A stretch of DNA of 64,000 nucleotides, taken from Candidatus Zixiibacteriota bacterium. GTDB taxonomy: Bacteria > Zixibacteria > MSB-5A5 > GN15 > JACZUZ01. The translations under genes were made by a program, and so were the position numbers. This document shows, piece by piece, positions 1 through 64,000 of the stretch. Numbering within the stretch: position 1 is the stretch's first letter; the number at the start of each line of letters is the position of its first letter. Below the pieces are notes generated by a model that was given only the letters and a program-made list of their open reading frames with translations, did not search any database and was not told the origin of the DNA. The stretch spans positions 310,001 through 374,000 of the forward strand of contig JAJRPJ010000010.1 of NCBI GenBank assembly GCA_024280835.1. Reading direction: 5' to 3'.

Positions 1-735
1 ACATATAATCAAAGTCGTTTGAACGATATCAACCATGCCAACTTGAAAATCGCTTGCACGCATTGCGGGCTAGATGTTGGCGAGGATGGCAAAACACATC
101 AGTGTATTGATTATTTTGCGCTCAGTCGTTCTGTTTTTGGCTGGCGTTTGTTTACTCCAGCCGATCCGAATCAGACAGACAGAATAGTGCGTCACATCAG
201 CTCAACTTATGGCAATGCTTTAATTGTTATGGGACGCTCAAAAATGAATCCGATTTCAGCGCCTGACGGTTCGGCTCTCTTTGGCACTGATTATAAGTTC
301 CAAGCTGGGCGCACAGATTTGATTCGTGATGGTCGAGGTGTGACGGTGTTCTGCGCTGGCAATGTGGCGGCGGAAGGTGTCGCGGCATATGAGGCTCTGC
401 ACGCAGAGGGAATTGATGTGCGTTTGATTTCATCGGCGCATTGGGCGGATTTTCATGAAGCGGATCTTGAACGAATTGCCGAATTTGGTAAGATAGTGAC
501 TGTCGAAGATCATAATGTCAATACTGGCATTGGTGTTTCGCTTTCATCTGAATTGTTTGCAATGGGTTTGAGCGCAGAGATAATTAAACTTGGGGTGCGT
601 GAATATGGTCCATCTGGAAAAGCAACTGACGTGTACAAGCTAATGGGTATTGATTCAGGAGCGATTGTCTCCGCCGTTAAGACACTATTGACACAGGACT
701 CCACTCCAAGCAAGAACGCTATGGCTTCTGCTTAG
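1..735 (+). CDS. tkt: Transketolase, C-terminal part (5' end outside window)
   Basis: This is the C-terminal 244 residues of a thiamine-diphosphate transketolase, which moves two-carbon ketol units between pentose and hexose phosphates. The frame is open to the left edge, so the true start is upstream and the TTG at 19 is not a start. The pyrimidine-domain motif GLDVGEDGKTHQ corresponds to the family's GxGEDGPTHQ. It is followed by the transketolase C-terminal domain (FCAGNVAAEG, DHNVNTGIG). The Cys and Lys in and around the GEDG motif differ from the commonest version but fit split or diverged transketolases. Whether the complete gene is one polypeptide or a split C-subunit cannot be seen here. 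It leads directly into gnd and zwf, so it probably belongs to a pentose phosphate operon. Confidence 0.88.
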   Translation, partial: TYNQSRLNDINHANLKIACTHCGLDVGEDGKTHQCIDYFALSRSVFGWRLFTPADPNQTDRIVRHISSTYGNALIVMGRSKMNPISAPDGSALFGTDYKFQAGRTDLIRDGRGVTVFCAGNVAAEGVAAYEALHAEGIDVRLISSAHWADFHEADLERIAEFGKIVTVEDHNVNTGIGVSLSSELFAMGLSAEIIKLGVREYGPSGKATDVYKLMGIDSGAIVSAVKTLLTQDSTPSKNAMASA

Positions 736-792
736 AGTTCTTGGAGAGTTGTCTCTGTCGCATAAGAGCAAAAAGAAAGAAGGATTGAAAAT

Positions 793-1713
793 ATGCAATT
801 AGCAATTATTGGACTTGGAAAAATGGGCGCCAATATGACAGAGCGCCTGCTCAATGGAGGGCACAGTGTCGTGGTCTTTGATACGTCTGCTGAGAACATA
901 CAGGAGTCGGTCAACAAAGGCGCAATCGGTTCCGATTCTCTTGAAGATGCAATTGGTAAACTCGGAGAGCGCAAGATTGTTTGGATGATGGTTCCTTCAG
1001 GTGATATCACTGAAAAAGTCTTCAAATCGGCGCTTGGATTCTTGAACGACAATGATATTCTCATTGACGGTGGTAATTCGTTTTACAAAGACTCCGTTCG
1101 TCGTCATGAAGTCGCTTTAGCTACTGGCGTACATTTTATTGACGCTGGAACTTCAGGCGGTGTTTGGGGGCTTGAGGTTGGGTATTGTTTGATGGTTGGT
1201 GGCAACGCCGAACCAGTAGAACATGCCAGTGAGATTTTCAAAACTTTGGCTCCGCCGAATGGTTTCCAGCGAGTTGGCGAATCTGGTGCGGGTCATTATG
1301 TCAAGATGATTCATAATGGCATTGAGTATGGAATGATGCAGGCCTACGCTGTAGGATTTCAAATCCTGCACGCTTCAAAATATGATATAGATTTGCAGGC
1401 CGTCGCTGGTCTTTGGGGGCAGGGGTCTGTCGTGCGCTCATGGTTACTTGAGTTGTTGGAATTGGCGCTCAAGGACGATCCAGGTCTTGATAAGATTAAG
1501 GGCCATGTTAGTGACTCTGGTGAAGGGCGCTGGACTGTCAAAGAGGCGATTGATTTGGATGTGCCAGCATTGTCATTGACACATGCTTTGATGGCGCGTT
1601 TTCGTTCACGTCAGGAGAACACTTTCGCTGATAGAACATTGGCAGCGCTGCGGAATCAGTTTGGTGGACATGCGGTGAAGAAATCTGAATCACCTGAGCC
1701 AGTTGGCAAGTAG
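793..1713 (+). CDS. gnd: 6-phosphogluconate dehydrogenase, short (NAD-type) form
   Basis: This enzyme oxidatively decarboxylates 6-phosphogluconate to ribulose 5-phosphate. At 306 residues it is the short bacterial form (about 300 aa, against about 470 in E. coli). The Rossmann motif GLGKMG is at residues 7-12. It is followed by MMVPSGD, DGGNSFYKD, the substrate loop DAGTSGGVWG and the catalytic-helix motif GHYVKMIHNGIEYG (Lys near residue 175). The short form is often NAD-dependent, but cofactor preference is inferred. The start has a good ribosome site (AAGGA, 8-9 bases upstream). The last codons overlap the TTG proposed as the start of zwf, so the two are probably translationally coupled. 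The order transketolase-gnd-zwf-opcA/pgl puts the whole oxidative branch in one transcript. Confidence 0.93.
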   Translation: MQLAIIGLGKMGANMTERLLNGGHSVVVFDTSAENIQESVNKGAIGSDSLEDAIGKLGERKIVWMMVPSGDITEKVFKSALGFLNDNDILIDGGNSFYKDSVRRHEVALATGVHFIDAGTSGGVWGLEVGYCLMVGGNAEPVEHASEIFKTLAPPNGFQRVGESGAGHYVKMIHNGIEYGMMQAYAVGFQILHASKYDIDLQAVAGLWGQGSVVRSWLLELLELALKDDPGLDKIKGHVSDSGEGRWTVKEAIDLDVPALSLTHALMARFRSRQENTFADRTLAALRNQFGGHAVKKSESPEPVGK

Positions 1714-3292
1714 AGTAGAAGTGACTGTGAAGAGTTCAACAGATTACAAGGATGCGCCGACCGAATTGGCTAATCCATTTCGCGTTGATGATGAAGTGAC
1801 GATTGGTGATGCGCCTTGCGCTTTAGTTATTTTCGGAGCTTCGGGTGATTTAACCCAGAGAAAACTTATCCCTGCGGTCTTTGCCTTGCGCCAGGGGGGC
1901 TATGTCGATTCGCATAATCCACTAATTGGTTTTGCGCGTAGCTCTCGTAGTGATGAACAGTTTCGCGCGGAAATGTCTGAAGCCCTGAAGAAGTTTTCAC
2001 GCATGCGCTCGGCGACTGTTGAAGAGTTCACAGCCTTTACCAATGACTTGTATTATCAGGTGGGTGACTATAGCGACCCTGAAACATTTGTGACTCTTGG
2101 TAAACGTCTTGAGGAATTAGCTGAAAAGCATGGGACACATGGCAATTGCCTGTTCTATTTGGCGACACCGCCATCATCATTCGGGATGATTCTGAAAAAT
2201 CTGAAAGTCTCTGGTCTGGTTGATGAATCAAATGGCGCGTTTCGCCGAGTGGTTGTTGAGAAGCCAATTGGGACTGATCGTGATAGCGCTCGCAAACTCA
2301 ACCTTCAAATCCATGATTCATTTTCCGAAAAACAGGTTTTTCGTATTGATCACTATCTCGGCAAAGAGACCGTTCAGAATATTTTGGCTTTTCGATTTGG
2401 CAATGGTATTTTTGAACCGCTTTGGAATCGCAGATATATTGATCATGTGCAAATCACTGTAGCTGAAACTATCGGTGTTGGTTCACGCGCTGGGTATTTT
2501 GACACCGCTGGAATTGCGCGGGATATGTTGCAAAGCCATATTTTGCAATTGATGACATTGATTGCGATGGAACCGCCGATTGCAATTCGTGGTGAGTCGA
2601 TTCGTGATGAAAAAGTAAAAGTTTTGCGGGCTATCAAGCCGTTTACTCGCATGGAGGCGATTCGCAATGTTGTCCGTGGCCAATACCAACCTGGTGTTGT
2701 TGATGGCGCCGATAGTTTGGGGTACTTGGAGGAAGAAGATGTTCCAACGAAATCACAAACCGAAACTTTTGTGGCGTTGAAACTTGAGATTGATAATTGG
2801 CGCTGGTCGGGTGTGCCTTTTTACATTCGCACAGGCAAGCGTTTAGCCAAACGTGTCAGTCAAGTGAATATCGTTTACCGTCGTCCACCGTTGGCGTTTT
2901 TTGAAGAGTTCGGCTGCGACGCGCCTGAGCAGAATGTTTTGGGGATTCGCATTCAACCTGAAGAAGGCATCTCGATGAGCTTTGTTTCTAAACGACCTGG
3001 CCCTAGTTTTCATATTGATCCTGTGCGCATGGATTTCAAATACAGTTCGGCATTTGCCAAACAAACTCCTGAAGCCTACGAGCGTTTGATTTTGGATGCG
3101 ATGCTCGGAGAGGCGAGTCTCTTTGCGCGCGAGGATGAAGTTGACCTGTCATGGAAATTGATTGATCCGATTATCGAGAGTTGGTCTGGGGCTAATGCTG
3201 CGCCATTGTATCACTATCAGGCGGGCAATTGGGGGCCTGAAGAGTCGTCAGCGCTACTTGAGCGATCATCACGAGAATGGTTGCGTCTCTAA
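1703..3292 (+). CDS. zwf: Glucose-6-phosphate 1-dehydrogenase
   Basis: This enzyme oxidises glucose 6-phosphate to 6-phosphogluconolactone, the entry to the oxidative pentose phosphate pathway. It is about 520-529 residues long, slightly over the usual 490-510 because of an N-terminal tail. The nucleotide-binding motif GASGDLTQRKL is near residue 46 and the substrate/catalytic signature RIDHYLGKE near residue 215. EKPIGTD and the C-terminal AYERLILDAM motif are also present. The start is uncertain. A TTG at 1703 overlaps the end of gnd, and GTGs at 1721 and 1727 are alternatives; no ATG precedes the conserved core. The next gene carries OpcA, a known redox-sensitive activator and assembly factor of this enzyme in cyanobacteria, so this copy is probably OpcA-dependent. 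Confidence 0.93.
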   Translation: MASRVEVTVKSSTDYKDAPTELANPFRVDDEVTIGDAPCALVIFGASGDLTQRKLIPAVFALRQGGYVDSHNPLIGFARSSRSDEQFRAEMSEALKKFSRMRSATVEEFTAFTNDLYYQVGDYSDPETFVTLGKRLEELAEKHGTHGNCLFYLATPPSSFGMILKNLKVSGLVDESNGAFRRVVVEKPIGTDRDSARKLNLQIHDSFSEKQVFRIDHYLGKETVQNILAFRFGNGIFEPLWNRRYIDHVQITVAETIGVGSRAGYFDTAGIARDMLQSHILQLMTLIAMEPPIAIRGESIRDEKVKVLRAIKPFTRMEAIRNVVRGQYQPGVVDGADSLGYLEEEDVPTKSQTETFVALKLEIDNWRWSGVPFYIRTGKRLAKRVSQVNIVYRRPPLAFFEEFGCDAPEQNVLGIRIQPEEGISMSFVSKRPGPSFHIDPVRMDFKYSSAFAKQTPEAYERLILDAMLGEASLFAREDEVDLSWKLIDPIIESWSGANAAPLYHYQAGNWGPEESSALLERSSREWLRL

Positions 3293-3338
3293 TCTGTCGC
3301 AACCCAATAGCAAACCCCAGATAACAGTCCGTTCAGCC

Positions 3339-5366
3339 ATGTCTATTTCCGCAAAATCAAATTTTGACCTACCATTTGACACCTTTGACGATCCTGAGAG
3401 ATTGCCAGTCAATGGCGCTATTATCAACGAAAAGCTGAATGAACTTTGGGAGAAATCTCAGAGTGAATCAGGCGCATCTGAAAATTATTCGCGAGTTTCG
3501 TTGCTTGATTTTGTCGTCTTTGCAGGTGAATCGACTTACGAGCGCGCAGAACAACTGATTGCTGAATTCGCACAAGAGAGGCCGAGCCGTTGTATCTTAA
3601 TACTTGTTGATAGTGGCGATGAGACTATCGAAGGATTTGCTGGCGCTGGCGAGCTGAAAGTTGAAGCGGAAAACGAGGGTGAATCGGAACTAAGCGCTGA
3701 AATTGGAATCGCTTGTGGTATCTCACAGAGCGGACAGAGCGGCTCTCTTTGCTGGGAGCGGATAACTGTTCGTGTGCCGCGAACAAAGTTGGCAGTTGCG
3801 CCAAATGTTGTGCGTTCATTGACTTCAGGATTGAACCGTTTGGTCGTTGTTGATCTATTGCCTGCGGTGATTGGTGAGAGTATAACTTCGGAGTTGTACC
3901 TTCTGGCTGATTATGTTTTCTTTGATTCACGAATAAACCGCCGCAAGCTTATTGCCAAAATTGAAGCCCAAGCTGGTGAGTATGACCGTCTTTTTGACAT
4001 TGAATACGAACGAGACCATCCACTACGTGAGGCAATTAAGTTGGCTTTTGATTTTCCAGAAGTCACAAAGCTTCTGCCGAATTTGAGTGCGATTCATATC
4101 GTCTCACACTCATTCACAGGTTCATTCAATGCTCGGGCTATCTATTTGTGTGGCTGGTTATCTTCGAAACTGGGACTTGTTTATCATGGCGCCGAGACTC
4201 GCAAACGTGCGCTTTTTGAAGCTCCCAATGGTAAAGAAATTACTTGCGTGTTTGTGCCTCGCAGCGCAGCTAACTCTTCGACGTCTGGCTCGTCGATGAC
4301 AAGGGGCGCTGGTCGGCCAGAGCTGGCGCTGGATTTTGTTTTCAGCGCTACAAATGATGATCCAGAAACGACACTTTCGATAGCTCCAGATCAAGAGGCC
4401 AACACACAAAAAAGCTGTCATTGCTATGTCATAAGTGTCAATGGACGAAAAATACATAGGGCCAAAGTACGCGAGCTTGATGAAACAGGTTACATCATCA
4501 GACGTCTCAGCGATACACATCGCCGCGGAGATTATACCGCATCACTACGCCGCGCCTTGGCCTTGTTTTCAAACAAACAGTCACTATCTGAAGGTAGCGG
4601 CTATGTCAGTTTGAGTAGATTCTCTAACACTGAATTACTAGTCCAACGCGCCGCCGAATTGTTTGCCGCAATTATGCGCCGCGCGGTTAAAGAGCGTGGG
4701 CAGTTTAATGTCGCTCTAGCTGGTGGTAGCACTCCTGTTGAGTTGTATCGTTGCTTGTCGGGGTCAGTGTTTGCCTCTATGACTGACTGGCGGGAAACGC
4801 AATTTTTCTTCGGAGATGAGCGGACCGTCGCTCCGTCTCATGCCGATTCGAATTACCGCATGGCTAAAGAGAATCTTTTTGACAGGCTAATGATTACAGA
4901 GAATCAAGTTTTTCGGATGAAAGGCGAGAGCGACGATCTCGCTGAAGCCGCCTTGGAATACGAGCAAACCTTGAAGCGGCGTATCAAAGATCGTTCGATT
5001 TTGGGCTATCCAGTAATTGACTTGGTTTTGCTAGGAATGGGGCCCGATGGACATACAGCCTCGGTTTTTCCAGATTATCCAAGTGGCGATATTCAGCATG
5101 AGTCACTGGCCGCAGCGGTATTTGTTGGCTCACAGCAGACTTATCGCCTGACATTGACTCCGCAATTGATTAACGCATCTAGGCATTGCGTGTTTATGAT
5201 CGGTGGTGAATCTAAGGCTGAAGCCCTTATGGGGACTTTAGTTGAAAAGAACACTTCAGCTGCGAAAATTGCTCCGAGTGGCGGAAAATTGACATATTTG
5301 GTTGATGAATCGGCAGCAAAGAATCTCGTTCGTGAGAATCTTGACATGCATATCGAGCGTTGGTAA
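3339..5366 (+). CDS. OpcA-like G6PDH assembly protein fused to 6-phosphogluconolactonase
   Basis: A 675-residue two-module protein. Residues 1 to about 400 resemble OpcA, the glucose-6-phosphate dehydrogenase assembly/allosteric effector usually encoded beside zwf (SRCILILVDSG, WERITVRVP, LPAVIGESITSELYLLADYVFFDS). Residues about 440-675 form a complete 6-phosphogluconolactonase (Pgl/DevB). That part shows NVALAGGSTPVELYR, the FFFGDERTVAPSHADSNYRM signature and LLGMGPDGHTASVFP. It would hydrolyse the lactone made by Zwf. The ATG at 3339 is chosen because upstream in-frame sequence lies inside zwf in another frame and has no family resemblance. No good ribosome site is visible. No stop or frameshift lies between the modules, so they should be one chain. 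OpcA and Pgl are normally separate; the fusion would tie the activator of step one to the enzyme of step two. Confidence 0.85.
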   Translation: MSISAKSNFDLPFDTFDDPERLPVNGAIINEKLNELWEKSQSESGASENYSRVSLLDFVVFAGESTYERAEQLIAEFAQERPSRCILILVDSGDETIEGFAGAGELKVEAENEGESELSAEIGIACGISQSGQSGSLCWERITVRVPRTKLAVAPNVVRSLTSGLNRLVVVDLLPAVIGESITSELYLLADYVFFDSRINRRKLIAKIEAQAGEYDRLFDIEYERDHPLREAIKLAFDFPEVTKLLPNLSAIHIVSHSFTGSFNARAIYLCGWLSSKLGLVYHGAETRKRALFEAPNGKEITCVFVPRSAANSSTSGSSMTRGAGRPELALDFVFSATNDDPETTLSIAPDQEANTQKSCHCYVISVNGRKIHRAKVRELDETGYIIRRLSDTHRRGDYTASLRRALALFSNKQSLSEGSGYVSLSRFSNTELLVQRAAELFAAIMRRAVKERGQFNVALAGGSTPVELYRCLSGSVFASMTDWRETQFFFGDERTVAPSHADSNYRMAKENLFDRLMITENQVFRMKGESDDLAEAALEYEQTLKRRIKDRSILGYPVIDLVLLGMGPDGHTASVFPDYPSGDIQHESLAAAVFVGSQQTYRLTLTPQLINASRHCVFMIGGESKAEALMGTLVEKNTSAAKIAPSGGKLTYLVDESAAKNLVRENLDMHIERW

Positions 5367-5383
5367 ACTTTTCCAGCTTGGCC

Positions 5384-5412
5384 TTGATACCGATTGACGC
5401 TCATGGTATATT
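5384..5412 (+). promoter_or_regulatory. Predicted sigma-70-type promoter of fbp
   Basis: A -35 box TTGATA (5384-5389) and a -10 box TATATT (5407-5412) are separated by 17 bases. They lie 78 bases upstream of the fbp start and just after the opcA-pgl stop. This gives fbp its own transcript of about 70 leader bases in addition to any read-through from the pentose phosphate operon. Confidence 0.6.
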
Positions 5413-5489
5413 CGGCGCGTGATACAGAAATTACGATAAAGAAATTTTTGTTATATGCTAGTTGACCTAACTCTTATGAAGAGACTTCG

Positions 5490-6485
5490 ATGAAGAGAAC
5501 TACTCTTTCCCAATTTATTAATTCTGTGACAGACGATTCGTCGAAAGACTCGCATCGAATCTCCGATATTATTATGACAATCGCCTTGGCGGGGAAAATG
5601 ATTTCTCGGCAGGTGCGCGAGGTTTGGCTCGATGGTATGGTTGGCGAAACTGGTACGACTAATGTTCATGGCGAGCAGGTCAAGAAGCTCGATGATTTTG
5701 CCAATGAAGTTTTCGTTGAGCTTTTTCGTCGTAATGGTTTGGTGGGGACGTTGATTTCTGAAGAAATGGGCGCTCCCGTTCATGTCGGGAGTGACGATTT
5801 GGCGGAAGAGTTTTTGCTAACTTATGATCCACTTGATGGTTCCTCGAATATCGATGTCAATGTCACTATAGGTTCGATATTTGGATTGTATCGTTTGCCG
5901 AAAGATTCCTCAGCTGAAGATGTCTTGCTCCAGCCTGGTAGTAGCTTGATTGCCTGTGGCTATGCGCTCTATGGGCCAGCGACAAATTTTGTGTTTTGGT
6001 CGGAGCATACTTCGGTTTGTTGCTTTATTTTAGATATGTCTATCGGAGAGTTTCGTCTGACTGATAGAGACATGAAAATTCCAGAGAACTCTGAAATCTA
6101 TAGCGTCAATGATGCGCACTATCCCAAATGGGATAGCGCTACTCAGGAAGTTGTTGATTACCTACGCACAGGGCGCAAAGAATCCGCTACTCGTTATATT
6201 GGCTCTTTAGTTGGTGACTTTCACCGTAACATGCTCAAGGGTGGAGTCTACTTATATCCTGGGACAGTCGACAGCCCGACTGGTAAGATTCGCCTGATGT
6301 ACGAAGCTGCACCGCTTGCTCGTCTGGCAGTTGAAGCGGGCGGTAAAGCTACTGACGGTTATCAGAGTCTTTTGGATATTGTTCCTGAATCTCCGCACCA
6401 TACTTGTCCGACAGTTATCGGCAGCTCAAAAGTTGTTGATGAAATCATAGAGATATATTCAAAAAATCACACAAACAAAAAGTAG
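5490..6485 (+). CDS. fbp: Fructose-1,6-bisphosphatase, class I
   Basis: This enzyme hydrolyses fructose 1,6-bisphosphate to fructose 6-phosphate in gluconeogenesis or sugar-phosphate cycling. It has 331 residues, the normal length for class I. The metal/substrate motifs are plain: LISEEMGAP near residue 90, then YDPLDGSSNIDVNVTIGSIFG, and later GSLVGDFHRNMLKGGVYLYP and LMYEAAPLA. The C-terminus DGYQSLLDI fits the family. The start ATG at 5490 overlaps the stop of a five-codon reading frame (MKRLR) beginning at 5476. That could be chance or a coupling device. The gene has its own predicted promoter and ends in a two-way terminator facing the suf operon. Confidence 0.94.
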   Translation: MKRTTLSQFINSVTDDSSKDSHRISDIIMTIALAGKMISRQVREVWLDGMVGETGTTNVHGEQVKKLDDFANEVFVELFRRNGLVGTLISEEMGAPVHVGSDDLAEEFLLTYDPLDGSSNIDVNVTIGSIFGLYRLPKDSSAEDVLLQPGSSLIACGYALYGPATNFVFWSEHTSVCCFILDMSIGEFRLTDRDMKIPENSEIYSVNDAHYPKWDSATQEVVDYLRTGRKESATRYIGSLVGDFHRNMLKGGVYLYPGTVDSPTGKIRLMYEAAPLARLAVEAGGKATDGYQSLLDIVPESPHHTCPTVIGSSKVVDEIIEIYSKNHTNKK

Positions 6486-6510
6486 AGTCACGACGTATCG
6501 TAACTCTACT
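6481..6510. terminator. Bidirectional terminator between fbp and suf operon
   Basis: The arm AGTAGAGT-c-ACGA and its complement TCGT-a-ACTCTACT enclose a four-base loop, giving 12 base pairs with one mismatch. On the minus strand the stem runs into TTTTTGTTTG, a good tail for the suf transcript. On the plus strand it is followed by TTGCATATTT, a weaker tail for fbp, whose stop codon lies inside the stem. This fits two converging operons. Confidence 0.8.
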
Positions 6511-6580
6511 TTGCATATTTGTCAGAAAAGAATACTTATCAGAAAACAACTCTATCAGAGTTGATTGTTGGTATATACAT

Positions 6581-6985
6581 CTACCAAATGCCAAGCTGAT
6601 CTTTGGCGTAATCTGAAGCCATCTCACGTGGGTCCCAGAGTGGTTCCCAGACGAGATCAATGCGGGCTTCTTTGACTCCAGGCACTCTGGAAATCAAATC
6701 TTTGACTTCGGCGATTAACATTTCGCCATAGGGGCAAGCTGGTGTAGTTAGAGTCATCTTAACAGCTACGACATTATCATCTTCGACAATCACATCATAA
6801 ATCAATCCCAAATCAACAATGCTGATATGAATTTCAGGATCTTGGACAGGCATCAGGATTTCGAAGAACTGCTCTTTGGTCGGTAAGGTCGCGTCCGAAG
6901 AGTTCTCCTGTTTTGCCTCTGGCTTAGGTGTCACTTGCTCTTTAACTTCTGGCTGTGATTGTTTTGGATTCGTATTTTCAGTCAT
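6581..6985 (-). CDS. sufT: SufT-like MIP18/DUF59-family Fe-S maturation protein
   Basis: A 134-residue protein whose C-terminal 95 residues form a DUF59/MIP18 domain (LMPVQDPEIHISIVDLGLIYDV, TTPACPYGEMLIAEVK). The DPEI and TxxxCP motifs match SufT, a family member that helps load iron-sulphur clusters onto target enzymes. The first 40 residues are rich in Thr, Gln, Glu and Lys and look disordered. It is the last gene of the suf operon, after sufU, the same position as in many Gram-positive and actinobacterial suf operons. The PaaD and MIP18 eukaryotic-type relatives are alternatives, but context favours SufT. Confidence 0.85.
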   Translation of the reverse strand: MTENTNPKQSQPEVKEQVTPKPEAKQENSSDATLPTKEQFFEILMPVQDPEIHISIVDLGLIYDVIVEDDNVVAVKMTLTTPACPYGEMLIAEVKDLISRVPGVKEARIDLVWEPLWDPREMASDYAKDQLGIW

Positions 6986-7040
6986 TGATTCGCTCCATTA
7001 TACAAGCGCGTATTATTCAGAGATGCGAGAAAAGCACATC

Positions 7041-7526
7041 TTAAGTTTCTGTTTCTTCTGTTGTAATTTGAATATTTGCATCGCCAGCTTCACTGTCACG
7101 GTATTTCCGAATAGCATCCAGCATCGCGACCCAAGCGAGCATAGCGCATTTGACACGCACAGGAAAATTTCGCACACCTTTGAGAGCATCCAAATCGCCA
7201 AGGTCAATGTCTTTCGAGACTTCTTGGCCGTGCATCATCTTACGGATATTTTCACCGAAATCCACCGCTTCATCAAGTGTCATACCTTCAATCACTTCGG
7301 TCAACATAGATGACGAAGCAATTGAGATCGCACATCCGCGAGCTTTGACGCTTGAATCAGCAATTTTGCCATCTACAATTTTCAACTGCACTTGAAGTTC
7401 ATCACCGCAGGACGGATTTGAGCCGCGCGTGCAAACATCAGCACACTTGAGTGGCTCAACTCCACGCGGCGCACGGTAATGGTCCAAAATTATATCGCGA
7501 TAGAGGGCTTCTAAGGGATGTGACAT
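7041..7526 (-). CDS. sufU: SufU-type Fe-S scaffold / sulfur-transfer protein
   Basis: A 161-residue SufU/NifU-N-like protein. Three conserved cysteines lie in NPSCGDELQV, KARGCAISIASSSM and VRVKCAMLAWVAM, with the Asp after the first Cys. This is the zinc-site pattern of SufU, which takes persulfide sulphur from SufS by ligand exchange and passes it to SufBCD. It lies 19 bases downstream of sufS on the same strand, which supports a SufS/SufU pair. No sufE is visible in the operon. A ribosome site is not obvious, so translation may depend on coupling. The last residues are acidic and Thr-rich. Confidence 0.92.
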   Translation of the reverse strand: MSHPLEALYRDIILDHYRAPRGVEPLKCADVCTRGSNPSCGDELQVQLKIVDGKIADSSVKARGCAISIASSSMLTEVIEGMTLDEAVDFGENIRKMMHGQEVSKDIDLGDLDALKGVRNFPVRVKCAMLAWVAMLDAIRKYRDSEAGDANIQITTEETET

Positions 7527-7545
7527 AATCTTCTATACTTGTCTT

Positions 7546-8805
7546 TTAGAGTTGAAAGAATTTCCGTAAATCCAGAAGCGCCTCACAGAGTGAGTCAACT
7601 TCGGCATCGGTATTGTAGATGTAGAATGAAGCGCGAGTGGTTGCATCAACACCCAGCGCCTTCATCAGCGGTTGCGCGCAATGATGACCTGCACGAACAG
7701 CAACACCCGCGCTGTCAAGGAACTGTGAGACATCATGCGGATGAATGCCCTCGACTGTAAAGGAGAGAGCCGCGCCGCGATTGTTCGTGTCACGTGGCCC
7801 GTAAATTGTTAGCCAAGGAAACTCGCCGAGCTTCTTCAGCGCATAAGCTGTTATTTCAATCTCATGCTGACGAATAGCGTCCATGCCCAAATCGTTCAAA
7901 TAATCAATTGCGGCGCTGAAAGCGACGACATCAGCGATATCTGGTGTTCCAGCTTCGAATTTGTGTGGCAATTCATTGTAAGTGATTTTCTCGAATGTAA
8001 CTTGGTCGATCATTTCACCGCCACCAAGAAACGGTGGCATAGCATTGAGCAATTCTTCGCGACCATAAAGGATACCAACACCCGTTGGCCCAAGCATCTT
8101 GTGCGATGAAAGCGCTAAGAAATCGCAATTCAATTCAGTCACATCGGTTGGGATATGCGGCGCGGATTGCGCGGCGTCGACTAATGTGACAGCCCCAAGC
8201 TCTCTGGCTTTAGCAAAGATCGGAGCGACATCATTGATCGTACCCATGACATTCGACATACGAGAGAGCGCGACAAGTTTTGTTTTCGTAGTCAGGAGTG
8301 AGTCGAGCGAGGTCAAATCTAGCCGACCATCACTATCAATTGGAATCACTTTCAAGACTGCGCCAGTTTTTTCGCAGAGGCGCACCCAAGGTACGATATT
8401 GGCGTGGTGTTCCATTTCGCTGATAAGAATTTCGTTGCCGGGCTTCAGGTTTGTTTCGCCCCAAGTGTAGGCCACAAGGTTGATTGCTTCAGTGGCATTA
8501 CGAGTGAAGATTATTTCCTTGGTTGAAGCGGCGCCGATGAATTTCGCGATTTTTGTACGGGTAGTTTCAAAGAGGTCAGTGGCTTCGGCAGCCAAAGTAT
8601 ACATCCCGCGATGAACATTGGCGTGGTGGTTTTGATAGTAATTACTAATGGCCTCGACAACCTGATTGGGTTTTTGTGAGCTAGCGGCGCTATCGAGAAA
8701 GACCAGCGGCTTATCGTTCATAGTGCGGCCTAAAATAGGGAAGTCCTGTCGAATTCGAGCTACGTCCAGTGTTTGCGAAGGCGCTTTGTTCGTATTGTCA
8801 GTCAT
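7546..8805 (-). CDS. sufS: Cysteine desulfurase SufS
   Basis: A group II PLP-dependent cysteine desulfurase of 419 residues that strips sulphur from cysteine for cluster assembly. Visible hallmarks are FLDSAASSQKP near the N-terminus, the cofactor His in MEHHANIVPW, the PLP lysine in LSSHKMLGPTGVG and the active-site cysteine loop RAGHHCAQPLM near the C-terminus. The ATG at 8805 is chosen because it lies after the upstream Rieske gene's stop (8822). In-frame starts at 8838 and 8853 would overlap that gene by up to 32 bases and add only a non-conserved tail. It sits between the Rieske gene and sufU in the suf operon. Confidence 0.94.
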   Translation of the reverse strand: MTDNTNKAPSQTLDVARIRQDFPILGRTMNDKPLVFLDSAASSQKPNQVVEAISNYYQNHHANVHRGMYTLAAEATDLFETTRTKIAKFIGAASTKEIIFTRNATEAINLVAYTWGETNLKPGNEILISEMEHHANIVPWVRLCEKTGAVLKVIPIDSDGRLDLTSLDSLLTTKTKLVALSRMSNVMGTINDVAPIFAKARELGAVTLVDAAQSAPHIPTDVTELNCDFLALSSHKMLGPTGVGILYGREELLNAMPPFLGGGEMIDQVTFEKITYNELPHKFEAGTPDIADVVAFSAAIDYLNDLGMDAIRQHEIEITAYALKKLGEFPWLTIYGPRDTNNRGAALSFTVEGIHPHDVSQFLDSAGVAVRAGHHCAQPLMKALGVDATTRASFYIYNTDAEVDSLCEALLDLRKFFQL

Positions 8806-8821
8806 AGTTTCAACTGCTGCT

Positions 8822-9154
8822 TTAGTCGTCAAGTTTGACATAGATATCATCACCGTCTACATAAGTTTCATAAGTATCAACTCCAACAGCCGCTGGCATG
8901 GCAGTTACAGCGCCTGTGCGGACGTCGAATCTTGCGCCATGTCGGGGGCATTCAACTTCACAGCCCACTAAGGAGCCATCACCAAGAGGCCCATCGTCGT
9001 GTGTGCAAACATTATCGATGGCATAAAACTTACCGTCAACATTGCAAAGCGCGACTGAGCCTTCTTCAGTGTCGAATGTGCGTACAGTTCCTGTTGGAAT
9101 CTCTTTAACTTTTGCGAGCTTTACAAAGCCCGTCAAATCTTTTGTCACAGACAT
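8822..9154 (-). CDS. Rieske-type [2Fe-2S] ferredoxin inside the suf operon
   Basis: A 110-residue soluble Rieske protein. The cluster ligands are the CTHDDGPLGDG motif (CxH) near residue 46 and CPRHGARFD (CxxH) near residue 65. The length and the lack of a signal peptide or membrane segment match the ferredoxin components of ring-hydroxylating dioxygenases and NirD-like proteins. Its place between sufD and sufS suggests electron delivery or a cluster-carrier role in Fe-S assembly rather than in aromatic degradation. Similar Rieske genes are known in some actinobacterial suf operons. It ends 16 bases before the sufS start. Confidence 0.88.
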   Translation of the reverse strand: MSVTKDLTGFVKLAKVKEIPTGTVRTFDTEEGSVALCNVDGKFYAIDNVCTHDDGPLGDGSLVGCEVECPRHGARFDVRTGAVTAMPAAVGVDTYETYVDGDDIYVKLDD

Positions 9155-9194
9155 ATTAATATTACTTTCTCAACTAATTGTGTTCACGAAAATT

Positions 9195-10544
9195 CTAGAG
9201 AGTGGCCAAGCGCTCATCCACATAGCTCCGTACACGGGGTTGCAAACTTTCAGGTAAAATCTTGAGTGTTGGTTCGACATGGCCACGAACAATCATTCTA
9301 ACTGCGTCAGTGCGCGGAATACCGCGGCTGAGCAAGTAGAATACTTGCATTTCATCGATTGGTCCGACTGTGGCGCCGTGTGTGCAGACAACTTCATCGC
9401 AAAGAATCTCAAGCTCTGGAATTGACTCAGCTTTTGTACCGCGATTCAGTAATAAATTGCGGTTGGATTGATAGGCCTCGCAGTTCTTGATGTTCTCATC
9501 GACGCGAATCAAGCCTGTATACGTTGAATGGGCTTTGTCTTTGAGTACGACTTTGAAATCAAGATCCGAATAGCCATTGGCGCCGCGGTTGATATGTTCG
9601 GTGTGGTGATCGAAACTCTGTTTGTCTGAGCCGAAGACCAGTCCATATTGCAGGCTCTTTGTCTGACGGCCCTGCATGATCGTTCCGAGGTTGGCTTTGT
9701 GGGTCTTGCTGCCAAATGAGGCTGCAACCAACATCGACTTAGATGTGTCACCGACAAGAATTGTTCTTTCGGTATAATGAGAGAGAGTCTTGGCGTTGTT
9801 GCGTTGCAAAACAAAGTATTCGACTTCGCTATTGGCATGTCCAAAGACTTCGACAACGGCATTGGATTTTCCAGCAACAGTTTCATTAGCTGAATAGTAT
9901 TCGTCGACAACTGTTAGCTTGCTGTTTTCTCCGACAACAATCAGTGTGCGGGGGAAAGTCCAACGCGAACTGGCTGAACCGCGACGAAGCAAATGTATTG
10001 GCTCTTCAATGCGGACGTTGTCTGGAGCGTAGATGAAAATGCCATCTTCCCAGAGTGTTGTATTTAGCGCTTCAAATTTGCCGAAATCAGCTCCGACTTC
10101 AGTTGCCAAATGGCGTTTAAGGATGTCGCTGTAATCAGCTCCAGCTAGGGAGAGAGGCAGGGCCACAAGGCCTGCTTTTATAGCGACAGGAGTGAGTTCG
10201 ATTCTCAAAGAAACATCAGCGTTATCAAGCGCGACAGCTGATAATTCGCCAGCGTTAAGCTGTTCAAGCGCTGTGTCGTAAGCAGGTGAAACACCTGAGG
10301 CAATTGGCGCATTTGCCGGAATAGCTGAACCGTTTTGATGTGACTCTGAGCCGTCACTGTACAAGAATTGTGACGGATCAGTGTAGCGCCAGAGATGCAA
10401 AGTTCTATCTGGCAAGCCTTCGGCTTTGTATTTCGCTCGTGCGTTATTTTGTAACTCGGCGAAAGAGTCCTGCTGTTTGTTTCTTGACTCTGGCAGTTGT
10501 GTCACCTGCTTTAGGAGAGCTGTGTCTATTGTTGTATCACTCAT
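9195..10544 (-). CDS. sufD: Fe-S cluster assembly protein SufD
   Basis: The SufD subunit of the SufBC2D scaffold, 449 residues. The C-terminal SufB/D beta-helix region is clear (RTLIVVGENSKLTVVDEY, TAESIPELEILCDEVVCTHGATVGPIDEMQVFYLLSRGI, then ARRMIVRGHVEP-like sequence). The conserved C-x-H in CTHGATVGPID matches the site at the SufB-SufD interface. The N-terminal 100 residues are more variable, as usual for SufD, and include LHLWRYTDP. It lies 46 bases after sufB and 40 before the Rieske gene, all on one strand. Confidence 0.94.
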   Translation of the reverse strand: MSDTTIDTALLKQVTQLPESRNKQQDSFAELQNNARAKYKAEGLPDRTLHLWRYTDPSQFLYSDGSESHQNGSAIPANAPIASGVSPAYDTALEQLNAGELSAVALDNADVSLRIELTPVAIKAGLVALPLSLAGADYSDILKRHLATEVGADFGKFEALNTTLWEDGIFIYAPDNVRIEEPIHLLRRGSASSRWTFPRTLIVVGENSKLTVVDEYYSANETVAGKSNAVVEVFGHANSEVEYFVLQRNNAKTLSHYTERTILVGDTSKSMLVAASFGSKTHKANLGTIMQGRQTKSLQYGLVFGSDKQSFDHHTEHINRGANGYSDLDFKVVLKDKAHSTYTGLIRVDENIKNCEAYQSNRNLLLNRGTKAESIPELEILCDEVVCTHGATVGPIDEMQVFYLLSRGIPRTDAVRMIVRGHVEPTLKILPESLQPRVRSYVDERLATL

Positions 10545-10590
10545 ATATATCTCTATAGTTATTGTTTCAAATAGCGTTGTTATACAGAAA

Positions 10591-12057
10591 TTATCCGACG
10601 GAGCCAGTCATTTCCAGTTCGATCAAACGGTTTAGCTCAACAGCATATTCCATTGGCAGCTCTTTTGTGAATGGCTCAATAAAGCCATTGACAATCAACA
10701 AGCGCGCATCGTCTTCTGAAATACCACGGCTAGTCAAATAGAACAGCTGTTCTTCAGAGACTTTTGACACTCGCGCTTCATGCTCGATCTTGACATTGTC
10801 CTCATGGATTTCCATAGTCGGGTAAGTGTCTGAGCGCGCCTCGGAGCCGATCAATAATGCGTCACATTCGACTGAGACTTTGCTGCCTTCAGCGCCTTTG
10901 TAGACTTTGACCATGCCACGATAGGAAGCGATGCCTTTGTCTTTCGAAATTGATTTCGAAGTTATGCGGCTGGAAGTGTTCTTAGCAACATGAATCACTT
11001 TCGCGCCTGCGTCCTGATGCTGACCAGTTCCAGCGAAAGCAACAGAGAGAATTTCCGCTTTCGCGCCTTCTTCGGCGAGATAGACACAAGGGAACTTCAT
11101 TGTCAGTTTGGAGCCAAGATTACCATCGACCCATTCGACTGTAGCATTCTTCTTAGCTACAGCGCGTTTGGTGACGAGGTTGTAAATATTGTTAGCCCAG
11201 TTTTGGATTGTTGTATAGCGAATGTATGCGCTGTCATGTGCGATGACTTCGACCACTGCGCTATGCAAAGAGTCACTTGACCAGATTGGCGCTGTGCAGC
11301 CTTCGATATAGTGAACGCGCGCGCCTTCGTCGGCGATAATCAAAGTCCGTTCAAATTGTCCCATGTTCTCGGCGTTGATTCTGAAATAAGCCTGTAGGGG
11401 AGCGGCGCCAACATCGACACCTTTGGGAACATAGATAAACGAGCCACCTGACCAAACAGCGCTATTGAGAGCCGCGAATTTGTTGTCTGAAGGTGGGATG
11501 ACTGTCGAGAAATATTTCTTGACTAGGTCAGGATGTTGCTTGAGCGCTTCATCCATGTCTAAGAAAATCACGCCTTTTTTCGCAAGGTCTTCTTTCAAAG
11601 AATGGTAGACAACTTCGGATTCAAACTGCGCCGAAACACCACCGAGAAATTTCTGCTCGGCCTCTGGGATACCAAGTTTATCAAATGTGTTCTTGATATA
11701 ATCTGGGACATCGTCCCAGTTATCTTGCGCCGACTTTTCAGTTGGCTTGATATAATAATAGATATTCTGAAAATCTAACTCGCCCATGAGCTTGGTGTCA
11801 CCCCAGTTTGGCATGGGCTTGGATAGAAAAATATCCAAGGACTTGTGACGGAAGTCATTCATCCATTGTGGCTCGCCCTTAATGCGGGAGATGTTCTCCA
11901 CTACTTCATGGCTGAGTCCTTTGCCGCCTTTGAGAAAATAATTCTTAGCCGCCTCGGCGCTATAAAAACCGTATTTTTCGGCATAGTCATCACCCTTAAT
12001 CATTGGATCAGGTGGCAACTCTGTCGCAGTCTGGGTATTCTGTGCTTTATCGCTCAT
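10591..12057 (-). CDS. sufB: Fe-S cluster assembly protein SufB
   Basis: The cluster-building subunit SufB, 488 residues, close to the usual 470-500. Typical stretches are [19 protein letters not shown] at the N-terminus, [55 protein letters not shown] (with the conserved Cys) and [20 protein letters not shown] near the C-terminus. With SufD and SufC it forms the scaffold on which the cluster is assembled. The gene starts three bases after the sufC stop, so the two should be co-translated. Confidence 0.96.
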
Positions 12058-12059
12058 AT

Positions 12060-12821
12060 TTAACCACTCACTTCAGCTAATTCTGGTTGGAAAGACTCGT
12101 AGCCACTCTTTTCAAGTTCGAGCGCTATTTCTGGACCGCCAGTTTTCACTATTTTGCCGTCAATCATGACATGCACTTTGGTTGGTTTAACATAATCTAA
12201 AATACGTTGATAATGTGTCACCAGCAGGATACCGTTTTCTGCGGAGCAATAATTATTGATTCCCTCGGAGACAATTTTCAATGCGTCAATGTCTAAGCCC
12301 GAATCAGTTTCATCAAGCAGCGCCATTGTTGGCTTTAACATTGAGAGTTGCAAGATTTCGAGACGTTTCTTTTCACCACCTGAGAAACCGTCGTTGAGAT
12401 AGCGACCGCCGAACTCGTGATCGACTTCCAATGCGTCCATCGCTGCGTACAATTCTTTACGGAAAGTGCGCATAGCTTTGTCGTCATTGCGTCTGGCCAT
12501 CAAAGCCGAGCGCAAGAAGTTTGCAACTGTCACTCCAGGCACTGCCTGCGGATATTGGAAAGCAAGGAACAGTCCAGCTAGTGAACGTTCATTGGGATCC
12601 ATCTCCAGAACACTGACACCGTCAAGCAAGACATCGCCTGAAGTTATCGAATAACTCGGGTGACCCATGATTGCATTCGACAGTGAAGATTTGCCAGAGC
12701 CGTTCTTGCCCATTAGCGCATGCACTTCGCCTTTGCCGATGTCGAGTGTGACACCTTTGACGACTTCTTTGCCTTCAACTTCGACATGCACGTCTTTGAT
12801 TTGTAGTATATAATTGCTCAT
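12060..12821 (-). CDS. sufC: Fe-S assembly ATPase SufC
   Basis: A 253-residue ABC-type ATPase without membrane domains, the motor of SufBC2D. Walker A is GKNGSGKSS near residue 38. The SufC-specific signature [11 protein letters not shown] lies near residue 144 and Walker B/D-loop [11 protein letters not shown] near 168. HALMGKN and [12 protein letters not shown] are also SufC-like. The gene heads the structural part of the operon. The sequence upstream contains GGAGAA, but it is about 13 bases from the ATG. That spacing is long and lies just after a perfect palindrome, so translation or transcription could be controlled there. Confidence 0.96.
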
Positions 12822-12838
12822 TGTTATCTTAGTTCTCC

Positions 12839-12855
12839 AACAGGCATTGCCTGTT
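12839..12855. promoter_or_regulatory. Perfect 17-bp palindrome between sufR and sufC
   Basis: AACAGGCA-t-TGCCTGTT is a perfect inverted repeat with a one-base centre, 18 bases before the sufC start. It is operator-shaped. On the plus strand it would also be a short hairpin followed by TTTTTTATTT, but no plus-strand gene leads into it. A TATAAT sequence lies about 40 bases further upstream on the minus strand, so the palindrome would sit just downstream of a possible internal sufC promoter. Which protein binds it is unknown. Confidence 0.5.
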
Positions 12856-12930
12856 TTTTATTTATGAAATTATTAGCCCCGAAAATCGTGTTATTATAAA
12901 CAGTATTTTTTTATTTCTCTTGTTTGAAAT

Positions 12931-13446
12931 CTATCTTTTCATATCTAATGGTAACTTTGGTTCTAGCCCGCCGATTAAGAATTCGGCTGAACGTTGAACC
13001 GCCAAGCGCGCATCAGACTCTTTGTTAGTCATATCTGCGAGCGTGGTCATCTCAAGTATTTGTTTTAGAAAGCCAGTGAATCCACCGAAAGCGCCGCGAA
13101 GTGAGCAATCTGAGGTATGGATACACTCGTCTAGCGCCCCTGGATAGCGATCGCAATAATCATCGGACATCATCGGGCCACCGAGTGCTTCGAGAGACTG
13201 CAATAATGTGACTTTCGCTGGAGTAGTTGTCAGCTTGTAGCCGCCTGTGCGTCCGCGAACCGCTTCGACAAGTCCACCTTGGCGGAGTTTGCGCATAATC
13301 TTGCTGGCATAGGGAATCGAGATGCCCTCATGTTCGGCGATTTCGGGAATAGTTAAGGAGCTTGAGCTACCAGTCTTGGAGCTACCTAGCCGCGCCAAAC
13401 ACAGTAGCGCTCGCAGTCCGTATTCTTCCATTGCCGATATTCTCAT
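12931..13446 (-). CDS. sufR: Rrf2-family regulator (SufR/IscR-like)
   Basis: A 171-residue Rrf2-family winged-helix regulator. The N-terminal helix-turn-helix has the family pattern MRISAMEEYGLRALL, IPEIAEHEGISIPYASKIM and GRTGGYKL. Three cysteines in CDRYPGALDECIHTSDC (spacings of 9 and 5) near residue 100 match the cluster-binding site of IscR/SufR-type members, so it is probably an Fe-S sensor. It is the first gene of the suf operon, in line with autoregulation. The name sufR is used in the broad sense, since cyanobacterial SufR is a different (DeoR-like) family. A promoter and a dispersed repeat lie upstream. Confidence 0.88.
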   Translation of the reverse strand: MRISAMEEYGLRALLCLARLGSSKTGSSSSLTIPEIAEHEGISIPYASKIMRKLRQGGLVEAVRGRTGGYKLTTTPAKVTLLQSLEALGGPMMSDDYCDRYPGALDECIHTSDCSLRGAFGGFTGFLKQILEMTTLADMTNKESDARLAVQRSAEFLIGGLEPKLPLDMKR

Positions 13447-13500
13447 AGTTATTCTCTTGTTCTTCTTTCTCTATCCACAGTGGGATATTCTTACCTAGAG

Positions 13501-13616
13501 TGTCATTGCGAGGAGTCTATTTGGTAACAAATAGCGACGTGGCAATCTCGTCGATGCTAATTCTATGAATCCCTTTTAATGAATCCCTAGGATTGCCGCG
13601 CTGCGCTCGCAATGAC
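13501..13616. repeat. Palindromic dispersed repeat in the suf leader
   Basis: The element is bounded by an 11-base inverted repeat, GTCATTGCGAG (13502-13512) and CTCGCAATGAC (13606-13616). It contains a second pair of related arms (GCGACGTGGCAATCTCG). Its right end, 13590-13616, recurs at 48385-48411 with one difference in 27 bases. It lies between the predicted sufR promoter and the sufR start, so it would be part of the suf leader RNA. Confidence 0.75.
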
Positions 13617-13682
13617 TATTATGCGACTATGATGCGTTTACAGCGCACTAACGAAGAGTCCAAGCGTCTCCGTTCTATCTCT

Positions 13683-13711
13683 ATTATACGGATACAATAC
13701 GAAAAAGTAAA
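13683..13711 (-). promoter_or_regulatory. Predicted promoter of the suf operon
   Basis: On the minus strand, TTTACT (13706-13711) and TATAAT (13683-13688) are separated by 17 bases. They lie about 240 bases upstream of sufR. The sequence TGTATCCGTATAATA spanning the -10 box closely matches TGTATTCGTATAATA upstream of dsbD at about 29241-29256, which may mark a shared regulatory site. Further plus-strand sequence to 14058 shows no convincing gene. Confidence 0.6.
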
Positions 13712-14058
13712 GTATTTACGATATTTTTTTCACAAGCGGCGATGTAAGATACTGGTTGTATTCGCAAGGTAGGCCATCTGTGCGTTGCGCTTAAGTGTAG
13801 AGTCTGAAGTAGGTTATAAAGATTCGTGAACAGTCCTTACCAATAATCTGCGATATTAGCTCAAACTGAGATGCGGCTTCTTTTTTGGATTCACTGCAAT
13901 CCGATTGCAACTAGAAGACAAATACGCCTCAAATACAGCTTGATTACTCTGACAGTTTTTGTATGTTGGATACTGAATGACTCACTTGACAGGATCGATT
14001 CGGTGGGCAACATTGTGGATGTTGCTACATCACAACATATTCTATGGAGGATAGTTTT

Positions 14059-14379
14059 ATGAAGAAGTTCGCGACAATCTTTTGCGTATTCGCGCTGCTT
14101 TTCAGCGTTAGCTGTACGGCGGATTGGCAGGTTAGGGTCGAATCAGACACAAGCTGGAGTGGGGCATTTGGGAATAGGACAGTTGACGGCACAGGGAATC
14201 AGGTGATTGACTTAGAGGATGGTGACGTTGATTGTGTCGTTGTACAGAAAGAAACGCGAGAAGGGTTCCTGAGTATCCAAGTGTTTTCTGATGGAAGTGG
14301 TCTATTAGACCCTGGCCAAGAGAAAGACAAAGTCACAACGACAGCCGAGTTTGGTATTGTAAGTGATTGCACACAATAA
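14059..14379 (+). CDS. Small secreted lipoprotein, function unknown
   Basis: A 106-residue protein with a lipoprotein signal. A Lys-Lys start is followed by a hydrophobic core and a FSVSC lipobox, with Cys19 as the predicted lipidated residue. The mature part is short, acidic and beta-rich (WQVRVESDTSW, FLSIQVFSDGSG) with two further cysteines. I do not recognise a family. The ATG at 14059 is preferred because GGAGG ends about nine bases before it; an ATG at 14044 would add five residues before the signal. A TTGACA lies at 13986, but a matching -10 box is weak. The next gene starts 32 bases after the stop. Confidence 0.7.
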   Translation: MKKFATIFCVFALLFSVSCTADWQVRVESDTSWSGAFGNRTVDGTGNQVIDLEDGDVDCVVVQKETREGFLSIQVFSDGSGLLDPGQEKDKVTTTAEFGIVSDCTQ

Positions 14380-14411
14380 CATGAAACCTCATTCGCCAGA
14401 GGAGTAAATAT

Positions 14412-14939
14412 ATGAAAAGCATAATAGGATTCCTGAAAGTCGTCTTGATGTTTGGTGGAGTTGTCTTTTACGCTGGCCTTGGGCTTGTGTTCGTTGTCGG
14501 ATGGAGTGTTGGAAGCGCGTTCAATAAGGCGGCTAATGTTCCTTATGGTGATGTGTCGGCTTATAGTAGTAAGAACATCCCAATTACAACCACTGTCGCT
14601 GAGAAACCCGTGGATGCGGCAACGCAAGCTAGCGATGTGCCTACTCATCAGACACCAAGAGTATCAATAGATTCTGTCGCATATCGTGTAGTAGAGAAAA
14701 ACAGTGCATTTTGGTATTTGTCATGGAAAGTTACTTTTCATAATAATAGTGACAAGACCGTCGAAGTATACTTTGATGCTAAGTATAATGACAAAGATGG
14801 TTTCCCTGTTGACGAGCACCCGAATTCGCTTATCATAGGGGCGAAATCGTCTAAAACTCATACTCGCAAGATTGCAGTCGAAGCGCAATTTGCAAAAAAC
14901 ATAGTTGAGATTCAAGTAGAAGTGACATCTATTAACTAA
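14412..14939 (+). CDS. Membrane-anchored protein with FxLYD-like beta domain
   Basis: A 175-residue protein with one N-terminal hydrophobic segment (about residues 5-35, Gly/Val-rich), then a Thr/Ala-rich linker and a beta-sandwich-like domain from about residue 80. YLSWKVTFHNNSDKTVEVY resembles the extracellular domains that stabilise surface proteins (FxLYD and related), but the match is by eye only. The AGAGGAG ribosome site is strong. It probably shares a transcript with the lipoprotein upstream. Function is unknown. Confidence 0.6.
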   Translation: MKSIIGFLKVVLMFGGVVFYAGLGLVFVVGWSVGSAFNKAANVPYGDVSAYSSKNIPITTTVAEKPVDAATQASDVPTHQTPRVSIDSVAYRVVEKNSAFWYLSWKVTFHNNSDKTVEVYFDAKYNDKDGFPVDEHPNSLIIGAKSSKTHTRKIAVEAQFAKNIVEIQVEVTSIN

Positions 14940-14975
14940 GAGAGTTAGCATATCGCCGCCGCATATGTCGTGTAA

Positions 14976-15119
14976 ATCATTGCGACACGTAAAGAAAAAC
15001 TTAGTCTTGTAGTATCTGCCAACGGCGATAACACTTTTAATATCGCTGATGTAACTTATGGAATCGCTAGAATATTCTCTGGTGGTCCCGCTCCTGTTTG
15101 TGGAACTACTGGAACCTGA
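14976..15119 (+). pseudogene. Remnant of a dockerin-containing protein (C-terminus only)
   Basis: The frame starting after a stop at 14973 reads SANGDNTFNIADVTYGIA, then RIFSGGPAPVC, and ends at TGA (15117-15119). This is the C-terminal half of a type I dockerin-like calcium repeat, with the NGDxxFNIADVTY loop followed by the GGPAP tail seen at the ends of secreted proteins of some FCB-group candidate phyla. No start codon or upstream domains remain, so only a stub is left. It adjoins a cluster of palindromic repeats that may have taken part in the loss. Confidence 0.65.
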
Positions 15120-15129
15120 TTCGCGAGAT

Positions 15130-15219
15130 GTCAAGTCCCTGAAAAGGGGACATGACCTACACACTGCTTGTTCGGTGTCGGGTCACAATTTTCGCGAGGC
15201 GAAAATCAAGACCCGACAC
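15130..15219. repeat. Two adjacent hairpin-forming repeats
   Basis: The first, 15130-15156, pairs GTCAAGTCCC with GGGACATGAC (one mismatch). The second, 15175-15219, pairs GTGTCGGGTC perfectly with GACCCGACAC and contains an inner hairpin TTTTCGC-gag-GCGAAAA. Neither is followed by a T-run, so they look like REP-type elements rather than terminators. Confidence 0.75.
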
Positions 15220-15268
15220 AACGGCGGTTTATGTTTGTTGTACATATTTCGATAGTTCGTCTGTTGCA

Positions 15269-15458
15269 GTAGGGGCACAGCGTGCTGTGCCTTTCTTTGG
15301 TTCATGGCAAATATCACAATCCGTAGGGGCGTCGTTTCGGCGCCTTTTTTCTCTTGTTGACCAAAGCCACTTATCGCAGGAAAGGTGGGGAAACCCCACC
15401 CCTACAATACGACGTTCTTATTGTGAATCGCGAAAGGCACAGCACGCTGTGCCCCTAC
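15269..15458. repeat. Composite palindromic repeat with GTAGGGGC ends
   Basis: A perfect 27-base inverted repeat (15269-15295 against 15432-15458) starts with GTAGGGGC and ends with GCCCCTAC. Inside it lies a second element at 15323-15405 with GTAGGGG/CCCCTAC ends and an inner hairpin GGTGGGG-aaa-CCCCACC. Its first 24 bases (15322-15345) recur exactly at 46377-46400. This nested arrangement suggests one element jumped or was copied into another. No gene is encoded. Confidence 0.8.
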
Positions 15459-15472
15459 GGTTGGTGGGTTGT

Positions 15473-15502
15473 CATGTGGGCACGGTGCGCCGTGCCCACA
15501 TG
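15473..15502. repeat. Perfect 30-bp palindromic hairpin downstream of the ABC operon
   Basis: CATGTGGGCACGG and its exact complement are separated by TGCG. It lies 14 bases beyond the stop of the exporter gene at 15516 and could cap that transcript's 3' end. There is no T-run, so it may be a REP-like stabiliser or processing site and not an intrinsic terminator. Confidence 0.7.
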
Positions 15503-15515
15503 GGTTGCGAACCTA

Positions 15516-17411
15516 CTAAACCGCCTCGACTAATTTGTCGTGTCTGTATAGCTCGGCGTATAGTTCGCCTTGGGCTATTAGTTCCTCGTGGGTTCCGTCT
15601 GCGACTATTCTGCCATTGTCGAAAACTAGGATTCTATCGACTGCGCTCAGGGTCGCCGTGCGATGAGTGATGACGATATTGGTTGTCGGGTAGGGCAGAT
15701 TATTCAGCGCCTCCCAGAGTTTGTCCTCGGTGCTGGCGTCCAGCGCCGAAGTGCAATCATCGAGAATCAAGATTCGCGGTTTGGTAACCAGTGCGCGCGC
15801 CATCGCGACACGTTGTTTTTGTCCGCCCGAAATTGTTAGCCCGCGAGTTCCGACAGAGGTTTGCAGGCCGTCGGGGAAACGCGCAAGTTCAGATTTCAAT
15901 TGCGAAACCTCAATCGCCCAATCAATATCGGCAGGCTTGATGTTTTCTCTGCCGAAAAGAATGTTGTTCTCAATTGTGTCCGAGAATAGGGCAGGCTCCT
16001 GTGAAACGAAACCAATCAGCCCACGCAAATCTTCAAGACGCAAGTCAGTCACTGGGATTCCGCCAATTTTAACTATACCAGAATCAGGATCAATCAAACG
16101 TGGAATTAGATTTGCTGTCCAAGTTTTACCCGAGCCAACTTTGCCAACCAAGGCCACTGTCTGTCCTGACTCAATCGTGAAGCTGACATTAGCAAGAACC
16201 GAGCGGCTATCACTCAAAGATAGTGACACATCCTCGAATGATATCTCACCCTGGATGTCACTAGGTAGTGGCTTTGTCCCTGACTTCACTTTGCCGCTCT
16301 TATAGCTTTGCAATTCCATCAACCTGTCAATCGAGACTGCTGATTGTAGCCCCTTGACTAAGAAACTGCCTATATCCAACATCGGGAAAATCAATAACAT
16401 CACAAAATAATCGAACGCCAAAAATCCGCCCAAAGTAATCTCGCCTTGAATCACCATATACCCACCAGCCACTAAAGCCAGCGCAATTCCGAACTCTGGG
16501 ATATATGTATAGAACGACTCAATAACAGTTTGCGCACGCACCGCGGAAATCTCAGCGGTACGGCGGTCCTCGACGACCTTGGCGAAATGTTTCTTCTGTG
16601 GCTCTTCCTGACAATAGGCTTTGACTACGCGGATCCCTGAAAAACAGGCGTCCATCAAATCGTTAAGCTTCGATATTCGTGATTGCAAATAATCATAACG
16701 CTTATCGAGTTTTGTCGCGCAAAACCCATAGATAATTATCAGCGCTGGCAAAGGCGCAATAGTGATTAACGCTAGTTTGACATTCAAACTCAGCATGACA
16801 ATTACGCTAAAAGCGACCATCAACAGCGCTTCATAGAATCGAAATATCCCCGAGCAAGAAAACCACGACAGTTTCTCCGCGACATCATCAGTTAGCCGAG
16901 TGATAATGTCACCTGTGTTGAAGGCGCCAAAAAAACGAGGACTATGCTCACTGATATCGGCGAAAACTTCCTGACGGAACTCCATTTCAAGTCGGGAGTT
17001 CATCCAGGCGCGGTGGTTTTGGACAATCAAATAGATCAATAATGAGATAGTGGCAAAAGCCAAAAACACTAGTGACAAATCTCCAGTGGAAGTCCAGCCA
17101 TTGTCCACCAAGAAACGAGTAATGAAGTCGTCATATTGGTTTAGCGCCTCGGGACCTCCGCGCAAGTTGTCGATGACATTGCGAAAGATAATCGGCTGGA
17201 CGACCATTGATGCGGCATGCAAGGCTGTGAAAAACAACAGCACAAAAAGTACATACGGAAAGCGCGCGTAGTATGCAGCAATCCATTTGATTTTTTGCGC
17301 CCACGTGAATCGCATCTGGCGCTGGGTGAATGTTTCCTCTTTCTTTTTCAAATCAACATGTTTCGAATCAGGCTTTTTCAAGTCTTCTATAATATTAGTC
17401 GTTTCAGACAT
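15516..17411 (-). CDS. ABC exporter half-transporter, degenerate-site subunit
   Basis: A 631-residue half-transporter with a six-helix membrane domain (about residues 50-340) and a C-terminal ATPase. Walker A is GKVGSGKTW and the signature is LTISGGQKQRVAMARAL. Walker B is ILILDDCTSALD, with Asp where the catalytic Glu normally stands. That is the hallmark of the degenerate-site subunit in heterodimeric exporters such as BmrC/BmrD, LmrC/LmrD and TM287/288. The ATG at 17411 has an AAGGAG site about eight bases upstream and overlaps the end of the partner gene by eight bases; a longer reading from 17447 lies inside the partner. With the next gene it should form a multidrug or lipid/peptide exporter. 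The substrate is unknown. Confidence 0.88.
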   Translation of the reverse strand: MSETTNIIEDLKKPDSKHVDLKKKEETFTQRQMRFTWAQKIKWIAAYYARFPYVLFVLLFFTALHAASMVVQPIIFRNVIDNLRGGPEALNQYDDFITRFLVDNGWTSTGDLSLVFLAFATISLLIYLIVQNHRAWMNSRLEMEFRQEVFADISEHSPRFFGAFNTGDIITRLTDDVAEKLSWFSCSGIFRFYEALLMVAFSVIVMLSLNVKLALITIAPLPALIIIYGFCATKLDKRYDYLQSRISKLNDLMDACFSGIRVVKAYCQEEPQKKHFAKVVEDRRTAEISAVRAQTVIESFYTYIPEFGIALALVAGGYMVIQGEITLGGFLAFDYFVMLLIFPMLDIGSFLVKGLQSAVSIDRLMELQSYKSGKVKSGTKPLPSDIQGEISFEDVSLSLSDSRSVLANVSFTIESGQTVALVGKVGSGKTWTANLIPRLIDPDSGIVKIGGIPVTDLRLEDLRGLIGFVSQEPALFSDTIENNILFGRENIKPADIDWAIEVSQLKSELARFPDGLQTSVGTRGLTISGGQKQRVAMARALVTKPRILILDDCTSALDASTEDKLWEALNNLPYPTTNIVITHRTATLSAVDRILVFDNGRIVADGTHEELIAQGELYAELYRHDKLVEAV

Positions 17412-19203
17412 GTGCTTTCTCCTTTCGAGCGGCTTGTTCTGGCGCAAATTGTAGCCGGAACAACGAATGGTAATATCCCTCTTGGGCTACCAGTTCTGAA
17501 TGGGCGCCACTCTCAATTATTTGTCCTTCTTTGATTACCAGAATTCTGTCACAAGCCAGAATCGTTGAAAGACGGTGCGCGACTATCAATGATGTGCGGT
17601 TCTCAAGTAAATGTGAGAGCGCTTCTTGGATTTTACGCTCGGTTTGAGGGTCGACAGAGCTAGTGGCTTCATCGAGAATCAAAACCTGCGGGTCGAACGC
17701 CAGCGCGCGGGCGAACGAAAGTAATTGCCTTTCGCCGCGCGAGAGATTTGTGCCACGTTCGGAAATTTCTGCGCTATACTCATTGGGCAACGTTGCGATA
17801 AACTCATCTGCTCCGACTGCGACTGCAGCCGTGCGCATGGCTTCCTCGGAAATATCTGGAGCGCCCAATGTAATGTTGGAACGCACATCACCGGGGAAGA
17901 GGTAGATGTCCTGCAAAACGAGCCCGAACAAACCACGCAATTCTTCCTTCTTCAACTTGCGAATATCTGTGCCATCGATAGTGATTGCGCCAGATTGTGG
18001 GTCATAGAAACGGAGTAAGAGATTGATGATCGAACTCTTGCCGCCACCTGTGACACCCACCAGCGCAATTCTTTCGCCTGGTTTGATTTCAAAAGAAACA
18101 TCACGCAGGGCATAGTTGTCGTCATTGGTGTATGAGAAGCTGACATTTTCAAAGCGAATGTTTTGCTTCATCTTTTCCAATCCAAATCTGTTTTCCACTT
18201 GCGGAATGATTTCTTGAGTCTCTAGCAAGTCATTGATACGTTTGAGTCCCGAAATAGCTTTCTGGACAACATAGAGTTCATCAGAGAAACGATAAATTGG
18301 TTCAAACATTTTGCGCAAGAACTGGATGAACATCACAATCACGCCAATTGTAATAGCTGGCTCTCCCAACCACTTGCCACCGAAATACAGGACTCCAGCA
18401 ATTAACGCCGCCTCTGTGTAGAAAATGGCATTGAAATAGGTCGAGGCGCCAATGCTTGCAAAGCTATCGAGCAAGAATCTCTCACGATTGACTTCCATGA
18501 GTCTGGATTGCGCATAGCGCATCCGATGGAATACCTGGACAATTGTAATAGCCTGCAAGAACTCCGCTATGCGCGCAGTAATATCGGCCATCCGTTTCCG
18601 TGATTCCAAAAACTTATTACTGGTCAGTTTTTCATAGACAAAAGTCAAAATCAAAACCACGGGTAAGGCGCTGGAAACCACCAAAGTCAATTTCGGTGAG
18701 ATGATTAACATGGCAGTCAGAATTCCAGATAGCAGCAAGAAATCTCCAACAATGACAGTGACTGCGAATGTGAAAAACATCCGCAAACTATCAGTGTCGG
18801 ATTCAACGCGCGCCATCAGTTTGCCCGATGGATTGCGATCGAAGTAAGAGAGGGAGAGCCGCAGAATCTTTGCGAATAATTTCTCTTTGAGTCCTGCTAT
18901 TATTGTCTGGCCGATTTGTTCGAGTCGAATTCGCTGCGCATAGCTGAGCGCCAGCAAAGCGCCCTGCGCCAACAAATACAATCCGACAACCACAAGTAGA
19001 TCGTCCCAGTCGCTGTTGGCGATACTCTTGTCGATAGCTCGCCTGATAAGCAAGCCCTTGAAAACAATCAGGGCGCTAATAGCCACCAGTAGCGAGACGC
19101 AAAAAGCGACACCCCATCGGTAGGGCCCAAAGAGCGGTATGAGCATTTTTAGCGCATCCCAAGAGCTCATTTCGATTTCTTCATGTTCTTGTTTGTTAGT
19201 CAT
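17404..19203 (-). CDS. ABC exporter half-transporter, catalytic-site subunit
   Basis: A 599-residue half-transporter: six membrane helices (about residues 20-330), then an ATPase with Walker A GVTGGGKSS, signature NLSRGERQLLSFARAL and a canonical Walker B VLILDEATSSVD. It is the partner of the degenerate subunit downstream, and the two reading frames overlap by eight bases. The family is the MdlA/LmrD/BmrD type of heterodimeric exporter. It is the first structural gene after a leader ORF and an intrinsic terminator 70 bases upstream, so expression probably needs anti-termination. No substrate-specific domain (for example a C39 peptidase) is present. Confidence 0.9.
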   Translation of the reverse strand: MTNKQEHEEIEMSSWDALKMLIPLFGPYRWGVAFCVSLLVAISALIVFKGLLIRRAIDKSIANSDWDDLLVVVGLYLLAQGALLALSYAQRIRLEQIGQTIIAGLKEKLFAKILRLSLSYFDRNPSGKLMARVESDTDSLRMFFTFAVTVIVGDFLLLSGILTAMLIISPKLTLVVSSALPVVLILTFVYEKLTSNKFLESRKRMADITARIAEFLQAITIVQVFHRMRYAQSRLMEVNRERFLLDSFASIGASTYFNAIFYTEAALIAGVLYFGGKWLGEPAITIGVIVMFIQFLRKMFEPIYRFSDELYVVQKAISGLKRINDLLETQEIIPQVENRFGLEKMKQNIRFENVSFSYTNDDNYALRDVSFEIKPGERIALVGVTGGGKSSIINLLLRFYDPQSGAITIDGTDIRKLKKEELRGLFGLVLQDIYLFPGDVRSNITLGAPDISEEAMRTAAVAVGADEFIATLPNEYSAEISERGTNLSRGERQLLSFARALAFDPQVLILDEATSSVDPQTERKIQEALSHLLENRTSLIVAHRLSTILACDRILVIKEGQIIESGAHSELVAQEGYYHSLFRLQFAPEQAARKEKAHV

Positions 19204-19273
19204 ATATGTTCTCTAATCGCTTTGTATTCTTGCTTGATATTCACTTTCTAATTCCAGAGAGCGTTCTGGATAC

Positions 19274-19306
19274 AAAAAAACCGCGTCCGAATGTTTTCGG
19301 TCGCGG
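19274..19306 (-). terminator. Intrinsic terminator (attenuator) upstream of the ABC exporter
   Basis: On the minus strand, CCGCG-A-CCGAA-AACA-TTCGG-A-CGCGG is followed at once by seven T residues. That makes ten pairs with one A.A mismatch. It ends 70 bases before the exporter start and begins 34 bases after the leader ORF stop. CCCGCGA, covering its 5' arm, can pair instead with TTGCGGG at 19358-19364 near the end of the leader ORF, which gives a competing antiterminator. Confidence 0.82.
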
Positions 19307-19340
19307 GTGGCGTAATAACGGTAAGAATGAGTTTGATTCC

Positions 19341-19550
19341 TTATCCGATAAACGTCTCCCGCAATCTTGTTGGGGACATCGCTGTCCAGCCAACTAAAGT
19401 AGGGCTAGCTGTCAATGAATTGCCAGCGCACAAATTCGCACTGCAACCACTAACTAACATTCGAGAGGTAGAATTATTCTGTCGCCGAGAATTGAGCGCA
19501 GAGAGGTCCTCAAATGTATTTGCTAACATCATTTTTAACATATAAATCAT
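19341..19550 (-). CDS. Putative regulatory leader peptide of the ABC exporter
   Basis: A 69-codon ORF with an excellent ribosome site (AAGGAGG, five bases before ATG). It is not recognisable as a known protein. It starts MIYMLKMMLANTF, has a Ser/Asn/Arg-rich middle and two cysteines (CSANLC), and ends in LRETFIG. There is no signal or membrane domain. It sits between a promoter (19661-19689) and an intrinsic terminator, followed by a heterodimeric ABC exporter. That is the architecture of the B. subtilis bmrB-bmrCD attenuator, in which translation of a leader peptide controls transporter transcription. The codons TTG-CGG-G near its end form the antiterminator arm. The alternative, a secreted or modified peptide exported by the transporter, is less likely but open. 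Confidence 0.6.
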   Translation of the reverse strand: MIYMLKMMLANTFEDLSALNSRRQNNSTSRMLVSGCSANLCAGNSLTASPTLVGWTAMSPTRLRETFIG

Positions 19551-19660
19551 CAGAACCTCCTTAACTCGATACGCGTTACTTCACCGCGAGAGTATCTCTA
19601 ATAGCAAACCCATCATGTGGGCTTGGCTAGCGCTATGTTTTCATTGTTTCATCGAAAGCA

Positions 19661-19689
19661 ATAGTAGCAGATTGATACGCTACTGTCAA
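19661..19689 (-). promoter_or_regulatory. Predicted promoter of the leader ORF / ABC operon
   Basis: On the minus strand, TTGACA (19684-19689) and TACTAT (19661-19666) are 17 bases apart. The start would be near 19654, leaving about 100 bases of leader before the small ORF. That leader contains a dyad CCCACATGATGGG near 19608-19620. Confidence 0.6.
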
Positions 19690-19711
19690 CTGTTTGTTTT
19701 TGCTCGGGTTG

Positions 19712-19732
19712 ATTTACGCAAACAGCGTAAAT
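19712..19732. promoter_or_regulatory. Operator-like dyad between ABC operon and murA
   Basis: ATTTACGC-aaaca-GCGTAAAT is a perfect eight-base inverted repeat with a five-base centre. It lies 23 bases upstream of the -35 box of the divergent ABC operon. It could be a regulator site or a weak hairpin. The rest of the stretch to murA (19733-19974) shows no gene and no convincing promoter pair. Confidence 0.4.
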
Positions 19733-19974
19733 TATTATTGAATGTTTTATTGAATTGCGATTCGTTTTGCGGCGAATTTATGGGTATAAAGTCTTGTAGT
19801 TATTGTCTGTTGTGCGGCGTCTTTTCTGAGAGGGCCAGACTAGACAATAAGAGCAGATTGATGTTAATTGTATGAAGCATAGGTGATGTCCATATTGTAT
19901 TGTACCCCAGCGGGGCGGATTGTTGACGCCTGATAGACATCACTGAATAAATCTCAATACACGAAAAGAATCTA

Positions 19975-21246
19975 ATGGACTCATTCACAATCAACGGCGG
20001 CAAACCCCTTTCAGGTAAAATCAAAACTGACGGCTCCAAAAATGCAGCTCTACCGATTCTAGCGGCAACCTTGCTCGTGGACACGGGCGTGACAATTATC
20101 AAGAACGTCCCAATTCTGCGAGATATTGCAGTTATGGTGCGGCTCTTGGAGTCTTTCGGCGCTGTAGTTGAGTACGACAAAAAGGCGCACACAATCTCGG
20201 TTGATGCCAGCAATCTCACCAGTCATCTCGCTGACTACGAGCTTGTTAGTCAAATGCGTGGAGCTTTTGTTGTCCTAGGACCACTTCTGGCTCGTCTCGG
20301 AGAGGCAAAAGTTTCGCTGCCTGGCGGCTGTTCACTCGGCGCTCGTCCAGTTGATTATCATATTCGTGGGCTAAAAGCGATGGGCGCCGAGATTCGAGAG
20401 AAAGATGGCTATGTCATTGCCAAACTCAATCGAGCACGAACAGGACAAAACTCTCTAGTTTGTTTCGACAAACAAAGCCATACAGGAACAGAGAATATCA
20501 TGTTCGCGGCGGCGCTTGGTTCTGGGAAGACCACGCTCATCAATGCCGCTTGTGATCCAGAAGTTATTGACGTAGCGAATTATCTCATAGCCGCTGGCGC
20601 CAAAGTCCGCGGGGCGGGGACAGGTCAAATAGAAATCGAGGCGGTCAAAGCTCTCAAGCCGACCACCTATTCAATCCCCGGCGATAGACTTGTCGCAGGT
20701 ACATATCTGTTGGCGGCTGCCGCGACAGGCGGAGAGGTGACTGTGACTGGAGTTTCTCCGGATTCATTGACTATGGTCTTACAGAAATTGCATGAAATGG
20801 GTTGTGAAACTAGCGCCAAACGGAATACAGTTTCAGTCAGAGCCAGGTCTCGTTTGAAGGCTTGTCTGGCGGTGACCTACCCATTCCCTGGTTTTCCGAC
20901 CGATTTGCAGGCCTGTTTGATGGCAGCGATGACGGTCGCTGATGGCGTAAGTCGTTTGCGTGAAACGATTTTTGAAGATAGGTTTGGACATGCCATGGAA
21001 ATGCGCCGATTGGGGGCGGACATAACTATCTCATCAGATGAAGCGATAATTCGTGGTGTCGCCAAGCTCAACGGAACAACTGTAATGGCAGGTGACATTA
21101 GGGCGGGGGCTGGGTTGGTTATAGCTTGTTTGGCTGCTAGGAAACAATCTGTCGTGAATAGGGTTTACCATATAGACAGAGGCTATGACCGTCTCGATGA
21201 GAAACTCAACGAGTTAGGATCTGACATTATCAGGACCACATCATAG
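19975..21246 (+). CDS. murA: UDP-N-acetylglucosamine 1-carboxyvinyltransferase
   Basis: MurA transfers enolpyruvate from PEP to UDP-GlcNAc, the first committed step of peptidoglycan synthesis. It has 423 residues, the normal length. Visible sites are GSKNAALPILAATLL (Lys near residue 22), the active-site loop LPGGCSLGARPVDYHIRGL with the fosfomycin-target cysteine near residue 117, GAGTGQIEIEAV, PDLQACLMAAM-like FPTDLQACLMAAM, and DIRAGAGLVIACL. The cysteine is retained, so fosfomycin sensitivity at the target is expected. The gene appears single. Its start has only a weak GAAAAGAA upstream. Confidence 0.96.
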   Translation: MDSFTINGGKPLSGKIKTDGSKNAALPILAATLLVDTGVTIIKNVPILRDIAVMVRLLESFGAVVEYDKKAHTISVDASNLTSHLADYELVSQMRGAFVVLGPLLARLGEAKVSLPGGCSLGARPVDYHIRGLKAMGAEIREKDGYVIAKLNRARTGQNSLVCFDKQSHTGTENIMFAAALGSGKTTLINAACDPEVIDVANYLIAAGAKVRGAGTGQIEIEAVKALKPTTYSIPGDRLVAGTYLLAAAATGGEVTVTGVSPDSLTMVLQKLHEMGCETSAKRNTVSVRARSRLKACLAVTYPFPGFPTDLQACLMAAMTVADGVSRLRETIFEDRFGHAMEMRRLGADITISSDEAIIRGVAKLNGTTVMAGDIRAGAGLVIACLAARKQSVVNRVYHIDRGYDRLDEKLNELGSDIIRTTS

Positions 21247-21566
21247 GGCCAATTATGTTAATTGGCACATTTCACTTTACGCCACGAGATACAAAGATGA
21301 GTATACAAAAGAGTTATTCCAGTAGGTATGAGCAGAAATTGAACACTTAGGGGCAAAGTCTTAGAGGCAATGCCTAGGAGGCAATCTGTCGACTTCAATG
21401 GGGTCGGATTTTGTATGTCTATATCTTAAAGATTCGAGGGTCGTTTTCGTGAGAGGGCAGTTCATATGAGCTGTTTTGTGTGAATAGTTCATGTGGCAAA
21501 GTCCTGTTTATGCCGAAAATAACATATAGTTGGTGAAACACATTCTAAACGCTAAGGAAATAATAG
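21247..21566 (+). other. Intergenic stretch between murA and the composite outer-membrane gene
   Basis: No gene, repeat or firm terminator is visible in these 320 bases. A TATAGT near 21526 could be a -10 box, but no good -35 box is spaced for it. AAGGAA shortly before 21567 serves as the next gene's ribosome site. Confidence 0.4.
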
Positions 21567-24500
21567 ATGGCACAATTGAGGACAAAAATACAACTCTCCC
21601 CCAAAATCGATAGAATCGAAAGTAAAGGACCTACGAGCGCCGCTGGAAAATCGCTCGTAACAGTTGCTATTGCGCTCCTCATCGCGTTGGCAGTTTCGCT
21701 TGTGACCGCAACAGACGCCAAGTCGCAAGAGACAGTCTTCGGTAAGAATAAAGTCTCGTATCGGAAGTTTAGCTGGCAGTACATCCAGTCCGACCATTTC
21801 GACATTTACTATTATGATTCCCAGTATGACATCGCAAAGTTTTCAGCAAGTGTTCTCGAAACCGCCTATGAGACAATTGTCGGCCAACTAGATTATGGTT
21901 TACAGAATCGCATTCCTGTTTTCATCTATCTTTCGGCCAATGATTTTCAAACGACAAATATAACTTCTGGCATTTTGCCTGAAGGAGTCAATGGATTTAC
22001 TGAAGCTTTTAAGAAGCGCATCGTTGTACATTTCAATGGCTCTTATGCTGACTACCGTCACTTATTGCACCATGAGTTAACTCATGCTGTGGTCTATGAC
22101 ATGATGTTTGGCAATTCGCTTAGTTCGTTGATCTCTCGTCAGCGTTTGTTCAACCTTCCACTTTGGTTCGCTGAGGGCTTTGCCGAATACAGTTCGCGCG
22201 ACCATTGGCACTATCAGTCAGATATGATTGTCCGTGATGCGACAATCAATGGCTATCTGCGGCCACCGGGGTTTATGGGTATTCTAGCCTATACCGAGGG
22301 AGCAATGCTCATCAGCTATATTGCCAACAAATATGGCGAAGACAAACTCAGCGAGATTCTCAGGAAGGGCAAACTGATGCTCTCGATGGACCGAGCTGTG
22401 AAAGCGGCGCTCGGTGTGAGCATGGAAAAGTTGTTTGGCGATTACAATCTGATGCTCAAAGAGCGCTATTGGCCCTCTATTGCGCGGCGAAATACAACCA
22501 AGAAAATCGCCAAACAATTGACCAAACACGGTCGTGATGGAAGTTTCTTCAATGAAAAACCTGTCTTTTCACCCACCGGTGATGAGATTGCCTTCTTTTC
22601 TGACCGGGCCGATTATGAAGAAATCTATTTGATTTCCGCTACTGACGGCAAGGACATGCGCAAGCTCACCAAGGCTTCGAGAACAGGTGATCTTGAGTCC
22701 TTACATTCATATTTTTCAGGACTAACATTCTCGCCCGATGGCGCGAATCTATGTTTCGTGGCTAAATCCAATGGCTTTGATGCCCTCTTTTTCATCAATA
22801 CAGCCAAGCGCAAAATCTATTTGAAGAGAGAAATAGAAGCCAACGGACTTCGCTCACCGCGCTGGTCGCCCGATGGTAAAAAAATAGCCTATAGCGCATT
22901 ATTAAACGGCCAGCGGGACATGTTTATTTATGACATTGAAAGTGATGAGCTAAGCCAAATTACCAATGATCTGCATGATGACAGAGACGCCTCATGGATG
23001 ACAGATTCAAAGACGCTTATCATCTCATCAGATAGACCGCATTCTGATAACAACGTTGATAGAATTGAAACTGACCCGACTGGTGTCTATACAATTGACG
23101 ATGGTTCGGCTTTACGTTTTGGGGCTTACAATCTCTTCATGCTAGATATAGAAACAGGCGCCACCAAAGCTATTCCAGTTGGTGAAGGCAATAACGGACA
23201 GCCGTCTGTTTCGCCTGATGGCAAAAAGGTCTGCTTCATTTCTAACCGCAATGGTATCGCTAATATCTATTTGCACTACATCGATTCAGTCGGTTCAATT
23301 GCAATAACTGATTTACTGACTGGCGCAGGCTCACCATCGTGGTCACCAGATGGCAAGCAAATCGCTTTTAGCTCATTCAATCAGGGTGGATTTGATATTT
23401 TCATTTTGGATGAGATTCTGCCAGAGGGCGACAATGGAGTTTTGGTCGCTTCCGACTATTTCCTCGGCAAGTTCGAGAAGGACTATGTTGAACCAACACT
23501 AACGGATGTAACAATAGATACAACCGTTATGATTTGGTCTCCGAAAACCATGGGTTGGAAGACCGCAGATTCCACCGCACAGGAATCTCATCAAGCGCTT
23601 TCGTCCCATGGCGCAGATTCCAGCAGTTTGACTTCAGAATCTGTAGCATCAGTGAATGATACCAGCGGAATTAACGACGATGGCGACTTTGTCTTTGTTT
23701 CTGAAAAACCTAGTACAGCTTCAAAACCAAATGATACTACCCAAGGCGACTCAAGCGGCGGTGACAATAGCGATGACTCCGATGATGCGCCAGCTCCCGA
23801 GGATGATCCGTTTTCTCCGCGTTACAAAGTCGGCGATGGTGTTGGCGGCGGTGATCCATTGGCTGGATTACTTTCAGATGTAGAACCCGATAGTTCTGAT
23901 AGGCGCAATGGTTTTGGAGCTCCACCTCTTGATCTCTCAATTACAGGTAGCCGTGTCGGTGATGAATATCTCGTCAAACCCTATAAGGTACGCTTTACAC
24001 CTGACCTAGTGACTGGTGGGCTAAATTATGACACATTCTTCGGTATTCGTGGGCAATCATTCTTTGTTCTCAGTGACTATCTCGGTGAGCACCAAATATT
24101 TCTAGTCGCAAACCTATCGAATTCTATCGATCAGTCCAATTTGCAGGCTTTCTATTTCAATAATACTAGCCGAACACGCCTTGGGGCTGGGTTGTTTCAT
24201 AGCAAGAATTTTTACGTCGAGGACTTCGCTGGTTCTGCGAATGATCGAATTTTCTCAGATAGAATCTACGGTTGGACTGGCTCCGCATCCTATCCATTTT
24301 CAACATTCTCTCGAGTTGATTTCGATCTTTCGCTGACAGTTATCGATAGAAGATACCACAGTGTCATCTTTGCGGACTTCCCAGAGCTCGGTGGGCCAGT
24401 TAGGTTCTCAGATCCACGTGTCCCACGCTCAACTAAAGCGGCCACTTTCTCGATGTCTTACACACATGATAATGTTCTTTGGGGAATAACAGGTCCGGTC

Positions 24501-25229
24501 AATGGTAGTCGCTCAAAGTTGACTCTCTCAGTTGCCAACGACTTTTTCTCGGGGGAAACTTCGCGTATTTTAACCGATGAAAATGGCTCCTTTATTGTGG
24601 ACACGATTATCACTGGCGCTACATCACAGATATTGTTTAAAAGCGAACGTCGGAAAAAACTTTCCTTTGTCTCTGCGGAAGTTGATCACCGGAAATATTG
24701 GCATCTCTTCCGTTCATTTTCTGCGGCGGCTCGCTTTTCGGCTGGAGCGTCATTCGGCGACACACCCAAGCGCTATTTCTTGGGTGGAACGACAAATTAT
24801 ATAACTAGAAGAATCAACAATGCGTCTGTTTACGAAGTTGAGAATCTATACTTCTCGGACGTTGTGACTCCGCTGCGTGGCTATGATTACTATGAACTTT
24901 CGGGAACACGCTATTTCCTTGCCAACGTCGAGTTTCGGTATCCGTTCATAGATTATCTGCAGCTTCATTTCCCATTACCGATGGTTCTGTCTCGGGTGCA
25001 AGGGGTCACATTTTTCGACTTTGGAGCAACTTGGCAGGGTAGTGACTTCAATTTCACAACCTCGGACAGCGGCCCTACACGCTTAGCAGACCCCAAAGGT
25101 GGCTTTGGATGGGGTCTACGCGCCAATCTTGGATTCTTGCTCCTACGGTATGATATGGCGTGGGCGACTGACTTCAATTCGGTCACTCCCAGACCAAAGA
25201 GCTATTTCTCGTTCGGAGCTGATTTCTAA
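21567..25229 (+). CDS. Composite outer-membrane protein: metalloprotease-like + TolB-type propeller + Omp85/D15-like barrel
   Basis: A 1220-residue exported protein with a signal segment at about residues 30-55. Residues 65-300 resemble peptidase MA-type metallohydrolases. HHELTHAVVYD near residue 168 supplies HExxH, and LPLWFAEGFAEY about 30 residues later supplies the third ligand Glu. Residues 320-640 contain at least six TolB/PD40-like propeller repeats, each with an SPDGxxIxF or WSPDGKKIAYS motif. A Ser/Asp/Pro-rich linker follows (about 675-790). From about 800 to the end is a surface-antigen (Omp85/BamA-like) barrel with LRGYDYYELSGTRYFLANVEFRYP and a terminal aromatic FGADF. It may process or sort envelope proteins. 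A terminator follows at 25278. Confidence 0.82.
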   Translation: MAQLRTKIQLSPKIDRIESKGPTSAAGKSLVTVAIALLIALAVSLVTATDAKSQETVFGKNKVSYRKFSWQYIQSDHFDIYYYDSQYDIAKFSASVLETAYETIVGQLDYGLQNRIPVFIYLSANDFQTTNITSGILPEGVNGFTEAFKKRIVVHFNGSYADYRHLLHHELTHAVVYDMMFGNSLSSLISRQRLFNLPLWFAEGFAEYSSRDHWHYQSDMIVRDATINGYLRPPGFMGILAYTEGAMLISYIANKYGEDKLSEILRKGKLMLSMDRAVKAALGVSMEKLFGDYNLMLKERYWPSIARRNTTKKIAKQLTKHGRDGSFFNEKPVFSPTGDEIAFFSDRADYEEIYLISATDGKDMRKLTKASRTGDLESLHSYFSGLTFSPDGANLCFVAKSNGFDALFFINTAKRKIYLKREIEANGLRSPRWSPDGKKIAYSALLNGQRDMFIYDIESDELSQITNDLHDDRDASWMTDSKTLIISSDRPHSDNNVDRIETDPTGVYTIDDGSALRFGAYNLFMLDIETGATKAIPVGEGNNGQPSVSPDGKKVCFISNRNGIANIYLHYIDSVGSIAITDLLTGAGSPSWSPDGKQIAFSSFNQGGFDIFILDEILPEGDNGVLVASDYFLGKFEKDYVEPTLTDVTIDTTVMIWSPKTMGWKTADSTAQESHQALSSHGADSSSLTSESVASVNDTSGINDDGDFVFVSEKPSTASKPNDTTQGDSSGGDNSDDSDDAPAPEDDPFSPRYKVGDGVGGGDPLAGLLSDVEPDSSDRRNGFGAPPLDLSITGSRVGDEYLVKPYKVRFTPDLVTGGLNYDTFFGIRGQSFFVLSDYLGEHQIFLVANLSNSIDQSNLQAFYFNNTSRTRLGAGLFHSKNFYVEDFAGSANDRIFSDRIYGWTGSASYPFSTFSRVDFDLSLTVIDRRYHSVIFADFPELGGPVRFSDPRVPRSTKAATFSMSYTHDNVLWGITGPVNGSRSKLTLSVANDFFSGETSRILTDENGSFIVDTIITGATSQILFKSERRKKLSFVSAEVDHRKYWHLFRSFSAAARFSAGASFGDTPKRYFLGGTTNYITRRINNASVYEVENLYFSDVVTPLRGYDYYELSGTRYFLANVEFRYPFIDYLQLHFPLPMVLSRVQGVTFFDFGATWQGSDFNFTTSDSGPTRLADPKGGFGWGLRANLGFLLLRYDMAWATDFNSVTPRPKSYFSFGADF

Positions 25230-25277
25230 AGCGCCGCCAGATGGCGTATTTGTCTTAATCATAGTCTAGTCTCTTAG

Positions 25278-25311
25278 AGGCGCCGCCCTGCATGGACGGC
25301 GCCTTTTATTT
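25278..25311 (+). terminator. Terminator after the composite outer-membrane gene
   Basis: AGGCGCCG and CGGCGCCT enclose an 11-base loop and run into TTTTATTT. A weaker hairpin (CGCC-gccagat-GGCG) directly follows the stop codon. The remaining sequence to 25600 shows nothing recognisable. Confidence 0.75.
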
Positions 25312-25613
25312 GTCCATATGGCCCACGCGGAGCGACGGCCAGAGTTTTGACGATCTTGGGACTTATTTGAGAAGAAAATCTAGCTAAAAGGTCTCGCTGT
25401 AAATCGTTGCCAGACCAACAGAACCGAGAGGCTCCCAAAAAAAGTTGACGAAATAGGCAGATTATGATGGTCATTGTCCGACAGCGGCTTAGAGGGTTGG
25501 GGTGAAGAAATAGTGCATTTGCGACTTTCACTGATAAGTGTAAGACCTTACAAGACAACAGACTATATGTCAGTGCGGCGCCCAGACAATAATTGGCAAG
25601 TATGTAATATGGC

Positions 25614-25643
25614 TTGACAATGTGTACTGTGTGGGTGTACAAT
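25614..25643 (+). promoter_or_regulatory. Predicted promoter of tRNA-Glu
   Basis: Consensus TTGACA (25614-25619) and TACAAT (25638-25643) are 18 bases apart. They lie about 37 bases before the tRNA, with a start expected near 25650. Confidence 0.7.
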
Positions 25644-25679
25644 TGGCTCAGCGGTTTTCTTAGCGCTGTGCGGAAAACT

Positions 25680-25751
25680 GGCGATATCGTCTAACGGTTA
25701 GGACACGGGATTCTCATTCCTGAAATCGGGGTTCGATTCCCCGTATCGCTA
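25680..25751 (+). tRNA. tRNA-Glu (anticodon CTC)
   Basis: A full cloverleaf can be drawn. The acceptor GGCGATA/TATCGCT has a G1.U72 wobble. The D arm is GTCT...AGGA, the anticodon stem CGGGA/TCCTG has loop TTCTCAT (anticodon CTC at 25713-25715), and the T arm is CGGGG-TTCGATT-CCCCG. CCA is not encoded, and the discriminator base is A. It reads GAG codons. It stands alone, with its own promoter and a terminator 50 bases downstream. Confidence 0.95.
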
Positions 25752-25801
25752 AAAACTTCCAGTACTGCGAATAAAACCTCCTCGAAAGAGGTCTTCCAGA
25801 C

Positions 25802-25844
25802 GACGGGTCGGGGCGTAAGTTCCGGCCCGTCTTCTTTAGTTTTA
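25802..25844 (+). terminator. Terminator after tRNA-Glu
   Basis: GACGGG-T-CGG pairs with CCG-G-CCCGTC (ten pairs with one wobble) around an 10-base loop. It is followed by TTCTTTAGTTTT. Confidence 0.75.
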
Positions 25845-25903
25845 GCCACAAATTCTCCAAAGCCAAATCCTCCAGAACCAAATCCTCCAGAGATGACCCA
25901 CAT

Positions 25904-25942
25904 AAGAAAACCCCACTCCATGAAGATTCCAACGGAGTGGGG
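25904..25942 (-). terminator. Terminator of the redoxin transcript
   Basis: On the minus strand, CCCCACTCC and GGAGTGGGG form a nine-pair stem followed by TTTTCTT. It lies 54 bases beyond the redoxin stop. Three near-repeats of CCAAATCCTCCAGA lie just beyond it. Confidence 0.8.
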
Positions 25943-25996
25943 TAGTAGTCGATCGACCTTGACTAAACTTATAGTTGCTTGGGTAACTGAAGTGAG

Positions 25997-26716
25997 TTAA
26001 TGCTTAGAGTATTTGATACTGCACCCATAGGAGTCATTGGCGAATGGTTTGACATCCTCGCCAGCGCTCCAAGCAGCCAAGATATTCGCCACATAGTTGT
26101 CGCGTTCCGTTGTCTTTTTCTTGCCATAAGGGTCGTCGTCCATCGCTCCGCTGAAAACCAGCTTACCCGACTTGTCGATGACAAACATATTCGGAGTTGA
26201 TTTCGCTCCATACATGTGTCCCACGAGTCCGTTAGGATCGCCAAGGATAAGACCTTTGACGTTTTTGTCTTTGGCCCAAGCCTGTGTCTCTTTGGCTGAC
26301 AGGAAGTCTCTATGAGACTCGGAGGTGCTATTGATTCGCAACCAGACCACATTGTCTTTTTTTCCAGCGAATTGTTTCTGAATATCTACAGTCGTGCCGT
26401 CGTTGTAGTGGCGAACAACAAACGGGCACTTGGGATTGACCCATTCGAGAACTACAGTTTTCCCAAGGTAGTCTTCGAGACTGTGCTTTTTACCATATTG
26501 ATCGACAAGGGTAAAATTTGGCGCCTTTTTGCCCACTCGCGCCATGTGCTTTGTGGCTTCGTTAATTGTGGCCTTGGACATTGTGGCTTTAGACATCTCA
26601 GATGATCTGGTAGAGAGTGAGTCACGTTGAGCGTGTGAGACACTGATGGCGGTAAAGCTACTGGCCAAGAGAATAAATGCGCTCAGTAAATAGAGTATGG
26701 GCTTATGTTTTCTCAT
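25997..26716 (-). CDS. Exported redoxin (thioredoxin-fold, AhpC/TSA-like)
   Basis: A 239-residue protein with an N-terminal signal peptide (about residues 8-28, ending SHA-Q), a Ser/Thr/Lys-rich linker, and a thioredoxin-fold redoxin domain from about residue 60. VGKKAPNFTLVDQYGKKHSL opens the domain. The active site NPKCPFVVRHY has a single Cys near residue 95, and GLVGHMYGAKSTPNMFVID contains the cis-proline. The C-terminal SYGCSIKY supplies a second Cys typical of this group. It probably reduces peroxides or disulfides outside the cytoplasmic membrane. It lies 67 bases downstream of dsbD on the same strand, so electrons may come from DsbD. Confidence 0.83.
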   Translation of the reverse strand: MRKHKPILYLLSAFILLASSFTAISVSHAQRDSLSTRSSEMSKATMSKATINEATKHMARVGKKAPNFTLVDQYGKKHSLEDYLGKTVVLEWVNPKCPFVVRHYNDGTTVDIQKQFAGKKDNVVWLRINSTSESHRDFLSAKETQAWAKDKNVKGLILGDPNGLVGHMYGAKSTPNMFVIDKSGKLVFSGAMDDDPYGKKKTTERDNYVANILAAWSAGEDVKPFANDSYGCSIKYSKH

Positions 26717-26783
26717 TGCTGACTCCTATTTGGGATGGGCTACTATTACTCATTCGTACTTTTTGGACTTAAACCGACGACGC

Positions 26784-29117
26784 TCAGTTTTTGGCGATGG
26801 CCTCTTTGAGAGCATCGGTGATTGAGCCTTTTGTTATTGTAACTGGTAAAGTGATAAAATTGTTCGGGTTTCCGCCGTAGAAGACGATGTAGAACGGAAT
26901 TCCAGAACGGCCATAGCGGGCAAGAAAATCTCCAATCTCTTTATTGCGATTGGTCCAATCAGCTTGTAGGGACAAAATATTGTTGTCTTTAAGAAGAGTC
27001 CTGACTTCCTCGGTTTCGAGGAATAATTTCTCATTGAATTTGCAGGTCAAACACCAATCGGCGGTAACGTCCACAAAGACAACTTTGCCTTCATCTAGTC
27101 CAGCGCCAATTGCCTCTTCGGTGAATGGCTGCCACTGAATACCTGACTCTGGAATCGAAGCGGCTACGGCGTTTCCTGAAAGACGGCCGTCTGTGGCCCA
27201 TTGAATTGTCAGAGCCGAGGCTCCGATTGCCAGCGCGACTGTCAACAATCCACCGAAACTGGTGAAGAAAGAAGAATAGGGTGAGAAAGCGCGCTTGCCC
27301 CAAACGACCAAAGCGAGCAGGAGTAATCCCAACCAGACGAAAGCCTGTGATACAGTGTCGATTTGTACAGAGAGGATAAACATCAACCAGACAACAGTCG
27401 CCATCATTAGGAATCCGAAGAAGCCTTTGGCTTTTTCCATCCAGTCGCCAGGTTTGGGCAGGAAGCGGACAGCTTTCGGGAACAATGCCAAGGTCAGATA
27501 GGGCGAGGCCATTCCGAGTCCAAGCGCGAAGAAAATTGCAAAGACGATTGGAGCTGGGCTGGAAAATGCAAAGCCAACCGCCGAGCCGAGAAATGGCGCT
27601 GAGCAAGGTGTCGCTAGTAATGTGGCCAGCATTCCCTGAGTGAAATGTCCGCTTTGGCTAGCTTTGGCCGCGCCAGTCGAAACTGAGGCGGGCAAAGTGA
27701 CTTCAAAAACACCCCATAGATTCAAACCAAAGAGAAATACAACAATCGCCAGAAACGATACAAATGCAGGCTCTTGGAACTGAACTCCCCAACCGATAGC
27801 GGCGCCAGCGCTTTTGGCTATTACCGCGGCGGCTGCGAGAATCAAAAACGAAGTGATAATTCCGCCAGATGAAAGTAGCATTCCGCGTGTAATCACCGAT
27901 CTAGACTCACCACTTTGCCCGAGTATGCTCATCAACTTTATTGAAAGCACTGGCAAAACGCAGGGCATGATATTCAATATCAATCCGCCCAAAAAGGCAT
28001 AGATTAGCATCGAAAAGAGAGATATCTCGTTTTCTTGTGTCACCAAGGAGCCGCCAGCGTCTCCAGTTGTTGCACCGCTCAAATAACTATCGTTAGTGGC
28101 TAGAACAGAGCCGACTTTCAAATGAGCGACTTTTTCAATCGAGATGATTCCATCCTGTGACGGAACATTAGTTAATAAATATCCAATTGTAATGGTGTCC
28201 AGAACTTCTCCAGCGACTTTAGTTTGAACTGGAGTAGTGACAACTGTAATGATGATATCCTGTTTGTCCTGACCGACACTGAATTCGGGGACGCCCATTT
28301 TTAGAGACGGAACTTGGTGAAAGAAGATAGATGGAAAATTCTCAGCGCTCACAGGAGAGCGAAAAGCAATAGTCAAGACATAATCCTCACCAGACTTAGT
28401 CAGCGATTCAGACAATTTTGCTTCTGGAATATCCTGCGGGCTTTTGGGCAAAAGTGATAATGCTTTGCGCATTTTGTCGGCATATGGCGCCTTCGAGCTG
28501 GCTGATCCAGCGCGATTGAGAACTAATTCTCCAGAAAATGATTCATCATGTGGAATACAGAGGTCTTTACAAACCAAGTAGAACATACCGAGATTCAGTG
28601 GTATTTTGTCGCTTTCGAGAGCTTTGTCGGTCAGAGTCAGCTTTACTGGATAAGTGACTCCATGAGCATAACCGTTGGCGTCGAGTCCACCTCCGAAGGG
28701 ATAGAATTTCGGTGGTGGGAAATTAACCTCAACATCACTGAAATATTCTTCGTCAAATTCGGTAAATGCAGGCGGCAATCCAGCGTCACCTGGGTTTTTC
28801 CAGTATGAGTGCCAACCCATTTCAAGGTCGATTTCTAGACCTATCCAGACTGTGCGGCCGTCTTCTTCAAGGCCAAACGGTGTTAGGAGCCGAGTTCGAG
28901 CCTCGTCATTTGTTTTCCAAGGGCTAGAATTTGTATCAGCCAAAGCAGAATTTGTCGAAAATGCCAGCGCCCCCAAAACCAGCGCCCCAAAAAGTAGAAC
29001 AGAGCTGATTCCTTTTGCTATCCTGCGCGAAAGTAATCTAGAGGGAAAATGTTTGATAATACGCTTGGTAATGTTAGAGGCTTGTTTTTGAATCTCTGTG
29101 AGGTGTCTTGGGTTCAT
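26784..29117 (-). CDS. dsbD: DsbD-type thiol:disulfide interchange protein
   Basis: A 777-residue transmembrane reductase that carries electrons from cytoplasmic thioredoxin to envelope thiols. After a signal segment (about residues 35-60) comes the alpha domain, with cysteines in YLVCKDLCIPHDE. The central region (about 385-640) has eight or so helices with the cysteine pair in LNIMPCVLPVLS and LLATPCSAPFLG. The C-terminal thioredoxin-like gamma domain carries ADWCLTCKFNEK. All three cysteine pairs are present, so it should be functional. At 777 residues it is longer than E. coli DsbD (about 565) because of the larger alpha domain. The adjacent exported redoxin is the likely client. Confidence 0.93.
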   Translation of the reverse strand: MNPRHLTEIQKQASNITKRIIKHFPSRLLSRRIAKGISSVLLFGALVLGALAFSTNSALADTNSSPWKTNDEARTRLLTPFGLEEDGRTVWIGLEIDLEMGWHSYWKNPGDAGLPPAFTEFDEEYFSDVEVNFPPPKFYPFGGGLDANGYAHGVTYPVKLTLTDKALESDKIPLNLGMFYLVCKDLCIPHDESFSGELVLNRAGSASSKAPYADKMRKALSLLPKSPQDIPEAKLSESLTKSGEDYVLTIAFRSPVSAENFPSIFFHQVPSLKMGVPEFSVGQDKQDIIITVVTTPVQTKVAGEVLDTITIGYLLTNVPSQDGIISIEKVAHLKVGSVLATNDSYLSGATTGDAGGSLVTQENEISLFSMLIYAFLGGLILNIMPCVLPVLSIKLMSILGQSGESRSVITRGMLLSSGGIITSFLILAAAAVIAKSAGAAIGWGVQFQEPAFVSFLAIVVFLFGLNLWGVFEVTLPASVSTGAAKASQSGHFTQGMLATLLATPCSAPFLGSAVGFAFSSPAPIVFAIFFALGLGMASPYLTLALFPKAVRFLPKPGDWMEKAKGFFGFLMMATVVWLMFILSVQIDTVSQAFVWLGLLLLALVVWGKRAFSPYSSFFTSFGGLLTVALAIGASALTIQWATDGRLSGNAVAASIPESGIQWQPFTEEAIGAGLDEGKVVFVDVTADWCLTCKFNEKLFLETEEVRTLLKDNNILSLQADWTNRNKEIGDFLARYGRSGIPFYIVFYGGNPNNFITLPVTITKGSITDALKEAIAKN

Positions 29118-29240
29118 CTTCTAAATATCCGCTTTTATCTGACGTTTGCTCTGGATTTATCTGATACTCTTATCGAGTCCGAATCGACAGCGCCTATTGT
29201 TGGTTCTGCCGAGTCTATTCGGTACTGTCTTTGCTCATAT

Positions 29241-29280
29241 GTATTATACGAATACACCTGGAAGTGGCTCCGTATAATAC
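29241..29280. promoter_or_regulatory. Inverted-repeat promoter region upstream of dsbD
   Basis: GTATTATACG (29241-29250) and CGTATAATAC (29271-29280) are perfect complements, placing a TATAAT on each strand. The minus-strand copy fits a dsbD promoter about 125 bases upstream of the start. Its surroundings, TGTATTCGTATAATA, match the sufR promoter with one difference. No good -35 box accompanies either copy, so an activator or regulator is possible. The remaining 29281-29563 up to the glycan operon holds no gene I can support. Confidence 0.5.
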
Positions 29281-29563
29281 AACACATAGTACAACATTTT
29301 TCACCAGAGTGTTCCAGCAGAGTTTTTGGACTAGTCTAACCATACTATTGAACCGAATAGATGTTCAGTTTTATGTATTTATCGGTTCTATAAGGAAGAA
29401 TCCTCTCTAGGGGCTTTATTCAACATGCGTCTCGATATATATTCAGCGACGATACATCGTTGCAATAGTTTTGGCCAAATAGATTTTGTCACTAGAATAG
29501 ACTACAGTTGGACTTACTGAAAGTAAGCAATACATAACAAGTCAGGTTACCAGAAACTACAAT

Positions 29564-30394
29564 ATGAATTCAAAAGCGCCGATATTCTATTTCCTGATTC
29601 CAGCTTTCAATGAGGTGGACAATCTTGTCTTTCTCTTTGCGAATCTGCGTCGTATTGCCGCTTATTTGGAAAGTGATTATCGGATAATAATCGTCGATGA
29701 TTGTTCCACAGATGGGACAGCTGCGAAAGTGGACGAGTTTTCCAGCGTTATGCCAGTGACTTTATTACGTTTCACTGAGAATCGTGGCCCTGGGGCTGCT
29801 TTTGAAGCGGCCTTCCGCAAGGCTCTCGAAACCGCCAATGACGATGATATTTTTGTGACACTTGAAGCTGACAATACCAGTGACCTGTGTATTCTAGGTC
29901 GAATGCGTGAACAGATAAATCGTGGGGCTGATATTGCGCTAGCTTCAGTATATGGCGCCGGCAAGATTGTTGGAGCTCCATTGACTCGTCGGGCGCTGAG
30001 TTTGTTCGCTAATTTTATGCTCAAATATGCGCTGGGTTTGCGTGGTCTGAATACTTTCAGCTCGTTTTTTCGGATGTATCGTTGTTCCGTCGTAGCTGAA
30101 TTGTTTCAGAATTATGGTGAGAAGGCGATTACTGAGCATGGGTTTGTCTGCATGGTTGAATTGCTAATAAAATTCAAAGCGCTCAAAGCCAAGATTGTCG
30201 AAACTCCAATGTTGTTGGATTCGAATATTAGAGTGGGTGACTCCAAGATGAAAATCTTCAAGACCGCCGCCAGCTATTTTCGGGTCATTCGCAAACACTT
30301 GTTTTCATCCTTCTACAAGCCACTACCTAAAGGCGAGTCCGGTAAAGTGAATTCTCCTGTTACGGCATCTTCAACGACAAGCAATCCGCGCTAA
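29564..30394 (+). CDS. Family 2 glycosyltransferase (dolichol-phosphate mannose synthase-like)
   Basis: A 276-residue GT2 enzyme. FLIPAFNEVDNL at the N-terminus and YRIIIVDDCSTDGTAAKV supply the nucleotide-sugar fold. ENRGPGAAFEAAFRKAL and FVTLEADNTSD (in place of the usual DADxQ) complete the metal-binding core. There is no C-terminal membrane helix pair, unlike GtrB-type proteins. It probably moves a sugar onto a lipid carrier for the membrane transferases later in the operon. It opens a run of same-strand genes to 39062 that look like a surface glycan pathway. The SD sequence is weak. Confidence 0.85.
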   Translation: MNSKAPIFYFLIPAFNEVDNLVFLFANLRRIAAYLESDYRIIIVDDCSTDGTAAKVDEFSSVMPVTLLRFTENRGPGAAFEAAFRKALETANDDDIFVTLEADNTSDLCILGRMREQINRGADIALASVYGAGKIVGAPLTRRALSLFANFMLKYALGLRGLNTFSSFFRMYRCSVVAELFQNYGEKAITEHGFVCMVELLIKFKALKAKIVETPMLLDSNIRVGDSKMKIFKTAASYFRVIRKHLFSSFYKPLPKGESGKVNSPVTASSTTSNPR

Positions 30395-30430
30395 CGCTTA
30401 AACTGATTCCCGCCATATCCGAAAGTAAGT

Positions 30431-31795
30431 ATGTCTACAAGTAATAGTTCCAAACGGATAGCCATCGTCGGTGGCGGTATGACAGGCTTGGCCTGCGCTT
30501 TGGAATTGGCAAAAAACTCGGATCATCAAATTACTATTTTCGAAAAAGGTGAATCTTTGGGTGGGTTGAGTTCGGCGTATCGTTGGGAAGATGTTTGCTG
30601 GGATCGGTTTTACCATGTTGTCCTTTCAACTGATGCGCCTCTGCAAGAATTTCTCGCAGAGATCGGTGTGGCTGATAAGATTTTCTGGCGCGAGACAAAA
30701 GCTGGTTTCTATGGCAATGGTAAGTTAGTTTCGTTCTCTTCCACTTGGGATTTTATCAAGTTTCCGTTTTTGAGTCCATGGAGCAAGTTTCGTTTGGGAT
30801 TCGGCATATTGCGGAGTTCGCGTATTTCTGATCCCGCCAAACTCGACAAGATTTTTGTTCGCCAATGGCTAACTTCGATTTTTGGCAGACGACTCTATGA
30901 ACAGTTTTGGGAGCCATTACTAAAAAGTAAACTCGGCGCCGCTCGCGAGCGCACCTCTGCGGCTTTCATTTGGGCGACCATCAATCGACTCTTCGGCGCC
31001 AGAGAAAGTGGCGCCCAAAAAGAAAAAATGGGACATGTTAAAGGCGGCTATGCCACAATCCTCACCGCTGCCAGCGAAACTCTCAATAATCTGGGTGTGA
31101 CTATTGTGACTTCGGCGGAGGTTGTGAAAGTTGAAGCAGTTGAAGGCGATAAAGTTTCTGTCTCATTCAAGAGCACGGACGGCGGAGGAGAGGCGCAGCT
31201 CAATAAAGAGACTTTTGATGAAGTAGTCTTCACAACTCCTTGCCCAACGATTCTAGGCGCTTTAGAAAGTCATATCCAAAGCCATAGCCATAAATACTGG
31301 GAAAATCTTGACGCAGTAGAATATCTCTCAATTGCCTGCGTTTTTCTTGTCTTGAAGAGGTCACTGTCGCCTTACTATGTCACCAATCTGTTGGACAAAC
31401 AATTGCCATTCACAGGTGTCATCGAAGTCACCAACATCGTCTCGCCCGAGGAAATGGGCGACAAGCATATTGTCTATTTACCAAAGTACATGCCGCCTGA
31501 AGACCCAGTGCAAGAAATGAGTGAGGAAGAAATCTACATTGAGTTTATTGGCGCTCTGAAGACCATGTATCCCGATTTATCTGACGATGAAATTCTGCAC
31601 CGTCGGGTGTTTCGTGAACGCTATGTCCAGCCTCTTCAGGAAGTCAATTATCTCCAGCGCATGGGTGGGTTTCAAACTCCGATGGCGCATGTCTATGTTG
31701 TCAATACTTCAATGATTTACAACTCAACTTTGAACAATAACGCTGCGGTAACTCTTGGTCGAGAATGCGCTCACGAAATTACGCACCAAGATTAA
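30431..31795 (+). CDS. FAD-dependent oxidoreductase, protoporphyrinogen-oxidase/UGM-like
   Basis: A 454-residue flavoprotein. The N-terminal dinucleotide motif is IVGGGMTGLACALELAK, followed by EKGESLGGLSSAYRW, the pattern of amine-oxidase and UDP-galactopyranose-mutase-like enzymes. VVFTTPCPTILGAL and a C-terminal stretch ending TLGRECAHEI complete the fold. Members next to glycosyltransferases are usually annotated only as NAD(P)/FAD-dependent oxidoreductases, and a role in modifying a lipid-linked sugar is plausible. The reaction cannot be told from sequence. It lies 36 bases after the GT2 gene. Confidence 0.8.
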   Translation: MSTSNSSKRIAIVGGGMTGLACALELAKNSDHQITIFEKGESLGGLSSAYRWEDVCWDRFYHVVLSTDAPLQEFLAEIGVADKIFWRETKAGFYGNGKLVSFSSTWDFIKFPFLSPWSKFRLGFGILRSSRISDPAKLDKIFVRQWLTSIFGRRLYEQFWEPLLKSKLGAARERTSAAFIWATINRLFGARESGAQKEKMGHVKGGYATILTAASETLNNLGVTIVTSAEVVKVEAVEGDKVSVSFKSTDGGGEAQLNKETFDEVVFTTPCPTILGALESHIQSHSHKYWENLDAVEYLSIACVFLVLKRSLSPYYVTNLLDKQLPFTGVIEVTNIVSPEEMGDKHIVYLPKYMPPEDPVQEMSEEEIYIEFIGALKTMYPDLSDDEILHRRVFRERYVQPLQEVNYLQRMGGFQTPMAHVYVVNTSMIYNSTLNNNAAVTLGRECAHEITHQD

Positions 31796-31844
31796 CGAGT
31801 TTAATATCAGCTGTAGTGTCAGTTTCTGCTAAATTATCGCCACG

Positions 31845-33820
31845 ATGAACCCCGCCAACAGCAAATCAAATAGTAATATCTTAGCCATAATATTGGGCTC
31901 TTTTGGTGTCGTGGTTTTCTCTCTATGCGCGGCGTATTTTTTGCATCGCTATCCAGTTAATATCTCAGCGCAGTTAGACAGGGAGAAGCCTGCTGGTTTC
32001 CTCATTCGCGAGTCAGGCGCACAGGTACTGCTACTGGTCGACACTCTCGGAATTCAAGAAAGTTGGTCTCATGCAAAACTTGAACAAGCGGATTTTAGCT
32101 ATGGCTGGGTAAGCGTTTTGCAACAGGAGTTTGGCTATTTTGATGTGAGGGATGTAGGTGGAGTCGAAAGCGTTTCGCTAGCCGATTATCGAACAGTTGT
32201 TTTTAGTTCATCAGCGCTGCAAAGCAACAAAGTGACAGCCAATGGTGTCAGTTTCGTCACTGAGTTTGTGCGTTCAGGTGGACTGGCAGTGTTGGACTAT
32301 CCTAGCAATACTATATTAGCACCTTTTGATCTAAAGCGCTTGGAAAAGAGTGACATGGGGCAAACACTCTCTGCTGGGAAGTTGAGTCTACTGCTTGGCA
32401 GTATGTTCAGCGAAGAAACCACAGCGCCAATACCAGCTTCACTACCTGTTTTCACGGACATTCAAACCTATGTTTCAAATATCACTAGCAAGACAGAATC
32501 GTCATCAATGCTACAAGGCTCTGTCGCTTTCGAAAGTGTTTCATTGGGCGCAGGCGTGATCGTCCTGACCAAATGGGACTTCGGTCGTTGGGTGACTCTA
32601 ACACAGCAAGGACTTCCGGATAAGAACCTGCGAGCTGAAAACCGCTACAATCAGTTTGGACATTCAGATAAACTGGAGGCAAACGATTTGGTCGCGGATG
32701 CGGCGTATTTGAACGCCAACTACCCTTGGGTGGATATAGCCGAAAAGAAACTTGGGAATCTAGTAGCTGGATTGCAATTGGCCCCGCGATGGTTCACAGC
32801 GCCTGATTCCTCTGCTGGAATTTTCATGATGACACATGATGACGAAGGTCTCGGTGATGCGGGTGTTTGGATGAATGACTATGAATATCAACGAGAACTT
32901 AACTCAACAACTTTTGTGATGCGTTCTGATAAGCTCAGCGTAGAGGGTGTCAAAGAGACAATTGACAAGGGCGGTGAAATTGGTTTGCATTGGAATCGCT
33001 TCAACAGAGAAGACAAAGCCTCTCTCGAAACTCTTGGCCTAGGGCGCTGGCGCCCGATTCGGCGTCGACGCAGTTGGCAGTCGCAAATTGATTGGCTGGA
33101 TACACTGGGTGTGAAAACGATTTACAATCGCAATCACTACTTCCTTTGGGATGAGGATCTTTATCAGCCATTTAGAGCGCTGGAAGCAGTGGGGGTTACT
33201 ATGGACTTAGCTATGGCCCTGACTTGCATGACAAAGGTTATTTATTTGGCGGCGCCTTTCCGTTTCAACCACTGGACGCCAATGGAGCCAGCTTTAAGCT
33301 CACTGAAACGCCAGTGACTTGGACAGAAAACTTTGCCAGCGCCGATAGCGTTTGGATTAAGCGAATTCTCGCAGACAATGCTGAGCAATTTCATGGTGTG
33401 ATTGTCGCTCTCTATCACAACAATACTTTTGCATGGGCGCCAGATTATTCGGTCTATACAAGTTGGCAAAAATCCTATGACTTGGCATTGGCCAGTGGCC
33501 ACACAATGTTCACCGCCAGTCAACTGGAAAATTTTCTGCAAGCGCGTGAAGAAAGTGAACTTACTTGGGAGTCAGATTCAGAGGGTGTCGAAGTTTATTG
33601 CCAGACTACAACGGCAGGTCTAGCTTTGATTGTTCCACAAGAGAATCTATACAGACCAACAGTGAGTACACATGACGCAGGAGCTTCTGAGAATCCTAAC
33701 GCTGTTCAAATAGATACTGTGCGCATTCTTGGCTCTCCCTATTGGCGAATTGTTTTACCGCAAGGAAAGTTCTTGCTAAGCTTTGAGAGGCTTACAAACA
33801 GGCAGGGAGGAATTCAGTGA
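31845..33820 (+). pseudogene. Frameshifted membrane-anchored, deacetylase-like protein (paralogue 1)
   Basis: Two frames make one gene. Residues 1 to about 454 are read from 31845. Around 33207 the frame must change by one base to continue in the frame ending at 33820. The downstream paralogue has DLSYGP at this point, and restoring one base gives MDLSYGPDLHDKGYLFGGAFPF here, so a one-base deletion (or a sequencing error) is likely. The intact protein would be about 658 residues. It has an N-terminal membrane helix (about 10-35), a flavodoxin-like or ThuA-like part (LLLVDTLGI, YRTVVFSSSA), and a domain with MTHDDEG, GGEIGLHW and YHNN. These motifs recall polysaccharide deacetylase-like (NodB-related) metal sites. 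No standard slippery site is seen. Confidence 0.7.
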
Positions 33821-35547
33821 GGATCAATTCTGCGCCGTCACTTCGTTTAGCCAAACTAATTCTGCTGCTAGCGCTGATCCTTGTGGCTGTAGCAATTACA
33901 AACTATTTCAGTTTCTATCCAATTCACAGAGCTGCTGATGAGCCAGAGGTTTTTGGCGAGGTTTTCCTGGCGAATTCGTCATATCCAATCGCTCTGGTTG
34001 TTGATACGAGTGTAATTCGCCAGTCTGGAAAGTCGGGTAAGTTTTCCAAGACAGACTGGAGCTACGGCTGGATAAATCTCCTGCTCCAAGAGTCACGCCA
34101 GTATGATGTCATTGATATTTCCGAACTAAACTCGGAAGAGAATCATGCTTTTCGTTCAATTTGGATATTTACACGCTCAGCCCTTGCAGGCTCTGCCAGC
34201 GACGAATTAAGTGCCTTGCTCGATAGCCTTGCCAAAGGCGCCAGAGCGAACCAGAGCAGAGAAGAGGTTGTTGTCTATCTGGAAGCGCCAGATACACTAA
34301 GCGCCAAAAACTTAACGGTAATGTCGCTACTGGGTGAGAAAGTTGAATCGACAAAATATTCTCAACTGACTCAAATTCAATTACCCTCAGAGTTTACTGG
34401 ACCAACTGTGCCAGAATTCAGGTTTGAGTGTGATGGATTAGTTGCCAGTGACGCCAAATCAAGACTGGTGACACTAATCTCTTTTGACAGCCTGCCTGTC
34501 TTACGAGAAGAGCGTCGCTTGGGATTACGAATACTAGTGGCCACATTTGATTTCGGACAAATGGCAGTGACTATCCAGCAAGGTAAACCCAATGATGATT
34601 TTTCTGTCACGGCAAAGATAAAAAAACGAACTGGCCTGCTACCAATTGTCAGCTCCGATCTTTGCGCTGATAGTTCCTATTACTTTGGTTTCACTCCATT
34701 CTTTGATCTTTTTGAACACGGGCTCTTCGCGCTAATCAGTGGTCAAGTTTCAAATGCGCCTCTCTTTGAAAGTTCACCGAAGGGCGCTTTTATCATGTCA
34801 CATGATGAAGAGGGCATGGGCGATAAATCTGCTTGGATGGCGCGTCAAGAACAGATTTGGGGAGTGACCTCTGCAACTTTAGTCACTCCAGCGGCAATTA
34901 CCGAGAAAGGTCTCAGTGAAATAATCAGCGCTGGCGGCGAAGTTGGTTTGCACATCGATCAATACTCTTACTTCAAGCGCCCAGGGTTGCCTGGGTTGAG
35001 ACCAGTCAAAATCGAATATTCAATTATCGAACAAAAAAAATCTCTCCAAGCCCTAATGCCTAGTCCCAAGGATTCAAAGATTTCTATTAATCGGAATCAT
35101 TGGTTGCTATGGTCCGAAAATTACACAGGAATGCTGCGCAAGCTAGCTGGCGCTGGCGTGCGATTGGATTTGTCTTATGGCCCCATTGGACAGGGGATAG
35201 CAGGGTATTTGTTTGGGACTTGTTTCCCATTCGTTCCGATCGACACAAATGGCTTTCCTTTGCCTATACTAGAGTTGCCGTTCTTATTTCAGGACGACGA
35301 GGATTTCGCTTCAGAATACTTGGATTCCATCTTTGATACGACCACATTTCAAAGTGAGATAGTGAATGTCGTTTTTCACAACAATACTATGGGACATTCT
35401 CCCGATACGCTCTTGATGTGGGGGTGGCGGGAATCATTTCAGAGGGCGAAAGATGCAAATCTGCCGATAGTTCATTATACTGATGTCATTGAAGCGTTAC
35501 GAAAACAGGACGCCACGATGCCAACTGGAATACTCAACGAGAAGTAA
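33817..35547 (+). CDS. Membrane-anchored, deacetylase-like protein (paralogue 2)
   Basis: An intact 576-residue paralogue of the preceding gene. It has one membrane helix (about residues 12-30), an alpha/beta region (IALVVDTSVI, SIWIFTRSALAG), and a C-terminal domain carrying IMSHDEEGMGD near residue 327, GGEVGLHID near 371, SINRNHWLLWS, DLSYGP and VVFHNNTMGHSPD. The HD(D/E)E, (E)xGxH and HNN motifs are shared by both copies and suggest a metal-dependent polysaccharide deacetylase-like fold facing the periplasm. This is inference, as I do not recognise the family. The GTG start overlaps the TGA of the copy upstream (GTGA), so the pair arose by tandem duplication and is coupled. Confidence 0.75.
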   Translation: MRINSAPSLRLAKLILLLALILVAVAITNYFSFYPIHRAADEPEVFGEVFLANSSYPIALVVDTSVIRQSGKSGKFSKTDWSYGWINLLLQESRQYDVIDISELNSEENHAFRSIWIFTRSALAGSASDELSALLDSLAKGARANQSREEVVVYLEAPDTLSAKNLTVMSLLGEKVESTKYSQLTQIQLPSEFTGPTVPEFRFECDGLVASDAKSRLVTLISFDSLPVLREERRLGLRILVATFDFGQMAVTIQQGKPNDDFSVTAKIKKRTGLLPIVSSDLCADSSYYFGFTPFFDLFEHGLFALISGQVSNAPLFESSPKGAFIMSHDEEGMGDKSAWMARQEQIWGVTSATLVTPAAITEKGLSEIISAGGEVGLHIDQYSYFKRPGLPGLRPVKIEYSIIEQKKSLQALMPSPKDSKISINRNHWLLWSENYTGMLRKLAGAGVRLDLSYGPIGQGIAGYLFGTCFPFVPIDTNGFPLPILELPFLFQDDEDFASEYLDSIFDTTTFQSEIVNVVFHNNTMGHSPDTLLMWGWRESFQRAKDANLPIVHYTDVIEALRKQDATMPTGILNEK

Positions 35548-35561
35548 CAAAAAAGTAATTT

Positions 35562-37343
35562 ATGTCTGTCGCAACCCAAAAATCACCATCATTAAGAAGA
35601 GCAACCATAGTTACGGAGGAGCTTAAGCTTTTCCCGCGTCTGAACTCTCAGTCGGCTTGGTGGCTGGGATTGTCTTGGCTGCTACTTGGTTTGCCAACTT
35701 TGATATATCCCTTCGGCCGCGATCAAGGAGTCTTTGCCTATATCGGCGAGCGTTTATTTAACGGAGCTCGCCTCTATGTTGACTTATGGGATGTCAAATC
35801 GCCACTGGTGTATTGGGCGTATGGACTCGCGCTAAAATTAACCGACTCACAATTCTACGGTGTCAGATTGATGGACATGCTCTTGGCCGCAGCCAGTGTC
35901 TACTTGGTCTATGCGTTAACAATCAATTTACGAATCGTACGTGGGCAACATGTTGGTGTGGTCGCTGGGGTCTTATACTTGCTTTGGTATTATTTGCCGA
36001 ACGATTACCGAGTATTAGCCAATTGTGAGTCATTCATCACGCCATTTTTGCTGTTAGGTATGCTTTTGGTAGTCAAAGCCGTTTCCCAGCCAGAACAGCA
36101 TTCATCTTCAGCGCAAAACTCATCGCCAAATTACTCTCTATGGTTTTGGGCTGGCATGGCGTTAGGGTCAACAATGCTTTTCAAGACCACTGGAGCGGTT
36201 TACATAGTTCCTGCGGTTGCCGCAGCATTTTTTGTCTCAACTGGCAGAACAATGAAGACACGCCTTCTGTCGGTTCTAGCAGTAGGAATTGGTTTTGCTG
36301 CGCCTCTTGTTCTTGGCTGGATGTACTTACTGCGCACAGGAGCTATGGAAGATTGGCTTTACTTGAACTTTACTTACTTGCCGTCCTATACAAGTGTCTC
36401 TCACTCAAATGGTTTATTGCATGAGCTAGCGAACTCTTTGTTTATTCTCAAGGCGCTGATTGAGATTTATCCCGCGATGATAATCGGGTTAGTCATGTTC
36501 AGTTGTCTGGTATTCTCGCATTGGTGCAAACGAAATCTCCCTGAACTGTTTGGAGTAAAAAAATCGCTGACGACAGCCTATATTGTTCTGACCTTTGGTC
36601 TCATTTACGCAGCTGTTATCGCCCTGCAAGGCAAATATTTGCACTATCATTTTCTTCCGCTTCTGGGGCCTTTTGCTGTCTTAGTTGCGGTTTCGACTTT
36701 GAGCGCCATTGAGGATTTTGGCGCGACCTTTTGGACCAAAACAATGGCTTTGCTAACTTTGACTATCGGTCTGGCACATATTTGGGCGCTGCCACAGCGC
36801 TATATTTCGCTAGGGAAAATGGTCACAGATTCAAGTTATAGTGATATCTACTATGAAGAGCTTTCCACAGGAAATTATCCCTGCGCAATTAGTTATCAAA
36901 TCGGAAAATACCTACGTGCGGACTCTGAGCCAGATGATAGGTTGTTTGTCTGGAGCTTTGAGCCAGAGATATACTTCCTCTCAGAACTAGGGACTTCATC
37001 ACGGTTCTTGTTTAATACACCTTTCTTCGCCGGTGAAGTCGCCAAGGATTGGAAGACAGAGCTAATGGTCGATTTGTTATCCAAGCCTCCAACATATATC
37101 ATCATTGGCGAGCAAGATGGATTGCCGCTGATTACTGGCGAGAGTTACAGTTCGAAAGAACGCTTGAAAGAAATCGAGGGGCTTCCAGAGTTCATAGAGT
37201 TGAACTATGCCCCAATGAAGACATTTGGAAACCTGACAATATTGAAACGCCGTATCTTTGGTGATATTGAGAATATCAATTCATCTGATATGACTGAATT
37301 GCAATCCACTACAACAACCAGAACCAGAACTAAGAAATCGTAA
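35562..37343 (+). CDS. ArnT/PMT-like integral membrane glycosyltransferase
   Basis: A 593-residue membrane protein with about 11-12 hydrophobic helices. The first periplasmic loop contains the acidic motif PFGRDQGVFAYIGERL followed by YVDLWDVKSPLVYW. These match the Asp/Glu-bearing loop of GT-C enzymes such as ArnT and protein O-mannosyltransferases, which use polyprenyl-phosphate sugars. The soluble C-terminal part (about 450-593) ends in a Thr-rich tail. Its place after a GT2 and the deacetylase-like pair suggests it transfers the lipid-linked sugar to a surface acceptor. The acceptor is unknown. Confidence 0.83.
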   Translation: MSVATQKSPSLRRATIVTEELKLFPRLNSQSAWWLGLSWLLLGLPTLIYPFGRDQGVFAYIGERLFNGARLYVDLWDVKSPLVYWAYGLALKLTDSQFYGVRLMDMLLAAASVYLVYALTINLRIVRGQHVGVVAGVLYLLWYYLPNDYRVLANCESFITPFLLLGMLLVVKAVSQPEQHSSSAQNSSPNYSLWFWAGMALGSTMLFKTTGAVYIVPAVAAAFFVSTGRTMKTRLLSVLAVGIGFAAPLVLGWMYLLRTGAMEDWLYLNFTYLPSYTSVSHSNGLLHELANSLFILKALIEIYPAMIIGLVMFSCLVFSHWCKRNLPELFGVKKSLTTAYIVLTFGLIYAAVIALQGKYLHYHFLPLLGPFAVLVAVSTLSAIEDFGATFWTKTMALLTLTIGLAHIWALPQRYISLGKMVTDSSYSDIYYEELSTGNYPCAISYQIGKYLRADSEPDDRLFVWSFEPEIYFLSELGTSSRFLFNTPFFAGEVAKDWKTELMVDLLSKPPTYIIIGEQDGLPLITGESYSSKERLKEIEGLPEFIELNYAPMKTFGNLTILKRRIFGDIENINSSDMTELQSTTTTRTRTKKS

Positions 37344-37352
37344 TATAAACTT

Positions 37353-38324
37353 ATGAAGATTCTAATCACAGGAGCCGCAGGCTTTATCGGCTCACACCTC
37401 ACAGACGCGCTCCTTGACGCTGGGCATGAGATTGTCGCGGTCGACAATCTCTCCATGGGAAGAATGGAAAATCTCGCTGTAGCGGAAAAAAGCAAGAACT
37501 TCTCGTTCAATAAACTCGATGTACTCGACTATGATGACTTATTGGCCTGCGCCTCGGGTGTTGAGCGCATTGTTCACTTGGCGGCCTTCAAAATTCCGCG
37601 CTACGGAAAAGCTATCGACACTTTGGTCATCAATAACTTGGGAACAGTGAATGTTCTCAAGCTGGCAGGTGAGCTTGATTGCAAAACTGTAATTGCTTCC
37701 ACATCGGACGTCTATGGCAAGAGTTCGGCGCTACCTTTTAATGAAGAGGGTGACTTACTAATTGGCGCCCCTTCAAAACCAAGGTGGAGCTATGCAGTTT
37801 CAAAAATGTATGACGAGCACTTGGCGCTGGCGAGTATGGCCGCCTATGGTTATCCTGTGACCTTGCTGCGCTTTTTCGGGTCATATGGTCCGCGTCATCA
37901 CCTGAGTTGGTGGGGCGGCCCACAGTCGGTTTTCATTGACAAGGTTCTCAGAGGAGAAGTCATTCCAATTCACGGCGACGGTCAACAGACTCGTAGTTTC
38001 ACTTATATTGCTGATACGGTACGGGGTATCGTGGCGGCAACATTGAAAGATAGCGCCAACGGTGAAGTTCTCAATATTGGTTCTACTCGTGAAATCACAA
38101 TTGAAAAACTTGCGCGGATGATTCATTCACTGATTCCAGATGCTCCAGAATTGAAACTGGAGTTTATTCCATATGAAGATGTCGCTAAGAACTACGAAGA
38201 TGTCATGCGGCGCATTCCTGATGACACTAAGTGTTTTAAGTTACTCGGGGTGCGCGCGAAAGTCTCTTTAGAGGAGGGACTTCTACCAACAATTCAATGG
38301 CAGCGCAAAGAACTCAATCTGTAG
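37353..38324 (+). CDS. NAD-dependent nucleotide-sugar epimerase/dehydratase
   Basis: A 323-residue extended short-chain dehydrogenase. TGAAGFIGSHLTDALL supplies the GxxGxxG site, followed by VAVDNLSMG and IVHLAAFKIPRYGK. The catalytic pair is STSDVYGKSS and YAVSKMYDE (YxxxK), with LRFFGSYGPRHH and FTYIADTVRGIV downstream. The family includes UDP-glucose 4-epimerase, UDP-glucuronate decarboxylase and GDP-mannose dehydratases; the exact substrate is not readable. It begins nine bases after the ArnT-like gene and probably makes a sugar donor for this operon. Confidence 0.88.
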   Translation: MKILITGAAGFIGSHLTDALLDAGHEIVAVDNLSMGRMENLAVAEKSKNFSFNKLDVLDYDDLLACASGVERIVHLAAFKIPRYGKAIDTLVINNLGTVNVLKLAGELDCKTVIASTSDVYGKSSALPFNEEGDLLIGAPSKPRWSYAVSKMYDEHLALASMAAYGYPVTLLRFFGSYGPRHHLSWWGGPQSVFIDKVLRGEVIPIHGDGQQTRSFTYIADTVRGIVAATLKDSANGEVLNIGSTREITIEKLARMIHSLIPDAPELKLEFIPYEDVAKNYEDVMRRIPDDTKCFKLLGVRAKVSLEEGLLPTIQWQRKELNL

Positions 38325-38372
38325 TAATGTTCTGCTGTTAAGTATGTATGAAAGCCCGTATGGAAACATGCA

Positions 38373-39062
38373 ATGTCACTTAGAGAGATTCTGGCTCCTG
38401 CGAATATTCTTTCACTATCTCGTGTTCCGCTGGCGATTTGGATTCTGTTTCTATTACAAATGGAAACGCTACCAGCGACACGAGCTGCAGTTTTAATTTT
38501 GAGTCTTGCGGGACTAACAGACCTTTTCGACGGCATCCTTGCTAGGCGCGCTGAGCGTTGTACTGGCCAGAAAAATCCTTACGGAATTATTATTGACCCA
38601 GTCGCAGACAAGCTCTTTGCAATTGTTTTGATTGTTGGATTGATAATGCGAGACGCTTTTCCACTTTGGTTAGCGATTCTTGTTCTTGGCAGGGATGCGG
38701 TGATTATGACCGCTGGAGCCGTCTTGGCTCGAAAATACAAAATTGACCTACCCTCAAATCTCCCAGGTAAATACTACTTTGTTGCGCTGGCTTTTCTCTT
38801 GGCGGTCTATGTCGCGAGATTTGAAGCTGGAATTGCAATACTTGAACCTTTGACACTGGCTCTGTGGTTGGTCTCAAGCGCTTACTATATCAAAATTTTT
38901 GTCAAAATCACCGCTAAGAGCGAATCAGAGAAGCAGGGAACTATTGATACTCCTGCCAAGAAGAACAAACTAGCCGACAAACTCCGAGCTATTGCTTTGA
39001 CAATGGTTCTGCTGGCTCTGGCGGTATTGTTTCTCCAAGAAGATCCACTACGGCTTTGGTAG
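38373..39062 (+). CDS. CDP-alcohol phosphatidyltransferase family protein
   Basis: A 229-residue membrane enzyme with the CDP-alcohol phosphotransferase signature DGILARRAER...GxxxDPVADK near residue 55 (DGxxAR, then GxxxDxxxD). NILSLSRVPLAIWILFLL starts the protein and four to five further helices follow. PgsA-type phosphatidylglycerophosphate synthase is the commonest relative, but the glycan-operon setting also allows an inositol- or sugar-phosphate transferase. The C-terminal 35 residues are a Lys-rich loop and a last helix. It converges with the gene at 39071, leaving only eight bases between stops. Confidence 0.85.
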   Translation: MSLREILAPANILSLSRVPLAIWILFLLQMETLPATRAAVLILSLAGLTDLFDGILARRAERCTGQKNPYGIIIDPVADKLFAIVLIVGLIMRDAFPLWLAILVLGRDAVIMTAGAVLARKYKIDLPSNLPGKYYFVALAFLLAVYVARFEAGIAILEPLTLALWLVSSAYYIKIFVKITAKSESEKQGTIDTPAKKNKLADKLRAIALTMVLLALAVLFLQEDPLRLW

Positions 39063-39070
39063 CGCTCTAG

Positions 39071-41455
39071 CTAATTAACGCTGGCCTGATAATCTTGAAG
39101 GCGCTTGTTTATCGCCTTTAGGCCACTACCATTCCGCTTGAGATAACCATAACCAACATCACGCCAGAGTTTCAATTGCGCTTCAAAGAAGTCATAACGA
39201 GCGGAGATTGCGTCTGTTTCTGCTGTAAGCTCACTTTGCAGTCCACGGAGTAATTCATCTCCAGTATTTGCGTCCTCTTCATAGGCGTCGAAGTTCGCCT
39301 CAAGCGCTTCGGCAGTAAATGTTCTAGAGCGCTTCGAGAATAAGGCCCTATCTAAAGCCCCGACCATTTCTTTGAAATCACGTCGCACTTGTTCGGAAAC
39401 TTTGAGTGTCGCATCATCAAGCCGGTAACCCAATTCATTGATGCGCGCCTTAATTTTCGAGCGTTCCTTGAGACGTTTACCGCCGTCAAAAATCGGGGCT
39501 GAGAGTTTGGCGGTGATGACGAGACCATTGTCATCAACACCCAAAGGCGCTTGAGTTTCAAAATAGCTGTCCTGAAAATACCCAACACTAGCTGAGATAG
39601 TCGGCAAAACCTTGCCCGTGTTAACACTCAGCGCGGTTGCCGAACGATTGAGAGCGGCATGAGCCGCATTTAGTATTGGTGAACGTGAAGTCGCTTCCAT
39701 CACCCAAAAATCTTCCGCTGCATTCCGAAGTTTAGTATTATCCAGAGCTTTGTTGGCTCGGCGGATATAGTCAAACTCATCTTCGGAATAAATACCTCGG
39801 TCTATGACGAAGGCTTCACGGACCGGCCGGCCCAATTGCGCTAGAAACGCTGTCTTGGCGATTTCAAGATTGCTTCTGATGCTGAGCGCTTGCACAGTAG
39901 CGCTCTCTTTGCGTCCTTCCCAGCGAACCAATTCAGACCGTTCGGAAGTCTTTAGTTCGTAGTGTGTCAGAGCAACCTGCAAACCGCGATGTGTCTTTTC
40001 GCGATTACGTTCATAAGCGTCGCGCAATTCATAGGCTCGGGATAAATGCAAGTATGCGGCAGTGACATTGTGCTGGAAATCTGATTTCTGTATGTCTCTG
40101 AGCGCCTCGGCTGTTTTGAAATCATGCCGCGCCAGTGAAATCGATTTATATGCGCTGAGATCAAAAAGTGATTGAGTGAGTGTTAGTTCATAGCCGTTCT
40201 TGCCCAGAGCGTTCCGTGGATAAGAGTTGGCGGGCGGGTCATCGGAGTAACCGCGAATATAGCCGCTGGCGGAAAGATGTGGAAATATAGCTGAACGCTG
40301 CTCACCGATTTGTGCTTGTGCCACTCCTAGGGCTTCATCGTCAGCTAGATAGCTAGGATTAACTAGAGCCGCTTCAGAAAGAGCTTCTTTTACCGAATAG
40401 AATCTCGCAGAAGGATCGTTGGGAGCTTCAATAAGTCGAGCCTCAGCAATTAGAGAAGAGGGTGGAGTAATTTTCAGTTCCTGACATGCGCCAAGATTGA
40501 TTGTCAAACGGCGAGCATCGCGAAAGACTGTCGGTAATGATTGCGGTGAGGCGCCTTGCAAAATGTCAAAGGTCTTTTCGGCGTGGTATCTGGCAAGCCC
40601 ATAGACATTATAGGCTGTATTGGTGCCAAAAGCCCCCCGTTCAACCATCGCCAAGCCTTCGGAGCTAAAAGCGGGTATAGCGCTTAGTTTAAGTAGCTGA
40701 AAGAAGCCATTGATTTGATCAATTGGCATTCCATAAAGAGGGGTCATATACAACGCATCAATCTTGCCTTTGAGTTCATCAATTTTCTTGAAGAAAAGGT
40801 ACTTGTCTTCGCCAGGTTTGATTGGGGCTGTGATTAGTTTTGCGTTATAGCGTTCGGCAATACGGCGGATATAGCTTTCAACTATGGCAGATTCATTACC
40901 AGCGGGGAAATATAGCAAACCGATACGTTTCGCAGGGTACATAGCTGTCATCGCGCCCAAATCAGACAATATTTTACCTGGGCTAATTCTAACGGTCAGA
41001 TTCTTAATCTTGGGTTGTCCATTGCTCCCCGCTAAACCCTCAAGAACTGGATCAAAACGTCCCATAGCGACAATTGGCTTTTTGCAATTGGCTTCGAGAA
41101 GGTCTTCGACGACCCAAGGCCCCATCGCGACAATCAAATCGATATTGCGATTGCGCGATAATTCTTGTGCCATGCGTTTACATTCCGCCCTATCCCATTC
41201 GGCGGTTTTGTAACCATCGGGCGGGAATATAATTTTTACATCCTTAGGAGCATGGTCTAGTAATCGTTCTCGATATTCCCCCTGCAAAGTGCGATAGAAC
41301 GGATAATCTCCAGCCTCGAAATAAGCGACACGATATGATTTCGCCGAAGACAGAGTCGCGGCTCCCATAACAAACCAAGCGCTAAAGATACAAGCGCAAA
41401 CAATCGTCAGGAATGAATATTTTCTAGTCTTCTGTATCATCGGCCTTAATTCCAT
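39071..41455 (-). CDS. Fusion of an ABC substrate-binding-like domain with a TolC-type outer-membrane channel
   Basis: A 794-residue exported protein (signal segment about residues 12-38). Residues 40-330 look like the TrpX/ABC_sub_bind type of periplasmic binding protein (YRVAYFEAGDYPFYRTLQGE, DLIVAMGPWVVEDLL, KRIGLLYFPAGNES, LYMTPLYGMP, AIPAFSSEGLAMVERGAFG). From about 355 the chain is a TolC-like outer membrane factor with two alpha-helical repeats and barrel strands (SVKEALSEAALVNPSYL, NGYELTLTQSLFDLSAYKSI, VITAKLSAPIFDGGKR). No frameshift or stop separates them. A ligand-binding domain tethered to a TolC channel would be unusual; it could gate export or act as a sensor. The ATG at 41440 is an alternative start. 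Confidence 0.82.
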   Translation of the reverse strand: MELRPMIQKTRKYSFLTIVCACIFSAWFVMGAATLSSAKSYRVAYFEAGDYPFYRTLQGEYRERLLDHAPKDVKIIFPPDGYKTAEWDRAECKRMAQELSRNRNIDLIVAMGPWVVEDLLEANCKKPIVAMGRFDPVLEGLAGSNGQPKIKNLTVRISPGKILSDLGAMTAMYPAKRIGLLYFPAGNESAIVESYIRRIAERYNAKLITAPIKPGEDKYLFFKKIDELKGKIDALYMTPLYGMPIDQINGFFQLLKLSAIPAFSSEGLAMVERGAFGTNTAYNVYGLARYHAEKTFDILQGASPQSLPTVFRDARRLTINLGACQELKITPPSSLIAEARLIEAPNDPSARFYSVKEALSEAALVNPSYLADDEALGVAQAQIGEQRSAIFPHLSASGYIRGYSDDPPANSYPRNALGKNGYELTLTQSLFDLSAYKSISLARHDFKTAEALRDIQKSDFQHNVTAAYLHLSRAYELRDAYERNREKTHRGLQVALTHYELKTSERSELVRWEGRKESATVQALSIRSNLEIAKTAFLAQLGRPVREAFVIDRGIYSEDEFDYIRRANKALDNTKLRNAAEDFWVMEATSRSPILNAAHAALNRSATALSVNTGKVLPTISASVGYFQDSYFETQAPLGVDDNGLVITAKLSAPIFDGGKRLKERSKIKARINELGYRLDDATLKVSEQVRRDFKEMVGALDRALFSKRSRTFTAEALEANFDAYEEDANTGDELLRGLQSELTAETDAISARYDFFEAQLKLWRDVGYGYLKRNGSGLKAINKRLQDYQASVN

Positions 41456-41614
41456 AATCGTTCATAGTTCGTTTCATGTTCCGCTGGATACTCGAAGCCA
41501 CATACAAGCGGACTTCAATAAATGTAATACCAACCTAAATGTCAGTAGGTTCGCGAAGAATTGTTTGTGAAGATGTGTTTGTTGAGAAAGTTTGCGATAG
41601 GGAGAAGCTATTGC

Positions 41615-42181
41615 CTAGAACATATTCATCGAAATATGTTTGGCGAATTCAGAGGGGAAGGTTTCGATTCCAGCCAACGTATACTCGAGAAATTCCTGAA
41701 CATCTGGCTCCATGAAATCGGGATGAGTCCAAGGGAAGGGCATAAACTTTCGGCCGACCAGAGCCAGAGTCTTTTCGGCAAAGATGTCTCTGCCAATGCA
41801 AATCCGGTAGGTGGCGTCTTTTTGGGTCGCAATTGTCAGACCAGTTGCTCCCAAAGCGATGGGATCAAGATTCACTTTGCGGAAAGCCAAATTTGAGACT
41901 CTATCAGCAAATTTGGATTCTATTTTCATAGTCCGCTCTTTGGCGTCAGCAAGGTTGGCGGGGTTTATGGGCTTTATGAACGAGAAGAAACGTCTTTTCA
42001 GCCCTTCACCCATTTCTTCGACATACGAATGGGTATGCAAATACTCCATTTCCTCGGTTTCGGCGTCAACACGGCCGAATTGCTTTTCGAGAGATTCAAG
42101 AGCCGACTCAAGAATCACACGGTCATTATATATGGCGGAAACTAGGAGTCGCGCTGTGGAATTTTTGGCCAGTAACTTCAT
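41615..42181 (-). CDS. DUF4416 family protein
   Basis: A 188-residue cytoplasmic protein with the DUF4416 pattern. It reads ARLLVSAIYNDRVILESALE, then EEMGEGLKRRFFSFIKPINP, VNLDPIALGATGLTIATQKD, YRICIGRDIFAEKTL and FPWTHPDFMEPDVQEFL. The family is widespread but has no settled function. There is no signal or membrane segment. It lies between the Spy-like gene and the SBP-TolC fusion, all on the minus strand. The spacings (159 bases to the next gene, 110 from the previous) do not prove an operon. Confidence 0.85.
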   Translation of the reverse strand: MKLLAKNSTARLLVSAIYNDRVILESALESLEKQFGRVDAETEEMEYLHTHSYVEEMGEGLKRRFFSFIKPINPANLADAKERTMKIESKFADRVSNLAFRKVNLDPIALGATGLTIATQKDATYRICIGRDIFAEKTLALVGRKFMPFPWTHPDFMEPDVQEFLEYTLAGIETFPSEFAKHISMNMF

Positions 42182-42291
42182 GCTGGCAATGATATGCGAT
42201 GTTGAAAGAGTTTACGCCAGTGTTTTTTGTCGGTTGCTCAAGAAAAGTTAGCTCTTGGCCTTCTGGGGGTTCTTTGATCCAGACCTTTAAG

Positions 42292-43008
42292 TCAATATCC
42301 GCCGCCACGACCTCTGTTGCGACCTCTGGTGTGATCTCCGTCAGGTGGACGAAGCTCTTCCATTTTCTCTTCTCGGTACTCAAGGAATTCTTTTTTCTGG
42401 TCTTTGGTGAGAACTTTTTCGATATCATCATGGGCCTTGCGCAATTTAGCAATCGCTCCAGACATCGCTCCACGTCTTCCGCTATGGCCGAATCCTCCGC
42501 CAGAACGTCCGGATGGTTGCCTAGATTTTCGGCGAAATTCCCGCATGTCTTGCTCTGAATACGAAAGAATAGCATCAACAAGAACCGCCTGAGAGCTATC
42601 GAGATGTAGGCGTCTAGCCAGAACCTCACCATTTCTAGATGAATATTTCGTTTTCGATTTTTTTTGTAGAAGGCGATATTGTTCGCGCTGACTATTGGTC
42701 AGTAGTGCATTTACCCGAAAACGCATACTGTCCATCTCTTTTTGATTCTCTAAAGCCAAAGCATAATAGTCATCGTCAAATCTCTTTCGATGTCGCTGAC
42801 CAGACTCAAACGTTTGAATCAGGAGAGATTCAAGTGAGTCTGTTTGCTCGGCGCTAAGCTCAAGGACGGATTGCAGAGCTAAGGCGCGCCTGTGAGTAGC
42901 GTCAATTTGTTTCTGGCTGAGAGCAAAAGAGCTTGACCCAGTTAACCCTAACGCGATAAGTAGAGCCAGTGTCGTTTTTAGGAATGTTCGTTGGCTGTTC
43001 ATACTCAA
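42292..43008 (-). CDS. Periplasmic Spy/CpxP-like helical protein
   Basis: A 238-residue exported protein with a signal peptide (about residues 8-30, ending SSFA-L). The mature part is highly charged and helical and contains two LTxxQ-like segments: LELSAEQTDSLESLL and LLTNSQREQYRLLQ in the first half, and LHLDSSQAVLVDAIL and VLTKDQKKEFLEYRE in the second. This is the pattern of Spy/CpxP-type periplasmic chaperones and metal sensors, apparently duplicated. A Gly/Arg/Ser-rich stretch (about 165-185) and a Gly/Arg-rich C-terminus are unusual additions. Role inferred only. Confidence 0.7.
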   Translation of the reverse strand: MSMNSQRTFLKTTLALLIALGLTGSSSFALSQKQIDATHRRALALQSVLELSAEQTDSLESLLIQTFESGQRHRKRFDDDYYALALENQKEMDSMRFRVNALLTNSQREQYRLLQKKSKTKYSSRNGEVLARRLHLDSSQAVLVDAILSYSEQDMREFRRKSRQPSGRSGGGFGHSGRRGAMSGAIAKLRKAHDDIEKVLTKDQKKEFLEYREEKMEELRPPDGDHTRGRNRGRGGGY

Positions 43009-43202
43009 TTATACAAGCAACTGTCTCTGAAATCAAAAAATATGTAATAATATGACGCTCATTGCGTGGCGGTGAAGACATCACTATATTCACAGCAGAA
43101 CGCCATAACCGCGTCGAATAGATTAGTAGAACTCACAACTGTTTTTAGCTAATATTTTTTCAGGTAATAATCTTTTCAGGGAATAACTCTTTCTAGAAAA
43201 AA

Positions 43203-44867
43203 ATGAATTCAACGCAACCCAAATATAAGCCCGTCAAACCGCAACATGGCACAAAGCTTTCCTGTCAAGGATGGGCACAAGAAGCCGCTTTGCGCATGTT
43301 GCAAAACAATCTCAGCGAAGCCGTCGCCGAAAAGCCAGAAGACTTAGTTGTCTATGGCGGCACTGGCAAGGCCGCGCGTAACTGGCAGGCCTATGCTGAT
43401 ATCGTGAAATCTCTCAAGAAACTCAAGAACGACGAAACATTGCTGATTCAATCAGGAAAACCAGTCGGAGTTTTTCAGACTCATCCATATTCGCCCAGAG
43501 TCATTCTGGCGAATTCGCATTTGGTTCCCGCTTATGCGACTTGGGAGAAGTTTCGTGAGCTAGAAAAACTTGGCCTGACGATGTATGGCCAAATGACCGC
43601 TGGCAGTTGGATTTATATCGGCGCCCAAGGCATTTTGCAGGGCACATACGAAACTTTTGCCGCCGCCGCCAAAACACATTTTGGTGGGAGTCTCGCTGGC
43701 AAATGGATACTAACTGGCGGCCTGGGAGGCATGGGCGGCGCTCAGCCGCTGGCAGGAACTCTCAATGGCGCGACAGTTCTCTGTGTCGAAGTTGACGAGG
43801 CGCGTATCAATCGACGTGTCAAAGATGGCTATTGTGACATCAAAGTTAAAGAACTAGACAGAGCTATCAAATTAGTCAAAGACTCAATCAAGAATAACAA
43901 ACCGATATCAATCGGGTTGGTGGGCAATTGCGGCGAAATTTTCCCAGAGATTTTCCGCAGAGGGTTGTTGCCGAGTATTGTCACTGACCAAACCAGCGCT
44001 CATGACGAACTCAACGGTTATATCCCACAGGAGATGACTGTCAAAGAGGCCGATGTCTTGCGAGAGAAATCACCGAAAGAATATATTCGGCGTTCTTATG
44101 AAACGATGGTGCGTCATTGTGAATCTATGGTGCGCTTCAAGAAAGCTGGTTGCATCGTTTTTGACTATGGTAATAACCTCCGTGGTCAGGCCGAAAGCGC
44201 AGGTTACTATGAGGCTTTTGCTTTTCCTGGTTTTGTTCCAGAATATATTCGCCCACTGTTTTGCACTGGCCAAGGGCCATTTCGTTGGGCGGCGCTTTCT
44301 GGCTCTCCCAAAGATATTCATTTTACCGATGACCTGATTCTTAGAGAGTTCAAAGAAAACGAATCACTTTGTCGGTGGATTAAAATGGCGCGTGAGAAGA
44401 TTCCGTTCCAAGGTTTGCCCGCTCGTATTTGTTGGCTAGGTTATGGTGATCGCGCTAAGTTTGGCGAATTGATTAACAGGGCTGTCGCCAGTGGTGATAT
44501 CTCCGCGCCGATAGTTATTGGCCGTGATCATCTTGATTGTGGTTCAGTGGCCAGTCCGAATCGCGAGACTGAAAACATGAAAGATGGCTCCGATGCGATT
44601 GCCGATTGGCCGTTGCTCAATGCTATGCTCAATACCACTTCTGGCGCCAGTTGGGTATCGATTCATCATGGGGGAGGAGTCGGCATCGGAAACTCGATTC
44701 ATTCGGGGATGGTGATTGTCGCCGACGGAACTCCAGAGATGGGCGTGCGGATCGAGCGTACATTGACCAACGATCCAGGAACAGGAGTCATGCGCCACGC
44801 TGACGCAGGGTATTCCGAGGCGATTGACTTTGCCAAAAAGAAAAAGATACAATTACCGTCGATTTGA
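43203..44867 (+). CDS. hutU: Urocanate hydratase
   Basis: Urocanase, which hydrates urocanate to imidazolonepropionate in histidine breakdown. It has 554 residues, the standard length. The NAD-binding segment [16 protein letters not shown] is near residue 172. The family-specific [13 protein letters not shown] and the catalytic Cys region [19 protein letters not shown] near residue 405 are intact. [14 protein letters not shown] and [20 protein letters not shown] complete the match. hutI follows 122 bases later; no hutH or hutG lies in the window. Confidence 0.97.
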
Positions 44868-44989
44868 TTGCATATTCCTCTGGAGTGATATGCGGCATGA
44901 GTCGTGGTTATTATCTGAAATTCTGAAATGTAGTTATCTTCTAGAATGTATTCTCCGAAAACACAAATACAGTCCAGCAGAAAGAAACG

Positions 44990-46342
44990 ATGACATACAA
45001 CAATTCCGACACCTCTGACGGTTTCTTGCCCGAATCGGAAGTCAAATTTATTCACGGCAAACCAGTTGGGCCGCCTTCTCGGGCGACTTTGATGGTCAAA
45101 CATATTGGTCAACTTGTCACTATGCGCGGTCCTTCGCCGCGTGTTGGGCCTGCGCTCAATGATCTTGGAATAATTGAAGACGCTGGAATCGCTGTCGCTG
45201 GTGATAGAATACTGGCGATTGGTCCGAGTGACGAAGTTGAAGGCCGTGTGCCTGTGGCTCCGCAATGTGAATTGATTGACGCCAAAGGTGGCTTAGTGAC
45301 ACCGGGGTTCGTTGATAGTCATACACATCCTGTTTTTAATATGACGCGCGAAAAAGAATTCGCCTTGCGGTTGCAGGGCAAGTCCTATATGGATATTGCT
45401 GGCGCTGATGGTGGTATTCGCGCTTCTGTGCGCGATTTACGCGCATCTGGCGAAGAAACTCTCAAGGCCGAATTGCGCAAACGTCTCGATAGAATGCTCG
45501 CGCATGGTACGACAACAGTCGAAGCCAAATCTGGATATGGACTTTCGACGAAATCTGAGTTGATGTCTCTGGAGACTATCAAATACTGGAATGAGCGTCA
45601 CCCGATTGAGATTATCCCGACTTTTCTGGGTGCGCATGAAGTTCCCGATGAGCATCGCGCCAAGCGGGAAGACTATATTAAGATTCTCATTGAAGAGATG
45701 ATCCCCGAGGTTGCCAAACAGAACTTGGCGAGATTTTGCGATGTGTTTTGCGAAGAGGGTGTCTTTACGATTGCTGAGTCTGAGAGAATTCTTGAAGCCG
45801 CTGGCAAATATGGTCTGAAGTATAAGTTGCACGCTGACGAATTGAAGTCGAGTGGTGGAGCGCAATTGGCTGTTAAGCTTGGGGCGGTTTCCGCTGACCA
45901 TTTGATTGCTGTTTCTTCGGCTGGGATTAAGGCTTTGTCATCATCGAAAACTGTAGCGACTTTATTGCCAGGTACAAGCTATAGTCTTGGGCTCGACAAA
46001 TACGCTCCAGCTCGGGAGCTTATTAGTAGAGGCGGAATTGTTGCGCTGGCTACTGATTGCAATCCTGGGTCCAATTATTCTGAGTCGATGGCGATGATGG
46101 TTTCTTTTGCTTGTTTGCATTATCGCATGACACCTGCCGAGGCGCTCTCTGCGGCAACTGTTAACGGCGCTGCGGCGCTGGGCTTGGCTGGTGAACGTGG
46201 GCAGTTGATGGAAGGTCGTCACGCCGATTTTGTTGTTTGGGATGCGCATGATTACCGTGAAATTCCGTATCACTATGGTGTTAATCTTGTGTCGTCTGTT
46301 GTTAAAGCGGGCAAGTTGGTTGTGTCTCATGATGAAAAGTAA
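44990..46342 (+). CDS. hutI: Imidazolonepropionase
   Basis: A 450-residue amidohydrolase that opens imidazolonepropionate to N-formimino-glutamate. Metal and substrate sites are GFVDSHTHPVF, the loop TTTVEAKSGYGLS, the metal His in HADELKSSGGAQLAV and VSADHL, and the catalytic Asp in ALATDCNPGS. The N-terminal 35 residues extend beyond the usual start (a GPPSRATL stretch precedes the core), so the ATG at 44990 may be slightly early, although its SD-like AGAAAG is acceptable. The last codons overlap the proposed start of lptE. Confidence 0.95.
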   Translation: MTYNNSDTSDGFLPESEVKFIHGKPVGPPSRATLMVKHIGQLVTMRGPSPRVGPALNDLGIIEDAGIAVAGDRILAIGPSDEVEGRVPVAPQCELIDAKGGLVTPGFVDSHTHPVFNMTREKEFALRLQGKSYMDIAGADGGIRASVRDLRASGEETLKAELRKRLDRMLAHGTTTVEAKSGYGLSTKSELMSLETIKYWNERHPIEIIPTFLGAHEVPDEHRAKREDYIKILIEEMIPEVAKQNLARFCDVFCEEGVFTIAESERILEAAGKYGLKYKLHADELKSSGGAQLAVKLGAVSADHLIAVSSAGIKALSSSKTVATLLPGTSYSLGLDKYAPARELISRGGIVALATDCNPGSNYSESMAMMVSFACLHYRMTPAEALSAATVNGAAALGLAGERGQLMEGRHADFVVWDAHDYREIPYHYGVNLVSSVVKAGKLVVSHDEK

Positions 46343-46925
46343 TCCATTGACACAGGTTGGCATTAACTGCACGACTCGTAGGGGCGTCGTTTCGGCGCCT
46401 GTTATTCTTGGAAAAGGCAGGGGAGCCCTGCCCCTACGCTTCAACTCCTTAGCTTTACTTATTTGTGGGTTTCTGTTTCTGTCCTCTTGCGGTGTTTATA
46501 GTTTCCGTAGCGCTGGAGGCGCTTTGGTCGAGAGCATTGCTATTGAGCAACTGGAGAACAGAATTAATCAGGCGGGAATCTCTGATAAGATTACTGAGTT
46601 GGTCGTTGATGCAATGCTCGCTGACGGTACAATTGATGTTGTCAGTTCTTCGACCGCCGAGGCGATTCTCACTGGGGCGTTGATTGGTTACACTAGCAAG
46701 CCGAATGCTTTTGATGAGTCCGATCAGGTGACAGAATATATTGTCAAACTGACAGTTGAGTTGACTCTGAGCAAGCGTGAGTCTGAACAAGAAATTTGGA
46801 AAGAAACCTTCACCCAAGAAGGAATCTATGACGCGGCCACCCAAACCGAAGAAGACGGCCAAGCCCGAGCCACCGAGTTAATAGTAGTCGACATCCTCAA
46901 CAAAACCACCCGCAGTAATTGGTAG
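46332..46925 (+). CDS. lptE: LptE-like lipoprotein with repeat-derived N-terminus
   Basis: An LPS-assembly lipoprotein of about 197 residues. LLICGFLFLSSCGVYSF gives a lipobox cysteine followed by the LptE-type start. The mature part has SIAIEQLENRINQAGI, LVVDAMLADGTIDVV and EAILTGALIGY, and ends in a helical segment, as in LptE/RlpB, the plug of the LptD channel. The only start codon in reach is ATG 46332, overlapping the hutI end. The next 35 codons include a GTAGGGG-type palindromic repeat (46378-46437) read in frame. The signal peptide is therefore unusually long, with an Arg-rich n-region. The original start was probably lost or moved when the repeat arrived. Confidence 0.75.
   Translation: MKSNPLTQVGINCTTRRGVVSAPVILGKGRGALPLRFNSLALLICGFLFLSSCGVYSFRSAGGALVESIAIEQLENRINQAGISDKITELVVDAMLADGTIDVVSSSTAEAILTGALIGYTSKPNAFDESDQVTEYIVKLTVELTLSKRESEQEIWKETFTQEGIYDAATQTEEDGQARATELIVVDILNKTTRSNW
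46378..46437. repeat. GTAGGGG-ended palindromic repeat inside the 5' end of lptE
   Basis: This 60-base element has GTAGGGG/CCCCTAC ends and an inner hairpin GGCAGGG-gag-CCCTGCC. Its first 23 bases, plus one preceding, match 15322-15345 exactly. It is open in the lptE frame. Confidence 0.78.
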
Positions 46926-46944
46926 GCGCCATCAGCGCCTTTTT
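46924..46944 (+). terminator. Terminator at the lptE stop codon
   Basis: AGGCGC-catca-GCGCCT followed by TTTTT. The stem starts inside the TAG stop codon. It is compact and probably ends the hutU-hutI-lptE transcript. Confidence 0.78.
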
Positions 46945-46968
46945 ACATATTCTCTAACAGTTTTTATT

Positions 46969-47039
46969 GTTGCGTCAGGTCCTCAGACCTGACGTTTATC
47001 TAGTAACTACAAGTGTCAGGTCTGAGGACCTGACACAAC
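46969..47039. repeat. Nested inverted repeat built from a 20-bp palindromic unit
   Basis: The 20-base unit at 46974-46993 and its exact reverse complement at 47015-47034 are separated by 21 bases. Each unit is itself a palindrome (GTCAGGTC-ctca-GACCTGAC). Flanking GTTG and CAAC extend the pairing past one mismatch. No gene is present; this is a REP-like element. Confidence 0.8.
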
Positions 47040-47091
47040 TGCAATTTCCCCTAACAGTTTTAGTAGTTCATTATAGGTGTTTCCACTGATA

Positions 47092-47186
47092 AAATGGGTT
47101 CGTTTCGCATATACGGTATGTTTGCAACGTAATACTCACTTTTCTTGGCTTATTTCGGTGAAATGGGTTCGTTTCGCATATACGGT
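47092..47186 (+). repeat. Pair of 26-bp direct repeats 69 bp apart
   Basis: The same 26 bases, starting AAATGGGTTCG and ending ATATACGGT, occur at 47092-47117 and 47161-47186. They are identical, not palindromic, and separated by 43 bases. With only two copies this is not a CRISPR array. They may be dispersed-repeat copies or sites upstream of the TPR gene. The rest of 47187-47440 holds no recognisable gene. Confidence 0.75.
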
Positions 47187-47440
47187 GCGTCCATGTCATA
47201 ATGTTGTAGTATTCTTGTCAATATCTCATATTGGTTGTCTGTTTGCATGACTGTCTCGTCCATAATAGGTGTGGATAGATTTAGGTGTGAGGTTGTAGTA
47301 GTTTTGTTAAGAGAAGACAATATCTATTTGCTGGATTGGTTTTCATTTGGTAGGATGTGTTTAGGAATTGGCTCTAAGGACAGGCGCCAAGCCAATACCA
47401 ATGCACTACCAGAGCATTCCTGTGTGGAATGAGCAACTGA

Positions 47441-48346
47441 ATGACTATTGATTTCAAGAAAGAATTAGACCGCGGCCTTAGGTCCATTGAAGGTAATAAT
47501 TGCGAGCAAGCCCTCGAGATTCTAGAGCCACTTTTGCAGCATGCTCCTACTGAGCTAGAATATGCCATACTAGCGAAGAATGTCGGTCACTGTTACTTAC
47601 ACTTGCTCAATCCTTCAAAGGCGGAACCAATACTTGTGAACGCTTTTAAAGTTGGGGTAATGTTATCGCAGGAGGACCAAAGAGCCGCTGATTTGCTAGA
47701 AATTGGCTGGGGCTTAGTGAGGTGTCAAGTCAGTCTGAGTGACTCGATAAGAGCATACGAGTCAATACTGAGTTGTGATAAAATCCTGCACACCTTTAGC
47801 GGCAAAGAATGGGCAATGTCTCGATACTATTACTTCAGCGTGAAAGCAATATTTTTCCGCTGGCAGAAGAAGTATAAAGAAGCTATGAAACTTTTCAAAG
47901 AAGCCAAGCGAGAGATTCGTAATTTTGATTCAAGAGTGAATAGGAGACGTTACTTGGCCGTCATGACTTACCAGATGGGCTTAACACATGTATTTTGGGG
48001 GCATCCCCGTCGCGGAGCGCGACTTTTTTCAAAAGTGAATTTGGAATTACTACGGGATGATCTTCACAACATGTATGTTACAAGCTGGATAATTGCAGAG
48101 AATAGGAAGAAAAACCATAATCAGGTACTTGTTCTCTACAAGAAGTATCAAACGATCGCCGATGCATCGACTCAGAAGGACTTTGTAGACTACGCCCTCG
48201 GCGAAGCGTACTTTTGGCTTGGTTATCCGAATCGTGCAAAGGTCTACTTTGAAGAAGTCTTGAAGAAGACTAGTGAGGATCTCCTCACTAGTCAAAGTGA
48301 AAAATACTTGGAGAGCATAGCGAGAGCAGAACCTGACGCTAAGTAA
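47441..48346 (+). CDS. TPR-like helical protein, function unknown
   Basis: A 301-residue all-helical cytoplasmic protein. Several degenerate 34-residue repeats are visible: a first at about residues 10-45 (GNNCEQALEILEPLL), a second around 105, WQKKYKEAMKLFKEAKREI near 150, and ALGEAYFWLGYPNRAKVYFEEVL near 260. It resembles tetratricopeptide proteins that bind partner proteins. No catalytic motif, signal or membrane segment is present. Its codon use looks less biased than that of the porV region, and it stands alone among repeats, so it may be an accessory gene. GGAATGAG precedes the start. Confidence 0.65.
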   Translation: MTIDFKKELDRGLRSIEGNNCEQALEILEPLLQHAPTELEYAILAKNVGHCYLHLLNPSKAEPILVNAFKVGVMLSQEDQRAADLLEIGWGLVRCQVSLSDSIRAYESILSCDKILHTFSGKEWAMSRYYYFSVKAIFFRWQKKYKEAMKLFKEAKREIRNFDSRVNRRRYLAVMTYQMGLTHVFWGHPRRGARLFSKVNLELLRDDLHNMYVTSWIIAENRKKNHNQVLVLYKKYQTIADASTQKDFVDYALGEAYFWLGYPNRAKVYFEEVLKKTSEDLLTSQSEKYLESIARAEPDAK

Positions 48347-48384
48347 ATCCACCAAGCAAATTCGCTGGGTCCTATGAATCGTTG

Positions 48385-48411
48385 GGATTGCCGCGCTTCG
48401 CTCGCAATGAC
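48385..48411. repeat. Second copy of the suf-leader repeat (right end)
   Basis: Twenty-six of 27 bases match 13590-13616, starting GGATTGCCGCGC and ending CTCGCAATGAC. Only the right half is present. It follows the TPR gene stop by about 40 bases. Downstream to 48515 the plus strand is strikingly G-rich (several GGGG and GGTTGGG runs). Confidence 0.7.
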
Positions 48412-48595
48412 TGGTGGGGAGCGGTCTTCCGATGGTTAGGGGTGGATGGTTGGGTTGGGGTGTAAATTGCTGGCTTAATTGGGTTGAGGGGTGTATCTTG
48501 GGGGTCTGTGGCCGCAGAGCGTAGGTATTTGCTGTTGGTCCGTTATGTTGCTGTTGATGTATAAGCTCTAAGATGAATATTATAGGATATAGTAG

Positions 48596-49633
48596 ATGAA
48601 AAACATGCGGATAGATTCTTTTGGTGGTCTGGCTTTTGGTTGTCTCGGTGTTTTGTTGGTAGGTGTTTTGGGCGCGAGTGTGGTTCGGGCTGATGAAAGC
48701 AACTCCAAAGTTGGGACGCGTAATTTTGCGTTTCTGAAGAAGGATGTTGGCGCTCGGGCAGTTGGTTTGGGCGGGGCATTTACTGGGCTGGCTGATGATG
48801 AATCGGCGCTTTTCTATAATCCTGCTGGAGTTGCCGCTCTTAGCGGTCGACGGTTGATAGCTGGCTATCAGAACTTTGTGGCGGGAATCAATTCTGGTTT
48901 TTTGGGTTATGTGCATCCGCTTGGTGATCAAGATGCTATCGATGGTGGCGCGCAGAAACTTGGTGTGTTTTTGAGTTATGTGAACTATGGCGATTTTGTG
49001 CGCACTCTCAACACTGGTGAAGAAATCGGAAACTTCGGAGCTTCGTCATTTGTTTTGGGTGGACACTATTCTCGTCGCTTTGGGCCGAAACTTCAAGCTG
49101 GCGCCAATGCCAAACTTATCTATTCGAATTTGGATTCGTTTACCTCAACTGGTGTCGCGACAGATATTGGATTACGGTACACAATCAAAGAAAAAAACTA
49201 TGAACACAGTAATCGCGGTTTTGGTTCGGTTGGACTGACTGTACAGAATCTAGGTAAGACACTTTCGGCATTCACCAATACCGCCGAAAAAGACCCATTG
49301 CCGACAGTTTTTCGCTTTGGTGTGGCTGGGCGGCCGCGTGGGGCGCCAGTGACTGTTAGCGCTGATGCAATCAAGCCTATTGACAATGATGTTTATTTTG
49401 CGGTTGGACTTGAATATGACGACATCGACAAGTTGGTTCTACGCGCTGGTTGGTCGGGTTTTGGAGAGAATTTCAAAACAGTCGGCGACCAATCGTCAAT
49501 CGCTGGATTTTCATTCGGCGTTGGATTCAAACTTGAGGCCTATGGTATCGACTATTCATTTACTCCGATGAATGATTTAGGCGAATCTCATCGAATTACG
49601 ATTTCGCATAATTTTGATCCACTTTTCTACTAG
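48596..49633 (+). CDS. PorV/PorQ family outer-membrane protein
   Basis: A 345-residue exported barrel protein. The signal segment (about residues 10-32) ends VRA-D. The family hallmark follows: FLKKDVGARAVGLGGAFTGLADDESALFYNPAGVAAL at about residues 45-80. The rest alternates beta-strands and glycine turns to a C-terminus ISHNFDPLFY with a terminal aromatic. PorV-type proteins act in outer-membrane secretion (type IX) in Bacteroidetes, and relatives are common in other FCB phyla without a proven role. No other type IX gene is in the window. A TATTAT near 48578 is too close to the start to be a convincing promoter. Confidence 0.87.
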   Translation: MKNMRIDSFGGLAFGCLGVLLVGVLGASVVRADESNSKVGTRNFAFLKKDVGARAVGLGGAFTGLADDESALFYNPAGVAALSGRRLIAGYQNFVAGINSGFLGYVHPLGDQDAIDGGAQKLGVFLSYVNYGDFVRTLNTGEEIGNFGASSFVLGGHYSRRFGPKLQAGANAKLIYSNLDSFTSTGVATDIGLRYTIKEKNYEHSNRGFGSVGLTVQNLGKTLSAFTNTAEKDPLPTVFRFGVAGRPRGAPVTVSADAIKPIDNDVYFAVGLEYDDIDKLVLRAGWSGFGENFKTVGDQSSIAGFSFGVGFKLEAYGIDYSFTPMNDLGESHRITISHNFDPLFY

Positions 49634-49770
49634 ATTGTTTGCGAAGCTAGACTGTTTGGGCTACCAAGTTCTTCCGCCTGAGTTTAATAGAGCGTTTTGC
49701 AGGGAAGTTTCGTAATAGTTCATTGATGAACATTAGGTTATGTGGCAATTTGTAGAACAGGGTGCGAGAA

Positions 49771-50322
49771 ATGAAGACGAAGAGTATTTTCATGCAGAAT
49801 CCTATCAGGGAAAAATCTATCAAGAAGAATTCTATCAAGAAGAATCTGAGCGAGTCTCAACGATTTAGGCAGGTATTGGCAGTAACAATTTGTTTGCTGG
49901 GAGTTGGTGGCTCGATTGTTGGTTGCTCTATTTCTGATTCGAAGAGTCCGCGCTTGGTGGTTATTGAACTTTTTGGGGCGATGGAGCAGAATGATGTGCC
50001 GACGCTGGCCAGTGTGTTGGATATACAGGGGTTGATGGAAAAACGTCAATTAGACTATGCTTTGAATATTGATACGCCGCGGGTGTTTTCTTCGCCGACT
50101 CAGCTCTTTGAAGATTTGACGAATGATGGGCTGACTAAGAAGACATGGTTTAGTTTCCAACGTGTGGTTGGTGATGAGGAAATCATCGGTGATTCGGCAT
50201 TTGTCGATGTTTCTTTTGTTGACAGGGACACAGGCATACAAACGTTTAATAAGTTTGGTGTGCGGAAGATTGGAGAGCGCTGGCGCATCTATAGCTTTCG
50301 GACTATGGTCGCTCCGCAGTAA
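49771..50322 (+). CDS. Lipoprotein, DUF4878-like, function unknown
   Basis: A protein of about 183 residues. After a Lys/Ser/Asn-rich head comes a hydrophobic segment (about 37-50) ending SIVGC, a lipobox-like site. The mature domain (SPRLVVIELFGAMEQNDVPTLASVLD ... WFSFQRVVGDEEIIGDSAFVDVSFVDRDTG ... GERWRIYSF) resembles the small NTF2-like/DUF4878 fold that ends in a strand like KxGxRWRIxxF. The ATG at 49771 is preferred over a GTG at 49762; no clear ribosome site supports either. AAGAATTCTATC is repeated within the head. Function is unknown. Confidence 0.65.
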   Translation: MKTKSIFMQNPIREKSIKKNSIKKNLSESQRFRQVLAVTICLLGVGGSIVGCSISDSKSPRLVVIELFGAMEQNDVPTLASVLDIQGLMEKRQLDYALNIDTPRVFSSPTQLFEDLTNDGLTKKTWFSFQRVVGDEEIIGDSAFVDVSFVDRDTGIQTFNKFGVRKIGERWRIYSFRTMVAPQ

Positions 50323-50347
50323 CGCTTTTCTTGATAGCGCAATTCAA

Positions 50348-50779
50348 ATGACACCCATGTCCGACTCTCCAGAAAATCAATCATCAAGAGATGTCTCCTC
50401 GAAGGATTTGTCTTCAGGTAATGTCAATACAGTGACACCTCCTCTGCGTGACGCTGAAATTACTGTCGAAGAATTGAAAGTTGCTCTCGACAAGAATGAG
50501 AATATTTTCTTATTGGATGTTCGCAGCCTAGGAGAGTATCAGGCGGGGCATGTCGCTGAAGTGGATATTTTGATTCCGCATACTGATGTTCTGCAGCGCC
50601 TCGAAGAATTACCCAGCGACAAAAACAAATATATTTACTGCATTTGCCGCTCTGGTCGACGGTCAGCATATGTCACCACTGCGCTCATAACTCTCGGTTA
50701 TACGAACACGTACAATGTCATTGGTGGTATGATTGAGTGGAGTGGGACTGGTTATCCTGTCGAGTCTGTTCAGGAATGA
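50348..50779 (+). CDS. Rhodanese-like domain protein
   Basis: A 143-residue single-domain rhodanese with a Ser/Asp-rich lead of about 40 residues. LLDVRSLGEYQAGHVAEVDILIP is the usual CH2A-like entry. The active-site loop YCICRSGRRSAYVT carries the persulfide-forming cysteine, and VIGGMIEWSGTGYPV ends the domain. It would transfer sulphur to cyanide or protein thiols. There is no signal peptide. ATG 50348 and ATG 50357 are both possible. It follows the lipoprotein by 25 bases on the same strand. Confidence 0.85.
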   Translation: MTPMSDSPENQSSRDVSSKDLSSGNVNTVTPPLRDAEITVEELKVALDKNENIFLLDVRSLGEYQAGHVAEVDILIPHTDVLQRLEELPSDKNKYIYCICRSGRRSAYVTTALITLGYTNTYNVIGGMIEWSGTGYPVESVQE

Positions 50780-50798
50780 GCGGTAATAAGAGAGCATC

Positions 50799-50886
50799 AA
50801 AAAAGGAGCCCACCACCGGTTTTGCCCGAATACAGAGATAGAGGGGGTAATCCCCGCAGGGCAAACGCAGAAAGTAGTAGACTCCC
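50799..50886 (-). ncRNA. Small structured RNA of about 88 nt, family not recognised
   Basis: A free-standing RNA gene on the minus strand. The predicted 5' end GGGAGUCUACUACU pairs with the 3' end GGUGGUGGGCUCCU over 14 positions (some G.U), followed by UUUUUU. Inside, after an asymmetric bubble, UUUGCCC pairs with GGGCAAA, and the tip carries GGGG-AUUA-CCCC. A consensus promoter is positioned so that the start falls on the first base of the helix. The long bubbled hairpin recalls 6S-type RNAs in shape, but it is much shorter and the primary sequence is not one I recognise. There is no SD-plus-ATG reading frame of note inside. Confidence 0.72.
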
Positions 50887-50893
50887 TACCTCA

Positions 50894-50921
50894 ATGATAG
50901 GACTCTCGGCCATTCTGTCAA
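50894..50921 (-). promoter_or_regulatory. Consensus promoter of the small RNA
   Basis: TTGACA (50916-50921) and TATCAT (50894-50899) on the minus strand are 16 bases apart. The -10 box lies seven bases before the first base of the RNA's closing helix. Further sequence to 51425 shows no gene; an AGGAGG at about 51232 leads only to an immediate stop. Confidence 0.75.
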
Positions 50922-51425
50922 GTGGATTCTCTGTCATGCGCCCCGCAATCCAACCTTCGGTATCACATTCATACATGCGCTAGGCGGATATTACGAGTTT
51001 TGGGATTGAATGCGCAGTATCTGCGCCGCTTATAGGCTCACTACTCTGTGTCTAGTGGTTGGGACTAAACTCACAGCTAGACTGCCATGTGTCTAATCGT
51101 AAGCTGTTTAATGACTTGCAAGATTGGGCTTATTCGTGGCTTAACTAGTGGGGTTGCCAACTGTCAAATTGGGGCCGTGATATGTTCTGGCTTTGAATTC
51201 GCTATGCTTTCTAGAGGCGGAGCGCTTGTTTAGGAGGAAAGTTGGCCTGAGTTTCGTGGTCGTCAGATGTTGATTCGGAGCGGCCTACTCCGTATATTCT
51301 TTGGCTCAGTGGGAGAGGTAGTTTCTTCTCATTGGCAGTGTCTCAGAACATGTTTCAAAGTTGTTTGGGACAGATCAGTTAGAACTTATTTATATGTGGC
51401 GAATCATATTGAAAGGGATATATCA

Positions 51426-51986
51426 GTGAAGCTTGGATTTCTTCGAGGAATTGTTCTCATCGGATTTGGATCAATAGTTGCGGGTGTTATTCTGACAGCC
51501 TGTAAGGCTGACATTGTTTTACCTAAGGCTCGTGGCTTTGATGGCGAGTATGCTGGTTTGCTTATTATCACCAGAGGCACGCCAGTTGTTACAGATACTG
51601 ATCATGTGGTTTTCACTTTTCGCTTAACAAACCCAGATTTTCCTGACTTTGGCACATATTCACATCGTTTTGACACGCTGAATACTGATACCACCGACTT
51701 CCAAGATTTCTGTGATATGCCTAAAGGGGATTGGTCGCTTTCTAACGGAAAGTTAATTTTTGAGCCAGGTCCAGTGGGTGTTAACCTTTGCGATGAAACC
51801 TTGGTTCCGACTTCAATAATTGATATAGCAGGTGGGGGGAAGACTGAAATCTCCTTTGGTTTTATTACAGTCAATACTGATCCACCGACTGAAGTCCTTG
51901 GCGATAGCTTGATTCTCAAGCAGAGTCGTGACTTAGATGGTATCAACACTGAGTTTCGGTTGGTTCTCACAGGTATTTTGCAATAG
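51426..51986 (+). CDS. Secreted lipoprotein, tandem family copy 1
   Basis: A 186-residue lipoprotein read from GTG 51426, which is preceded by an AGGGAT ribosome-like site. Reading further upstream to 51267 adds residues unlike a signal. The signal ends VILTAC. The mature domain is beta-rich with a pattern shared with the next gene: GEYAGLL, YSHRFDTL, DICDM-like DFCDMP, PTSIIDI, ISFGFITVNTDPPTE, GDSLIL and EFRLVLTG. I do not recognise the family. It is probably a surface or periplasmic protein. Confidence 0.68.
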   Translation: MKLGFLRGIVLIGFGSIVAGVILTACKADIVLPKARGFDGEYAGLLIITRGTPVVTDTDHVVFTFRLTNPDFPDFGTYSHRFDTLNTDTTDFQDFCDMPKGDWSLSNGKLIFEPGPVGVNLCDETLVPTSIIDIAGGGKTEISFGFITVNTDPPTEVLGDSLILKQSRDLDGINTEFRLVLTGILQ

Positions 51987-52076
51987 TTGCAATAGATTCT
52001 TCTCAACTATCTGGCAGGGTTGTTGATGTTGTAGTTTTGAATTAACGTAATGATTACGTCTTCTTGGATATTGCAC

Positions 52077-52658
52077 ATGATTAAATCTTGTCTGCCTATT
52101 TTAACCAGAGCTAAACGCTTTTTAGGGCGTTTGTCGGTGCGGTCTCTTGGATTTGTTTTGCTGGTAGTGAATGTTGGATGTGCGTCGCCTGTACTGCCGA
52201 GCAAACCACACCGTGGCATAGAAGGGGAGTACTCTGGATTGCTTCGGATAACCACGACCAATGTCATTATTACTGATAATATCGTTTTTGAAATCAAACT
52301 TTCAAATCCTGATGACTTTAGCGAGGGTGTCTATTCCCACCGCTTTGATACTTTGGCGCTCGATACGGCCGACATGCCTGATATCTGTGATATGCTTAGC
52401 GGTGTTTGGTTTATTAGAAATGGGAAGATTGTCCTAGAGCCAGGGGCTGTTGAAGATACGACCTGTGATGTTAGTTTGCTACCAACTTCATTAGTCGAAG
52501 TCTCTGTTGATTCCGTAGTCGAAGTTTCATTCGGATTCATAACAATCAACACCAATCCGCCGACCAAGGATATTGGTGATAGCTTGATTTTAGTGCAACA
52601 AAGGCCGTCTGATGGAGTTAGAGTCGAGTTTCGTTTGGTTCTAACTGGCACTCCTTGA
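52077..52658 (+). CDS. Secreted lipoprotein, tandem family copy 2
   Basis: A 193-residue lipoprotein clearly paralogous to the previous gene. The shared motifs are GEYSGLLRI, VYSHRFDTL, DICDM, LLPTSLVEV, VSFGFITINTNPPTK, GDSLILVQ and VEFRLVLTG, in the same order and spacing. The signal segment ends VNVGC. ATG 52077 gives a 35-residue signal; ATG 52050 is an alternative. The pair is a tandem duplication that has diverged mostly in the N-terminal half. Function is unknown. Confidence 0.68.
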   Translation: MIKSCLPILTRAKRFLGRLSVRSLGFVLLVVNVGCASPVLPSKPHRGIEGEYSGLLRITTTNVIITDNIVFEIKLSNPDDFSEGVYSHRFDTLALDTADMPDICDMLSGVWFIRNGKIVLEPGAVEDTTCDVSLLPTSLVEVSVDSVVEVSFGFITINTNPPTKDIGDSLILVQQRPSDGVRVEFRLVLTGTP

Positions 52659-52759
52659 TGAAAATAATTTATGTGAAATAGGATTACGGTCCGCTAGAAC
52701 TGTTGGTTCAAATTATGTTTTTGACTATGAAATTATGTAAAGTATTATCAACGATAAAT

Positions 52760-53251
52760 ATGCGCTTTACGAAGCGTTTGCTTCTGATGTTACTTGGTTC
52801 TCTGGTTGTTGGATTGGTTGGGGCTTGTGAAGACACAATTCAGCCCTCGTTGGGCTGTCCTGCAGTTCAACCAGCGCCGAGTGATACTCTGCACGGGCAA
52901 TATACTTGGACAGATAACACGGGTTCTGTTGCCAGAACTATCAACCAACGGAGTGTCTTCCAGTTTCGTAGTGATTCTCTGGGTAATTTCATTGTTTTTA
53001 CCATGCGGGTGGATACTTCGGTCTTGAATCCTGAGCGTCGGTTCAACGATTTGACAGCAACGTATCGTTTGACCGAAGATAGTTTGTTTGTTGATTCGAT
53101 TGTTTTTCTTGGGCTAAATGGCGCCAATGATAATATTCCTTTTGGTACTTTCGTCTTTAGTTGCACAGACGATAGTTTGTTCTTCTTTGGTGGCTCTGAG
53201 CCAGGTCTTAACTTTGCCGATACAGTTATGCGGATCTCAATCCGTCGCTAG
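52760..53251 (+). CDS. Secreted lipoprotein, function unknown
   Basis: A 163-residue lipoprotein. MRFTKRLLLMLLGSLVVGL is followed by a lipobox VGAC. The mature part has two cysteines (LGCPAVQPAPSD and FVFSCTDDS) and repeated strand patterns (HGQYTWTDNTG, TYRLTEDSLFVDS, DSLFFFGG), as in lipocalin- or META-like small barrels. It is not obviously a third copy of the tandem pair, though its size, position and GxY motif are similar. Upstream starts at 52703 and 52727 would only lengthen the signal. Confidence 0.65.
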   Translation: MRFTKRLLLMLLGSLVVGLVGACEDTIQPSLGCPAVQPAPSDTLHGQYTWTDNTGSVARTINQRSVFQFRSDSLGNFIVFTMRVDTSVLNPERRFNDLTATYRLTEDSLFVDSIVFLGLNGANDNIPFGTFVFSCTDDSLFFFGGSEPGLNFADTVMRISIRR

Positions 53252-53327
53252 TTTCATGTGATTTGGACAGTTTGTCTCTTTGTTTTCCACACTTCCTATT
53301 TTAATCCATAAAGTTTAATAATTTTCA

Positions 53328-53360
53328 CTGACAGGCTTTGTCAGCGCCTCTTGCTATAGT
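53328..53360 (+). promoter_or_regulatory. Dyad and -10 box upstream of comM
   Basis: CTGACA-ggctt-TGTCAG (53328-53344) is an operator-like dyad that overlaps the expected -35 position of a TATAGT -10 box (53355-53360). No good -35 box is present, so the promoter may be regulated through the dyad. Confidence 0.45.
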
Positions 53361-53364
53361 GGGG

Positions 53365-53465
53365 CCAGAGTATTCGAGCGCCCGATCTCTGGTGTAACGG
53401 CGCATTGGCGTGTGGCGTAGGCATAATCAATCCAGAGGTCGGGCATCTAAAATGATAGCGCCGTT
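53365..53465 (+). promoter_or_regulatory. Structured leader RNA upstream of comM, possible switch
   Basis: GCCCGATCTCTGG (53380-53392) pairs over 13 positions with CCAGAGGTCGGGC (53432-53444). Its inner part CTCTGG can instead pair with an earlier CCAGAG (53365-53370), so the two hairpins exclude each other. AACGGCGC in the main loop (53396-53403) is complementary to GCGCCGTT just 3' of the stem (53458-53465), as in an H-type pseudoknot. The ATG of comM is 63 bases further on. I do not recognise a known riboswitch class. Confidence 0.5.
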
Positions 53466-53527
53466 GCTGAATTGCGGTTTAGGATATTTACAACAGTGAA
53501 GACAACAGATAGAGAGAGACGAAAAAA

Positions 53528-55063
53528 ATGCATTCCAAGATTATTTCATCAGCCACTGAGGGTATTGACGCATATACTGTCGAAGTCGAAACAGATATTC
53601 AGCAACAATTGCCCGCCTTTTGTACTGTTGGGCTACCCGATGGAGCGGTGCGAGAGTCCAAAGAGCGAGTGACCGCGGCGATTAAGAATTCGGATTTCGT
53701 CTTTCCGAGTAAGCGAATTACTATAAACTTGGCTCCAGCTGATATTCGCAAAGAAGGCGCGGCTTTTGATTTGCCAATTGCGGTTGGGATTTTGGCGGCT
53801 ACTGGACAAATACTGAAAGATAGTTTTGACGACTATGTGCTTCTCGGAGAGCTTTCGCTTGATGGCAAGGTGCGGCCGATTCCAGGGACATTGCCAATGG
53901 CTTTGCACTTTGCAGGTAATGGGACCAAGGGAGTGATTGTCCCTAAAGAAAATGCTCGCGAGGCGGCAATGGCGCAGGGGGCGCCAGTTTACCCTGTTGG
54001 TTCATTGCGTGAAGTTGTGAGCTTTCTTGAGGATTCTTCTACTATTGCTCCATACAAGATTGATATTGAGAAAATATTTTCGCAGCGGCAGGAATATCCT
54101 GTGGACTTTGCCGAGGTCAAGGGACAAGAGTCCGCCAAGAGGGCATTGGAAGTCGCGGCCGCAGGTGGGCACAATATTATCCTGATAGGGCCGCCAGGGT
54201 CTGGCAAGACCATGCTCGCGCGTCGTCTGCCGACAATATTGCCCGATATGACCCTTGATGAGGCGATTGAGACTACTAAGATTCATTCGGTGGCTGGTTT
54301 GTTGCCCGATGACACGGCCTTAATAGCGACTAGGCCGTTTCGCTCGCCGCATCATACTATTTCGAATGCAGGGCTAATCGGGGGGGGCTCAATTCCTAAG
54401 CCCGGGGATGTTTCATTGGCGCATAATGGTGTCTTGTTCCTCGATGAGGTTGGCGAGTTTCGGCGAGATGTGCTTGAGGTCTTGCGTCAGCCGATGGAAG
54501 ATGGCACAGTGACGCTTTCGAGGGCGCTGACGACTTTGACCTATCCGTGTCGGGTGATGTTGGCGGCGGCCATGAATCCTTGTCCTTGTGGTTTTTTTGG
54601 TGATCAAAACAACCCCTGCAATTGTACTTCTGGGCAGATTCAGAAGTATATGTCACGGATTTCTGGACCATTGCTAGATAGAATTGATATTCATATAACT
54701 GTACCAGCGGTTAAATTTCAGGATATTGCCTCGACTCGCATGGAGGAGCAATCCTCAGATATCCGCAAACGAGTTAACGCCGCACGTCAGAGGCAGCTTA
54801 AGCGCTTTGCCGATGAGAAGTCCATTTATTCCAATGCCGGAATGGAGTCTAGGGCGATTAGGACTTTTTGTCCTGTTGATGATCAGTGTCAATCGTTGCT
54901 CAAGATGGCAATTGAACGACAAGGGCTTTCTGCGCGGGCGTATGATAGGATTCTCAAAGTTGCTCGGACAATAGCGGACTTGGCCGAATGCGCTGATATA
55001 ACCCTTGAGCATGTTGCCGAGGCTGTGCACTATCGAACACTCGACAGAAGCCTCTGGTTGTAG
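53528..55063 (+). CDS. comM: ComM/YifB family AAA+ ATPase (Mg-chelatase-like)
   Basis: A 511-residue ATPase of the YifB/ComM family, a branch-migration helicase that helps integrate incoming DNA in natural transformation. The N-terminal Lon-protease-like domain (FCTVGLPDGAVRESKERV, INLAPADIRKEGAAFDLPI) is followed by Walker A GPPGSGKTM near residue 220 and Walker B VLFLDEVGEF. A cysteine cluster MNPCPCGFFGD...NPCNCTSGQI comes next, and then the C-terminal Mg_chelatase_C region (LSARAYDRILKVARTIADL). All motor motifs are intact. The start has only a weak purine-rich stretch (GAGAGACG) upstream. Its leader may be regulatory. Confidence 0.94.
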   Translation: MHSKIISSATEGIDAYTVEVETDIQQQLPAFCTVGLPDGAVRESKERVTAAIKNSDFVFPSKRITINLAPADIRKEGAAFDLPIAVGILAATGQILKDSFDDYVLLGELSLDGKVRPIPGTLPMALHFAGNGTKGVIVPKENAREAAMAQGAPVYPVGSLREVVSFLEDSSTIAPYKIDIEKIFSQRQEYPVDFAEVKGQESAKRALEVAAAGGHNIILIGPPGSGKTMLARRLPTILPDMTLDEAIETTKIHSVAGLLPDDTALIATRPFRSPHHTISNAGLIGGGSIPKPGDVSLAHNGVLFLDEVGEFRRDVLEVLRQPMEDGTVTLSRALTTLTYPCRVMLAAAMNPCPCGFFGDQNNPCNCTSGQIQKYMSRISGPLLDRIDIHITVPAVKFQDIASTRMEEQSSDIRKRVNAARQRQLKRFADEKSIYSNAGMESRAIRTFCPVDDQCQSLLKMAIERQGLSARAYDRILKVARTIADLAECADITLEHVAEAVHYRTLDRSLWL

Positions 55064-55206
55064 AAAGAGTAGCCATATAAAGATTCGCAGATATACTTTT
55101 TCTGGTATTTCTAGCGCTTGCCTTTCTCAACAATTCATTAGATATTGACGAAGTTGATGGAGTTTTTGACAGAATATTTGATGAACAGAATGGAGAGCGA
55201 ATATAA

Positions 55207-55545
55207 ATGAAGATATCTGAACGCACCCAGGATGGGGTTAAGGTATATGAGTTACGCGGCAAAATCATGGGCGGAGAGCCTGCGACAATGTTGCGCGGTA
55301 TGGTAGTTGAGGCAATTGAAGCGGGAGAGCGCAAGTTTGTGCTTGATCTCTCTGGCGTGGATTGGATGAACTCGATTGGGCTTGGAATGCTGGTGGCTTT
55401 ACTGAATACTATTTCCAAAAGTGATGGAAAGTTACATTTGGCCAATATCGACAAAATCGAAAAAGTATTATTGATTACTCGATTGGTGACGATTTTCCAG
55501 ATTTCCGATAATGCTGACATTGCGGTAGCTGAGTTGAACAAGTAG
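55207..55545 (+). CDS. STAS-domain anti-sigma factor antagonist
   Basis: A 112-residue SpoIIAA/RsbV-like protein. The core VKVYELRGKIMGGEP and FVLDLSGVDWMNSIGLGML gives the STAS fold, with the phosphorylatable serine in MNSIGLG near residue 57. Such proteins switch partners with anti-sigma kinases according to phosphorylation. A GGAGAG ribosome site precedes the start. An RsbU-like phosphatase gene lies about 1.1 kb downstream, separated by a minus-strand gene. No RsbW-type kinase or sigma factor is in the window. Confidence 0.88.
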   Translation: MKISERTQDGVKVYELRGKIMGGEPATMLRGMVVEAIEAGERKFVLDLSGVDWMNSIGLGMLVALLNTISKSDGKLHLANIDKIEKVLLITRLVTIFQISDNADIAVAELNK

Positions 55546-55590
55546 ATTTGGTTTCTCAAAGAGACACTGACGCGACAGTAGGAAGAAAAA

Positions 55591-55633
55591 AATAAGAGCC
55601 GTCTGCTGAATTGCAGGCGGCTCTTATTGTTTT
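55591..55633. terminator. Bidirectional terminator between the STAS gene and the barrel gene
   Basis: AATAAGAGCCG-tctgc and gcagg-CGGCTCTTATT form a stem of about 16 pairs. It has an A-rich left flank and TTATTGTTTTT on the right, so it can terminate both converging transcripts. Confidence 0.85.
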
Positions 55634-55690
55634 TGCATAATTAGTTTGTCTTGTATCTGGTTGTACCTAGTGGTCTTTCTTTTGAAGAAA

Positions 55691-56308
55691 TCAACGGCCG
55701 TAGAGTGTAATGACTCCTTTGACGTCCCAAGTGTCGTACCAGTCGCCGAGACCTTGTGTTTGTTCGAGCGACTGGTCTAGAGAGATATAGTGGAAGTTGC
55801 CGATTATGCCGATCGAAAGGTTAGAAACAATTAGATAGTCTACGCCGATGCCGAAAAACATCCCGAACTCTTCGTTATTAACGGAAACCGCTGGTGAGCT
55901 TGTATTGGGTAGAAACTCGTCAATAGTAAGTTTGTAATAGCCGAAGCCGGCTTGCAGGTGTGGAAAAAAAGCGCTGCGCGTTGGCGTGCGGACATGTACT
56001 GTTGCTGTGAGATAGTCGTATTTGAAATCCAAAGAATAGCCATTGCTTAGGGATACATTGGATTCTGCGGGGTTACTTCCGATGGTGATACCGAATCCGA
56101 GGGTATTGTCGGCATGGTATGACCATCCAGCTGACCAAGCAAATCCCTTGTCTCCAGAATTGTCTTCTAAGGCTCCAGTTCTGCCCAAATCGAGTTGGAG
56201 CATATAGCGGCCAACTTCGGGGGCAACATTGACACGGACGATTGCCTGTGTTTGACTTGGCGTCGCTATTAGAGTGATTAGAGCAAGAGCTGCAAATATT
56301 CTTGTCAT
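55691..56308 (-). CDS. Small outer-membrane beta-barrel protein
   Basis: A 205-residue exported protein with a signal peptide (about residues 1-22, ending TQA-I). The mature chain shows eight or so amphipathic strands with turns: GRYMLQLDLGRTG, FAWSAGWSYHADN, TLGFGITIGSN, YDYLTATVHVRTP, FFPHLQAGFGYYKL, FGMFFGIGVDYLI, SIGIIGNFHYISL and GVITLYGR. The size and pattern fit OmpX/OmpA-type eight-stranded barrels. No OmpA peptidoglycan domain is present. Function is unknown. Confidence 0.75.
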   Translation of the reverse strand: MTRIFAALALITLIATPSQTQAIVRVNVAPEVGRYMLQLDLGRTGALEDNSGDKGFAWSAGWSYHADNTLGFGITIGSNPAESNVSLSNGYSLDFKYDYLTATVHVRTPTRSAFFPHLQAGFGYYKLTIDEFLPNTSSPAVSVNNEEFGMFFGIGVDYLIVSNLSIGIIGNFHYISLDQSLEQTQGLGDWYDTWDVKGVITLYGR

Positions 56309-56459
56309 GACTTACGCCTTTGGAGATGAGTTCTATTGACTATCTTCCCGTCGAAGATGTCTTTTCTAAGATGGTTTCTAAGATGGTTCAAGCGCTTGTA
56401 AACTTTGTGCCTGTACTATCTTGCAATGGCTTATACGGCCAATCGGTTTCTAGCGACGT

Positions 56460-56518
56460 AAAAAAAGCCGCCGAACCTACGGCTTTTTAGTATACGGAAT
56501 TTGCCCAATAAAAGACAA
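56460..56518 (-). promoter_or_regulatory. Promoter with an immediate 5' hairpin, barrel gene
   Basis: On the minus strand, TTGTCT (56513-56518) and TATACT (56489-56494) are 18 bases apart. The transcript would start in or next to a hairpin AAAAAGCCG/CGGCTTTTT (56462-56488) that ends in seven T residues. The hairpin is terminator-like on both strands. It could end plus-strand transcripts, stabilise the 5' end of the barrel mRNA, or attenuate it. A 12-base tandem repeat TCTAAGATGGTT lies at about 56366-56389. Confidence 0.45.
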
Positions 56519-56680
56519 TAACTATGCAAGGCAATGACCATAAAAAGCAAAGATTATGGGATTTGTGAGTTGAGAACATAGCGAAAGTAGGCTAACGGAC
56601 TTTTTTTCTGTAGAGAATCTGTTACCATAGGCTTATGTTTCATCTACGATGAGGTTACGAGTTTAAGCGTAAGTATTGTC

Positions 56681-58522
56681 GTGGTTGTGCTGAATTATGG
56701 ACCTACAAAAAGAGAGCAATTGGAAGAAGTGGCGAAAGAAGTTAGAAAGACAAAAGCGGCGAAGGGAACCGAGGTATTGAAGAATGGCTCTGGGCATAGT
56801 CGTCTAGAAAAATTACTTTTGCAAGCCTCACGGCTATTCAATTCAACAGTTGAATACGAAGATTTGATACTGCTAGCCTTGCAACTTGTTTGCGATGCAG
56901 TGACTTGTCAGGCGGCGTTCATTTATCGCATCGATAGTCATATAGATCATCGTCGGGTGCGTCTCTGGGCGAGAGGTGATAGCGATATACGGTTATTGCG
57001 TAAAGAGCATGGCAGTGGTGTGGCCGGTTGGGCGCTGGAGAAAGGGACGCCTCTGATTCTCAATGACCCACGAAGCGATCCACGCTACAACTCTGAAATC
57101 GCAGATCAGGTGGATTTCAATATCGAGAATCTGATTGTTTTGCCATTGATTTCTCGCGGCAAAGTTTTTGGCGCATTGGAAGTCATCAATAAGCAAGCCG
57201 GTGAATTCAATGAAATTGATAGAGATACTCTGCTGGGACTGTCGGATCAGATTGCTATCAGCATCGACAATAGTCAATTGCTTCGTGAAGCGCGGCGACG
57301 TGTGCAAGAGATGGAGAAACTATTTGAAGTTGGCTCAAAACTTTCAGGGGCTTTGGACTTGGAAAATGCTTTGAAGTTGATTTTGGATTCGACTCGTGAG
57401 TTAGTTGGTTTCGACGCAGGCGGGATATTCTTAATTGACACTGCAAAAAATGAGTTCGGTTCGGTTTATCATCATGGTTATGATTCCAAGCGAGAAAGTG
57501 ACCTGCATCTCAAGTTGGATTCGGGTTTAATCGGTTGGGTGGCGCGTAATGGGGAGACGGCGATTGTCACTGATGTGACAACCGATGACCGTTATGTGGC
57601 CGTGCGTGAAAATACTTGCTCGGAAATCGTCGCTCCTGTGGCCGTTGATGACCAACTTGTTGGAGTTTTTAATCTTGAGTCGAATGAGGTTGGCGCTTAT
57701 GACCTACATACCGCAGATGTCCTTCGAGCCTTTGGCGCACAGGCGGCGATGGTTATTGAGCGGACACGTTTGCATAAGAAAATTGTTGGCGCCCAAGCGC
57801 TGGAAAAACAACTTGAAATAGCGCATCTGATTCAAACTGAGTTTTTGCCAGATGAAGACCCTCAGATTGACGGCTATGATGTCTCTGGGATCAACATACC
57901 ATCGGGTGAAGTTGGTGGTGACTACTTTGGTTTCATTGACACAGGCAATGGGCAAATGGGGTTGGCGATTGCTGATGTCTCAGGTAAAGGTGTACCTGCG
58001 GCTTTGATTATGGCTTCGTTTCGTGCGTCTTTGATAGCCGAGATTCGTAATCAGTTCACTATCAGTAGTATTTGTGAGAAGGTCAATAAATTGCTCCATG
58101 ATTCAGTTGAGCCAGGTGATTATGTCACTGGTGTCTATGGTTCGCTTAATTCTCTTGACCATGTGATTACCTATAGCAACGCAGGGCACAACCCGCCGAT
58201 AACTTTGCGCAGTGATGATTCTGTTACTTTGCTCGATAAAGGTGGACCACCATTTGGTATTATTCGCAGCGCTGAGTTTGAAGAGCGCTCAGTGAGTTTG
58301 GGTTCCGGCGATATTGTCTTTTTCTACACTGACGGAGTGACCGAGGCGGAGAACTCTGCTGGCGCCTATTTGGGTGAGGAACGTTTGTTGGAATTGCTCA
58401 AGCGAATTAGGCATGAGAGCGCTAGGCGGATTTGTGAAATCGTTAGAGATGAAGTCAATCAATTCACTCACGGTGAGACATTGCTTGACGACATTACGAT
58501 GTTGGTTGTTAAGCGCTTGTAA
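56681..58522 (+). CDS. RsbU/SpoIIE-type PP2C phosphatase with two GAF domains
   Basis: A 613-residue soluble signalling protein. Residues about 55-190 (GAF1, with GSGVAGWALEKGTPLILNDP) and about 205-360 (GAF2, with GLIGWVARNGETAIVTDVT) are sensor domains. A short coiled coil (LEKQLEIAHLIQTEFLP) leads to the PP2C domain, with SGEVGGDYFGF, LAIADVSGKGVPAALIMASF, YSNAGHNPP, FYTDGVTEAEN and LDDITMLVV, which carry the metal Asp residues. It would dephosphorylate an STAS antagonist such as the one at 55207. The GTG start at 56681 is tentative. Confidence 0.9.
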   Translation: MVVLNYGPTKREQLEEVAKEVRKTKAAKGTEVLKNGSGHSRLEKLLLQASRLFNSTVEYEDLILLALQLVCDAVTCQAAFIYRIDSHIDHRRVRLWARGDSDIRLLRKEHGSGVAGWALEKGTPLILNDPRSDPRYNSEIADQVDFNIENLIVLPLISRGKVFGALEVINKQAGEFNEIDRDTLLGLSDQIAISIDNSQLLREARRRVQEMEKLFEVGSKLSGALDLENALKLILDSTRELVGFDAGGIFLIDTAKNEFGSVYHHGYDSKRESDLHLKLDSGLIGWVARNGETAIVTDVTTDDRYVAVRENTCSEIVAPVAVDDQLVGVFNLESNEVGAYDLHTADVLRAFGAQAAMVIERTRLHKKIVGAQALEKQLEIAHLIQTEFLPDEDPQIDGYDVSGINIPSGEVGGDYFGFIDTGNGQMGLAIADVSGKGVPAALIMASFRASLIAEIRNQFTISSICEKVNKLLHDSVEPGDYVTGVYGSLNSLDHVITYSNAGHNPPITLRSDDSVTLLDKGGPPFGIIRSAEFEERSVSLGSGDIVFFYTDGVTEAENSAGAYLGEERLLELLKRIRHESARRICEIVRDEVNQFTHGETLLDDITMLVVKRL

Positions 58523-58545
58523 ATAACTGTAGTGTCGATTCTCCT

Positions 58546-60723
58546 ATGCAGATAACCCGAACTCGACTATATACATTCGTGACGATTGGCGCGCTTTTAA
58601 TTGGCGCCGGACTTCGTCTCTATCATCTGACAGCCGATACGCCGAATTACTTTGCTGGTTTGGGTCAGGCGTTGATGACAGACCCATATCACATTACGAC
58701 TTATGCTCGCAACAAAGTTCTCTTTGGTTCTTGGGAAATATTTGACTACAACCGCTGGGTTGCTTTTCGAGTGTCGTTGGTCTCGGGTTTTGCTTGGCTA
58801 GTATTTATGATGGGCGGAGTCTCACGGCTTACTGCGAATCTGACTTCTGTTTTGCTGAATCTTGGAGCTACAGTGTTGTTGGTGTCTGGTGTTTATCGGG
58901 GTTTTCATTATACCAAGTCCAATAACGCCACTGAAAATGTTGATTCACCTAGTTTAACAGAGTCAAAATGGTTCAGTGCTGCTATTGCCGCTTTAGGGCT
59001 TTCGTTTTCTCATGTGTTGATTGTCTATTCCCGCGAGCCGTTTCTAGAAAATGGTCTCTTGCTGATTGCCGCTGTTTGCTTCTTTGTTATTGTGCGCCGC
59101 GAGAGAGGGCCTTGGGGCGCTTTGTCGATTGGCGCTCTCTTGGCTTTGGCTCCATTGGCAGGGAAATTGTTTGGGCTAATTCTACTGGCTCCCGTGTTTG
59201 TCACTGTGGTTTTATCCTCAAAAAACAAATGGAAAGAGTTGGCCCTAATTGGAGTTGGAGGATTAGTAACTGCAATTCTCTGGTATCTCTTTGTGTTAGG
59301 TGATGATACTGCTGCCTATCACACTTACTTGCAAGAGCAATCGACAGGATTGTATGGCTTTCCACCAGGATTGACCTCTGTGAAGTTTTTCTTTATTCAG
59401 CTATTTAGTTATGGCGCTGAATTGCGATTGTTCCAGTTTCATTTGTTTGTGCCAGCTTTGATTGTTGTTGGCTATGGCGGTTTACTTTCATTGCGTTATG
59501 GCGATGAATCTCCTTGGACACTTTCTTTTTGGCGTGAGAGACCTGCGCTGACTTTTCTAACTGTTTGGTTTATTTGCGCTTGGTTGTCATTGATGGTTTT
59601 TCAATATCGGCCTTTACGCTATTCTCTTTTTGTCATTTTTCCAGCGCTGGGTGTCTTGGGTTGTTTGGTCTCGCAGATATTTTCAGCTGGCGCGAATTGG
59701 GCGAAGTCCAATAACAAGATGTTGAAAGTGTGGCAGAAAATATTTGCAGCGGCTCTGCTGTATCTTGGTGTTGCAACTATTATGACTCAAGGGTGGCTAG
59801 TTTTCTTCGGGTCGGAACTCTCTGGTGATAGTGTTGTCGCCACTGTCAAGTATTCGTCACTGATTGCGGCTCCAATTGTCATAGTTATTTGGCTAATAAT
59901 GAAAGTGTTGCAGCGGCCCTCACTGTCAATTGTGCGCTACACAATCTTGCGTTACACAATTCTGAGCTTGGTTGTTTGCTCAGTCGTTTATCAGGGGTAT
60001 TGGTATTATCGTATGGCTAGTAATCTCACCTATGACATGGTGACAGCTTCGCGGGACATGGAAAATGCGCTATCTGCAAATGCCGTACTAACTGGACCAT
60101 ATGCTCCAAACTTAACAATCGATAATTCTCACAAGAACATTATTTACTCTTTCGGTTTGAAATATGAAACCGCTGATTTGTTTAGTCGTTTTCCAATTAC
60201 TCATTTGGCAGGTGACTATGGCAATCTTGATCAGGCTGACATTAAGTTTCCGCAAACTAAAGACAAGGTCGAAGTGGCGCTCTGGACATTTCGAGATACA
60301 GGAGTGCGGCTACTACGTCTCGGAGGATCGTTTTCTCAAATGCGCGGTCTTCCAGAGACTGCCTTTGAAAAAAGCGATCGTTTTTTGAAAATACGGACTG
60401 TATCTTCCGCTGATAGCGCTGTTTACTATGCGGAATTATTCTTGACTAAAAACCCCACCAATCGTGCCGCCAAGCGGCGATTGTTTCAATCTCTGCTAAC
60501 GCAGAAAGATTACGATCGCGCTCTGGCTGTTGGCAAACAATTGACCGAAGAAAACCCTACAGACTGTTTGGCGCACTTGTCCTTGGCGCGGGCGTACTTC
60601 TACTTGGGGCACTATCTCAAGCAAGAGAAGTTTAATGTTCAAGGAGAGATATATTTGAAACGCTCACTTGAATTAAACCCCGCTAGTGAGAAGTACCTGA
60701 ACAGTGTCGTGAGGAACTTCTAG
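58546..60723 (+). CDS. ArnT-like membrane glycosyltransferase with C-terminal TPR-like part
   Basis: A 725-residue protein with about 12 membrane helices (residues 10-500) and a soluble C-terminal part. LRLYHLTADTPNYFAGLGQALMTDPYHITTYARN resembles the first periplasmic loop of GT-C enzymes, and SREPFLENGLLL gives a further acidic motif. FQYRPLRYSLFVIFPALG is also typical of ArnT/PMT-like proteins. The last 100 residues hold TPR-like helices (NPTNRAAKRRLFQSLLTQKDYDRAL, NPTDCLAHLSLARAYFYLGHYL). It follows the phosphatase by 23 bases. Substrate is unknown. Confidence 0.75.
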   Translation: MQITRTRLYTFVTIGALLIGAGLRLYHLTADTPNYFAGLGQALMTDPYHITTYARNKVLFGSWEIFDYNRWVAFRVSLVSGFAWLVFMMGGVSRLTANLTSVLLNLGATVLLVSGVYRGFHYTKSNNATENVDSPSLTESKWFSAAIAALGLSFSHVLIVYSREPFLENGLLLIAAVCFFVIVRRERGPWGALSIGALLALAPLAGKLFGLILLAPVFVTVVLSSKNKWKELALIGVGGLVTAILWYLFVLGDDTAAYHTYLQEQSTGLYGFPPGLTSVKFFFIQLFSYGAELRLFQFHLFVPALIVVGYGGLLSLRYGDESPWTLSFWRERPALTFLTVWFICAWLSLMVFQYRPLRYSLFVIFPALGVLGCLVSQIFSAGANWAKSNNKMLKVWQKIFAAALLYLGVATIMTQGWLVFFGSELSGDSVVATVKYSSLIAAPIVIVIWLIMKVLQRPSLSIVRYTILRYTILSLVVCSVVYQGYWYYRMASNLTYDMVTASRDMENALSANAVLTGPYAPNLTIDNSHKNIIYSFGLKYETADLFSRFPITHLAGDYGNLDQADIKFPQTKDKVEVALWTFRDTGVRLLRLGGSFSQMRGLPETAFEKSDRFLKIRTVSSADSAVYYAELFLTKNPTNRAAKRRLFQSLLTQKDYDRALAVGKQLTEENPTDCLAHLSLARAYFYLGHYLKQEKFNVQGEIYLKRSLELNPASEKYLNSVVRNF

Positions 60724-60745
60724 GCGCTGTTGGCGCTTTTTATAC
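60722..60745 (+). terminator. Weak terminator at the stop of the membrane transferase
   Basis: AGGCGC-tgttg-GCGCTT followed by TTTTAT. The stem includes the stop codon, as in lptE. Confidence 0.5.
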
Positions 60746-60755
60746 TTCTGGAGCA

Positions 60756-61805
60756 TTAGATGTCTTGGGTCGTGGATTTAGGTGTTAACGAGTAGTTCAC
60801 GGACACAGTGAGCAATAACAGCGCGCAGGCTCCAGCTTGGTGAGCCGCTGCGAGAGTCAACGGGACTACATAAATTATTGTCAGCGCTCCCAACGTAAAC
60901 TGCACGATTGTCATCGCCAATAAAAGGTTGATCGCTTTGGTCTGCGCGGCGCTGAGTTTCGCTTTTAGTGAGAGCCACCAAAAGCCGCTGATGCCGATTA
61001 GCAATAGCCAGCCAATTGTTCGGTGAATAAACTGCACGCCAAAATTATTTTCAACGAAGTTCAACCACAACGGTGTCATACTAAATCCGATAGTCGGAAT
61101 CCATTCGCCGTTCATTTTCGGGAAAGTGTTCATGCCGAATCCAGCTTTGAGTCCAGCAGTGAAGGCGCCGTAGATTATTTGCAAAACAATCACACCAGAA
61201 ACGAAGTACGAGACTCTGGCCAGCCAATGCGTCGGGGTTTTTGAAGGGCGTTCACGGTCACTTAGTTTGAATATCAACAGTAAGGCGATAACCATTACTG
61301 CGAAAGCCAATATCAAATGCGCGGCTAGGCGGTAATGGCTGACTGCGGGATTGTCGATCAAGCCACTTTTGACCATGTACCAGCCCATGAGTCCTTGTAG
61401 CCCTCCCAATGTGAATAATCCCGCCAGTTTTAGATTTATCCCTTTGGGAATCTTTTTCTTGTAGATAAACCACATCCATGGAAAAAAGAAGGCTAGACCA
61501 ATCAGTCGACCGAAGAGTCGATGGAAGTATTCCCAGAAGAATATTTGCTTGAATTCCCCCAATGACATCCCTGCATTGAGTCTTTGATATTGCGGGTATT
61601 CTTGATAGCTCTCGAATGTTTTCTGCCAAGTCTGCTCGCTCAGTGGGGGAATAGCTCCCATCAGGGGGCGCCATTCGACTATCGAAAGTCCAGAATGGGT
61701 GAGCCGAGTTACTCCACCAATAATTACCATTGCCGCTGTTAGTCCGAGGATTATCCAAAGCCAGAGAATTAGCCCTCGATTGGTTTTCTGTGGCTCAAAT
61801 TCCAT
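60756..61805 (-). CDS. ctaA: Heme A synthase, Cox15/CtaA family
   Basis: A 349-residue eight-helix membrane enzyme that oxidises the methyl group of heme O to make heme A for cytochrome oxidases. GGVTRLTHSGLSIVEWRPLMGAIPP, with the conserved Glu, starts the first loop. Heme-ligand histidines sit in WEYFHRLFGRLIGL, VSHYRLAAHLILA, QFIHRTIGW and LAAAHQAGACALL. The length and WxPxxGxxPP pattern fit the longer Cox15 type. An aa3-type oxidase is therefore expected elsewhere in the genome. Divergent from the gene at 62015. Confidence 0.94.
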   Translation of the reverse strand: MEFEPQKTNRGLILWLWIILGLTAAMVIIGGVTRLTHSGLSIVEWRPLMGAIPPLSEQTWQKTFESYQEYPQYQRLNAGMSLGEFKQIFFWEYFHRLFGRLIGLAFFFPWMWFIYKKKIPKGINLKLAGLFTLGGLQGLMGWYMVKSGLIDNPAVSHYRLAAHLILAFAVMVIALLLIFKLSDRERPSKTPTHWLARVSYFVSGVIVLQIIYGAFTAGLKAGFGMNTFPKMNGEWIPTIGFSMTPLWLNFVENNFGVQFIHRTIGWLLLIGISGFWWLSLKAKLSAAQTKAINLLLAMTIVQFTLGALTIIYVVPLTLAAAHQAGACALLLLTVSVNYSLTPKSTTQDI

Positions 61806-62014
61806 AAGATTGCCTTGCCTTTGCCCATATTAGCCCGTTATTGAAACAGCTAGCTGTTGAAACAACTGCCCTGCGATTGTTGTTATCGCAGTTGTTGCCA
61901 GCATGGTATAGCAAAGATTGGCTTCTGACAAGGGTGGGAAATCTAAGGTATCTCCCAGCCGAAACCGATGTCTAAAGTATTGCAATACAAGTGTTACCAG
62001 ATATTGAGAATTCC

Positions 62015-63286
62015 ATGAATATTGAACTACATAGATTAGATATTCCGCGTCGATTGGTTAACGGAATTCGACGTAGGGTCAATAGCGCCAAAATTGAAAG
62101 CGCTTTCCGCGCTCGTAGTCATAGAGCCGATGTGGCGATTCCAGAGTCTTCTCGCGCGGAGGTAATCGTTATTGGCGCCGGAATCTCTGGTTTGGCAACG
62201 GCTTATCTATTGCGTCAAGGTGGTCATCGGGTTACAGTCCTAGAAGCTGGAGCGCAAATTGGTGGTCGCGCTGATTCTGTCCGCAGTCCATTCCGCTCTG
62301 GGCTTTGCGCAGATGCTGGTGGGTTTCGTTTTGCCGCTGATCACTATCGAGTTCGTGAATACCTCAATGAGTTCAACCTGCCCTATACCAATTTCTACAA
62401 CACTCAAGGCGACATGTTGGTTTACTTGGGGGGCGCATTATTTCGCCGAAAGTTTGGAGAGCGAGTGCGGCCTAGCTGGATTCCTCGGGTTCTGACAAAC
62501 GAAGAGAGTTGGATGTTTGATCAAGAAAATGAAATTGAAATGTTTCGAGTTAGCGGCGGTGTGGATACTTTTGCCAAAGCGTTTGCATCGCACATCTCAG
62601 ATAGTATTTCATTACATTCCGAAGTTCGCAAAATTACACAGACATCGTCGGGCGCTTTGGTTGAATATGTTTCCGACGGAGAGATCAAGACTCAATTCGC
62701 GGACTATGTTGTCTCGGCGATTCCGTATAGTGTTTTGAAAGATATGACCTTCGCGCCGACTTTGAAAAGTGACAAAGCTGAGATGATTTCTGGACTTGAG
62801 TATCGGCCAGGACTTTTGGTGTATTTTGAGATACCGACTGAATACTGGCAGACTCAAGGATTGAGTGGCTTCGCTGTGACAGACACTGTTGGCGAGCTTT
62901 GGAGTCCTGGGTTAGATTTTACTCGCGATACGGCAATCACTATTTCGTATACCAAGGATGAAGATGCGCAAGAGTTGATGGCTTTGCCACAAGAGGAACG
63001 CATCGCGACAATCGCTAAGCGAATTGAGGAGTTCTTGCCTGACTTCCGTGAGTTTATACAGTGTAGTGTCTCACTGTGTTGGGATGAAGATCGATTGATT
63101 CGCGGTTCGCGCTCGATGGCACAGTTTCTCAGTCAAGACCAAATGGCATTGATTCGTCGCACAGAAGGCAAAATACATTTCGCTGGAGAGCATACAGCGT
63201 CACTTCGCTTGGGCTGGATGGAAGGCGCGCTGGAGTCAGCAGAGCGAGTTGCTTCCGAAATAAATGCCATTTGTACAAGCGGATAA
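62015..63286 (+). CDS. FAD-dependent amine-oxidase-like enzyme
   Basis: A 423-residue flavoprotein (431 if GTG 61991 is used). After a basic lead of about 45 residues comes VIVIGAGISGLATAYLLRQG and VLEAGAQIGGRADSVRS, the FAD site of the monoamine-oxidase/phytoene-desaturase superfamily. The C-terminal HFAGEHTASLRLGWMEGALESAERVA is the second FAD motif, typical of amine oxidases. PAO-, HpnE- or protoporphyrinogen-oxidase-like reactions are all possible. The sequence does not decide. ATG 62015 is preferred over the GTG because the added residues are not conserved. Confidence 0.8.
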   Translation: MNIELHRLDIPRRLVNGIRRRVNSAKIESAFRARSHRADVAIPESSRAEVIVIGAGISGLATAYLLRQGGHRVTVLEAGAQIGGRADSVRSPFRSGLCADAGGFRFAADHYRVREYLNEFNLPYTNFYNTQGDMLVYLGGALFRRKFGERVRPSWIPRVLTNEESWMFDQENEIEMFRVSGGVDTFAKAFASHISDSISLHSEVRKITQTSSGALVEYVSDGEIKTQFADYVVSAIPYSVLKDMTFAPTLKSDKAEMISGLEYRPGLLVYFEIPTEYWQTQGLSGFAVTDTVGELWSPGLDFTRDTAITISYTKDEDAQELMALPQEERIATIAKRIEEFLPDFREFIQCSVSLCWDEDRLIRGSRSMAQFLSQDQMALIRRTEGKIHFAGEHTASLRLGWMEGALESAERVASEINAICTSG

Positions 63287-63330
63287 TCCTTTTTCGCTTC
63301 TGTTCCTACCCAAAAACAACTACTTACTCA

Positions 63331-64000
63331 TCAAGCTTGTTTCATCGAGAGCGCTTTTTCGGGACTGCGCCTGAGTGTTACTTTGATTCCGTTTCTGATT
63401 TTGACTTCCACTGAAGTATCAATTTTTGATTTTTGATAATACTCGGCGGGCATTTCTCGGAATGCTTGCGCGACTCTTTCGGTTCTGATGTTGTCTCCGA
63501 TAGTGATACGGATGAACCCCGCCAATTGTGGCATGGCGCTACGGTTACGGACATAGATGTCGCGGCTGTTTAGAAACTCAATTACGGTCTCTGGTTGACT
63601 GACATTGAGCATAATGAAATTAGCTGGAGTAGTGACGACATCGACACCCATAGCGCCGAGTGTTTGTGAGAGCTTGTCCATATTGTCTCTGACTGTTTGG
63701 ACGTATTTCTTGATATTATCAATGTCCTTCAGCGCAGCGATTGCGCCAACTTGCGCAGGCGCCGACAGGTTTTTGCCCACACGTATGAGATTCAATGAAG
63801 CGATATTGCGTGGATCGGTCAGTACATAGCCACAGCGCAAAGACGCCAAGCCGAAGGCTTTCGAGAAACTTCGAGAAACCAAAAGATTGGGATATTCAAG
63901 AGTGAGCGCTGAATGAGTAAAACCACAAAACTCAAAGTAGGCTTCGTCGGCGATTACCAAGGCTTCTGGCGCCGCTCCTAGAACGCTTCGCATGTCTTGC
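63331..64000 (-). CDS. hisC: Histidinol-phosphate aminotransferase-like PLP enzyme (5' end outside window)
   Basis: The C-terminal 222 residues of a class I/II aminotransferase; the frame stays open past the right edge, so the start is missing. VIADEAYFEFCG holds the cofactor Asp and Tyr, LLVSRSFSKAFGLASLRCGY the PLP lysine, and FIRITIGDNIRTERVAQAF the substrate-binding arginine. These are the patterns of HisC. The related threonine-phosphate decarboxylase (CobD) is a less likely alternative. The C-terminus carries an extra Lys/Arg-rich tail of about 30 residues after the normal end. Confidence 0.85.
   Translation of the reverse strand, partial: QDMRSVLGAAPEALVIADEAYFEFCGFTHSALTLEYPNLLVSRSFSKAFGLASLRCGYVLTDPRNIASLNLIRVGKNLSAPAQVGAIAALKDIDNIKKYVQTVRDNMDKLSQTLGAMGVDVVTTPANFIMLNVSQPETVIEFLNSRDIYVRNRSAMPQLAGFIRITIGDNIRTERVAQAFREMPAEYYQKSKIDTSVEVKIRNGIKVTLRRSPEKALSMKQA

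Follow-up and report, generated by a model that had tools for sequence, protein, structure and literature searches.

Organization of the leader and exporter genes

The window, by which we mean the whole 64,000-nucleotide stretch of DNA that was analyzed, belongs to a metagenome-assembled genome of Zixibacteria. An earlier note on its sequence had guessed correctly that the host is a diderm from the neighbourhood of the FCB group. Two ABC half-transporter genes on its minus strand are preceded by a promoter, a short leader ORF and an intrinsic terminator, and an RNA arm within the ORF (E2) can pair with an arm (E3) that also forms the terminator stem (E3:E4). The parts are listed below from the promoter onward.

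19661..19689, minus strand: promoter TTGACA-N17-TACTAT with an extended −10 (10 of 12 consensus matches, TG before the −10)
19577..19593, minus strand: candidate E1, a possible anti-antiterminator, ACTCTCGCGGTGAAGTA, able to pair with E2 (duplex −15.2 kcal/mol, z −2.0)
19556..19562, minus strand: Shine-Dalgarno sequence AAGGAGG of the leader ORF, five bases 5′ of the ATG at 19550
19341..19550, minus strand: leader ORF of 69 codons (from ORF reading and the family-wide, frame-specific avoidance of GA)
19358..19364, minus strand: E2, antiterminator 5′ arm TTGCGGG, codons 63-65 of the ORF (E2:E3 covariation in 49 relatives)
19319..19347, minus strand: small hairpin at the stop codon, nested between E2 and E3 (computed fold)
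19301..19307, minus strand: E3, CCCGCGA, either the partner of E2 or the 5′ arm of the terminator (E2:E3 and E3:E4 covariation)
19274..19306, minus strand: intrinsic terminator (stem 19306-19281, ten pairs with one A.A mismatch, then T7)
17404..19203, minus strand: ABC1 half-transporter, Walker B LILDEATSSVD, degenerate signature LSRGE (translation; PDB relatives)
15516..17411, minus strand: ABC2 half-transporter, degenerate Walker B LILDDCTSALD, signature ISGGQ (translation; PDB relatives)

The earlier note had described the promoter, a leader of about 100 bases (we measured about 104 nt up to the ATG), the 69-codon ORF with AAGGAGG five bases before its start, a ten-pair terminator with seven T residues, and two overlapping half-transporter genes, one with a canonical Walker B (LILDE, in ABC1) and one with a degenerate one (LILDD, in ABC2). 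Each of these was found at the positions listed, and the ATG of ABC2 at 17411 overlaps the ABC1 stop codon by 8 nt. The complementarity that it had noticed between TTGCGGG (19364-19358) and CCCGCGA (19307-19301), the latter lying over the 5′ arm of the terminator, is also real and includes one G.U pair. The duplex between the Shine-Dalgarno sequence and the anti-Shine-Dalgarno was computed at about −11.5 kcal/mol, or −13.5 if the ATG bonus is counted.

The 394-nt leader of the window is strongly structured (z = −3.55; 0 of 100 shuffles were equally stable). When the two conformers, whose energies the earlier note had proposed to compare, were folded in isolation, the antiterminator (−25.7 kcal/mol) and the terminator (−24.0 kcal/mol) were nearly isoenergetic. 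The E2:E3 duplex of the window taken alone gave z −0.2, a test made uninformative by the long ORF of the window. With 69 codons this ORF and those of its two family members (50 and 48 codons) are length outliers, the length elsewhere being about 25. Much stronger evidence than this one sequence comes from the relatives, in which the complete layout is found again.

Among bacterial solved structures, the closest relatives of ABC1 were TmrA, YheH/BmrD and TM288, and those of ABC2 were TmrB, YheI/BmrC and TM287; the respective pairs are TmrAB, BmrD/BmrC and TM288/TM287. The pair has the make-up of a heterodimeric exporter with one degenerate ATP site, in which LILDD goes with LSRGE.

The leader is conserved before orthologous exporters

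A DNA search with the window leader matched the sister species only, and conservation was therefore traced through orthologs of the exporter. A close relative of the window exporter was found in Candidatus Zixiibacteriota (81% identity), in a genome of the same genus as the window, and in two relatives of the window's family the promoter, small ORF, terminator and exporter follow in the same order. The exporter was present in all of the good genomes of the order (45/45, E <= 1e-135), and wherever the upstream DNA could be read, the leader arrangement preceded it in essentially all genomes of the order. We parsed 69 ORF-bearing leaders automatically, excluding G011, whose contig stops short of the ORF start; 66 of the 69 parsed cleanly and three (G074, G045 and G046) are doubtful or variant. 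Nearly all of the parsed leaders have a Shine-Dalgarno sequence and a start codon. The promoters of the relatives are TTGACA-16/17-TATATT-like and lie at a distance similar to that in the window, with a median of 79 nt from the end of the −10 to the ATG; at least 10 of 12 consensus positions matched in 70% of the relatives versus 4.6% of shuffles. A terminator between the leader ORF and the first structural gene was found throughout the order and in families of the class.

In the class outside the order, a recognizable version of the leader occurs at about 16 of 20 exporter orthologs, in families f5 (with a different sequence), f9, f10, f15, f16 and f18. No leader ORF with an antiterminator was recognizable at the exporters of family f17 in L154 (G123), L158 (G121, partly masked) and L159 (G120), a possible loss of the switch.

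Two observations concern individual genomes. In one genome the exporter leader is present twice: besides the copy at 1546777, a further strong one stands ahead of a paralog of ABC1 (L121, G051:C1:815300-818700). In L053 (G045, genus g35), and possibly in L050 (G074), the stop codon lies a few bases before the antiterminator arm and not after it; a ribosome at the stop codon just before E2 in the G045 leader would still cover E2.

E3 covaries with two alternative partners

We aligned 49 leaders of families f3 and f4 and examined the nine-pair E2:E3 helix, which was paired in 94.3% of the cells. Sliding the register by 1-3 columns lowered pairing to 35-55%. Both arms were changed in 43 cells, compared to 14.2 in shuffles (0 of 500 as high), and the E3:E4 terminator stem gave 31 doubly changed cells compared to 9.0 (0 of 500); these shuffle counts ignore relatedness, and the changed pairs are spread over many genera. 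Examples of E2/E3 pairs are GGCGGG/CCCGCC, GACGGG/CCCGTC, AGCGGG/CCCGCT and AATGGG/CCCGTT. Since E3 is common to both helices, and both covary, the two structures are mutually exclusive, and the constraint on E3 to pair with two partners is the signature of an attenuator. The proposal in the earlier note was vulnerable to relatives in which the ORF, the arms and the terminator were not conserved and did not covary; examined in the relatives, the attenuator survived.

Folding with a masked ribosome and the proposed switch

To model the effect of a translating ribosome, transcripts truncated ahead of E4 were folded while the footprint of the ribosome was masked at one position after another. The mean P(E2:E3) was about 0.85 for a ribosome in the first half of the ORF and about 0 for one between roughly 60% and 90% of its length. 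At the last position of the ORF, E2:E3 was again allowed at equilibrium for many leaders (0.60), except when the ribosome was modelled as a barrier. In the window, P(E2:E3) was 0.99 with the ribosome up to about codon 55 and about 0 at codons 61-70. These results suggest that normal translation leads to termination and that early stalling leads to read-through. Together with the covariation, they lend support to the idea, put forward in the earlier note, that the position of a ribosome chooses between the two structures.

We therefore consider it highly probable that the heterodimeric ABC exporter at this locus is controlled by ribosome-mediated transcription attenuation. Its anatomy, its conservation, its covariation and the translation of its ORF can be read from the comparison of sequences; we infer its switching, its inducing signal and the cargo of the pump. 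In the proposed mechanism, RNA polymerase would make the leader while ribosomes translate the short ORF. A ribosome following normally would cover or block E2 during the synthesis of E3 and E4, so that E3:E4 would form and transcription would stop before ABC1. A ribosome held early in the ORF would leave E2 free to pair with E3, possibly assisted by the stop-codon hairpin (family mean z −0.95, a modest support), and transcription would proceed into ABC1-ABC2. Inhibitors that slow or stall ribosomes would then be the most likely signals and the pump the response, and, by comparison with toiL, natural inducers would be drugs whose arrest of the ribosome comes early or on the start codon. Drugs are in this reading a presumed signal and a presumed cargo. 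Because the exporter is near-universal in the order, a housekeeping substrate may apply, and the exporter may have a housekeeping role.

In the computed ribosome-free state, E2:E3 was favoured in most leaders, which would thus be antiterminated, and the absence of a ribosome, besides stalling, may switch the pump on. A variant in which the leader is off by default makes the opposite prediction: E1 would pair with E2 when the ORF is not translated, and induction would need translation, as reported for bmrB, whose start-codon mutants are not inducible (PMC4191407). E1:E2 pairing does exceed that in dinucleotide shuffles (mean z −1.9), and the E1:E2 pairs of the leaders themselves beat swapped pairs (p 6e-10; ungapped cores, 0.0025). 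By contrast, E1 dominates the folds of truncated transcripts in a minority of leaders, the window not among them, and it is absent or weak in many; in the window itself the ungapped E1:E2 core is weak (p = 0.07). E1 as a universal core part was therefore set aside, being statistically supported yet not fold-deciding in most leaders, and was kept as a possible extra. We regard the default-off variant as a minority possibility that nevertheless carries appreciable weight.

The leader ORF is conserved as a frame and not as a peptide

The attenuator that we favour would depend on translation of the leader ORF, and we examined how the ORFs evolve. Most of the 69 are 23-31 codons long. The stop codon lies 18 nt past the E2 core in 41 of them, 15 nt in 11 and 19 nt in 4, at the same position whichever codon is used (28 TGA, 22 TAA and 19 TAG); stop codons in the two other frames are scattered. 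Gaps in the ORF alignments are multiples of three only. The dinucleotide GA is depleted at codon positions 1-2 (observed/expected 0.27, bootstrap 95% interval 0.14-0.41) and not in the other registers (1.05 and 0.95), and depletion confined to one register indicates that the ORFs are translated. Translation of the leader ORFs is thus supported at the sequence level by the avoidance of GA and by the preserved frame and stop position. Codons for Asp and Glu are accordingly avoided, making up 1.5% of the codons before E2 in 59 leader peptides of the order; of the 69 residues in the peptide of the window, three are acidic. A ribosome can become unstable when its nascent chain is acidic, a phenomenon described as intrinsic ribosome destabilization (PMC9718836), and by analogy this is a possible reason for the avoidance.

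The peptide itself is not conserved. The pN/pS ratio is about 0.70, substitutions are distributed almost evenly over the three codon positions (81, 84 and 87), and no conserved residue was found in the parsed leaders beyond the portion fixed by E2. In G032, G060, G043 and G066, E2 is read in another frame (AAG and not RGG) with the distance to the stop codon nearly unchanged, indicating that selection acts on the RNA arm and the stop position and not on residues. The ORF would therefore serve mainly as a ruler for the ribosome, in which length, frame and stop position are kept and the amino acids are free except for the avoidance of acidic ones. As a tentative extension, the ruler may be independent of the peptide across the class and may couple a core exporter to the overall condition of translation and to no particular drug, acidic residues being excluded perhaps against drop-off or pausing before the decision point.

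These features bear on a mechanism of the erm/msrD type, in which one class of drug would arrest the ribosome at a defined motif of the nascent chain. The peptide of the window ends in RLRETFIG, RGG(R/G) is frequent near the C-terminus of the leader peptides, and ribosomes with a bound macrolide can stall at R/K-X-R/K motifs (PMC12121999). However, the C-terminal motif is dictated by E2, the four genomes named above read E2 in the other frame, and the pN/pS ratio is about 0.7, which makes specific arrest improbable.

An attenuator in which codon runs sense starvation for one amino acid, as in trp, would have the same overall design, and Ile (12.5%) and Asn (11.0%) are enriched in the leader peptides. 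Genuine examples are, moreover, present in the order: the covariance model of the exporter leaders also retrieved amino-acid leaders. L123 (G007:C126:7000-10650) and L124 (G022:C114:6250-9900) have an ORF with WWWW and a terminator before trpE-trpG-trpD-like genes and are apparently classical trp attenuators in Zixibacteria. A WWWC leader ORF precedes a TrpB-like gene in L134 (G022:C468:12500-16300), and a YYYRYYYAF leader ORF precedes DAHP synthase/prephenate dehydrogenase-like genes in L129 (G039:C81:7600-11300), the genes of all four loci being named from reading their translations. Attenuation thus appears to be in use in the order, and the obvious W and Y runs of these leaders set them apart from the exporter leaders, none of which, among those parsed, has a codon run. 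The exporter leader is of another type than these starvation sensors: for want of codon runs, and with no conserved residue outside the E2-fixed part and an exporter as the controlled gene, the amino-acid sensor was dropped as very unlikely.

At the stop codon, many leaders contain TGTGA-N6-TCACA, which could be taken for a CRP site or for a small hairpin in the RNA. As DNA it is the CRP consensus, and it overlaps the stop codon (for example in L025, L011 and L020). A CRP-type DNA site was rejected because other leaders have different hairpins at that place, which favours an RNA hairpin, the z-scores being modest. This element and the highly structured leader would suit an antiterminator controlled by a ligand or a protein in the manner of a riboswitch, with an incidental ORF. 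Such control is scarcely credible, given that an Rfam search of the leader returned no relevant family match, that no aptamer is conserved, conservation being limited to the arms and the terminator, and that frame-specific GA avoidance and the fixed stop distance imply that translation matters. Finally, consensus scans alone were barely above chance in the window region, as expected if the terminator belonged to an upstream transcript and the ORF arose by chance, but the order of the parts, their spacing and their covariation are kept in about 70 genomes, and this reading is for practical purposes refuted by the E2:E3 covariation and the GA depletion.

Significance and comparison with known attenuators

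The best-known attenuators responding to ribosome inhibitors come from Firmicutes, with a few from Proteobacteria and Actinobacteria. Here, what appears to be one attenuator accompanies a single kind of exporter throughout a diderm phylum that is largely uncultured, and its sequence varies enough for the mechanism to be read from covariation alone. The comparison separates what must be kept (ORF length, frame, stop position, two competing helices and few acidic residues) from what is dispensable, the peptide sequence, so that the choice between a ruler and an arrest peptide becomes testable. The conserved leader suggests that Zixibacteria have long had to cope regularly with ribosome stress. 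Among the papers searched, none connects Zixibacteria with transcription attenuation.

Like trp-type attenuators, the exporter leader consists of a leader ORF followed by mutually exclusive helices that end in a terminator. It differs from them in the lack of a codon run and in geometry: in the trp leaders L123 and L124, E2 directly abuts the stop codon, whereas in the exporter leaders the stop codon typically lies 18 nt past E2. The toiL uORF of E. coli (PMC12121999) offers another parallel, one uORF responding, through the position of the ribosome, to ribosome inhibitors of several classes; toiL, however, governs translation initiation and Rho-dependent termination of topAI, whereas the Zixibacteria leader has an intrinsic terminator. 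Naville and Gautheret 2010 (PMC2965389) predicted ABC-leaders, one of them before a multidrug export operon of lactobacilli. These share a premature terminator before ABC transporter genes with the present leader; in the portion of their account considered here, they belong to other phyla, have no sensor assigned and include no example from Zixibacteria.

The closest parallel is bmrB-bmrCD of Bacillus subtilis, which is controlled by ribosome-mediated transcription attenuation (PMC4191407). Both systems have a translated short leader ORF, a competing terminator and antiterminator and, downstream, a heterodimeric multidrug-type ABC exporter; the exporters are homologous, each with one degenerate site, ABC1 being related to YheH/BmrD and ABC2 to YheI/BmrC. 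The likeness to bmrB-bmrCD that the earlier note had drawn is in this respect supported, with a differing leader layout: the bmrB terminator lies inside the ORF, whereas that of Zixibacteria lies about 20-35 nt past the stop codon. The Zixibacteria leader is further distinguished by an antiterminator that covaries phylum-wide, a peptide that varies freely and a fixed distance from E2 to the stop codon. The bmrB-bmrCD operon is induced by 50S inhibitors such as lincomycin. The state of the untranslated leader, on or off, is a point at which the two systems may depart from each other. By analogy, the Zixibacteria leader would work like bmrB-bmrCD, but it is a different leader, a variant of ribosome-mediated transcription attenuation that probably originated independently of bmrB.
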